Below, piece by piece: positions 1 through 64,000 of a stretch of DNA of 64,000 bases. The first letter of the stretch is position 1, and the number at the start of each line of letters is the position of its first letter. The translations under genes and the position numbers were made by a program. Origin of the DNA: Antedon mediterranea (Eukaryota > Echinodermata > Crinoidea > Comatulida > Antedonidae); NCBI RefSeq assembly GCF_964355755.1, contig NC_092676.1:560501-624500 (forward strand), in the 5' to 3' direction. A model generated the notes under the pieces. The model was not told the DNA's origin. It ran no database searches and saw nothing but the letters and a program-made list of their open reading frames with translations.

Positions 1-3000
1 CTCTGAGTTTGTTTTCGTGTTCTATTACAACTTCTTCATATTCCCTTGAATTAAAAAAAAACATATCGACCATGTCACAAATAGAATAGACTTCCAATCT
101 AGTAAGTTGACAAGCCACCACTAAAAATAATATCACTAACCATGCCATGAAATGTAGGTGCTAACGAAATGCAGTATAATATCATATTTAGCAGATAGGT
201 CCACCAAATATTTATTGTTTATTTTAATTTGTATCTCCATTGAGATCCAGCCACTCATGTCCACAACATCGCCATTTTTTCAGGAATTTGCCATTTGCTT
301 TGTACTGATATAGATAGTTAATAAATGATGTATTATTGCTGTTTAAGTGCAGAGATTAATACCGTTAGTTACGTCACAGTGTGGCAGTTTTGGAGTGATT
401 GATTGAGCGTGAGTGTTGTGATGGTGTGCTAAGTTCCGTCAGTATCTACATCAGTATCAGCATGATAAGGCTTAGTACAAGGACTGCTACTTAGTACAAT
501 TATCATTCTAAATATAAGCATGTGTTATTATGTTCATCATCGTGGAGTCAATGCATCTGACAGGATTTGTTAAAGTGTTTTTATTAGAATAACGTTTTGT
601 GTTTGTCTCCAGTTAATAAATTGGAATGATATCTTTGTTTGAAATTGTTTGGAAAGGTGCTCTATGTTAATATTAGTGTTCTGTTTCTTCATGCTTAAAT
701 CGTTAACTCCTCCGTGACATTTCGTTCGGCCGCCCATATGCCTCTCATCTGGCACAGCTTCTCTGAGATGGACAAGTTATTGTAGGCTTAAGCGTGGTTC
801 CCACTAGCGACGCAATGTAACGCAACAAAACGACGTAATGACGCAAAAATGGACAAGTTATTGTAGGCTTAAGCGTGGTTCCCACTAGCGACGCAACGTA
901 ACGCAGTATTGACGCAAAGATGGACAAGTTAATGTAGGCGTACCTTTGGAAGTATTCTCGTTCCCGTTCTGTTTCATCTTGTAATTGAAGGCACAGTTGT
1001 TGTGTTTCGTTTAGCCCAGCCAATGATTGGTCCAGCCTCGTTTTGAGTGCACTATTTTCCTACACATAAACGTATACATATTGTATAATGATTACATTTA
1101 ATGTTGTTTAGTACTGTACAACCGGTGGCCTTGTTAATAACCGTTACCCTCTTGATCACTAATATTTCATTTTAATAGTTCGCATAATAAATTAATACTT
1201 TCTATTATATAACATAATACATTTTTAAAAATCAACATACTGTATGTTGTTTAGCACACAAATTTATAGTATAGCATTACATAATATAAAGCACATTTAT
1301 ATTATATATTCTTACTTTGATGAGGAACTCGTTTTGTGTGACAATATTACTCTCGTGCCGACTAAGTTCAAAAACCATCTGCTCAAGTTGATTATTTTGT
1401 TGGGTAACTTCTTTTTCCTTTTTATTCAGCTCTCGTAGAGAAACTTCAAGCTATTTTAGTAATACAAAACTATATTAAACATTGGATTATGTAATACATT
1501 TAAATGTATTATTAATGAAATTATTTAAATTTTCTTTTTCATTTGTATATATTTATATTGGCTCATTTTTTATAGTTTAGTTTTTATTTTCAACCTGTTA
1601 TTGGTGTTTTACACTGTTGGTTTGATATGAAGAATATAAAGAATGACGTGTTAAACAAATAGAAAAATAGAAACATGAGAAATAGTTGATTTATGTAATT
1701 CATGACGTGTTAAACAAATAGAAAATGGAAAAATAAGTAATAGTAAAAACGTAAAGCATTATTGGGAGAATTAAAAATAACAAAATAAAAATGAAAAGAA
1801 ACAAGTATTAAAGTAGACAAAATCAGATTGGTAATTAGGGCTATTCCTAATATTGAAGAAGTGTTTGATACTAAACGTAACCAAGCCTTAAAAATTAAAG
1901 CATGGTTCCCACTAGCGACGCAACGTAAGAAATTACGTTGCGGAAATGTAACGTTACTATTTATATTTACCTCTTTCTTGCGCGTAATTAGTTCCTGCAT
2001 CTCCTGTTCTCGCATCTCCAGTTGTCTGTCCAATTCTAGTTGCATTTCTTCTTCATATTTGCGTCGTAGTAACTCCCGTTCCGTCATCAATAAATGATCC
2101 ATTTCTTCGTACAACTTTCGCATCTCATCTGTATGCACGCCGTTCTTACTGCAATGAGTCAGAAAGCGTTTGTAATATCTCATATGAGAAATAATAATAA
2201 ATAAAAATATATTTACAATTGGGTTTACGTATTCGGGAATCTTTATCCATTCTGTATTAATTTATATCTGAATAATATTCTTCTTATTAATCTATTATTA
2301 AGCTAATTATTGACAATTTACAACCGTATTCAGTGCATTGTCGCGAATATACATTAAGTACACATAATAACAGCGCATAAACGCATATAATATTACGTAA
2401 AAAGGGCGTAACGCGTATAATATTACGTAAAAAGGGCGTAACGCGTATAAATATTACGTAAAAAGGGCGTAACGCACATACATATTACGTCAATAGTGCT
2501 TAACGCACATGAAATCAAGAACGGACGTATAAATATATATTGCATTTTTAAAAATTATTTTCATTTATTCAATTTCCATATCTTATTTGTGACACGGTGC
2601 ATGATGAATACGCACATAATAATAATATTATTACGTCACGGCCGCGTGTGAATACGGTTGATAATGACAGGCCATCATAACCTCATCTGCTTATCAATAA
2701 TATTTGTTGTAATTTATTACTTTTGGGAAATTCTATTTGGAAATGATCTAAATGTATTTTCTGTTTGTGTATAAACGAACCGGAATTGACATTAATATGC
2801 TTCTAATTCATTTCGAAGACTCGGCTTTTGAAATTCCTAATTACTGTTTATGTGAAGCTAACATTGACACACGATGCCGTAGATTTCAATAATGTGTGTT
2901 TATAAAGAAAATAAGACTTTCTTTGATATGTGACGCATGTCTCTGACGTCAGTTGTTGATTCTGCTTTTCTGTTTTATTTTGTCATTAAATTAGATAGAA

Positions 3001-6000
3001 TCCTTATTTTTACAAACTCGAGACTTTTATACGCCATAAAATTTAATCTACAAATAATAAAACATTATTATGATAATATTTGCTTCTATAAATTATTTGA
3101 GACAGTGGTACACACCTTTTGACTACGTCATCACATTTGTCGTTCAGGTTTTTTATTTCTCTGACTGATTTACGTAGAAAGTTTTGAAATGTTTCCAACA
3201 ACTCTGGTTCATCATTTCGTAATTTCTGCCAAAGGATGTACAATTCATCTTGCCTAGAATAAAGATAATCATCATCAACATTATTTTAAAATATTAAATT
3301 ACATTCTTACGTCATGTTGTGTGTACATTATTATTGATTTATTTTATTTTTCATTTTATTTAAAACGTTATCATCCTTTTAATGAAACTCTGTTGAAAAA
3401 TGTGCAACTGTAAAAATATAAGAGATTATAACATTTACAAAAAATGATGAACTAAAATTGTAATGTAATTCATAAAAATAAAGCCACCAATAATATTAAT
3501 ATATAGCCCACACCTAAATCCAAAGATAGTTTTGTGAATATACATCATGTCATGTCATAATATTACCAAAGTATGGTTGCCTAATATTATTAGTTTTCCA
3601 CAGTTTACTGTCATTTTGTATAGTTTAGGCAAAATTTCTTTTAATTGAAAGTAGCTCATGTAGGTGTATATGTGGGGAGAGTATTAATTCCAATTCATGA
3701 AGATAAAGATACTGGATACTAATTTGAAATGAACACATCATTTCAAATTATTCTTCATATCTGTCAACCAAAACAATGTCCAACATGTATCGTCTTCTCT
3801 TGTCGAAAACAGGTAGTTTGGCGTAGGAGGCATTACTTATTATATTGTTAATTAATTTGACTTCCGCAATAAAAAACAACGTCGTTGAAATAAAATTGAT
3901 CCAATTGAATTAATCACGTAACAGTCTTAATTACAGTTTGATAAAATATGTTGTCAACAAATTAAATTGTGTGTTTTTCTTTTGCCTTTGGAGATTGTCT
4001 ATAAAGATCAAACATTGCGTCAACATGCGTTAGATAACGCGCCCTGAGTAACACTATGACGCGTAACATACAAATACGACGCATTCCTTAAACAAACTGC
4101 CTGACAATCTAAACATAGAAAGATGTCTTTGAAATAATCATACACGGGTGAATAGGCTTAGCTGCAGAAACTGATCGATAATGTCAGATAGTTATTCTGA
4201 AGCCAGCTGTCGAAACGATTTATTAGTTCTAAAGCACGACAAGAAATTAGTAGCCAAATGAAGACGATTCATCATAAATAATACGTGTTTAACTAACATT
4301 TTGAATAATATTAGCCTTTTTACAGTCGATACTTTTTGTATGAATAATCACGATAAAGAATACCTCATGTATGAATACTGGTTAGATTTAACAATTTTGC
4401 AAAATAATAAATATAGTACGTAAATTGTAAAAAATTTGGAAACTTGACAATAAAAGTCTCTTCTCTTCCAAAAAACAAATATATCTTCACACATGTATCA
4501 CCTTAATAAAAGCAACAAAATCCATGAAGAATGTGAATTTCGATCATTAATGTCTGTAGGCCTACGATATTTTAGGATTCAGAAGAAGTCAAAATACATA
4601 TTGCCTGCAATTTGATTTAATGATCATTTTATATAATTATAATCATCACCCGATTTATGAACATTAATAAATTTATTGAATAATCAATATTAGTATAAAG
4701 TAAATCAATAGGCCTTGTCCTGAACTAATAATATTCTGTCAACCACGATCGGAAACATTCTAAGAACAGCTATAGCTGCCGGCAGAGAGAAAAAACATTG
4801 TTTAATACGAAACAGAATTGCTTTTTGCTATATATCAAGAAATACCCAATCAGACAGATTCTGTCTCGTAAAAATTAACAATTTCCAGGCATATTGTTGA
4901 AATGAACGATCAAACCGTAAAAATGCATTCTTCATAATTCACGTGCAAATATTGATTTACAGTGATTCATAAAGAATGTGTGTCGATAATGTTATCAAAT
5001 ATATTATTCATTAGTTATAGCAAGTACATGTTCTTTTCATAAAGAGTAATATCTTCCCACTAAACGTGTCTGGAACATTCTGCGCATGCTCGATATCGCG
5101 TTTGCACTGGGCGTAATTATATGATTGACGCCGTATTTACGATTGATTTACCTTTACCTTACCTTTAGGCTTGACGTAATTGCGTACTTGACGCCGTTAT
5201 AACGCTTGACGTAATTGCGTACTTGACGCCGTATTTACGATTGAAGTAATCGCGTACTTGGCGCCGCATTTACGCTTGACAGTAATCGCGTGCTTGACAC
5301 CGCATGTACGCTCGACTTAATTGCGCGTGCTTGACGCCGCTATTACGCTTGACGTAATTGCGTACTTGACGCCGTTATAACGTTTGACGTAATTGCGTAC
5401 TTGACGCCGTATTTACGATTGAAGTAATCGCGTACTTGACGCCGCATTTACGGTTGATATAGTTACGTACTTGGCGCCGCATTTACGTTTGACATAAAAT
5501 GTATTAAGTTTATTTGATTTTGATCAAATAACTAGAATGGCGTCACAATAAAGCAGCAACGAATTCCCTACGAAGTACTTTGAACAATATTATAATTAGA
5601 AATCTTCAATCGTGTTTTTTCAAGTGTTTTGCGACAAATAACTTGCAATAAAACTAACTTTGGAAATCGTCCAATTGAATTATTTTTATTACCAATATAT
5701 AGAACGCCAGACTGAACCTACAAAACAGGAAAATAACAAATGTGTGAAAGTGAGTCGTGAATACCATTATATATTGTCATTATTAATAAAACGTAAGAAA
5801 CCCGTATGTTTCCAAATGTAGGAAATGTGTTTTACAATACATTGAATATTTTGAACTCGTATAAATTGATAGTTATCGTGATAAGGCATCAAACGACGAT
5901 TGTTGCATAAACGATTCTTACAAATGGTTTTACATACGTCACCCAAATACGCGTCACATAAACACGCGCCACGCGTCTACGTCAGCCATGACTACGGTAC

Positions 6001-9000
6001 GCGTTACAAATACGTAATAATACACCTGTATTATGAGACTGACCAAGTAATTGTTGTGTAACAATGCAGCACACATAAGATAAGCATAAACATAAATATA
6101 TGCAAGATTCCAATACTACAATACTACAGGATATACTTTTCATTGGGATAGCTTTAAATGCCGCATCTAATCTTAATGTGACGTCACTCTTCTATTAGAG
6201 ACGATCTTGTTAACACACACACTGCCGTGACGGTTTCGATACATCACGTGACGTTATTATCATACGGTTTGAAAATGAAGTTGAAATGAAAAATGTAAAT
6301 GCCTTACAATGCGACACTTTCAACTGATTAAGAATTTTAAAATCCTAAATTTATTGTTTTAAGGCGAACCTTTGTAAATGTCAAAGGTCGACAAATGACG
6401 CGTTACCAAACCAGTTCAGTAGAATTAATAGAAACACAAAAAAAGCACAACTGGTATGATTGAATTTTATAAAGAAAAAACGTTTCGACATTTTCAGCCT
6501 TTTAAGCAGAAAATATCTATCCTGAGAGGGTCTCCTCCCAACCACCCGTCTTCGTCACGTTTGTATAAATACTAAATAGTCATAAGAAATTACCGCTTAC
6601 CGTACCATTTACCGTTACCGCTCGTCTGTGTAAATTGCCATGAGGCCTATACGCGTACATGCGTACTGGTTTACGTCATACGCACTCGCGCTCATTTTTA
6701 GTCGATCTGGTTTGAATGTAAACAGTTTAATCACAAACGTAAAATAATTATAAACAAATCGGTGCGCGTCTGATGTCGTCACAAAACAACTCAGCAAAAC
6801 TAATACAAAATGTTCCTCGAGGGACAACAGCACGATTACATGAGTTATTTATTAATGAGATGCGGAATATAACAGTTCATTTACGAGGTGTTACATTTTT
6901 ACCAAAGCTTATATTCGTCTCTGGATCTTATTTCAACATAATAATAATATAACATAGATATAATATTATGTAAGAATATAGGTTTTCAAAAATTAAATTG
7001 TATGGTTGTTTAAACGAACTTGATCCACAAAAAAATGTATAAGCACATTGGACCTGTAATAATTTAATAACATAACCATCCTGATTATTTATACTGGCAA
7101 TCGTCAGAATCTCATAAAATCATTTTCGAATTAGTAATTAATAATCTGGAATTGTCGAATAATAAACTCAGATTTCAGGTCGAAAACAGAAATTAGAAAT
7201 TCAAAGAAATGTAGAAAAGTGATAAAGCTTGGATCATGGAGGTATAAAAATACCTCCATGCTTGGATCGCGTACGCGCGCGCAACGTAAAGACATACACA
7301 ACGCAAGTAATTTGACCAATCACAGGCGATGGTTTAATTTCTATTATTTATATCCTATCCTACATTTTATGGTTTCACCTGAAGGGCAATCGAATCTCAT
7401 TAGTTGCTTCCCACACACTGATTGATCTCATCAATATTCACCATGACTACACTCAGCGAACTATCCTTAAAAATGTATTGTCCCCCAAAAACATGAACAA
7501 TGAAGATTAATTAAATCAGACTTTGAATATGTTATTTTGTAGTTTTAATAAATTTAATCACGTCCGTTGGAAAAAAAAAACAAAAAGTAATGTTTTCACT
7601 TATAAAATGCCAAAATAAATGGTTAAATTCAACTAAAAACCCATTGGTTGGCGGCCAAGAAAATTTTTGTTTGAAATTACATTTTTTTCAGGTAAATACA
7701 TGTTTTTTCGATCCTATTTTTGGTCAATGTGGATAACTATTATGTTATATTAAAATGGCATATTCAACAAAAATTGTGCTAAGAATACATCTTTAAATGT
7801 GACGTGTGCATAAGATGTAGATATTATAAAAAAAAGAATATTAAAAACATTTCATAATCTAAGAATGTATGACAATTTCTAAATAATTTATTATGTTAAA
7901 ATCAAAATCGTAAGGCCTTAAAATACCGTCACATGTTATGTTACCTGGAATGTTATCCAGTATGGTGTTGGCGATAAGAATGTAGTGGACAGTCACATTA
8001 ATAATGACATTTACATGTTAATGTTATGTTATGGTTAAAATGACATTCACAAACTGTAATTGATGCATTCTGTTTCATTTCATATGTAGGCCTACGATAA
8101 AATATTATAAAACGTTGAATGACGTCATCGCACAACTGTGGTTAAATGTCATGCATTATTCTTCTGCGAATGATTTACCTGCGTATTGATAATCGTACAA
8201 CAGGCAGGTGTGTGATTTAAAGAAATGACGCGAAAATGGAGACGATTCTGTTTCCTTGCTATTTTTAGAATATGTAGAATATTCTATTTTTAAGTTAATT
8301 TGAATGAGTTGTTAACAGTACGACATATTGGATTTGGTCATCATTCTTTCACCATAGTTCAGTTTATAGTTCTTATTATTTCAGTCCCATAATTGAGATG
8401 GGCATTTCTTGATCAGGAAACCAACCCTATTTTAAAAATATATGCTACTGATTGACTATTAAACAAAAACAAACTATTATATGTGAGATATCAGTAACAC
8501 CTTTATACAATATTTCAATCTGAAAAATTTCAAAAACTGCCCATTCATACCCTCACCACTTTCCAGCTTAACTAATGTTCATGTTCTGACCGTATAGTAT
8601 TGCTCGGTATTGACGCAATCGTGACGCAATCGTCAAACTTTAAACGAATTACTGAATAATTATTAGTATTTTTTTTCTCTTTTTTGGCGTTAACCACTAT
8701 TTATTCATTTCATCTTCAACAGATTAATACAATTAGTGAATCTTCTGTGATAGTTATAATAATAATAATTATTAGTATTTTATTTATATTTATATATTAT
8801 ATTAAATTTTTGGTAAAATTTGGTTATTCAGGTATTGAATAGATACAAAATCCGCCATCAGTCATTTTCTCATAATTTGAATCGATTGTCAATGATGACG
8901 TCATTCACTCTTAATGTGTAATGAACATGATGTATAACAGTAGGTATGCAAAATGTGATCTAAAAATAACGACTTAATAACGACTTAAGTCTGTTTTGAG

Positions 9001-9433
9001 TCTGAGTTTTAATTATTGTAATTTATACAGTCTGAACAAAATTTAAGCTGTTATTGACAAGAAAATACATAGGATTGGAAAATAATAATGATGATGATAA
9101 TGATGAAGATTAGGATGACAATGACGATTGATCTTGTTATAAAGATAAAATTAATTCTATAATGTAGAAATTTATTTTAAAATATTTCTAATTTCATTTT
9201 ATTCGGAAACACTAAAATCATAAAACAGACAAATTCCCAAACGATGATTTTGATAATAACGTATGATTTACAAGCAATAATGTCACTTACCCAGCCAAGA
9301 GAGCTGTTCCCCCTATCTCCGAGAGTAGTCCTTCCCACTGTATATGTGCCGAAAGAGCATCTTGCAAGTCTTCCGTACTCGGTGAATGTTCAAAAATTCC
9401 ATAATCAACTGAAGCGGCCCGTGACGATCCCAT
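1..9433 (-). CDS. CRACR2A/RASEF-like coiled-coil protein, N-terminal part (partial, leaves window at left)
   Basis: Six minus-strand exons join in phase: 9291-9433 (ATG at 9431-9433), 3116-3253, 1971-2178, 1316-1450, 944-1059 and 1-44 (continues outside). All internal borders are GT-AG. About 261 codons are visible. The reading resembles the segment of EFCAB4B/CRACR2A after its EF-hands: a region with LWxxL and EPxLL-type spacing (here ILWQKLRNDEPELLETF), then KLYEEMD, then long charged coiled coil (RELLRRKYEEEMQLELDRQ). CRACR2A and RASEF are calcium-responsive Rab-type GTPases with EF-hands, coiled coil and a C-terminal Rab domain; any Rab domain would lie beyond position 1. No EF-hand is visible: exon 1 encodes only 48 residues (start MGSSRAASVDYGIFEH) and splices in phase into the post-EF-hand region, so this is either an EF-less paralogue or a short isoform from an internal promoter. 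The family call is from remembered similarity; the precise orthologue is uncertain. Confidence 0.62.
780..940. repeat. Duplicated fragments of the GGTTCCCACTAG MITE family
   Basis: Two adjacent copies of a segment beginning near ATGGACAAGTTATTGTAGGC and running into AGCGTGGTTCCCACTAGCG plus ACGCAACGTAACGC words lie at about 768-850 and 850-920. A third start (ATGGACAAGTTAATGTAGGC) runs into the donor side of the 944-1059 exon. A further fragment with the same GGTTCCCACTAGCGACGCAA core is at 1902-1925. They are pieces of the family that is intact at 9799-9954. Confidence 0.6.
2382..2510. repeat. Short tandem repeat, ~30-bp unit, about four copies
   Basis: The unit reads GCGTATAATATTACGTAAAA followed by AGGGCGTAAC. 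Copies drift at the right end (CACATACATATTACGTCAAT). It is intronic in the CRACR2A-like gene and CpG-containing. Confidence 0.8.
5105..5507. repeat. CpG-rich minisatellite, ~36-bp unit
   Basis: About eleven degenerate copies of a unit with GACGTAATTGCGTACTTGAC and GCCGTTATAACGCTT or GCCGTATTTACGATT variants. The variants recur in the same order at about 5166-5280 and 5345-5460, so there is a higher-order period of roughly 180 bp. The array is far richer in CpG than the flanking AT-rich intron. Confidence 0.85.
7471..7792. mobile_element. TTAA-flanked MITE of the ATGTATTGTCCC family
   Basis: The left end is TTAA followed by AAATGTATTGTCCCCC. The right end is GAATACATCT followed by TTAA. The 322-bp element has no coding capacity. 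It shares its end motif with the larger element at 17408-18728 and an internal stretch (around CATATTCAACAAAAAT) with a decayed copy at about 11720-11890. TTAA target duplications are typical of piggyBac and Kolobok superfamilies; which one applies here is not determined. Confidence 0.7.
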
Positions 9434-9790
9434 TTTAATCGCAATTTATTTTGTTTTCGTCAAATTTATTCAATTATTAACTGTTTTCTTTAAACACGTA
9501 TCACTAGATCAAAGAGAATAAAAGAAGTTGTATATAGCGTAGTGTATATAGCGTAGTGTGTATAGCATATGTTGTGTGTGTAGTACGCCAGTGTGTGTGT
9601 TGTGACGTTGATTTTATGAATGAATATAAATCTATAATAACGTTGCAGTAGGAGGAGGAGGAGGAAGATTAATATTCACAATATATTGAGGGCGATATAT
9701 TGAAGCCTGTTAGTTGAAGTTATTTTATACACACACAGTTCAAACCGTCCGTATGACACTGTGAGTACCACACCCTTATCACAGTTGTTT
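9434..9790. promoter_or_regulatory. Upstream region of the CRACR2A-like exon 1
   Basis: This is the 5' flank of the minus-strand start codon. It contains a short tandem repeat with unit close to TATATAGCGTAGTG (about 9530-9570), a GT-rich tract and a GGAGGAGGAGGAGG tract at 9652-9666. No unambiguous TATA box or initiator was identified, so promoter function is inferred only from position. Confidence 0.3.
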
Positions 9791-9798
9791 AACCCCTA

Positions 9799-9954
9799 AA
9801 GCGTGATTCCCACTAAAGACGCAACACAGAGACGTACGCGCAAGGTAAGCCAGCTGACCAATGACAAGCCACTGTTCGAATAATCCCATTGCTTGTGATT
9901 GTCATATCACTTACGTTGCGTTACGTCCTTGCGCTGCTAGTGGAAACCACGCTT
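9799..9954. mobile_element. Palindromic MITE, GGTTCCCACTAG/ACGCAACGCAA family
   Basis: The element has terminal inverted repeats AAGCGTGATTCCCACTA and TAGTGGAAACCACGCTT, flanked by TA on both sides. The inside is also palindromic (CCAATGACAAGC versus GCTTGTGATTG), so most of its length can fold into one hairpin. TA target duplication suggests a Tc1/mariner-type non-autonomous element. Other copies are at 13698-13831 and about 15328-15506. Confidence 0.8.
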
Positions 9955-11089
9955 TAAACAGGAGTGTCACCGTCACCGTCAACGAGAGTGTCACCAATAG
10001 ACAATTGTCACCTTAAACATTGTCACCAAGTTAGTCCAGTCCCTAAGGGGAAATGATGTTACCATAGTGGATACAAGTGTGCCCTTTGGCATGTTGATAG
10101 AACATGATATGGAGATACCAAAACAAAGTTACTGGAAATCTGATTTGACCTCTGTGACCTCTGACCTCAATTTTTATATTTCTATCTTAAACAGCCATAT
10201 CTCCGCAACGGGTTTGACAATTGAAATGATATTGGTGTCAAATAGATCAGAGGGTACATATTTATATTCGCTCTAATAGAACTTTTTTCAAAAAAACGAC
10301 CGAAAATGTAATTTCTCAATGTTTTGACCTTTGACCTCGGCTTACTATATCTCAATAACTACTGGTCAAAATTTCTTGAAATTTGTTTCAAATTGTTAAG
10401 AGCATACATATTTATATATACTCTAATTAAACATGTTCTTCCAAATCCACAGGAAATGTAATTTACTGACCTTTGACCTTTAATGTTTAAATATGTCTGT
10501 ATCTCTGTAACCAAATGTCATAAAAAGTTCAACTTGGTGTCAAAATGTTCAAAATGTAAACATTTATATTAGCTCTAATAGAAGATGTTATCATATTTTT
10601 ACTGGAAATGCCAGTTTGAGGTATGACCAGGATATACTGTTAAGCGTGCGTGTGTCATACTTATAATAATATACCTAAAATATAGATTTAATGGACCAGA
10701 ACTACATTCAATATCCTATTTAGCCTTTTAAAATTTTTTTAAAACTTAATGTTTAATTTAATTTCAATATATAATTCCATCGCATGGTAGGCCTACACCG
10801 TAAGAGCAACACTTAATATCAACAAAAAATTAGATATTAAACTTAAAAGTTAAATAACAATAAAAAAAAAAAAGAAAATCAGGATCTTAAAGAAAGAAAA
10901 GAAGAATTAACCAATGCGATTTGATACTCATAAAACATATGACCTAATTATCAATTAATTGCTTGAAGTATGCTGAAAAAATAAAATGTTTGAAACAGTA
11001 AGGAAAAAGCGAAGAAAAGAAAAACATATGTTTAAAATATTAGAAATCTGAAAAGGATCAAAGACAAATTAATTACAAAGTTGATTTCT

Positions 11090-11690
11090 TTTCAAGAACA
11101 TACTGTAGTGGAATATAAAAGGAAAACAAACCAGTGAGCAGTCAAAATTACCATCTTGGCTTGATGAGGCAATAACACATCCAGCTCATAACACTAACAA
11201 AATCTTTGAAACCAGAAGAAATTAAGAGAAGCAATGATAATGTAACTTTAATCCACAAAAACATGACAAAACTGACATCAACCATTACCGACCAAACGAA
11301 CATTATCACATGTACACAAATAATTTACAAAAGTAATCAAAAAACAAAATCAGAGACCGACTAGAAGTAAATAAACCAATATATAAGGCTTTATACAGTA
11401 GGACCATCTTATACAGTTTGTCAATCAACTAAAATAAAAAGGAAATTAATATCACCAAATCTTTGATTTAGAGATTATCAGAAAGCATTTGACTCAATAA
11501 AACAGGCATTACCATATTAGAGGGAAATATTATACCTCAACAAATATTGATTACGATCGTTCAAAGAGAAGTTAAGGAAGATTAGTAAGACAAGGCGACA
11601 CTTAAGATCTTCACTGCATTGGAAGAGGTGTTTAATCAAAGAGCTAATCTAAAAAATAGAGTAAATATCACTTTAAAGACAAAATAAACA
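11090..11690 (+). pseudogene. Decayed RTE-type non-LTR retrotransposon reverse transcriptase
   Basis: Plus-strand translation in shifting frames gives NVTLIHKNMTKL (compare the usual NxTLIxKKGDK), IRDRLEVNKP, DYQKAFDSIKQALPY (the FxDYxKAFDS block at 11471-11512) and FTALEEVFNQRANLKNR (the block after RQGDxxSPKLF). There are many stops and frame changes and the catalytic YADD-type block was not found. These motifs are typical of the RTE-like endonuclease/reverse-transcriptase group. It lies inside the foldback element and is not functional. Confidence 0.7.
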
Positions 11691-12123
11691 GTTAATTTAA
11701 CCAAAATCACAAAGACTTCCAGCCTATTTTTTGCTTTGAATTACAGTTTTTTTGGGTATGCACTATATCATTTTTTTTCAATCCAATTTTTGGTGAAACT
11801 ATTATGTGTGACATTAAAATTGCATATTCAACAAAAATATTTGTCAACATTACTTTTGTCAGGGGAAAAATAAGTATATCTTTAATAGCATGTGATATTA
11901 TTAGCAAATATTTCAAATGTAGTTTTAAAACTTTCCCATTACAAACAATTGCCATAATTCTGATAACATTACAATACACCCATCCTCTGGGACTTATTTT
12001 CAAATGTAGCTAAAAACTTTCCAGTACAATTCCGGTCATTTTGATGTGTATAGATGCATGCAGTAGCATTGGAAAAGCGAGAGAGGGGGAGGTGGTTGGG
12101 GTGATGGAGAGACACATATTTTT

Positions 12124-12270
12124 TACATGTTTGTCTACACTATAAACTAGTTTAACAAAAAAGGTGTGATATGCCCAAATATGGTAGTGATATGTCATTC
12201 ATCGTGTCCATATATGGGCACATCACATTTTTTTGTCGCATAAAAATGTTATAGTGTAGACAGAGTTTAA
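12124..12270. mobile_element. Palindromic MITE, AAGCTCTGTCTACACTATC family, copy 1
   Basis: Inverted halves contain GTCTACACTATAAACTAGTT and TTATAGTGTAGACAGAGTTT around a core with GATATGCCCAAATATGGTAG and CATATATGGGCACATCAC. The element has no ORF. This copy is nested in the 10034-12997 foldback element. Related copies lie at 25998-26138, 50260-50385, 53809-54134 and 62154-62299. Confidence 0.8.
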
Positions 12271-13697
12271 CATTTGTGTAACATGTAACAAAAATATGTG
12301 TCTCTCCATCCACCCCAACCCCCTCCCCTCTCTCGATCTCTTTTTATAGATTATTAATTGCTAAATATATGCAAAACGATGGGTCATAGCTCAAAATGAC
12401 ATTTCCAATTGAATTCTGACAAAATATTTTGTTAGAGCAAATATAAATGTGTATATTCTAAACAATTTGACACCAAACTGAACTTTTTAGGACAAATAGT
12501 TACCGAGATATTGACATATTCAAACATTAGAGGTCAAGGGTCAAAAAAGCTTAATTTATGGTAATTTTTTGAAAAAAGTTTCTATTAGACTAAATATTAG
12601 ATTTATTTTCTTAACATTTTGAGCCCATTTTCAAATCTCTGAGATTGCGTTTTATTGAGATATTAGACAATCAAGGTCAAAGGTCAAACTGAAAAATAAA
12701 GCCTTTGCGGCCATTTTTGTACAATTATTTTCATTATAGCGAATATAAATATATATCTTCCAAGCATTTTGAAAAAAAAATTAATGTAAAATGTCCCTGC
12801 GTTGTCAAGATATGGCGATTTTTAGTTATATAATAGAAAAATATAAAAATTGAGGTCAGAGGTCACAGAGGTCAAATCAGATTTCCAGTAACTTTGTTTT
12901 GGCATCTCCACACTATACTCTACCAAACTGCTATACTGAAAAATTTGTATCCAGTCTGGTAACATCCCACCCCTTTTTCTCCCCTTAGGGACTGGACTAC
13001 TAATAAAACATTACAGCCTAATAATATTAGGATAAAACCCACATTAGCCGTTATGTTGTTTGAATGATGTATGTTAGTGAATATAATCGGAAGCTGCCGC
13101 CCACTATCCCTTCACACGACATTAAACGTCAACCAATTCATCAGTAATTCTCCCTAACTGTATTTTATAGTATTCTGTATCTTATACATCCTAAGTAATA
13201 ATTTTTCAGCGGTACCGTGGAATTGTTCTAAATGTTAGGTTCTGTGTGTCAATGCTATGTACTGTAATTATGCCATTTGCCTAGATACAGAATGAGCCGG
13301 CATTTTTTTCAAAGATGAGATGATGCCTAGCTAAAAGGGCCGGAAATTTACAAATCCGGCTACAAATCCATTTGTAATCATAAGTACTGACTGCATCATT
13401 GCATTATCTTAATACTGTTTAATCTGCGTTTAATCTATTTGTTATTAGAATTTCATCAGGGGATTTTAATTATTGGATATGAGTATATATTGAACAATTT
13501 AATAGTAGGCCTAGAGGAGTGTTTCGGACGCATATTGTACTGATGGGTGTCTCGGCTTGACTGATTGGTCCCACATAAAGAAAATACACTTTGACTCATT
13601 TCACCAGAAGAACTCCTAATGGAGTTTATAGTGATTATTTCACCCTTTATGCAAGTAACTTCTCATTTGTGCTAGGCGCGGCCTTTCTGCACGCATA

Positions 13698-13831
13698 AAG
13701 CTTGGTTCCCGCAAGGACGTAAGCGCAACGCAAGCGAATTGACCAATCAAAAGCTATGGATTATTCGAACTGTCGCTTGTGATTGGTCAATTCGCCTGCG
13801 TTGCGTTTCGTCCTATAGTGGAAACTCGCTT
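13698..13831. mobile_element. Palindromic MITE, GGTTCCC/ACGCAACGC family
   Basis: AAGCTTGGTTCCCGC at the left and GTGGAAACTCGCTT at the right, flanked by TA. Internal arms CGCAACGCAAGCGAATTGAC and GTCAATTCGCCTGCGTTGCG pair with each other. It is the same family as 9799-9954. Confidence 0.8.
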
Positions 13832-14227
13832 TATAGACATAATATAAATTTAAAATCTGACACTTCCAACTGTAATTACTAATGAACAACAACGAATTGT
13901 ACGGAGTCTAATAGTATGAGTAATGCAATAGGTCGATATGTAATTAAGCTGTCTGATTGTGACCTATGACCTATGACTGATGCTGTTCATTTAGTACACA
14001 TAAATTGCACTGAATTACTAATTATACTATTCCGTGATTATAATGATATGATTATGATTCAAAGCGATGTATACAATATTGTTGTAATGCATGTACAGAT
14101 TAGTACAGTATGATGAATATCGTGTTGTTGATGGTAATGATGCAAATGTATCGTAAAATATCATGCCATTTATCATGTTCTTTTAATGTTCTCCTTTACA
14201 ATGATTCTTTTTTTTTTTTCGTTTTAG

Positions 14228-14449
14228 GTGGTACCCTTGCTCCCCCTTAATGCAATCCATTCATACCCCTTCCCCATCCTCTTGGGGAAAACAATACCAT
14301 TCCGAGAGACACTTGTAATACCATTTGGGGAGTTTCAGGGGACTCTTCGGAAGCGCCAGAACCCTTTCAGGAGGAACGTCGGGAGCATCGGTAGCAACAT
14401 TGAGTTAATCCTGATCAAATATGAAGATTGCATTGTTTTAAGGAGGTAG
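14228..14449 (+). other. Unassigned higher-GC segment with an open frame
   Basis: A stretch of about 200 bp stands out from its AT-rich surroundings by higher GC. It follows a TTTTAG acceptor-like motif and is open in one plus frame for about 73 codons, but the peptide (LLPLNAIHSYPFPILLGK) matches nothing I recognise and shows no domain. It may be a fragment of a mobile element or an isolated exon. No function is proposed. Confidence 0.2.
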
Positions 14450-15220
14450 GTTGGTTTGAGTTGATGAATAAATACACTGGAATGCCGCAAGCATTATTTT
14501 AACGAAACCTATTATTAATTGCATGTTTCTATCTAACTTGATGCTCTACTCATCTGCAGTAGCGCGCCTCTAACCATGGAGGAAAATTGTTTTCCTCCAT
14601 GCTCTAACACATCACCCACGCCCACCTACTCGATATGAGATTATCCGTGACGTCATACCCATATTAAGAATATATAATAACCATATAATAGCCTATAGCA
14701 CTACAGTATTACAAATAATAATATTTTGAAAAAATGAATGAATGAAAATATTAATAGAAATTCTGTTGTACTTCACGTAACCCGACGAACCGAAACAAAA
14801 TATAGAAATAAGTGATATACTTACTGACATCAAATAGTAGCCGTCTTAGTGATGTACATGTAGTGATGATACCAGTGAAAAATTACGGTACTTAAGATAC
14901 GGTATGATTGTAGGGTTTTTAAGCAATTGTCGCTTACGTACGTATCTGATGGTTATAGTTGAATATAGTGAGATTGCTTTATCAATTCTCTCCTAACACA
15001 ACGAGCTAAATCTTATTATAATTAGTATTGCCTATGAACTCGTACTTAATGGAGCATGTAGATGGCGCTATCATTTTCAGCCTATAATAGTAAAAATGTT
15101 TTGATATAGCTTACTTTTCGGGAATGTTTCTTCTTGATCTTTCATCTTATCATCATCGAAAGAACGTAAGCGAACGCAAGTAAATTTTAACTGTTCGCTT
15201 AATTGGTCAAATTAAGCTTT

Positions 15221-15506
15221 AAGCTTTAAGCTTGGTTCCCACTCAAGACGCAATGGTCAAATTGTTTGAGCTGCGCTTACATACTTGCGTTGCGTCCTAG
15301 GGGGGGGGGGGGGAACTATTGTTAAAGGTTGGTTCCCACTAGAACGTAACGCAAGGACGTAAACGCAACGCAAGCGTTTTAACCAATGACAAGCGAAGTT
15401 ATAGACAGTTAGCAATCACAAGCGAATAAGCCATCGCTTGTGATTGGTCAATTCACTTGCGTTGCGTTACGTCCTTGTGTTGCGTCGCCAGTGGGAACCA
15501 CGCATT
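15221..15506. mobile_element. One partial and one complete copy of the GGTTCCCACTAG palindromic MITE
   Basis: A partial copy (about 15221-15300) starts AAGCTTGGTTCCCACTC and ends at a G12 run. A complete copy (about 15328-15506) starts AAGGTTGGTTCCCACTAG and ends CAGTGGGAACCACGCATTA, with internal arms CGCAACGCAAGCG and CACTTGCGTTGCGTTACG. The tandem arrangement suggests insertion of one family member beside another. Confidence 0.7.
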
Positions 15507-16301
15507 AACGCCGCGCGTTGACTTTTTTGGCGTACACACACGCGCATCAAATAGAATAAAAAGGCACCGCTGCCACACACAATCTCATCTTTCAAGATTT
15601 TTTGAATGCCAAGATGTTAATAAATTAACAAATTCTGTATGAACTATATAAATCAGCTTGTTAATTGATTCTACACAGCATAGTTAAACCAGTAAGTATA
15701 TATAATTATTACAATATTATTTTTTTGTTGATATAACATTAATTACATGCAGATTTCGGCATGGAGATTGGGCATCATGCATTTTATTTTTAAACAAAAG
15801 TATGAATGTGGTACTTCTAGGCTAGGCTAGGCCTAGCTTTGAAAACATTGAAAAATTGAAATTTTATTTTATAGTTTGTATAGGCCTATAGATAAATAAA
15901 TCTATGCCTAGGCATAGGCTAAATCGTATTTAAGTATTGGCATCGACTACTAACGTTGACAGCAGCCACTCATCATAAAAAAGACGCGCACGGTCTGTTG
16001 CTCCAAAAGAATGTTCGGCACGCATGCTAATAATGGTTCAAGTCATTGCTCATTAATCATTTTATCATTTTGTTACTGGTGAGAAAATAATCGATAGGCA
16101 TAATATATTACTACGACGAATATATACTGTATACGTTTGGACCAGGATTAAGAAGGAAGATCTCAGTAAATGGTCACAGGCTTAAATTAAATTAAATACT
16201 TCTAAGAAGGTGAACCCTTAATATTTTTCTGTGATATAATTTAATATACTTTCAGTGCTGTCAAAGAAGATTGTAATTAGGTAATATTAGTCACCGCCAA
16301 A

Positions 16302-28756
<12,455 letters not shown>

Positions 28757-29394
28757 ATACGGTAAACATTATGTTTTAAGGTTTAATTGAGAGAAATAAC
28801 CAATATACACATTATCAAATTTGTATTCTGGTCCTTGACCTTTTGACCTTTTGACCTTAATATTCCTACATTTTTATTCATGAATTACAAAATTCAATGT
28901 TGACATTCTTGTTTTTTAATATGGTATGTTTATTATGGAAAGTTATGCAAAAATAAATTTTTATTTTCCCTTTTAGCTAGTTGAGTGTGAGTAGTAGACC
29001 AATATTAATAATTGGTGCCAGGACCGAGAATCCTGAGGGGTTAGGGAGTCAAGACATTTTATTTGTCCGTTTAAAAGGAATTCATTGTACTTTTCATTGT
29101 ACTTGGCATAATTAAGACAATAAAACCAAAGATTGTATAGCGCCGTTACACCGCACAAGATATTCGTAATCCCATTGGACGGCATTCACAAAATGTACTG
29201 AATTTAACCAAGAATTTGAATGAGTTTAAAAAGTAGTAGAAAACTATTCAAATTATTGGAACACAATGATGATCATTAAAACATAGTAACAAAATAATTG
29301 TTAACAAAATCATTATTAAAGAAAATAATCGCTAAAAACAAATACTGTACTACAGTATATGTTTTTACTCGTTAACTACTTTCTTTTTTTTTTT

Positions 29395-32300
29395 TTGGGA
29401 AAAATTGCCAAAATAGCCACTTTTTAAAATTCAATTATTAGGCGAAAATAGTGCAATATATGCGCATATATCATCATCTTATAGAGCCATAGTAACCAGT
29501 TAAATCGAAAAATAAAAAGATCGAAATTTGGCCATTTTTCAAAAATTTCCCTGTACTATAGTACAGGGATTTTTTCGAAAAATGGCCAAAATAGCCACCT
29601 TTTAAAATTCAATAATTATGCGAAAATAGTGCCATATATGCGCATATATTGTGTTATCATCATCTTTATAGTAACTAGTTATGTCAAAAAATAAAATGGT
29701 CGAAAATTATTTTTAGACATAAATGCGCAGAGTCGAATAATGGGTTCTGCGCATGTCAATTATGCTATAGTAACCAGTTATAGCGAAAAATAAAAAGGTC
29801 ATTGTTGGAAAAAATCCCTGTACAGGGAAATTTTTGGAAAAATGGCCAAAATACGCACTTTTTAAAATACTGTTATTATGCAATATTATTGCTATATATG
29901 TGCATATATTGCGTTATAAGCATCTTATAGACGTATAGTAACCATTTATGTCAAAAAATAAAAAGGTCGAAATATGGCAATTTTTTGAAAAAATCCCTGT
30001 ACTATAGTAAGGGATTTTTTCAAAAAATGGCCAAAATACGCACTTTTTAAAATACTGTTATTAAGCAATATTATTGCTATATAAGTGCATATATTGTGTA
30101 ATAAGCATCTTATAGACGTATAGTAACCATTTATGTCAAAAAATGAAAATGTCGAAAAATGGCCATTTTTGGAAAAAATCCCTGTACTATAGTAAGGGAT
30201 TTTTTCAAAAAATGGCCAAAATACGCACTTTTTAAAAAACTGTTATTATGCAATATTATTGCTATATATGTGAATATATTGCGTTATAAGCATCTTATAG
30301 ACGTATAGTAACCATTTATGTCAAAAAATAAAAAGGTCGAAATATTGCCGTTTTTGTAAAAAATCCCTGTACTATAGTAAGGGATTTTTTTCAAAAAATG
30401 GCCAAAATACGCACTTTTTAAAATACTGTTATTATGCAATATTATTGCTATATATGTGAATATATTGCGTTATAAGCATCTTATAGACGTATAGTAACCA
30501 TTTATGTCAAAAAATGAAAATGTCGAAAAATGGCCATTTTTGGAAAAAATCCCTGTACTATAGTAAGGGATTTTTTCAAAAAATGGCCAAAATACGCACT
30601 TTTTAAAATACTGTTATTAAGCAATATTATTGCTATATAAGTGCATATATTGTGTAATAAGCATCTTATAGACGTATAGTGACCATTTATGTCAAAAAAT
30701 GAAAATGTCGAAAAATGGCCATTTTTGGAAAAAATCCCTGTACTATAGTAAGGGATTTTTTCACAAAATGGCCAAAATACGCACTTTTTAAAATACTGTT
30801 ATTATGCAATATTATTGCTATATATGTGAATATATTGCGTTATAAGCATCTTATAGACGTATAGTAACCATTTATGTCAAAAAATAAAAATGTCGAAATA
30901 TTGCCATTTTTGTAAAAAATCCCTGTACTATAGTAAGGGATTTTTTTCAAAAAATGGCCAAAATATGCACTTTTTAAAATACTGTTATTATGCAATATTA
31001 TTGCTATATATGTGAATATATTGCGTTATAACCATCTTATAGACGTATAGTAACCATTTATGTCAAAAAATGAAAATGTCAAAAAATGGCCATTTTTGGA
31101 AAAAATCCCTGTACTATAGTAAGGGATTTTTTCAAAAAATGGCCAAAATACGCACTTTTTAAAATACTGTTATTATGCAATATTAGTGCTATATATGTGC
31201 ATATATTGCGTAATAAGCATCTTATAGACGTATAGTAACCATTTATGTTAAAAAATAAAAATGGCCAAAAATGCGCACTTTTTAAAATACTGTTATTAAG
31301 CAATATTATTGCTATATATGTGAATATATTGCGTAATAAGCATCTTATAGACGTATAGTAACCATTTATGTCAAAAAATGAAAATGTCGAAATATGGCCA
31401 TTTTTGGAAAAAATCCCTGTACTATAGTAAGGGATTTTTTCAAAAAATGGCCAAAATACGCACTTTTTAAAATACTGTTATTAAGCAATATTATTGCTAT
31501 ATAAGTGCATATATTGTGTAATAAGCATCTTATAGACGTATAGTAACCATTTATGTCAAAAAATGAAAATGTCGAAAAATGGCCATTTTTGGAAAAAATC
31601 CCTGTACTATAGTAAGGGATTTTTTTTCAAAAAATGGCCAAAATACGCACTTTTTAAAATACTGTTATTATGCAATATTATTGCTATATATGTGAATATA
31701 TTGCGTTATAAGCATCTTATAGACGTATAGTAACCATTTATGTCAAAAAATAAAAATGTCGAAATATTGCCATTTTTGTAAAAAATCCCTGTACTATAGT
31801 AAGGGATTTTTTCAAAAAATGGCCAAAATACGCACTTTTTAAAATACTGTTATTATGCAGTATTAGTGCTATATATGTGCATATATTGCGTAATAAGCAT
31901 CTTATAGACGTATAGTAACCATTTATGTCAAAAAATAAAAATGTCGAAATATAGCCATTTTTTCAAAAAATGGCCAAAATACACACTTTTTAAAATACTG
32001 TTATGCAATATTATTGCTATATATGTGAATATATTGCGTAATAAGAATCTTATAGACGTATAGTAACCATTTATGTCAAAAAATAAAAAGGTAGAAATAT
32101 GGCCATTTTTGGAAAAAATCCCTGTACTATAGTAAGGGATTTTTTCAAAAAATGGCCAAAACATGCACTTTTTAAAATACTGTTATTATGCAATATTATT
32201 GCTATATATGTGAATATTATACAAATAATGAATGTTTATGAGTGCAATGGTACAAATAATGGCACGAGGTGAATGATGAAAGGTTGTATCAACGAGGCAA

Positions 32301-33235
32301 AGCCGAGTTGATATAACCTTTCATCATTCACCAAGTGCCATTATTTGTACCATTACACGAATACAAAACATTCATTATTTGTTTTATATAACATCTAGAC
32401 GTTTTTTTTTCGTACACAAAAATTTTTCAAAAAGTACTATTTAACGATCGTTGAATAGTGCGTACTATTGCACGCCATGTGACCCACATTCGTCCAATCA
32501 AATGACAGGAATTTATATAGGTGTTATATAAATTGCGTTATAAGCATGTTATAGACGTATAGTAACCATTTATGTCAAAAAATAAAAAGGTCGAAATATG
32601 GCCATCTTTAGAAAAAATCCCTGTACTATAGTAAGGGATTTTTTCAAAAAAATTGCCAAAATACGCACTTTTTAAAATACTGTTATTATGCAATATTATT
32701 GCTATATATGTGAATATATTGCGTTATAAGCATCTTATAGACGTATAGTAACCATTTATGTCAACAAAAAAAATGTCGAAATATAGCCATTTTTTCAAAA
32801 AATGGCCAAAATACACACTTTTTAAAATACTGTTATGCAATATTATTGCTATATATGTGAATATATTGCGTAATAAGCATCTTATAGACGTATAGTAACC
32901 ATTTATGTCAAAAAATAAAAAGGTAGAAATATGGCCATTTTTGGAAAAAATCCCTGTACTATAGTACAGGGATTTTATCGAAAAATGGCCAAAATACGCA
33001 CTTTTAAAAATACTGTTATTATGCAATATTATTGCTATATATGTGAATATATTGCGTTATAAGCATCTTATAGACGTATAGTAACCATTTATGTCCAAAA
33101 ATAAAAATGACCAAAATAGCCACTTTTTAAAATTCAATTATTAGGCGAAAATAGTGCCATATATGCGTTATCATCTTACAGAGCCATAGTAATCAGTTAA
33201 ATCTAAAAATAAAAGGGTCAGAATTTGGTCATTAT
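29395..33235. repeat. ~185-bp satellite with palindromic core, about 18-20 copies
   Basis: Each monomer has AAAAAATCCCTGTACTATAG and AGGGATTTTTTCAAAAAATG, which pair as a stem with flanking ATGGCCA/TGGCCAT words, followed by CTATATATGTG, GCGTTATAAGCATCTTATAG and ACGTATAGTAACCATTTATG. Two copies (near 29555 and 32955) keep the exact palindrome CCCTGTACTATAGTACAGGG. Several monomers are truncated. The array is interrupted by a foldback insertion at about 32216-32530. Confidence 0.9.
32216..32530. mobile_element. Foldback MITE inserted in the 185-bp satellite
   Basis: The sequence interrupts a satellite monomer between GTGAATAT and ATTGCGTTATAAGC. Its left 170 bp form a hairpin: ATACAAATAATGAATGTTTA and GGTGAATGATGAAAGGTTGT pair with later complementary blocks (ACCTTTCATCATTCACC, TAAACATTCATTATTTG-like). 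A further TCGTTGAATAGTGCG stretch follows. No ORF. Exact ends are uncertain because the target is itself AT-rich. Confidence 0.65.
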
Positions 33236-33965
33236 GTGATTCTGCGCATGACAAAAATTATGAAAGATCCTTTACTGGAGGCATCTACCCCAAGTCCTGT
33301 TCCTCCATTTTTAAACATTCTTATGAAAGGATAGCAGGGATGGGTTTGCCCACTTATTTTATGTACTGAAATACTCATACAATATGCAATTTCCACCGTA
33401 TTTCATCAGAAAGCATTATTATTATTTACTTAATAAAGAACAAACTCTCAACCTTAACATAGGTACAAATTGGACGTCTACATTTTTATATAAATCTTGT
33501 TTAAACTTGTTAATATTAGTAATTTATAAATATAAGGTATAATTACTTTATGACGCTAATAATGTTTAACTTTCTAATGTAGGACATTTGTTTTTAAGTT
33601 AGTTTTATAAAACTTTATATAATGGTGACAGAGTGTAAAGCTCAGGTGTGTGAATACAATGCCATACTACTAATGAATGTGTAATATTGTAACCCAAAAC
33701 ATTTAGTCCATAAAAAAGCAAGTTGAAAATACTGTATACATGGAAAAACTATGATATCATCATAGTAATATTGCATTCGCAAGAACTAAACAATCTCAGA
33801 GATACAAGTGTATTGTTTTAGGTGCAAATGCTGTCATAGTTCCAGGATTTTCTGATGGCACATTACTACCTAGACTTAGAAAGCATGCGCTTGCCTGCAG
33901 TCAACTCATCAGTGTTGGTTGTATGTTTCACACCCACCCCAAGATGTGTTTAAAGCTGTGACAAG

Positions 33966-34392
33966 TAATGACTTAAGACTAATCAATGACTTAAGACCAA
34001 TCAATGACTTAAGACTAAGCAATGACTTAAGACTAATCAATGACTTAAGACCAATCAATGACTTAAGACTAAGCAATGACTTAAGACTAAGCAATGACTT
34101 AAGACCAATCAATGACTTAAGACCAATTAATGGACTTAAGACCAAGCAATGACTTAAGACCAATTAATGGACTTAAGACCAAGCAATGACTTAAGACCAA
34201 TCAATGACTTAAGACCAATCAATGGCTTAAGACTAAGCAATGACTTAAGACCAATTAATGACTTAAGACTAAGCAATGACTTAAGACTAAGCAATGACTT
34301 AAGACCAATTAATGACTTAAGACATAAGCAATGGCTTAAGACTAAGCAATCACTTAAGACTAAACAATGACTTAAGAATAAGCAATGACTCA
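33966..34392. repeat. 18-bp minisatellite, about 24 copies
   Basis: Unit GACTTAAGACCAATCAAT with C/T and T/G variants (CTAATC, CTAAGC, CCAATT) mixed along the array. Because 18 is a multiple of three, both strands stay open and give NDLRPI and SLKSLI peptide repeats. No coding role is inferred. It lies between the convergent malic enzyme and WASF genes. Confidence 0.9.
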
Positions 34393-34703
34393 ATAAAGTG
34401 CTAAGTTATTGGGGATGTGACATTTTAAACAGGTAAATTTTAGAGTAAACAATTTTTACAGTTGGTCCATGAAACAATTTAAGTATGGTCTTTATGTAAA
34501 AACTTGAAAATTAAAGACCAATCTGTATTATTATATAACACTTTGGTCTTTAACTGTATACATCAAGCCAAGTTATTTATATTACAATATTATACAACTT
34601 GAGAACAATCCAAAATAAAAGTTAAATAAAATGTCTGTAGATGTACATGAGTTATAGAATCTGATATTAACCTCTAAAATGTGGTCAATCATTTCAGATC
34701 TAA

Positions 34704-34959
34704 AGGCCAGTTCACACTGAATAATGCACACGCAAAGCAACACGCATCAAATCGTAATCTTGATGTGACAAACTATTTTAAATGAGATGTGACGTGTAGG
34801 CATCGGGTGATGTGACGTGTAGGCGTCGGGTCAATTCTCAACTTTAATGCGGGGAGTTTAGAACTTGCGCATGAATTTCCTTCACAACTTTTTCAAGCTT
34901 TGCACGAATTTCTCTGACGCGTGAACTCACGTGTAAACGCTCAGTAGGAACCAGCCTTA
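34704..34959. mobile_element. Small MITE with AGGCCAGTTCACACTGA ends
   Basis: Left end AGGCCAGTTCACACTGA and right end TCAGTAGGAACCAGCCT are imperfect inverted repeats, each flanked by TAA, consistent with a 3-bp duplication as in PIF/Harbinger elements. Interior contains GATGTGACGTGTAGGC(A/G)TCGGGT twice. No transposase. Superfamily is inferred only from the target duplication. Confidence 0.5.
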
Positions 34960-35834
34960 ATGAATACATATTTCCAAACATTCTACTATACTGCCCTCTA
35001 TATAGAAATCTACCAAATTTGGTGATATTACACACAATTTCACACATAAAAAAAAATTTATATCAAAAAAAGCAATCACACTTAAAAATATATATCATTC
35101 TATGGTTTGTCTAAACCGGGTTAAATTAAGTATATTTTAATAATAAAATTTACATTTAACAAAAATACATAATTTAATTCCATTATTTATTTATCAAATT
35201 AATAATCTTTACTTTACACAACATTGCTTTACCCAAAACACTAAGTGCGTACATTTTAGTCTTAATTTAACCAGGTAAAGTTAGTCAACCAGCTTCAAAA
35301 TTATCTTTTTTTTAAATGAATTTAAAAATTAATAATCAACAGCACCCAAAAAATTAGTTTAATATACATTATCATTTTATTTTTATTAAATTATGCAGTA
35401 TTTACTTAGTTTAAGTTTGTTTTTTTTTTCTTTCTCCCCGCCAACAGGATATAACCAACATAGGCCATCATATTAAGTTCATTTTCAAACAATTTTAGGC
35501 CCTATTTCAAAATTATGGATCTGCCAATGACAAAATATTAAACATTTTTTATTTCTTTATTTAACATGTTGTTGCTATGTATATGTTTTTGCTATGTATA
35601 TACTGTATTTCTGTTTTTTTTCACCATGTGTAAACAGACCTTAACCAAGAATACTAACTTAACCATTCTAAGTAGTAAGCTTAATTCTCTAATACTTATT
35701 CATCTGTGGTAAATATGATATAAAACTTGGGTATAAAAATAACATTTAAAGTGTGGATATAAATTTCTTTCTTCTACCTGAAAAATGAATTCCAGTCATT
35801 TTGTACATCTATTTGAATATGGGTTTAGTAACAA

Positions 35835-36111
35835 ATTCTACATCTAATTCAAATTCTGTATCATCCCAATCAGTCTGAACAGACCTTTAATTCCAATCTA
35901 TATTATCATCCCAGTGTAAATAGACCTTTAATTTCAACCTGTACAATCATCCCAATCAGTATGAACAGACTTGTATCATTATCCTAATCACAGTGTGAAC
36001 AGACTTTTAATCTGTATAATCATAACCCTATAATGTATTATTATTATTTTTACTAGTGTGAACAAACCTCTAGTTCCAATCATCATCCTCCCAGTCTGAA
36101 CTTGTATTACT
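35835..36111. repeat. Degenerate tandem copies of the WASF acidic-tail coding end
   Basis: The plus-strand text of the coding end, CTAGTTCCAATCATCATCC followed by TCCCAGTCTGAAC, recurs downstream of the stop in altered form: TTAATTCCAATCTATATTAT plus CATCCCAGTGTAAA, TTAATTTCAACCTG plus CATCCCAATCAGTATGAAC, and CATCCCAATCAGTCTGAAC. Spacing is about 50-60 bp, with four or five copies in the 3' UTR. Confidence 0.6.
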
Positions 36112-39100
36112 ATCGTCTTCAGAATCACTAAGTTCAACAGCCAGACGTCTAGCCAAGATAGCTGCTACTGAGTTTGGAGTGCTATCAGACCCCTGCTTTT
36201 TAGCCTGGGTACGATCTACTTCACGCAGCTTTATACCTGAAAAACAATTAGTAAAATGTCATATAGAATCATAACAGGTATAGTACCAATTTACCAATAA
36301 CAGGTATAGTACCAATTTACCAATAACAGGTATAGTACCAATTTACCAATAACAGGTATAGTACCAATTTACCAATAACAGGTATAGTACCAATTTACCA
36401 ATAACAGGTATAGTACCAATTTACCAATAACAGGTATAGTACCAATTTACCAATAACAGGTATAGTAGTAGTACCAATTTACCAATAACAGGTATAGTAC
36501 CAATTTACCAATAACAGGTATAGTACCAATTTACCAATAACAGGTATAGTACCAATTTACCAATAACAGGTATAGTACCAATTTACCAATAACAGGTATA
36601 GTACCAATTTACCAATAACAGGTATAGTACCAATTTACCAATAACAGGTATAGTACCAATTTACCAATAACAGGTATAGTACCAATTTACCAATAACAGG
36701 TATAGTACCAATTTACCAATAACAGGTATAGTACCAATTTACCAATAACAGGTATAGTACCAATTTACCAATAACAGGTATAGTACCAATTTACCAATAA
36801 CAGGTATAGTACCAATTTACCAATAACAGGTATAGTACCAATTTACCAATAACAGGTATAGTACCAATTTACCAATAACAGGTATAGTACCAATTTACCA
36901 ATAACAGGTATAGTACCAATTTACCAATAACAGGTATAGTACCAATTTACCAATAACAGGTATAGTACCAATTTACCAATAACAGGTATAGTACCAATTT
37001 ACCAATAACAGGTATAGTACCAATTTACCAATAACAGGTATAGTACCAATTTACCAATAACAGGTATAGTACCAATTTACCAATAACAGGTATAGTACCA
37101 ATTTACCAATAACAGGTATAGTACCAATTTACCAATAACAGGTATAGTACCAATTTACCAATAACAGGTATAGTACCAATTTACCAATAACAGGTATAGT
37201 ACCAATTTACCAATAACAGGTATAGTACCAATTTACCAATAACAGGTATAGTACCAATTTACCAATAACAGGTATAGTACCAATTTACCAATAACAGGTA
37301 TAGTACCAATTTACCAATAACAGGTATAGTACCAATTTACCAATAACAGGTATAGTACCAATTTACCAATAACAGGTATAGTACCAATTTACCAATAACA
37401 GGTATAGTACCAATTTACCAATAACAGGTATAGTACCAATTTACCAATAACAGGTATAGTACCAATTTACCAATAACAGGTATAGTACCAATTTACCAAT
37501 AACAGGTATAGTACCAATTTACCAATAACAGGTATAGTACCAATTTACCAATAACAGGTATAGTACCAATTTACCAATAACAGGTATAGTACCAATTTAC
37601 CAATAACAGGTATAGTACCAATTTACCAATAACAGGTATAGTACCAATTTACCAATAACAGGTATAGTACCAATTTACCAATAACAGGTATAGTACCAAT
37701 TTACCAATAACAGGTATAGTACCAATTTACCAATAACAGGTATAGTACCAATTTACCAATAACAGGTATAGTACCAATTTACCAATAACAGGTATAGTAC
37801 CAATTTACCAATAACAGGTATAGTACCAATTTACCAATAACAGGTATAGTACCAATTTACCAATAACAGGTATAGTACCAATTTACCAATAACAGGTATA
37901 GTACCAATTTACCAATAACAGGTATAGTACCAATTTACCAATAACAGGTATAGTACCAATTTACCAATAACAGGTATAGTACCAATTTACCAATAACAGG
38001 TATAGTACCAATTTACCAATAACAGGTATAGTACCAATTTACCAATAACAGGTATAGTACCAATTTACCAATAACAGGTATAGTACCAATTTACCAATAA
38101 CAGGTATAGTACCAATTTACCAATAACAGGTATAGTACCAATTTACCAATAACAGGTATAGTACCAATTTACCAATAACAGGTATAGTACCAATTTACCA
38201 ATAACAGGTATAGTACCAATTTACCAATAACAGGTATAGTACCAATTTACCAATAACAGGTATAGTACCAATTTACCAATAACAGGTATAGTACCAATTT
38301 ACCAATAACAGGTATAGTACCAATTTACCAATAACAGGTATAGTACCAATTTACCAATAACAGGTATAGTACCAATTTACCAATAACAGGTATAGTACCA
38401 ATTTACCAATAACAGGTATAGTACCAATTTACCAATAACAGGTATAGTACCAATTTACCAATAACAGGTATAGTACCAATTTACCAATAACAGGTATAGT
38501 ACCAATTTACCAATAACAGGTATAGTACCAATTTACCAATAACAGGTATAGTACCAATTTACCAATAACAGGTATAGTACCAATTTACCAATAACAGGTA
38601 TAGTACCAATTTACCAATAACAGGTATAGTACCAATTTACCAATAACAGGTATAGTACCAATTTACCAATAACAGGTATAGTACCAATTTACCAATAACA
38701 GGTATAGTACCAATTTGGTTGACTAGGGGTGTCTGAGGGGTTATACTGTAGTTGAGTTTAAGAAGCTTGCTAAATGTTGGTTTGTGTTTGCTCCATGTTT
38801 TCAATAAATGAAAAATCAAAGACTAAATAATAATTTTTTTTTTTTTTTTTTTATTTCAACTTTATTTATAGAGGGTAACCCTTCCAGCTGAACCCGCAGG
38901 CCAGCTGATATTCAGGGGCCCTCTTGAAAATGACAAAATATATAAAACTATACTTAACTAATACGAATCTACTATATACATTTAAATTTAAAACTATTAT
39001 ATAAAAAAATAATTATCCAAAAATAAGTCCTGGAATAAGACTACTGCAGTAACTGAATATATTTACTGTAGTAACTGAATAGAGTTATAAAGCATGTTAT

Positions 39101-42100
39101 TTATGTCAACTTCATCACTGCTTACTTGATGCAATAAAGGAAATAAATAAATAATAAATAAATAAAATATGCCAAATAATATTGCATATTTTCAAAATGT
39201 ACAGTACCTGTTCTGATAGCAGTAAGTAGGTCACTCCTGGGATTTTCCTCTGGTTCCTTCGGTGGTGGTGGAGCTACTCTAGCTGGAGAAGACGTCATCA
39301 TCGTCGGCACAGGAGGACCTTGCGGTACAGGAGGTGGAGGAGGTACAAAACCAACATCTGGTGGTGGTGGAGGTGCAGGAATATATGCAGATGGACCAGT
39401 ATCATATGGTTCTGGATATCCCTGCATGGGTGGCGGCGGCGCTATTGGAATATGCTGCAGATTGTCATTCTGCTCGTCATAGTCTATATCCTGTCTGTAA
39501 TCCTGGTCGGTCATCTGTGGTTGGTACGCCGGTGCATCTGGGTATTTAGGCGGTGACGGTACATGTTGTTGTAAATTGTACTCATTCTGGTATCCAGTAT
39601 TTATTGGTAGTGCTCCGTTACCCATTGGTTGAGGCGGCGGTGGTGGTGGTGCAGCTGCCGGTCGGTGCGGTGCAGATCTACGTGCTTCCTGTCTGCTCAT
39701 TCGGTCCCCTTGGTCTTGGTACGAAATACCGCCTGTGTACTGCGGGTCATCTTCTGGTACATGAAGCTGGTTTTGTGTAGTATTGTTCTCTTCTGGTGGC
39801 GCTCTGTGATGTTCAATCTGGGGTTTTTGGTCTTGCACAAGGTCCGCGCCATCTTTCAACCGCACCCATTGGTCCATCCTTGATTTTGCTTTTCTTGGCT
39901 GATGGGATAATGTTCCCTTTTCTGGTTTCTTATGCTAAAAATTTTTAAGGCAACAACAAAATTGTAAAGTAAAAAAAGTAAAGTATTGGTCTACAAACTA
40001 CATTGAAGCAACTTCCATCCTATTGGTTAACATTTATAAAAGACAGACCAAGTCTGATAATTTGGATCACAAATTTTTAAAACTTTCTGTTATAAAGATT
40101 ATAAGAACAAGTACAAACTACTTCATACTCCTCCAACAGCGAGTAACTCGCCAATTACACTACAGGATAGATAAACTATTTAATAATTTATCGTGCTTAT
40201 AAACTCAGTCTCATTTGAGGCTTAGGGAGTGGAGTTGAAAGAGTCATGAGTTACAACCCTGCACTAGGTCAGGATTGAACTCGGGAGCTTGGGATTGGAA
40301 GGCAAGCATGTTAACCACCAAACTACAGCTCCACTACTTATTTATTTATTATATGTAACACAACTGGTGTCTAACCTTTCGTCGATGCCTACGCTCTTGT
40401 TTGAGTACAGAAATGTTCTTTTTCTGTTCTTCGCACCATAATTCAAAGAAGTACCTTGGTTTGGTGTAGAATTCTAACCCTTCTTTGCCATCTTCCCTGT
40501 AAGAGAAACATAGTACAACTTCCTATCTTTGTTTTTACAAAAAAACAATGTGATACATTCACTAATGTAAATATATTTTAACTTAATTTAATTGTTATCT
40601 TCATTGGAAGAAAGAAATACATTATAATTGTAAAATAGATTTTAAGTTGGTGGCCCATTCAGATTTTAAGCATGAGAAAGACTGAATTTTGAAGTGCCAT
40701 AGTATAATTTATTATTTTTATTACATTTTTAGAATGATAATTATGAAAATTTAATGAGCATTGTGGCTTAGAAGTTGAAAAAGTCATGGACTACCATTAA
40801 ACTTATGAGCTGTAAAGTAATAACTAACAATTATCAGTAAGTAAGTAATTATGCAGTCAAATAATCAGCCAACATCAGAGGGTTGGCAATACTTAACCAT
40901 TTAATTTTATAATAACCTTTACATACAGGTATTTAAAATTGGGAATTTTTTGTTGTTGTCCACCAATGTTATTTACTGTTAAATGTTAAATTTGAGTTCG
41001 ATTTTAAATAAATATCAAATGCTATTAGTTAGATATTTTCTTTATTTATTTAAATTGGGAGTTTTAAAATTTTTCTTTTTATCTGCTTTAAATGGTCAAG
41101 GAAACATTGTCAATTTGTTCATATTTTATCCAAAAAAGGAAGACAATTTCACGGTTTAAATAATGGACCATTTTTGGTATAAAACCAATTGTAAAATTCA
41201 AATAAATTGGAACCATAAAGACTAATTTCATAATTGTTTATTTTGTAATGTTAATGGAGGCAACATAAATGTTCTTTAACCTTAATAAATACACAACAAT
41301 AATGTAATAATAATAATAATATAATAATTCCCAAAAAAACATGAAAAAAAAAATGTAGTTATTAAAAGGAACCATTTTTCTGAACACCTTTTAAAGACTT
41401 TGTAAACAAGAACAAACAAATGCTGGCATTGTATGTAACAACATGCCAATTGCATTCAAGTGTTGATGATTCTGAGAGTGTGTTCCAATTTATAACAATG
41501 TCTCTCCCGAGGGCTCTGTACATCAGAGACTACTCATTTTTAAACGTCACCATTCTTGACGTGAATTGATCAAACTACTGCGTCTATTAGCATTATCAAT
41601 CCTTACGTGAATTGATCAAACTACTCCAGCTATTAGCATTATCAATCCTTTATAAATGGGTTTGGATAAAAAATGCATGACTTGACATACAAACACACAT
41701 GGCATACAACATTTTCAAATCTAATTTTTTTTCCAAACAAATACAAATTGAAAACTATATTGTTGAAATTAAAATAACACAGAAACAAAAGCACAACAAA
41801 ATATTAGTTTAGTAATTTAAAAAATGATGTTCTGCTTTCTGACCGTAGTACCAGCATCATAGGTATGACATGCCATGTGTGCCAAAATGTATCTTTTATG
41901 GAAAATATAAGCCTAATTTTTGCTTAGAACATAAGTTTTCTGATGTACAAACCCTAGGAGGCACTGTCATATTCAGGTATAGCTATGACACGCAAAATGT
42001 ATAAATTGTATACAGTGTCATATTGTAATTTTATACTATTCCATATTTATAACAACTTTTACCTAAACAAATTAAGGATAAGGTGATTCTGGACGCAGCT

Positions 42101-45100
42101 TATACTTCAGTTTACTGAAATATCCAACTTTAACTACAAATTACTGGATACCGATATTTTAAACAGCCTATACTGCTATATGTTCCTAATGATCTGAAGT
42201 GTCAGTAAATGTATTAACTGTGATTTTTTTAGTGCTTTTCTTGTAATTTGTTTTTACTTGATTCATGACAATTTTAATTTGTCATAGAATAGGTTATAAT
42301 GACATTGATTGATTTGTGTTTCCTTCACAATTTAGCCCAAAGCTGATGACATTTAAATAAATGGTAAAATTTACAAACCCTTCAAAGAGAAAATAGAACA
42401 CAGAATAGGTAAAAATTTAACAGCATTTATCTTTCAAATAAATTTTGCTCAATATGATGTTAAATTTGTACAAATTTATTGTTAAATTTTGGCAAATATG
42501 GTAATATAAGGGCAAATCATTATTGATTATCAGCCCAATTGAACGAGTTTAATACATACATGATTAACCAGATGATTTACGATGACTTATGCTAATAATA
42601 ATAATCCACGACATTATGTTAAATAATATTCAAATTGAAATTCCTTGAGAATTCTAATCGTTTCACAAGGTTAAAATATATTTATTAAAGTTGAATGACT
42701 TATTTTGAATAAAATGCCCTGGGGTAGTTTATTATTCAGTAGGCCATTTATTTGAGGGGGCATAACACTAAAACATATATATATAATATGGTAGAACAGC
42801 TATTAAGGGGACACCTTTGGGTCCCAACAAAGCATTCCCTTAATAGAAGTGTCCTATATTTGTTGCCCTTGTTCATGTCATGGAAAATTGTGCCCTTTGA
42901 GTAGTGTCCCACAGGAGACGTTCAACCGTACTCTAATAAACTTACCACTAAACCCAACATGGAAGCAAATGAATACATTACCTGTATGGCGTAAGAATGT
43001 GTAAGAGTGGAGGTGGTTCGCACTTAACCGTGTAAGTGTCGTGAACGGCGGTCGGACGCTTCTCTTTCGATAACATTTCTTGGTCTAAAATCACTTTACT
43101 TTGAAACGGAGCATATGCCAGTATATCTTGTAAGGACACTAAACAACATTGACAACATTAAAGACAACATACAACATAGTAAATCAAAGATAATGTAACA
43201 ACATTAACATACATCTCTTCCAATCAAAACTGTATAGAATTACAAGGTATAATTAAATAATTAAAGAAAAACAGTATTAATATGCAAAGAAGCGAATTAA
43301 AAAAATTATAAATTATGGTAGTATATTTTAAGCTGACCATATTTTAGTTTGTTTTTAAATTGTTTGTGTTTAATGTGTCACTGTCTGTACTATGATTGTG
43401 ATAACATGACCATGATAATAATAAATCTGATATTTATTTAATGACCAATACAAAATACTGAAAAGTTTCTTTTGGGTCAATATAATGCAAAACTGTCACT
43501 GGACTTTGAACGTGGATATCAATCACTATACTTTCTTATCATGATTAAAGTCAATTCCTTAATACTATTAAATAATAATAGTAGTAATGCTTAACTAATG
43601 TATAATTCCACACTAGGGGCAAACTGTTTTGGTATTATTATGTATCTGTAATAGTATGTCCAATAACGTTGTTCCTTTTTCAGTGATTATCCTCTTTTAT
43701 TTATCGAAAGTGTTAGGTCAAAACATGTTTACTCTATGAATGAGTACTGTATAACCTTTGGGGGTCTGGGTACAACATTTGGTAACAATTGGGGGGGGGG
43801 GGGGAGGTGATAAAACTGGTATAATCAAATTTCATTAGTTACAATGGAATTGTCTTGTGTTCCTGTACAACGTTTTGTAAAAATTTGAGGGTGTGATTAC
43901 CGGTATAATCAGATTTCATTTAAACAATGGAATTGTCTTGTGATCCGGTTTTAGCATAGATTATTGGGTGGTATTATACTTGAGCATAGGATTTAACTTG
44001 GTCACAGCATTTAAACATTGAAGTCATGATCTCTTATCATTGTTATAATGCACAATCATTTAATATTCTACTAATGTCTTTAAAATATACTGTACTCATG
44101 CGGATGTTACATTATAACATGTACAGTAGGTTGTTGAGTAAATGCAGAATGTAGATCTGATTTCAGTTTATTCTACTTAGAGAAACACCTTAAATATTGT
44201 AAATTATTTTAATCATTGCTTTTTTTTTGCCAATTGCTATGTGGGTGGATTCAAATATTGCAGTAATAAAACTTAACACTGATTATTCCAAAAGAAAACA
44301 GACATTTATATAAATTAAATGTATAAACGAAACTAATGATGAGGCACGACCTGGATTTAACAGCAATGACGTCAAAGACAACTGTTTCCCAAACTTGATT
44401 GTTGATGCAAAATAACATCAAAATCTTTATTTCCTGTGCAAATGGACTTTTGATTTGTAGACATGATTGATGTGATAAGCCTCTCTTAGATGTAATCTTA
44501 TTTGTTCTGATAAGATCTAGTAGGCTTATAGCATCAAGATTTCATCATCATTATACTGTACTTACTGGGAAAAAACTAGAAACATAGGGCATAGAAATCC
44601 AATAATGATTAATACAAAATTGAGAGTCTGCATGGATCAGGAAGATGATGAATACAGTAATGCCTCTATAGATCAAAAAGAGGGGTGGGGATCAAAAAGA
44701 GGGGTGGGGATCAAAAAGACGGGTGGGGATCAAAAAGAGGGGTGCGGATCAAAAAGAGGGGTGCGGATCAAAAAGAGGGGTGCGGATCAAAAAGAGGGGT
44801 GCGGATCAAAAAGAGGGGTGGGGATCAAAAAGAGGGGTGGGGATCAAAAAGAGGGGTGGGGATCAAGAAGAGGGGTGAGGATCAAAAAGAGGGGTGCGGA
44901 TCAAAAAGAGGGGTGCGGATCGAGGTGTATAGTATTTTAGTATTTGTATAGTCATTTTAGGATACCATTTGTTTATCTAGGTAAAGCATACATTTGATGT
45001 CTCTATGAATCAGGAGGAGCAAGGGGGAGGGAGGTATATGTATTTGTTCTGTCCTAGACAAAATGCTTGAAAAAAATTATTATCGTATTCTTCAGCACAA

Positions 45101-48100
45101 ACTATTACATTAAAATTGCTCAATAATCATTGAATGTGTATTGTATTGAAATAATCCCAACATTTAAAATATACTAAATACACACTTATACAACTACTGT
45201 ACAATGTTTGATCAATACAGGAAGTCAAAGAATAAAATATATAATAATAATATTCTTTTTATAATGTTTATCTAGTAAGTCACAATAAATATACTCCCTC
45301 ATTAAATGGTGATCTAGTATTTTATTATGATAAAAAACATTTGTTTGTTTTAGCTGACTACATACAGTGTAGTTTGAAAGATTGTAGTGGAAATAAAAGT
45401 CTAGTTTCTTTTCTCTGTTAAATAAACATACAGGCACTGCACATTATTGCATTTAAATCATGAATAGGAGGCTTGTATTGTAATACGGTGTGCTTTGAAT
45501 TTGTGAGAATTTGAAATTATTGATTTGGTCAACCTTACCAGGGCTAACAGCAAACATACATAATTACAACACTAACAATATATTATAGATTTGAATACAT
45601 TAAATACAACTGCAGCCAGAGTCAGAATGACTACAAATCAAATTAATGAACAGAGTACCTTGAACCCCAGTACATACGTACATGTTCATTTTAGGCTATG
45701 GTGTTAATGATTTTAGGCCTGTAATCCAATATCTTCAATTGACCCAATTATTTATGATTATAATGTTACTAATTTAAAATCTTGTATGTATCAATGAAGG
45801 GGATGCTGATCACCGAGTATAGTCGAAATTCTATTTTTGTGTTCCTAGAAATAATTAGTTCATACTATAATAATAAATAATGCTATAAATATTATACGTT
45901 ACAATACATTCATTATTTGTACTAAAATAAAATGTAAATTTGAAAAACGCAATACATCAGTATCTAAATTGCTCAAGTCAAGTCAAGTCAGGACATTTGC
46001 TTAAAGCAAGAGATTTGTATTAGTATTAATATACAAATTGCTTGAGTTAAGCAGATATCATCCCAAGTGTACAAACCAAATTCAATTTGATCTTTACAGT
46101 ATTTGGTTTCATAAGGGGGGTTAACATTAATAGCGATACATCTAACTAGGACAACATAAGCTGTGTAGACTTGTACAATGAATAAATTACTATCAAAATA
46201 TAAAATAACATATCACGATTAAAATTATTTTGATTTAAATAAAGAGGATTTACTTCAAACAAACTCAATCAAAAAATCGTATTAGATTTCAATCAGAAAT
46301 TATATATGTATGATTATTAAAGTAATATTGTCAACCATGAATCTATTTTAGCATTTTAAATGTATTATGACTTAAATCATTACTGTTATACAGTAGCCTA
46401 CAACCTGTGTAGTAATGAAAGACTGTAGAAGATTTTATTGTAAATTACCTTTTGGGAAAATTAAATAAATGAAAGAATTTAGAATTATCTCCAATTAACA
46501 TTAAACTTTAATAATTATTACTGCTTTCATTACATTGATATAAACATTAAAATAACATTATTAATGTTCCACATTTAGAATGACATGACCTTTAAGTTTA
46601 AATTTAAAACTAAGGTTTGTATAAAATTCAGAATATTCTCATAAGATTTTGATAAATTAAACCTAAACCGAAACAATTTATAAAAACACAGACACTGTAC
46701 TACATATTGTCACTGTTTATTATTTGTATGATACCACATTTTGTTGCCTAAATTATGATTTTTTTTTTTAATGTGTAAAAAACCGAACAAAGACAAATAT
46801 TTTAAATAATAAAATATATTTTATATAAATTCATAAAGGAAGCTAACTGGTAAATAATGATTAATAATGTAATGATGCATTATTACAAAACACATTAAAT
46901 AGCTGACAATTTTGATTTATAAAACAGAATCTACTGTCATGATCTAATGCATTGTAATTATAATACTTAGCATCGTTAACATATATTTTTATCGTTTCTA
47001 ATAAAACTGAAAATAAGAACTGATTGGAAACTAGGACAATAAAGACCAACGATCTGAGGAGAGGAAAGAGGAGGAGTGATGGGAAATGGGCAAAGAGAAG
47101 AAGGGGTAGTGGAGAAGATGGAGGGAGAAGGGGTAGAGAGGAGGAGTTGAAGAACAAAATGTTTCAATGTTTCTTTCCTTTATTTCAATTCGTAAACAAA
47201 TTGAAGGTCAACATTTCAGTATAGTCTTATAAGGTTACAGCAAATTACTTAAAAGGGACATATCAACTACGTACGAGAATAAAAAAAGTCTATAAATATA
47301 TACTGTAATGCAGTTGTAAATTTAAATACCAATAGTCAAGATGGATACAAATTTAGTATGAACATAGATTTTGGCAGGCAGTATTTCTTTATAAAGACAG
47401 TGGGGATAAGAGTTAAGACTAGAGGTAAGAGACTGTGTACACAGTAATCAAAATTGTATTTATTTGTATGTACTTTATGCAGTACAGTATAATATGCAAG
47501 AGGCTGTGTAACTTATATTTCTATAAATAGATAGTACTCAATTGCAAAAACAGAGAGCATGTTCCAAAATTAATTATAAAAAGAAAGGCTTGGGAATTTC
47601 TATGAATCCGATATTAATCAATTTTAAAAACATGAAATTAATTTCAACTGCTAGCCACAGCTACTGTCACTGATGATTATCAACGTGATTGCATGTTTAA
47701 TAAATGCAACTTACTTTATCGCCAACTTCAAATTTACGACTAACAAGTAGCCCGAGAAAAAAAGAATTTTATTCATGCAAACTGATGGAAACATAAGATT
47801 TTTTTGTAAGGTAATTATGAACATGTTTTACGCATAAATTATGCTTCAAGTCTGGATCGGTAAAGCTAGCTATAAATATAGTTAACAATGTTTAAAGAAT
47901 TTAACCATTTTATGCCTCTATGTTTTACAACTATATCAGTGAATATTCTGTATAATATATTACTGTATAATTAATATGCCTAGAATAAACACATACAGTA
48001 AGTGTTTAACTGATTCCAGCTACAGTATGTTTAAACTGCTCAGACAATATTCCCGGAGGCACTGATAAAACAAAAAAAATGTGTGCAGTGTTTAAGAATA

Positions 48101-51100
48101 GAATGACCTCATTTCGGGTTCCACATAAACATACTGAAGGTGCCAGAACTACAGAGCCCAACAATTCACAGTTCTTTTTAATTTCTCAAGTTAAACACTC
48201 CTCACTTTATTCAAGAAAAACAATAAGAGAGAGGGCACTCTTGCCACGATGAGAGTAACCCAATTTTATGAATATTTTCGTGTCGCTGTCATTAAATGAT
48301 GGTGGTTATCTGATTTGGTTACAAGTTAAAGACTTTCAATTTAGAGGTATAATTGACAGATGTTACAAATCTATTATATTACTGTATCAATGATCTATTT
48401 CTGTATCACAGTCAATGATGGTTTGTTGTTTTCATTTCTACAGCGGTGGTATATTCTACTGTTTATTTTGCCACATAGTTTTGAGTTTTGCTGATTCTAT
48501 CTAATGCACTTGCGTAGAACTATTCTCACATCGCCTTACAAAATTCTGGAGTGTAAAATCATTCATCAGTTTTGCTATGCAATGTGAAAGGGGTAATACA
48601 GGTAAAAAACTAAATGACTAACTTTTAGCAAGATAATATACTTGATATTGTTATTGAAATTTTGGGAATAAAAAAAGTATGTATAGATGTGTTGATTATA
48701 TGTTTGTTTGTAAACATGAAATAATGATTTTTGATAACTTGACAAAATGACCACAAAGCAACATATCCGTATGATTACTGCACATGCCTACAAGCTAATC
48801 CGAGTTGTGATAGCTACCAAACTCCATCCAAACCAAGATCATATTGGAATTCAAGCTGTTAACCCACTTGACTGGTTGTACAAAGGTACGTGGATGATTG
48901 TAATGTTCTGTTGCTTTATAGTCATGGTGTTGCGCAATCAAAAAGGTCTTCTTATTTCTACAGCATGCAAATAGTTTAGTATTGTGATGAAGTTATAGAT
49001 TATAAAACTAAAAAATATAAATGATTGTTTTATTCTAAAGCGTGTTTACTAAGAGCACCATGTTAGGCCAGTGTATAGTGCACCATGTTAGGCCTTGTGA
49101 CTAGTCTTTGATTGGTAGAGACGTGTTGTTACACAACCTTTGATTTGCGTCCGTTTTAGACTAAACCATTACCTGTAAGGGGTGAGTAAGTTCAACTTCG
49201 GTGGTTTATCGCATAGCATATATAGCTCCCTCATTGTTGAGGGCATAGTGTGACCCGCAACTACTTGTTGGTCCATGAGCGTGGAGCTTTTGTAAGCTTT
49301 ACGCAAATGAATATCTTGTAATAAAACTGAAAAATTGCCAAAAAAAATAAAAATGTATCGTCGACTGCTTATTACCATGGCAGACGAGACACAGGTTAAT
49401 TGAAAAAAATAAATGATTAGCATAGTAATCACCCTACATTTGCATATTAATTGCATAATATTTGCATATTAATTGCATATTATTTGCATCATTTGCATAT
49501 TAATTGCACCAATGTCCTTCTCATGATTGAATTTTTTCAGGCCACAAAATTGTATAATTTGATAAAATTGAATTGAGAGCAATGTTTTGCGATATCAAAA
49601 GCTAATTTAACAAGACAGATAACATCACATATCATTCAAGACCTACAGTATATCAGACACTTGTTTCAACATAATTTAAGATTAATAAAATGTTTTGAAA
49701 ATTTGCTGGCCAAAATGATTGCTGCGCACGACAAAATAATAGTGTAATGGCCAGTGAAGTTTGCTTTAATAAAGAATATGCAAATGTAGTGGTGAAACTT
49801 TATTATCTTTTCTATCTACAGCTGTGAATAAAAGCAAAATATAAACTATAAATGCTTTCAAGAAGTGTTTGTCTAGAACTGTATTTGACTGGAATTACAA
49901 AATTCAAGACAAGCACTCTTGTATGCCAAATAATTATCTTTAAATTAAAAAATGTGCATTATTTAGTATAAAATAAGAAGAAGTAATAAATGTGCGAATG
50001 ACAGATTTTTATGATTAATTATTATATGTGCTAGATTAATACACCTTAATATTATTTAAATAAAAATAATATGAATTTGCATATTGTCTATAAATCAACA
50101 TAATAATTTGAATAATTAACTACAAATTAGCTTTGCTATTATGTTGGTACAGTACTGCTTTCCTAGACTTGAATCCAAACCATTAGCTTAGTGGTCTAGA
50201 GTAAAACATCTCACCAATTATAATAAATCTTTATTTTTTTTTCTATTCATTATTAGCTAAAGCTCTGTCTACACTATCAAACTTTATGCAACAAAAAATT
50301 GTGATGTGCCCATATGGACAAGATGATGTCATATCTCTACCATATTTGGGCACATCACACTACTTTGATAGTGTACACAAAGCTTTATAGCCACAAAGAA
50401 ATAATCTTCTTAAACATTTTTAGTCTTATTGAATTTGAACAAAAAATTTAAACTTTTGCAAATGACTATTTACTAAGCAAAGCAAATATTGCCATACAGT
50501 AGAATATGTCTGTGGTGTAGTGTCACCAACACCTTATCAGAAGGGACCAATTCCTTGCTACTCAGTGAGTTTAAATTATTCCTGTAATGTTCTGTGATGC
50601 TGTAGGAAGTATAGCGTTTATTTTGTAATGACACGGTTTAAAAATCACCCAATTACATATTAAATAGTAATATAAAACCAAACAAAATTTTATAAAAACA
50701 TCTTGTTTTGAATTTTACAAACATTTTTGTTTCAGTGTTTTGTTTTTTTGTTGTGTTTTCCAGAAAGATTATAATTGAAACTTCTTTCTAATTTTATCAA
50801 GCGTAAAATAAATAAATAATTTAAATTGTTCATTGCACTATACCTGGATCCTGTGTTGCATCTAACTTGGTTACCTTCACCGACAGTTTATCTATCCTGT
50901 CTTGAAGAACATTGGCTCGGACAAAAACCGAGTTAGCCTCTTGATAGAGGTCGCCAAATATATCCTCGGCATGTTTACTAAGGTTACTTAGTTGGCGTAT
51001 AACACCAGCTAATGTACTGTTAGTCACACATTCAAGTTCGTTCCTAATTCCTTTGTCGATTGTGCCTCGACTAAGGTGTACTGGCTCTACGTGTCGTTTT

Positions 51101-51134
51101 ATAAGCGGCATTTCAATAACAATTTAATTCACAT
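36070..51134 (-). CDS. WASF: WASF/WAVE/SCAR family actin-nucleation promoting factor
   Basis: WAVE proteins sit in the WAVE regulatory complex and activate Arp2/3 downstream of Rac. Minus-strand exons: 50844-51134 (ATG at 51109-51111), 49173-49326 (2a) or 42982-43138 (2b), 40376-40496, 39208-39934, 36070-36236 (TAG at 36070-36072). All phases join; 478 aa with 2a, 479 with 2b. Domains: WAVE homology domain about 1-181 (start MPLIKRHVEP, NELECVTN, SKHAEDIFG, LTPYR, FYTKPRYFFELW); basic stretch about 165-200 (ERRHRRK, KKPEKG); proline-rich 270-410 (APPPPPPQP, PAPPPPPDVG); WH2 about 413-432 (DLLTAIRTGIKLREV); central VAAILARRLAVELSD; acidic tail ending SSDWEDDDWN. Length is like vertebrate WASF1-3 (about 500-560) with a shorter proline region. 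WASF1, 2 and 3 arose in vertebrates, so the family symbol is used. Confidence 0.95.
36271..38714. repeat. 26-bp minisatellite, about 94 copies
   Basis: Unit AACAGGTATAGTACCAATTT plus ACCAAT, almost perfectly uniform; one copy near 36466 has an extra TAGTAG. It occupies most of the intron that divides the WH2 motif of WASF and starts only about 35 bp from the terminal exon. On the gene's own strand each unit contains TGGTACTATACCTGTTATTG. Confidence 0.97.
38831..38945 (-). mobile_element. 3' tail of a poly(A)-ended retroelement
   Basis: On the minus strand the segment reads GAGGGCCCCTGAATATCAGC, CTGCGGGTTCAGCTGGAAGG, then TATAAATAAAGTTGAAATAAA and a run of about 20 A. This is the form of a LINE or SINE 3' end with its own polyadenylation hexamer. 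The 5' portion is missing or unrecognised. It lies in the WASF intron beside the 26-bp satellite. Confidence 0.55.
40203..40336 (-). mobile_element. tRNA-derived SINE-like element
   Basis: The minus strand reads GAGCTGTAGTTTGGTGGTTA (A-box-like), then CTTGCCTTCCAATCCC and GAGTTCAATCC (B-box-like, compare GGTTCGANTCC) at tRNA-like spacing, followed by GTTGTAACTCATGACTC. It does not fold as a complete modern tRNA. It is intronic in WASF and in the same orientation as that gene. The tail is not obvious, so borders are approximate. Confidence 0.5.
40497..42981. other. WASF intron between exon 2b and exon 3
   Basis: AT-rich sequence with the two-copy repeat at 41557-41652. No third copy of exon 2 was found: the shared exon end (AG|GTAATG after TAC) occurs only at exons 2a and 2b. 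Confidence 0.5.
41557..41652. repeat. Two-copy tandem repeat, ~45-bp unit
   Basis: ACGTGAATTGATCAAACTAC followed by CTATTAGCATTATCAATCCTT is present twice in tandem. It lies in the WASF intron between exon 2b and exon 3. No function evident. Confidence 0.75.
42982..43138 (-). CDS. WASF: WASF exon 2b (alternative version of exon 2)
   Basis: 157 nt between TTTAG and AG|GTAATG, entering in phase 1 and leaving in phase 2, the same as exon 2a. Encodes VSLQDILAYAPFQSKVILDQ at the start and CEPPPLLHILTPYR at the end. About one third of residues match exon 2a; shared blocks are LQDI, DQ, the tyrosine before C/PP and LTPYR. It lacks the RKAxxSST block. Because both exons are 1 mod 3 in length, including both or neither shifts the frame. 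Confidence 0.85.
44671..44920. repeat. 19-bp minisatellite, 13 copies
   Basis: Unit GATCAAAAAGAGGGGTGCG with GGGG/TGCG and single-base variants. Strongly purine-rich on the plus strand. The 19-bp period moves through all three frames, producing the KEGCGSKRGVRIKKRGADQ type of peptide, which is not taken as real protein. Confidence 0.93.
48747..48885 (+). CDS. Possible isolated plus-strand exon, unknown
   Basis: Open frame from ATG (MTTKQHIRMITAHAYKLIRV at the start) for 46 codons, ending in WLYK at a good donor (CAAAG|GTACGT). Base use looks more coding-like than the surroundings. No partner exon, domain or homologue could be identified; it may be a relic of a mobile element lying antisense in the WASF intron. 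Function unknown. Confidence 0.2.
49173..49326 (-). CDS. WASF: WASF exon 2a (canonical-looking version)
   Basis: 154 nt between TTTTTCAG and AG|GTAATG, entering in phase 1 and leaving in phase 2. Encodes VLLQDIHLRKAYKSSTLMDQ at the start and KLNLLTPYR at the end. It keeps the RKAxxSST...DQQ block known from vertebrate WAVE1-3 and the tyrosine (ELY) that aligns with WAVE1 Tyr125, a known phosphorylation site. It belongs to the WAVE homology domain that packs on the other complex subunits. Confidence 0.9.
49438..49510. promoter_or_regulatory. Cluster of four POU octamer motifs (ATTTGCAT)
   Basis: Exact ATTTGCAT at 49438-49445, 49460-49467, 49482-49489 and 49491-49498; the first, second and fourth are followed by ATTAATTGCA. 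On the gene's strand these are ATGCAAAT sites about 110-180 bp upstream of the WASF exon 2a acceptor. It could be a POU-factor binding cluster or simply a short AT-rich tandem repeat. Confidence 0.5.
50260..50385. mobile_element. Palindromic MITE, AAGCTCTGTCTACACTATC family, copy 3
   Basis: Ends AAGCTCTGTCTACACTATC and GATAGTGTACACAAAGCTT, flanked by TA on both sides (50258-50259 and 50386-50387). Core GATGTGCCCATATGGACAAG. Slightly shorter than the other copies. In the WASF intron between exon 1 and exon 2a. Confidence 0.9.
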
Positions 51135-52114
51135 CTGAAAAAAAAAAAAAAAATCAGTTACAATTCTATTTCAATTCTAAATTTTCTGGTTGCAGTTTTC
51201 CCTCCAATAAGCAGTACATCAGTGTGTAAGTCGTGCTTAAATAAAGACTTAAATTTAAAGTAAATCCTTTCATTGAGCCTAAAACATGCACCATGTGATA
51301 CTGATCATTTTTGTCCCGTTTTCTAACAAGAAAATGGCGATAAAATAAAAAACAGGCACATGCGCTTGGAGATGGTGTTAAAGTGAATTTACAAATACAA
51401 ATCTAATCTCAGAAATACCAAAAGAAATAGTTTTTTTCTACTAAACCATTGGCCTTCATCTATTAGAACCACTTCAAATATAGTGACAGGGACCAGCTAA
51501 TACTAGATTAACACCATTTTACTTCATAAACCAGGAAGTATAATATTGACACAATCACTATTCAATCCATCAAATTTATGATTGATTCTACAATAGAATC
51601 AATCGTTTATTTAAGTTCAGTCAATGGAACAAGCATCACATGCAGCAATTGTTGTTGGCTATGCTAAATGCCGCTATGCTGTTATGCTGCTATGCCGTTA
51701 TGCCGCTTCATTCACATTACATTTTATGGCCTGTTCCTATTGAAAAATCTTGAGAAACAGTTTTCCCCAAAACAGGAATTGGTAGTTTATACTGTAGATA
51801 AATTTTGATGCTGTTTTCAGTACAAGTTGATCTTAACAATCCGAGAACAGTTTTTGAAATCTTGAAAAAAGTAACAAAATTTAATTTTCACTATATTAGA
51901 TTTTTGAATAAATAAATTATGAAATGATTTAAGCCATTTATTGGAGCAGAACATGAACTGATCATAAATGAGCCAACCACCTTGAATACAGTCTACAGTA
52001 CAGAAAAAAATGACTGCAACTTTTCCTATGAGCTGGCGTCTGTAATATGACAATTATTGCAATGTTACTGGTGGTAGCACCTTTGATACGAGATTCACTA
52101 AAATGACTTTTGTA

Positions 52115-52564
52115 CTATTTAACATGGGTATAACACTTGTTGGTCTATTTAACATGGGTATAACACTTGTTGGTCTATTTAACATGGGTATAACACTTGT
52201 TGGTCTATTTAACATGGGTATAACACTTGTTGGTCTATTTAACATGGGTATAACACTTGTTGGTCTATTTAACATGGGTATAACACTTGTTGGTCTATTT
52301 AACATGGGTATAACACTTGTTGGTCTATTTAACATGGGTATAACACTTGTTGGTCTATTTAACATGGGTATAACACTTGTTGGTCTATTTAACATGGGTA
52401 TAACACTTGTTGGTCTATTTAACATGGGTATAACACTTGTTGGTCTATTTAACATGGGTATAACACTTGTTGGTCTATTTAACATGGGTATAACACTTGT
52501 TGGTCTATTTAACATGGGTATAACACTTGTTGGTCTATTTAACATGGGTATAACACTTGTTGGT
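52115..52564. repeat. 30-bp minisatellite, 15 identical copies
   Basis: Unit CTATTTAACATGGGTATAAC plus ACTTGTTGGT repeated 15 times with no difference between copies. Both strands are open throughout because 30 is a multiple of three (FNMGITLVGL forward, MLNRPTSVIP reverse). The perfect identity indicates very recent expansion or an assembly effect. Confidence 0.97.
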
Positions 52565-53808
52565 CTACAATTCTGTGAACCATTCTATTCCTTTATATAT
52601 GTTTTCAATGCATGAGTAATGTTTAGATTGGTTGTTGAGGTATACAGGTACCTGTCTTTAGGAATGTAGCTTTATTGTGTACCCTGCAGGGCATGCAGTA
52701 AGGTGAACACTTGTAACTTAAAATTGGTGAAAGAACTACCGGAAGATCCTAGAATCTTAGATCAGTTTACATGTGTCCTGTGGTTAACACAGCAGTGATC
52801 AGACAGATAGTTTACAATCATTGCGACTTATTCCTCCAGGTTCTCTGCAAGTCCTCTACAGGTAACCTGCTAACACGTTTCTGATGATTAATATGGCTAT
52901 GGATGATTTAAAGCCTGTTACTCTGAAATGGGTACTTTAAATTTTGTTAAACACTAAAAAGAACCGATCTTAATTACGCATTTTAAAAACCCCAAAAGAT
53001 TCCGGTCTAGATCGGCAAAACATGTTTTAAACAAATTTAGCTTTATTTAAACAAATTCATATATTGTTTGAATACTGTAGGAATTGGTAAAAGTAGAGAT
53101 ATATTTAAAAAATACATATTTTATTTTAAATCCCAACCAAATTGGTTTGAATTAACGCCACATTATACTGAATAATCTTTAGTTGTATTAATTATTACGA
53201 ATTTATTACACTTGCAGACTGTGAAATGACAAAGATTTTACAGGCTTTTCCTGTAGGAATGTATAAGCAACATAAATCGATAAAAACAAATTTTATTTCA
53301 ATCAAACATGTCATTTATAGCACTAGCCACTGAGCATGTGCAATGACCTGATAATAAATGTCACTGAGCATGTGCAATGACCTGGTAATAAACGACAAGA
53401 ATTTGTAAGCTTTACCAATCAATACCTTCATGTATAATAATGCAAGACAAAATATAATATTTGATTACTGCTGAAATGAAGAAGACCGATAGTCTGAGAT
53501 GTCTTGAGGGATGTAATTCATCTACTGCTCAAATCGCAAACTAAAACTACATTTGTAATTTCAACATGCTACTTTTCACTTATTAATTTAAACAAAAATA
53601 TTTCTACTGTTTTTTTTTAAACTTCTTGGAAACTATACTGCATTAAGCAAATCAATATGATTTGAAAAATGTGACAACTATAGAAACAGGCACAGATTTT
53701 TCTGAATATATTCTGTAATAATACAACTTGTCTTTGACACATGAAATCCATACTAATAACAGCACAGAACTTAAAAAGAAGAACATATCATTAACAATAC
53801 TTCTGTTA

Positions 53809-54134
53809 AGTTCTGTCTACACACTATCAAACTAGTTTGACAAAAAAAGTGATATGCTCAAATACAACAGGAAGTCAAGAAGTCAAGAAGATAATTTTAT
53901 CTTGTAATTTTTTAGATGTTTTTATATGAATGGTTTTATGCTATATTTGTATTTATTGTGTTTTCTTTGTTCTTTTGACGAGCAATGAATTTCCTTTTTG
54001 AGGATCAATAAAAGTTATCTTATCTTATCTTATCTTATATTATATGGTAGTGATACTGTATGACATCATCATGTCTATATATGTGCACATTACATTTTTT
54101 TGTCACATAAAGTTTGATAGTGTATACAGTGCTT
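53809..54134. mobile_element. MITE copy 4, split by a LINE 3' tail
   Basis: The outer parts match the AAGCTCTGTCTACACTATC family in reversed orientation (AGTTCTGTCTACACACTATC at left, GATAGTGTATACAGTGCTT at right). Between GCTCAAATA and TATGGTAGTG lies an insert of about 180 bp (53860-54042) ending GAGGATCAATAAAAGTTATC and four TTATC-type units, the form of a CR1/L2-like LINE 3' end. So a LINE fragment inserted into an existing MITE. Confidence 0.75.
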
Positions 54135-54242
54135 AATTATCATCATCCTACTGTACAGAATCTGTATCATAACTTCTTAAATCCTATTTTCTGGGAGATA
54201 TCCTAAACAATTTAGATTCAAACATATGCAGGAACTCACTTA

Positions 54243-54938
54243 TCATTGAGGAAATCATTGCACATTTTGTTGACTTGATTGATCTGATTTTCAATATTTT
54301 CGCTGATGACTCTGAGCGAGCCAGATAGAAGTGTTCATTTTATACATCAATGATTTATCTAATTATATTATTATTACATTATGTTAATGATTCAGGGTTC
54401 ACCAACTTGTTATTAGCGCAAATGATCAACCTGAAGAACTATTAATACAGTAGAATATGACAATCTGTGTCTAAAAAAAAAACATAAAAATTGAGATTAA
54501 TACAATCACACTTTTAATAGGCCATTTTACAGTTATTCACAGATTACAACATGTTGCAATGTAAATATTGATTCAATATAAATATCCACAGTAACTGAGT
54601 AACTATATATAAAGCTGTTAGTGCCAGTCTTTAGAGCGCTATCACAGCAATAAAAAGGTGAGTTCAGAAACGCCAGACAAACGTGATGAGGTAACAAATT
54701 TCAAAAACAGAGCTTTGACAAAAAATAACAAGATTGCCAAAAGCTTATTACATAATTGAATTTAATATTTTGAATACTTCTGTAGCTTTTACACTTACTT
54801 GACCAGACTACAAACTACATTATCTGAATAATTTGGTCCATGTGGAAATACTATCAACTAAATGAAATAGTTAAGCTGACATACTTGTGAAGCCTACTTG
54901 CAGTGCCATTGGGGAATCTAGTAAGGCTCCACCTTCAG
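54243..54938 (-). CDS. Possible two-exon fragment of an unidentified small gene
   Basis: Minus-strand stretch 54881-54938 follows a CCTGTAG acceptor, contains MALQVGFT with ATG in good context, and ends at a GTATGT donor. Stretch 54243-54314 reads ISENIENQINQVNKMCNDFL, acidic and coiled-coil-like, and ends at GTGAGT. Joining them needs an acceptor at CTCAGAG, which is not ideal. No family is recognised. It may be coincidence or alternative 5' exons of the minus-strand gene below. Confidence 0.2.
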
Positions 54939-55139
54939 CTTCTACAGGATATAAGGCCTGACTTCATTTCCTTTACTACTTCTGGCTCAGTTTATAAACA
55001 ACAATAAGGAATCAAGGATATAATTGTTTGAACTGCTCTTGTTTTTCAACTATTAGAACTTTTACTTCTCATTTTTATTTCATAAAAGGCATGGGATTCG
55101 GGAACTGGGGGGGGGGGGGGGGTGACTCTAAAATATAAA

Positions 55140-55939
55140 TTTATTTTATTTATTTATTTCCCAACCAACAGTGAGCTCATGTTTCACCACTTACAGGAGG
55201 GAACACAGACAAACACGAACATATACAATAAAAAACATTAAACTAAACTACTAACAATGTCACGAAACTTACGGAAATTATTACTAAAGATATCTAACTC
55301 AGGGTTTCTTAAAGTAAAAGAATTATAAGTTTGACTTAATCTACTACTAAAACCATTTTTTAAAACATTTACTCTACTAAAAGGAATATGAAAAGTAGTA
55401 TTTCTTCTAAGACGACGACTAGGGACTCTAAGGTAAAAATTACTAACTAAGTTACAGTCAAATAAAGAATTAATACATTTATACAAAAAAACAAGATCAA
55501 AAAAGGTTCTACGGGACTCAGGAGATCGGACATGGAAATGAAAGTCAGGATTCTGGTTGTGGCTGATGTAGCGTAAAAAACGGTTATGCAGACGCTGAAT
55601 GCGCGTAGACTGAGTTTTCGAAAGAGAATAAAAAATAACAGAACTACAGTTGAGAATTGGATGGATAATTGAATAATAAAGGTGGATTTTGGTTTACAAT
55701 TACGCCACATCAGCCCAAGCAGTCTATTGCACTTGCCAACAAGATAATCAATATGAAAAGAAAAACAAAGGGAACTATCAATAAAAACACAAAGATCTTT
55801 TTGCGATTGCACCCTATTAATGGGATTGTCATTAATTAAATAATTATACAATAAAATGTTCTTTTTCAAAGTAATAGTAAATATATTACACTTAACTGGA
55901 TTGAGGGACATACCCCATAAATCATGCAAAGTAAACAAT
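55140..55939 (-). pseudogene. 5'-truncated non-LTR retrotransposon (reverse transcriptase C-terminal part)
   Basis: Minus-strand reading gives LNPVKCNIFTITLKKN, a short hairpin-type NYLINDNPINRVQSQKDLCV, HIDYLVGKCNRLLGL, then after frame changes RKTQSTRIQRLHNRFLRY and PESRRTFFDLVFLYKCIN. This is the end of a CR1/Jockey-type reverse transcriptase with its C-terminal domain. The 3' end is an ATTT-rich tail near 55140-55160. Several frame breaks; inactive. The minus-strand upstream part of the element is missing. Confidence 0.85.
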
Positions 55940-57191
55940 TAGTTTTGCCGAAACATCATATTTTGACTTCCACCCCAGAAATTGGTCTTATATGGCCTCT
56001 ATTTATACAAGTATGGTTATTTAAATTCAAATCTTTTGTACACTATACGGACTCTTTTTATTTATTGTTGTGTAGGCTTTTCAAAACAAACATGATGAAT
56101 GAGTTTTATGGTATTGTTATAACCTTTATAATATTGAACTAGTGAAATACATACAATTTATTTGGAAGTTGCACTCTAAAAAGGGATGTCTAGTGGAGGA
56201 AGGCGTGTCTGACTTAACATACAGTACAACTCTTAATATTCATTATACACACAAAAAGTACAAATTGAAATACTCATGTTAGATTTGTGTTAGTTTAAAA
56301 ATAAAAAATTAATATATATATCATTGTTTTATAATACTTGCTTTATAATAAAATAATGTTGAGGTGGTTTGAAGCTTACAGCTTACATGACCCTTCTCTC
56401 TCTCACTTAATGTAAACAAACTAAGCCATGCTTTCAACAAGATGCAAATGTGGCATACTAGTGAGTAACTTATGTAAAGGTAACACAGGCTGTTCCATAA
56501 GTTAATCACTCAAAATTTAAAAACAACATTGCAGAATATAGCTTTTATTGAAGCGAGATGGAAGTTCAACAGATTACTATAGTTTGGATTTAAGGTCACA
56601 CGTCTTTGTTTGTATCAAAGCTATTGTTAACTCAAGTCCAACAGAAGACATCAAGGTTATAATACACAATAAAAAGCAACAACAATGTTTGTTTAAAATC
56701 AAAACTGACAGTGAAAAAATGTTGATTTATTTTGTAGACAGTCAAATTTTGAAATCAAAACTGATGACAGTGAAAAAATGTTGCTTTATTTTTATATTCA
56801 CATTATTTTGCTCCATATTTTAACGATAGCTAAGTTGATTGGAAAAGGAGGCCTTATTTGTAGCCAAGAGTCTACCCAAGGTTTGATAGAAATAGTAAAT
56901 TTAGGAAATGAGAACTTTGTTATCCAGCAATACTGCTGTGGATGATAAACATGGGGGATGGGGATCAGGTGTAAATTAAAGATGCCTTTAAAAACTGCAT
57001 CCAATCATGCATGGTCCTGATCATCTGTTGATGCTGAGATTAATTAATATTAATAGATATAGGCCTAGGCCCTATTCTATAATAATACATTCAATTTATT
57101 ATAACATTTTATATTTAGGCTATATTCATTTATTATAGGCTAGGCCTCTAGGCGCATAATAAATAAATTAAGCCTTGGCCTAGGTAATTAA

Positions 57192-58012
57192 CACGTTCAC
57201 TGCCACGGCATATTTATACGTCAAAAATTGCGTGTCGCTACTTGCCAAGACGTAATACTACGTCAAAACCGTAGCACTTTTGTATTGTATGTAGAATTGC
57301 TGGCAGTGGTGATTGGAACAGGAATTATCGCATGGCAGTTTATGAATGATGTACGTAAACGATAATCTAAAAATAAATGTCATATGTTTGTTTGTGTTTA
57401 TTCCCTCATGCATTGAATATGGTTGATACGATGGCGCCCTCACACTCAATATAATCATCTCAAACATGTCATAAATTGCGCTAATAGTAAATAAAAATAA
57501 TAAAGGATGAAATGATTCAGTGTGGTTTACTGTTTTTATCTCTCGATGATAGGGTGGGTCAGAGGATGGGGGTCAGATATTGACCCCAGCTTGTGACGTC
57601 ATTGGAAATAAATACTTTATCTACATCATCTTCATCGTCTGCCATAAGTATAGCTATAGCTTGGTCAGCACTAATGTTTCCCGCCATTGTGAAAAGCAAT
57701 GTGGGCACTGATGTACCGCATGCACGTGGACAATGACGTATGAGCGTGGACAATGACGTATATGAACAGTTTGACCGATTTTAGCGCGGAAAATTCCCGA
57801 CGTATATTTACGTTCCTGGCAAAGTCAATAAAATTGTTGGACCATTGCCAGTGACGTATTTATACGTCTCAACGGTTTTTCCCGCCATCGTATTTTGAAT
57901 GACATCATGATAGTCTGTGACCAGATGTTACACTTTCAAACTGTAATTTAATATGTAAACGGGACTTGGCACTGGGACAGAAATTACGGAAAATGCCTTG
58001 GCAGTCAATGTG
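57192..58012 (-). mobile_element. piggyBac-type element, non-autonomous
   Basis: Ends CACGTTCACTGCCA and TGGCAGTCAATGTG, each bordered by TTAA (57188-57191, 58013-58016). A minus-strand frame at about 57559-57680 reads MAGNISADQAIAILMADDED followed by DVDKVFI, the acidic N-terminal form of piggyBac transposases; the catalytic region is absent. ACGTATTTATACGT-type words occur near both ends. It is therefore an internally deleted derivative. Confidence 0.8.
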
Positions 58013-58350
58013 TTAATAATATAATATTAAATAATCAACGTTTAAACTTGCACAATATATACTGTACTGTATTACTACATGGTCCCGGATTCATTCTCGT
58101 CAATACAAGCAAGGTAGGCGTGAGGTAGAGTAGTAGGCCTAGTTAGTAGTAAAGCTAGCCTAGCTACTCTAGGCTCCTCTATATAGTATAGGCCTAAGTA
58201 CTAGGCACTAGGCTAGGCCTAGGCCTTGCTTCAGACGAGTTGTCGTCCTCCCTTCTCAGTTATAACTTGCTCAGTTGCTGTATATAATAATGTAAAGTAG
58301 ATTACTTTAAATTACAAAAAGTAGTATTCTCCAAACACAAAATTACATAC

Positions 58351-58560
58351 CACATTACGAAGTGAATTTATCAAGAAACAACACAGAATGTCTTGACGCA
58401 AATTCTTATGACAGGCCGCACTCTACAAAAGTTCACGCCCCACTCTACGCGATCCTTCCCCGCCGTACGTGACGTGCGATGCGAGTAGTCAGCGATCGTA
58501 CGTCGTCGACTTTTCTTCCGTGTGTGATTTTGTAAAAGATGGCGACAAATTTAACGATAG
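58351..58560 (-). promoter_or_regulatory. CpG-richer candidate first exon and promoter of the WASF transcription unit
   Basis: CpG density rises sharply (CTACGCGATCC, GCCGTACGTGACGTGCGATG). On the minus strand the segment ends at a donor TG|GTATGTAA (exon end 58351), and WASF needs an upstream non-coding exon. AAGATGGCGAC (a YY1-like word) is at about 58536 and ATAGAGGGCGC at 58557-58567, on the plus strand. The assignment to WASF rather than to another minus-strand gene is inference. Confidence 0.35.
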
Positions 58561-58962
58561 AGGGCGCATGTAAATTAATTTTTTTTTTTCTTGTGTGCAA
58601 AATGATTTGTATCACTTGATTTTTAGTTCTCTTGTTGAGCACAGAGAATTAAATATTTCTTCAGTAATTAATTAATTTTTGAATGAATGGAACAAGAATT
58701 GCTGCTGACTGCAAATACACAATATTTAAAACAAAAGAATTATTGCAATAAGTTTTTGCAATAAGAAAAGTGCAATAATTTTTTATAAACTTTAGTGACT
58801 TTAAACTAATAACTGCTTACAAACAGAATTAATGTATATTCATTTAATTCTAATATCTGATGTGTTCAATTCTCATCTATATTACTGCAATAAATCAATA
58901 ACAAATATGCAAAATATATCAAAATATAACAAGTTTAATTTTTGATTTATAAATCTGTTTGA

Positions 58963-59907
58963 TTAAACTGTTGATGTACCAAGTTTTTCTTTCACTTTAT
59001 CGTCAATGTTTGTGTAATATTTTAGTTTTGCTAGGACGTCTCTCGCTTCTTTCAACTGGTCATTCTTAAATAGCTCTGCAAGTTGTATCATTAACTCTTT
59101 AATATTCAATTCATTTTCTTCACCAATTTTCTTTACAATTTCTAGGTTGGTTGTATCGGACAACTCTTCATTTAACTCCATCATATCCATAAGAAATACT
59201 TTATCGACCATTGAGTCGCCTTCTTCGATTGGGTGGCCTAGAAGTTCCAATAGATACAATCCTCTATTTAAAGGTTTTAATAATGTTGAATATGCTTTGT
59301 TGACAGCAGAGGACTGCCCAGCTGAGAATTCTTGTTCCTTAGGAGACTTCTGACTGAACTTATCTGGATGAAGTAAGCGTTGAAAATTTCGGAATGTTTG
59401 AGTAAGTTCTTTTGTGTCAATGTCAAATGATTTTAGTAAACTCATTCTTTGAAAATAGTCAATATTTTCTTGACATGGTTGAATCATTTTGCAAGATTCA
59501 CAAAAAAAATTTACGCCAATCTCAGGATGTGAATTTGAAGCTAAACAATTCCAACATATTGATGAAGTATGGCAAAAACGAATTGGACTGCATGTATCGT
59601 ATCCAACGAGATGCTTAGGCCCAATAACCTTACACATACCACTCCCAAAACGAGCGGACGATATGGCCTTAGTTGCAACATGATCGCCAGTCTTCAGAAA
59701 AATTTCTGGGCCTGGCGAACCGTCCAACATTCTAACACGATATTTATAGTTACATAAGCTTGAAAAAGCCCTAAAATTACATATCTTATTTACTTCAATA
59801 ATATGTACATTACTTGGTTTTGGTAATATACATTTAAACTTCACAAAACACTGCCGTAACACAAATTTAGAACTTTGGATTCGAAACATTACCATGGGCG
59901 CTGCCAT
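58963..59907 (-). CDS. HSCB: HscB iron-sulfur cluster co-chaperone, mitochondrial, single exon
   Basis: HSCB is the J-domain protein that delivers ISCU-bound Fe-S clusters to the HSPA9 chaperone in mitochondria. The frame is uninterrupted for 314 aa. The start chosen is ATG at 59905-59907 (AAAATGG context); an in-frame TTG lies five codons upstream. A zinc-binding cysteine quartet is present at C118, C121 (CWNC), C136 and C139 (CESC), then a J domain with HPD at 180-182 (LLHPDKFSQKS) and SAVNKAYSTLLKPLNRGLYLL, and a C-terminal helical bundle (MELNEEL, KEARDVLAKLKYYTNIDDKV). The segment before the cysteines is about 117 aa, much longer than the roughly 40 in human HSCB; it is rich in basic residues at the start, as for import. 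Vertebrate HSCB is multi-exon, so lack of introns is notable. Confidence 0.95.
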   Translation of the reverse strand: MAAPMVMFRIQSSKFVLRQCFVKFKCILPKPSNVHIIEVNKICNFRAFSSLCNYKYRVRMLDGSPGPEIFLKTGDHVATKAISSARFGSGMCKVIGPKHLVGYDTCSPIRFCHTSSICWNCLASNSHPEIGVNFFCESCKMIQPCQENIDYFQRMSLLKSFDIDTKELTQTFRNFQRLLHPDKFSQKSPKEQEFSAGQSSAVNKAYSTLLKPLNRGLYLLELLGHPIEEGDSMVDKVFLMDMMELNEELSDTTNLEIVKKIGEENELNIKELMIQLAELFKNDQLKEARDVLAKLKYYTNIDDKVKEKLGTSTV

Positions 59908-60017
59908 TTTGTTTATTTGCAATTATAGAGGGCGCCAAAGGTAAACAAACTTTACGGCGTGTTACGTTATCGGAAATAAGTTCATAACAAAAATAAGAAC
60001 TAATTTATTTGCTAATT
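59908..60017. promoter_or_regulatory. Shared bidirectional promoter interval of HSCB and CLYBL
   Basis: Only 110 bp separate the two start codons. It contains ATAGAGGGCGC (59925-59935), GGCGCC and TTACGGCGTGTTACG, and is otherwise AT-rich. No TATA box is convincing. The same ATAGAGGGCGC word occurs at the candidate promoter at 58.56 kb. The core resembles the AGRGGGCGC part of CTCF sites, but this is only a similarity. Confidence 0.6.
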
Positions 60018-62926
60018 ATGAATTTTTCTTTAGCCAAACACATTGCTCACTCATATTTTAAACATTATAGATTAATTTCATGTAAAAGATGGGTTAGGTC
60101 TAGAATTAACTCTTCAGATATAGACGTTCAAATGCTAGGCCCTGCCTCGTCAATCAGAAGGCAATCGGTTTTCACACCTCGGCGGGCCGTGATGTATGTT
60201 CCCGGGAGTGAACAAAAAAAGTTAGGAAAGTTAGAGGGCCTAGCAGTAGATTGTGCTGTGATGGATTGTGAAGATGGAGTGGCGATTAACAGAAAGGTTT
60301 TTTTCGTCTATTCTATTTTGTCTTACTAGGCCTACTGTATTCAATTTAAATTTTTTACACTGTGAACTCACAAATCTGTAAATCCTAATATAGTAATAAT
60401 ATTACAGTAATTATATGTTGTTAAAAAGCAGCAGTGAATCCCAAAACAGTATCATCGTTTTTTTTTTATGCAGGATGTAGCCAGAGAAAACATCAGAGCA
60501 TCACTTGACTCTTTATCAACGCCGGGTGTAGGCGACTTGGCTGTTAGAATAAATGCTATGGATTCTGGGATAGTATCGGATGACTTAAATATAATTTACA
60601 AAGCTCATAATTTACCAAAAACCTTAATGCTTCCCAAAGTTAACAGTCAGAAAGATTTAAATTTGGTGAGAAGATAATTACTTTTATTTGTGATATTTTG
60701 TCTTGTGTACATGTACCTTTAAAAACTGTTGTGTGTTTGTATAATACCATTTATGTATTGGAAGCAGTGTTTAAAATTAAAACTACTTCTGAAAATATTT
60801 GACTTAATTTTATTGTTTTTTCAGTTTTCTGAAATCTTTGTAGATGTTTTGAGGAGAAAGAATTGCCCAAATTATAAAGCAAAGCTTGTCATATTCACTG
60901 AGAGTGCTATTGGTCTTATAAACTTGAAGGATATTCTACAAGAAGGCATGGAACTTTCTAAGACTCTTCCATTCCAGCTTGAAGGGGTGGTTTTTGGATC
61001 AGATGATTTTTGTGCTGACATCGGCAAGTGTTATTTTGAAAATCTTATTTACAGATGTACATAGTTATCACTTTTTCCATTTAATATTTTTTTTTGTGTA
61101 ATTTTTTGTGTGCTTTATTTTATTTTGTTAATCCTTATGAATTCTATTTATTTTAATTTTTGTTGTTGCATGTTTATGTCTTGTCATGATGTATGTTGTT
61201 GCATGTTTATGTCTTGTCATGCTGTATGTTGTTGCATGTTTATGTCTTGTCATGCTGTATGTTGTTGCATGTTTATGTCTTGTCATGCTGTATGTTGTTG
61301 CATGTTTATGTCTTGTCATGCTGTATGTTGTTGCATGTTTATGTCTTGTCATGCTGTATGTTGTTGCATGTTTATTATGTCTTGTCATGCTGTATGTTGT
61401 TGCATGTTTATGTCTTGTCATGCTGTATGTTGTTGCATGTTTATGTCTTGTCATGCTGTATGTTGTTGCATGTTTATGTCTTGTCATGCTGTATGTTGTT
61501 GCATGTTTATGTCTTGTCATGCTGTATGTTGTTGCATGTTTATGTCTTGTCATGCTGTATGTTGTTGCATGTTTATTATGTCTTGTCATGCTGTATGTTG
61601 TTGCATGTTTATTATGTCTTGTCATGCTGTATGTTGTTGCATGTTTTATGTCTTGTCATGCTGTATGTTGTTGCATGTTTATGTCTTGTCATGCTGTATG
61701 TTGTTGCATGTTTATGTCTTGTCATGCTGTATGTTGTTGCATGTTTATGTCTTGTCATGCTGTATGTTTGTGATGGACCACTCTCATAAAATATTGTTGA
61801 AATAAATTTTAAAAAAAAGTAACCATTTAAAATACTTCAGAAATTTATACCTTATACCCCTTATTAGGTTCAAAAATTAAATAATTGTGTTTGTTTTCTA
61901 ACTTCCTTTTATAGGTGCAAGTAGAACAGAAGGAGCCAACGAATTGTTGTATGCACGACAAAAGGTTGTTACAACAGCAAAAGCATTTGGATTGCAAGCA
62001 ATTGATTTAGTTCACATTAATTTTCGTGGTAAGTTAGGAAGTTGTTCTAAGGCTGCGTTCACACGTAGAGGGCAAGGTTGGCGTGCCTCTTATGCAAGTC
62101 GTAAAGTAATCCAAAGCATTTGATTACAAGCTATCTATCTTCTAACTACTGTAAAGCTCTGTCTACACTTCCTATCAAACTTTATGTGACAAAAAAATGT
62201 GATGTACCCATATATGGACATGATGATGTCATATCACTACCATATTTTGGCACATTGCATTTTTTTTGTCAAACTAGTTTGATAGTGTAGACAGAGCTTT
62301 TGGTTAGGGATCTGGATGCTGTAATAGATCAGAAAATAAGGTTAGCTTAAATTGCTGCCAGTACAAAAGCATCATTTTGCAGAAATGATGATGGCAATAT
62401 TTAAAGCCTAATAATAAAAATAGCTAAAATTCCTTTTTTTTAAACAGATCTCAAGTCTCTTGAGAAACAATCACTAGAAGGAGCGACTATGGGCTTTACT
62501 GGTAAGCAGGTCATTCACCCCAATCAGGTGGACGTGGTTCAACGAGCATTCAGTCCATCTGATGAGAAAGTTGAATGGGCTCAAGAACTCATCAAAGAAT
62601 TTGAAAATCACCAACAGTCAGGAAAGGTAAAGTTGTTGTCATGTCTGAGGTTTGGGGAAACTCTCCCAAAACTGAACACATTTGGGCTCGCCTAATATGT
62701 CAGATTTTCTGGAAATTCCGGTATTCCGAGAATTTTTTATAATTGTAAATATGAATTTGGAAACTTTTGTACCGATATTGATATTGCAATCAAGCAATGT
62801 ATGAAAATGTTTTTGTTTTTTTAGGGTGCAATGACCTTCCGAGGCAGTATGATAGACATGCCATTAGTATTACAAGCTAAGAACATCCTAAGTCTTGTGA
62901 ACACCAACAATAATGTGAAAAGGTGA
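60018..62926 (+). CDS. CLYBL: Citramalyl-CoA lyase, mitochondrial (citrate lyase beta-like)
   Basis: CLYBL cleaves citramalyl-CoA to acetyl-CoA and pyruvate in mitochondria, in C5-dicarboxylate (itaconate) disposal, and protects vitamin B12 metabolism. Exons: 60018-60296, 60474-60665, 60825-61023, 61915-62028, 62448-62626, 62825-62926 (TGA at 62924). Phases join, 354 aa (human 340). The ATG at 60018 opens a basic N-terminus (MNFSLAKHIAHSYFKHYR) suited to import. Family blocks: RRAVMYVPGSEQKKL, DCAVMDCEDGVAINRK (metal and substrate residues), LMLPKVNS, FTESAIGLINL, VFGSDDFCADIGAS, LLYARQKVV, AFGLQAIDLVHINF, MGFTGKQVIHPNQV. The donor after exon 3 is GC (ATCG|GCAAGT). Exon 1's donor is weak (AAG|GTTTTT). 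AATAAA at 63118 and 63139. Confidence 0.96.
61162..61768. repeat. 33-bp minisatellite, about 18 copies
   Basis: Unit GTTGTTGCATGTTTATGTCT plus TGTCATGCTGTAT. A few copies have an extra TAT (TTTATTATG). All frames remain open because 33 is a multiple of three, so long cysteine-rich or histidine-rich frames appear on both strands; these are not genes. It lies in the CLYBL intron with the GC donor. Confidence 0.95.
62154..62299. mobile_element. Palindromic MITE, AAGCTCTGTCTACACTATC family, copy 5
   Basis: Ends AAGCTCTGTCTACACTTCC (with a small insertion) and GATAGTGTAGACAGAGCTT, left flank TA. Core GACATGATGATGTCATATCA is itself palindromic. This is the copy nearest the family consensus. In the CLYBL intron between exons 4 and 5. 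Confidence 0.9.
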
Positions 62927-63253
62927 CAGACTAAGAACACAGCAAGATTAACTACCCATGATGCTCCAGCTCTTGCCAACTGAAATACCAAGATTCAAAT
63001 TCTATGTTTACTATTTACTGTATAGCTTTGTGATTAGTGTAGGTTTAAAATAATCATTTTGGGACATATGGCGTGTCATACCTATACAAGAAACATGGGG
63101 GCAGGTCTACAATCTGATTAATAAATCATAAGACATAAAATAAAGAAAAAATGACATCTTATTGAGTTTGAAATATTTAATAAAGTTATTGTAATTGCTA
63201 TTATACATGATCTAGTATGTAATATACATACAATATTATGGCCTGGTTATGGG

Positions 63254-63969
63254 TTAGTATTCTAACACCTCTCTGCCTTGTTCAATTTGTTGGATTACAA
63301 CTTCTCCACCTGACCCCAGATGACCTAACAACGACTTGTATGTCCTCCTGAAAATAAACAAACAAAATAATTTCATATTACTGTAACTATCAACCTTTCT
63401 GGGGATGTCATAGTTTGTTAAATAGTGTATAGGAATTCACATCAAACAGGTTTGTTCTTTGACATACATTTCAAAATTATATGAAAGTCAGTTATTTATA
63501 AAATTCATCATTTAGTAATAATTTTACCTGATTCGGTTATCGGTGCCAGCACCTCTCTTCATCTCACATTTTGCAAGTAGTTCATTCAAATATGGAATCA
63601 TGTCATACATCGGGAGAGGGTAGAGGGCAGCAACACTTTCAAGCACTTGAAACGTACTAGACTGATGAACTTGAAGATTGCGATCTACAAATTTTTGTAA
63701 TATGGACGATAAATCTTTGCTGTAAAAAAAGAAAATAATTTGTTTTTGGAATAACAGAATATAAAATCAAACAATATATTTTTTTCCCGTATTGACCATT
63801 AAGCAACGTTTCTTACTGGTATTTAAGCACTTACTTAATATTTTTATCTGCACTGCTCTTACAAGCCTGCATCATAATCACTAAAATCTGAGATGCCTGT
63901 CGTTTCAGTCCACCATTATCGCACATCAACAAATAATTCAAAATTGTGTCTAAAAGTGGTGCTGCATTT
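63254..63969 (-). CDS. C-terminal end of an unidentified helical-repeat (HEAT/ARM-like) protein, partial
   Basis: Three minus-strand exons join in phase: 63835-63969, 63528-63719, 63254-63347 (TAA at 63254-63256); about 140 residues, the rest lies beyond the right edge. Segments such as PLLDTILNYLLMCDNGGLKR, QASQILVIMMQACKSS and VLESVAALYPLPMYDMIPYL look like paired amphipathic helices of an alpha-solenoid. The end is LLGHLGSGGEVVIQQIEQGR plus EVLEY. I do not recognise the family. The gene is convergent with CLYBL: its stop lies 328 bp from the CLYBL stop, so 3' UTRs may overlap. Confidence 0.75.
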
Positions 63970-64000
63970 CTGTACAAAAACATACACATTATTACTGTAT

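Follow-up and report, generated by a model that had tools for sequence, protein, structure and literature searches.

The WASF gene of Antedon mediterranea was found to carry two different copies of its second coding exon, 2a and 2b, within a single 64,000-nucleotide stretch of DNA (the window, C7:560501-624500, in a genome of 354 Mb and 18 contigs). Judged from the sequence, the two copies very probably represent an old tandem duplication that has been kept as a pair of alternative coding exons, mutually exclusive within one WASF gene. WAVE is part of the switch that activates branched actin. The alternative WAVE exon lies in the segment that keeps WAVE inactive, and the sole CYFIP/Sra1 gene of the genome, located outside the window, also has a tandemly duplicated exon, which lies at the Rac1 site that releases WAVE.

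The WASF exons, all on the minus strand, were located by searching the window with human WAVE1. The exon coordinates, lengths and phases proposed in a first-pass annotation of the same DNA turned out to be right to the base. The gene comprises the following coding features (window positions):

50844..51111, minus strand: WASF coding exon 1, 268 nt, phase 1 out, MPLIKRHVEP...ATQDP, donor CAG|GTATAG
49173..49326, minus strand: WASF exon 2a, the vertebrate-like meander exon, 154 nt, phase 1 in, phase 2 out
42982..43138, minus strand: WASF exon 2b, the alternative copy of exon 2, 157 nt, phase 1 in, phase 2 out
40376..40496, minus strand: WASF exon 3, constant, carrying the Tyr151 equivalent and the meander stem
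39206..39934, minus strand: WASF exon with the proline-rich region and the beginning of the VCA (3' end approximate)
36076..36237, minus strand: WASF last coding exon, with the C and acidic regions (both ends approximate)

The gene was identified as WASF/WAVE from the presence of the WAVE N-terminal region, the proline-rich region and the VCA together in one gene, and the isoforms with 2a and 2b both aligned end to end with the WAVE1 of structures 3p8c and 7usc (E of about 1e-63 and about 1e-58). Identity to WAVE1 was 58% for exon 1 (residues 1-88), 54% for exon 2a (residues 92-141) and 45% for exon 2b. Exon 2a (translation VLLQDIHLRKAYKSSTLMDQQVVAGHTMPSTMRELYMLCDKPPKLNLLTPYR) has the acceptor TTTTTCAG and exon 2b (translation VSLQDILAYAPFQSKVILDQEMLSKEKRPTAVHDTYTVKCEPPPLLHILTPYR) the acceptor TTGTTTAG, with a lower pyrimidine content in 2b than in 2a, and the donor is CAG|GTAATG in both cases. 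The pair consists of adjacent homologous exons with equal phases, near-equal length and GT-AG splice sites.

Elsewhere in the window, tandem-repeat arrays that are open in at least one frame were observed at 26125-28400, 33880-34367, 44524-44948, 52054-52615 and 61110-61805. An intact open reading frame of 319 aa is present at 58963-59922 (minus strand); by eye it resembles the mitochondrial co-chaperone HSCB.

When the exons were spliced in silico, the combinations 1-2a-3 and 1-2b-3 were both open, the combination 1-2a-2b-3 ran into an early stop within 2b and the combination 1-3, with exon 2 skipped, into a stop within exon 3. These early stops bore out the frame argument made earlier for this locus, namely that using both exons or neither shifts the frame. 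In the mechanism that we propose, each WASF transcript would take one of 2a and 2b. Inclusion of both or of neither would cause a frameshift and an early stop, and because this stop precedes the later exon junctions such transcripts should meet nonsense-mediated decay and be cleared, so that frame and decay would together enforce the use of a single exon. Given that in 60% of human mutually exclusive clusters the lengths are not multiples of three (PMC5740500), there is nothing special in the frame enforcement seen in WASF.

Exon 2b shows clear signs of coding constraint. The two exons are 50% identical in DNA and have 19/52 residues in common, and the differences at codon positions 1, 2 and 3 amount to 26, 16 and 36 of 52, respectively (second versus third position, p = 8e-5, and p = 0.001 once the conserved ends are removed). 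Since free drift would make all codon positions differ alike, this indicated that the reading frame of 2b is one that has been selected for most of its life, as far as can be read from a single genome. Among 157-mers taken from the neighbouring introns only 0.2-3% were open in the frame of 2b. A neutral test was also performed, in which 20,000 simulated copies were drifted to the divergence between 2a and 2b and scored for openness, amino-acid identity and codon pattern; 3.7% of the copies were open, 0.08% had an equal residue identity, 0.01% had the codon pattern and none (0/20,000) matched all three jointly. With regard to age, just one residue common to 2a and 2b differs from WAVE1 and seven WAVE1 residues kept in 2b have been lost from 2a, which in this comparison of three sequences suggests that the duplication is old. 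No third copy of exon 2 was detected when the entire window and the regions of the two paralogues (see below) were searched with a profile.

Two further, divergent WASF-like loci, P1 and P2, are located on the same chromosome as the WASF gene of the window:

C7:3969762-3970584: WASF paralogue P1, compact, with exon 1, a single exon 2 and exon 3
C7:10976120-10976383: WASF paralogue P2, exon 1 alone, found by sequence

Exon 2 of P1 is intact, has the same length as 2a (154 nt) and the same phases as 2a and 2b; the introns of P1 are about 125 and 150 bases long and an acidic C-terminal stretch lies downstream. At six sites this exon agrees with 2b and not with 2a, and at one site the reverse holds (sign test, p = 0.125, with small numbers), a weak sign that it derives from a 2b-type exon. 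For P2, exons 2 and 3 were not found in sequence and profile searches.

These results bear on several alternative explanations of 2b. The poorer match of 2b than of 2a to WAVE1 would fit a relic that was formerly coding and is no longer spliced in, but the frame of 2b is open, its splice sites are intact and codon-position constraint is seen after saturating change at third positions, such that a loss of 2b splicing would need to be very recent; we consider a relic quite unlikely. That 2b is part of a separate transcript, with its own promoter or from a second, broken copy of WASF, and is not swapped with 2a is very improbable. The two divergent paralogues on the same chromosome speak for such an origin, but no remnant of exon 1 or exon 3 was found beside 2b, and 2b possesses a 3' splice site, with phases equal to those of 2a. 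An assembly artefact or a collapsed paralogue is hardly credible at all, given that the region of the pair contains no Ns, that the DNA identity of the exons is only 50% and that the genome contains one copy of 2a and one of 2b.

A different function for the pair would be that of an off switch, where splicing of both exons or neither is regulated, the level of WASF is lowered via decay and 2b is kept partly for this purpose. Transcripts with both exons in or both out do stop early, and for a minority of frame-incompatible human pairs, reads joining the two exons are seen (PMC5740500). A poison exon, however, requires no conserved WAVE-like frame and 2b has one, which makes it unlikely that this is the main role of the pair. 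The preferred explanation is still that 2a and 2b are used as mutually exclusive coding exons.

The meander of WAVE is ordered only when it lies on CYFIP. Alignment to the solved WAVE1 showed that exon 2 encodes the first half of the meander, the autoinhibitory segment, at residues 90-141 (numbering from PMC5614565 and PMC9481577). The meander as a whole (residues 90-184) rests on Sra1 in the solved complex, with its helix alpha2 touching the W helix (PMC5614565, PMC9481577). The WAVE side of the Tyr151 pocket is made up of P131-P133 and L134, and replacement of the PPP stretch is one of three mutations meant to break the Tyr151 lock (PMC9481577). The first-pass annotation had suggested that the pair varies a surface of WAVE that faces partner subunits; this part stands, and by the WAVE1 alignment the exon lies in the meander and not in the helical bundle. 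The isoforms differ in helix alpha2, in the loop that precedes alpha3 and in the wall that PPP and L134 contribute to the tyrosine lock, and the N-terminal helical bundle of exon 1, the Tyr151 equivalent, the stem and the VCA are common to both.

Relative to WAVE1, residues R98, K99, A100 and R102 are changed to Y, A, P and Q in 2b and residues S104 and T105 to K and V, and of these R98, K99, S104 and T105 are the same in WAVE1 and 2a. The basic RKAxxSST block is replaced by LAYAPFQSK in 2b and kept in 2a, as had been noticed before the alignment to WAVE1 was made. Near the PPP stretch 2b has gained one residue, and an alignment that retains PPPL is possible for it, whereas 2a has PPKL. The alignment also agreed with the earlier remark that 2b keeps the tyrosine aligned with Tyr125 of WAVE1; given that this residue is retained by 2a and 2b alike, it does not discriminate between the exons. 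From the position of these changes in the human complex structures, the latch would be altered between the two versions, and 2a and 2b may set different thresholds for VCA release.

The duplicated exon of the CYFIP gene is as follows:

C5:31682343-31682524: CYFIP exon 4a, 182 nt, phase 0 in, phase 2 out, GT-AG
C5:31682894-31683075: CYFIP exon 4b, 182 nt, phase 0 in, phase 2 out, GT-AG

These are the only two copies of CYFIP exon 4 in the genome and they encode Sra1 residues 130-190, including Rac1 A-site contacts. In silico, CYFIP with both exons or with neither contained stops. Both exons align without gaps to the solved CYFIP1 and share 40/61 residues, and their differences at the three codon positions (18/13/36) indicated that both are constrained as coding, as seen in this single genome. 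The CYFIP duplication looks younger than the WASF duplication, since 4a and 4b have 11 residues in common that differ from human. The Rac1 A site consists of Sra1 residues 91-108 and 176-215, and activation is impaired by the mutations N176W, C179R, N183R, S186M and K189M (PMC9481577). At these positions N176 and N183 are kept in 4a and 4b, both exons have A179, and the two differ in having S186 and K189 (4a) or A186 and R189 (4b). In the N-terminal CYFIP exons the WRSC sequence (tyrosine-lock residues 86-89) is unchanged.

None of 63 further matched exons from related genes (CYFIP 13, Nap1 20, Abi 1, CYRI 6, strumpellin 21 and BRK1 2) showed a duplicate, and a repeat-filtered scan of 167 kb for tandem open reading frames returned, apart from repeats, the WASF and CYFIP pairs only. 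CYFIP, Nap1, Abi and BRK1 each have one genomic locus. Such exon events are reported for 214 human genes (PMC9741552). Taking about 20,000 human genes, this would be about 1%. That a complex of five subunits should have two such pairs, both on the path from Rac1 to the VCA, is unlikely to be due to chance, though the coincidence was noticed post hoc.

With regard to how exclusion is brought about, the intron that separates the two alternatives measures 6034 nt in WASF and 369 nt in CYFIP, all sites are GT-AG and all donors are GT-type and U2-like. Steric hindrance and a U2-U12 clash were ruled out as causes by these intron lengths and splice-site types, to which steric or splice-site incompatibility is a poor fit. 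Among 654 AGGT sites in the window and the other scanned loci, the donor AG|GTAATG, in which the U at +5 is unusual, was present only at 2a (49173) and 2b (42982); it is also the donor of CYFIP exon 4a, and is thus found in 3/4 of the alternative exons. Its recurrence could reflect a control element common to these exons or be coincidental. A search near the alternative exons for motifs of common splicing factors gave no clear shared pattern.

The occurrence of exon pairs in both WASF and CYFIP means that the surface receiving Rac1 and the latch on which Rac1 acts could both be tuned, the former by the CYFIP pair and the latter by the WASF pair. With a single gene each for CYFIP and Abi, plus the WASF gene of the window, up to four complexes could be made in this way. 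The donor common to 2a, 2b and 4a is a hint of common control, and we tentatively raise the possibility, which is on the doubtful side, that the WASF and CYFIP exons are co-regulated and that a cell type swaps both as a matched set with a distinct activation threshold. If used, the exons would represent natural paired variants of the surfaces that earlier work probed with point mutations (S186M, K189M, delta-PPP), and natural alleles would allow a direct test of how sequence determines the threshold at which the complex is activated.

In a survey from 2012 of the WASP family, based on all available cDNA and EST data, one case of alternative exons was reported, a mutually exclusive pair in Aplysia WASP, and the authors judged single transcripts to be, most probably, a characteristic of the family (PMC3298513). 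The first-pass claim that no mutually exclusive WASF exon has been described is consistent with this survey, which contains no WAVE alternative exon (PMC3298513), and a search of the open literature gave nothing relevant on mutually exclusive exons in WASF or CYFIP, although an isoform present only in a catalogue is possible. The Aplysia californica exons 11A/11B (PMC3298513) are like the WASF pair in being mutually exclusive and in lying in a part related to autoinhibition. They encode, however, part of the second WH2 and the C domain of WASP, whereas the exons described here encode the WAVE meander that holds the VCA, and no partner-subunit pair is reported for Aplysia, whereas a CYFIP pair is present here. 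As a class, tandem mutually exclusive exons (PMC5740500, PMC9741552) are likewise adjacent homologues with the same phases, similar length and incompatible frames; the present case differs in that two subunits of one complex, on one regulatory path, are involved. Mutually exclusive exons are of a well-known kind, and it is the pair in the WAVE meander, and its occurrence together with a pair in the CYFIP A site, that appear undescribed. The RKAF(R/K)SST block is a feature of WAVE2 and WAVE3. It is also kept in WAVE1 (PDB), in contrast to 2b, where it is replaced. Vertebrates also obtain several versions of the complex, from WAVE1/2/3 and CYFIP1/2, but they do so by means of separate genes and not by exon swapping.
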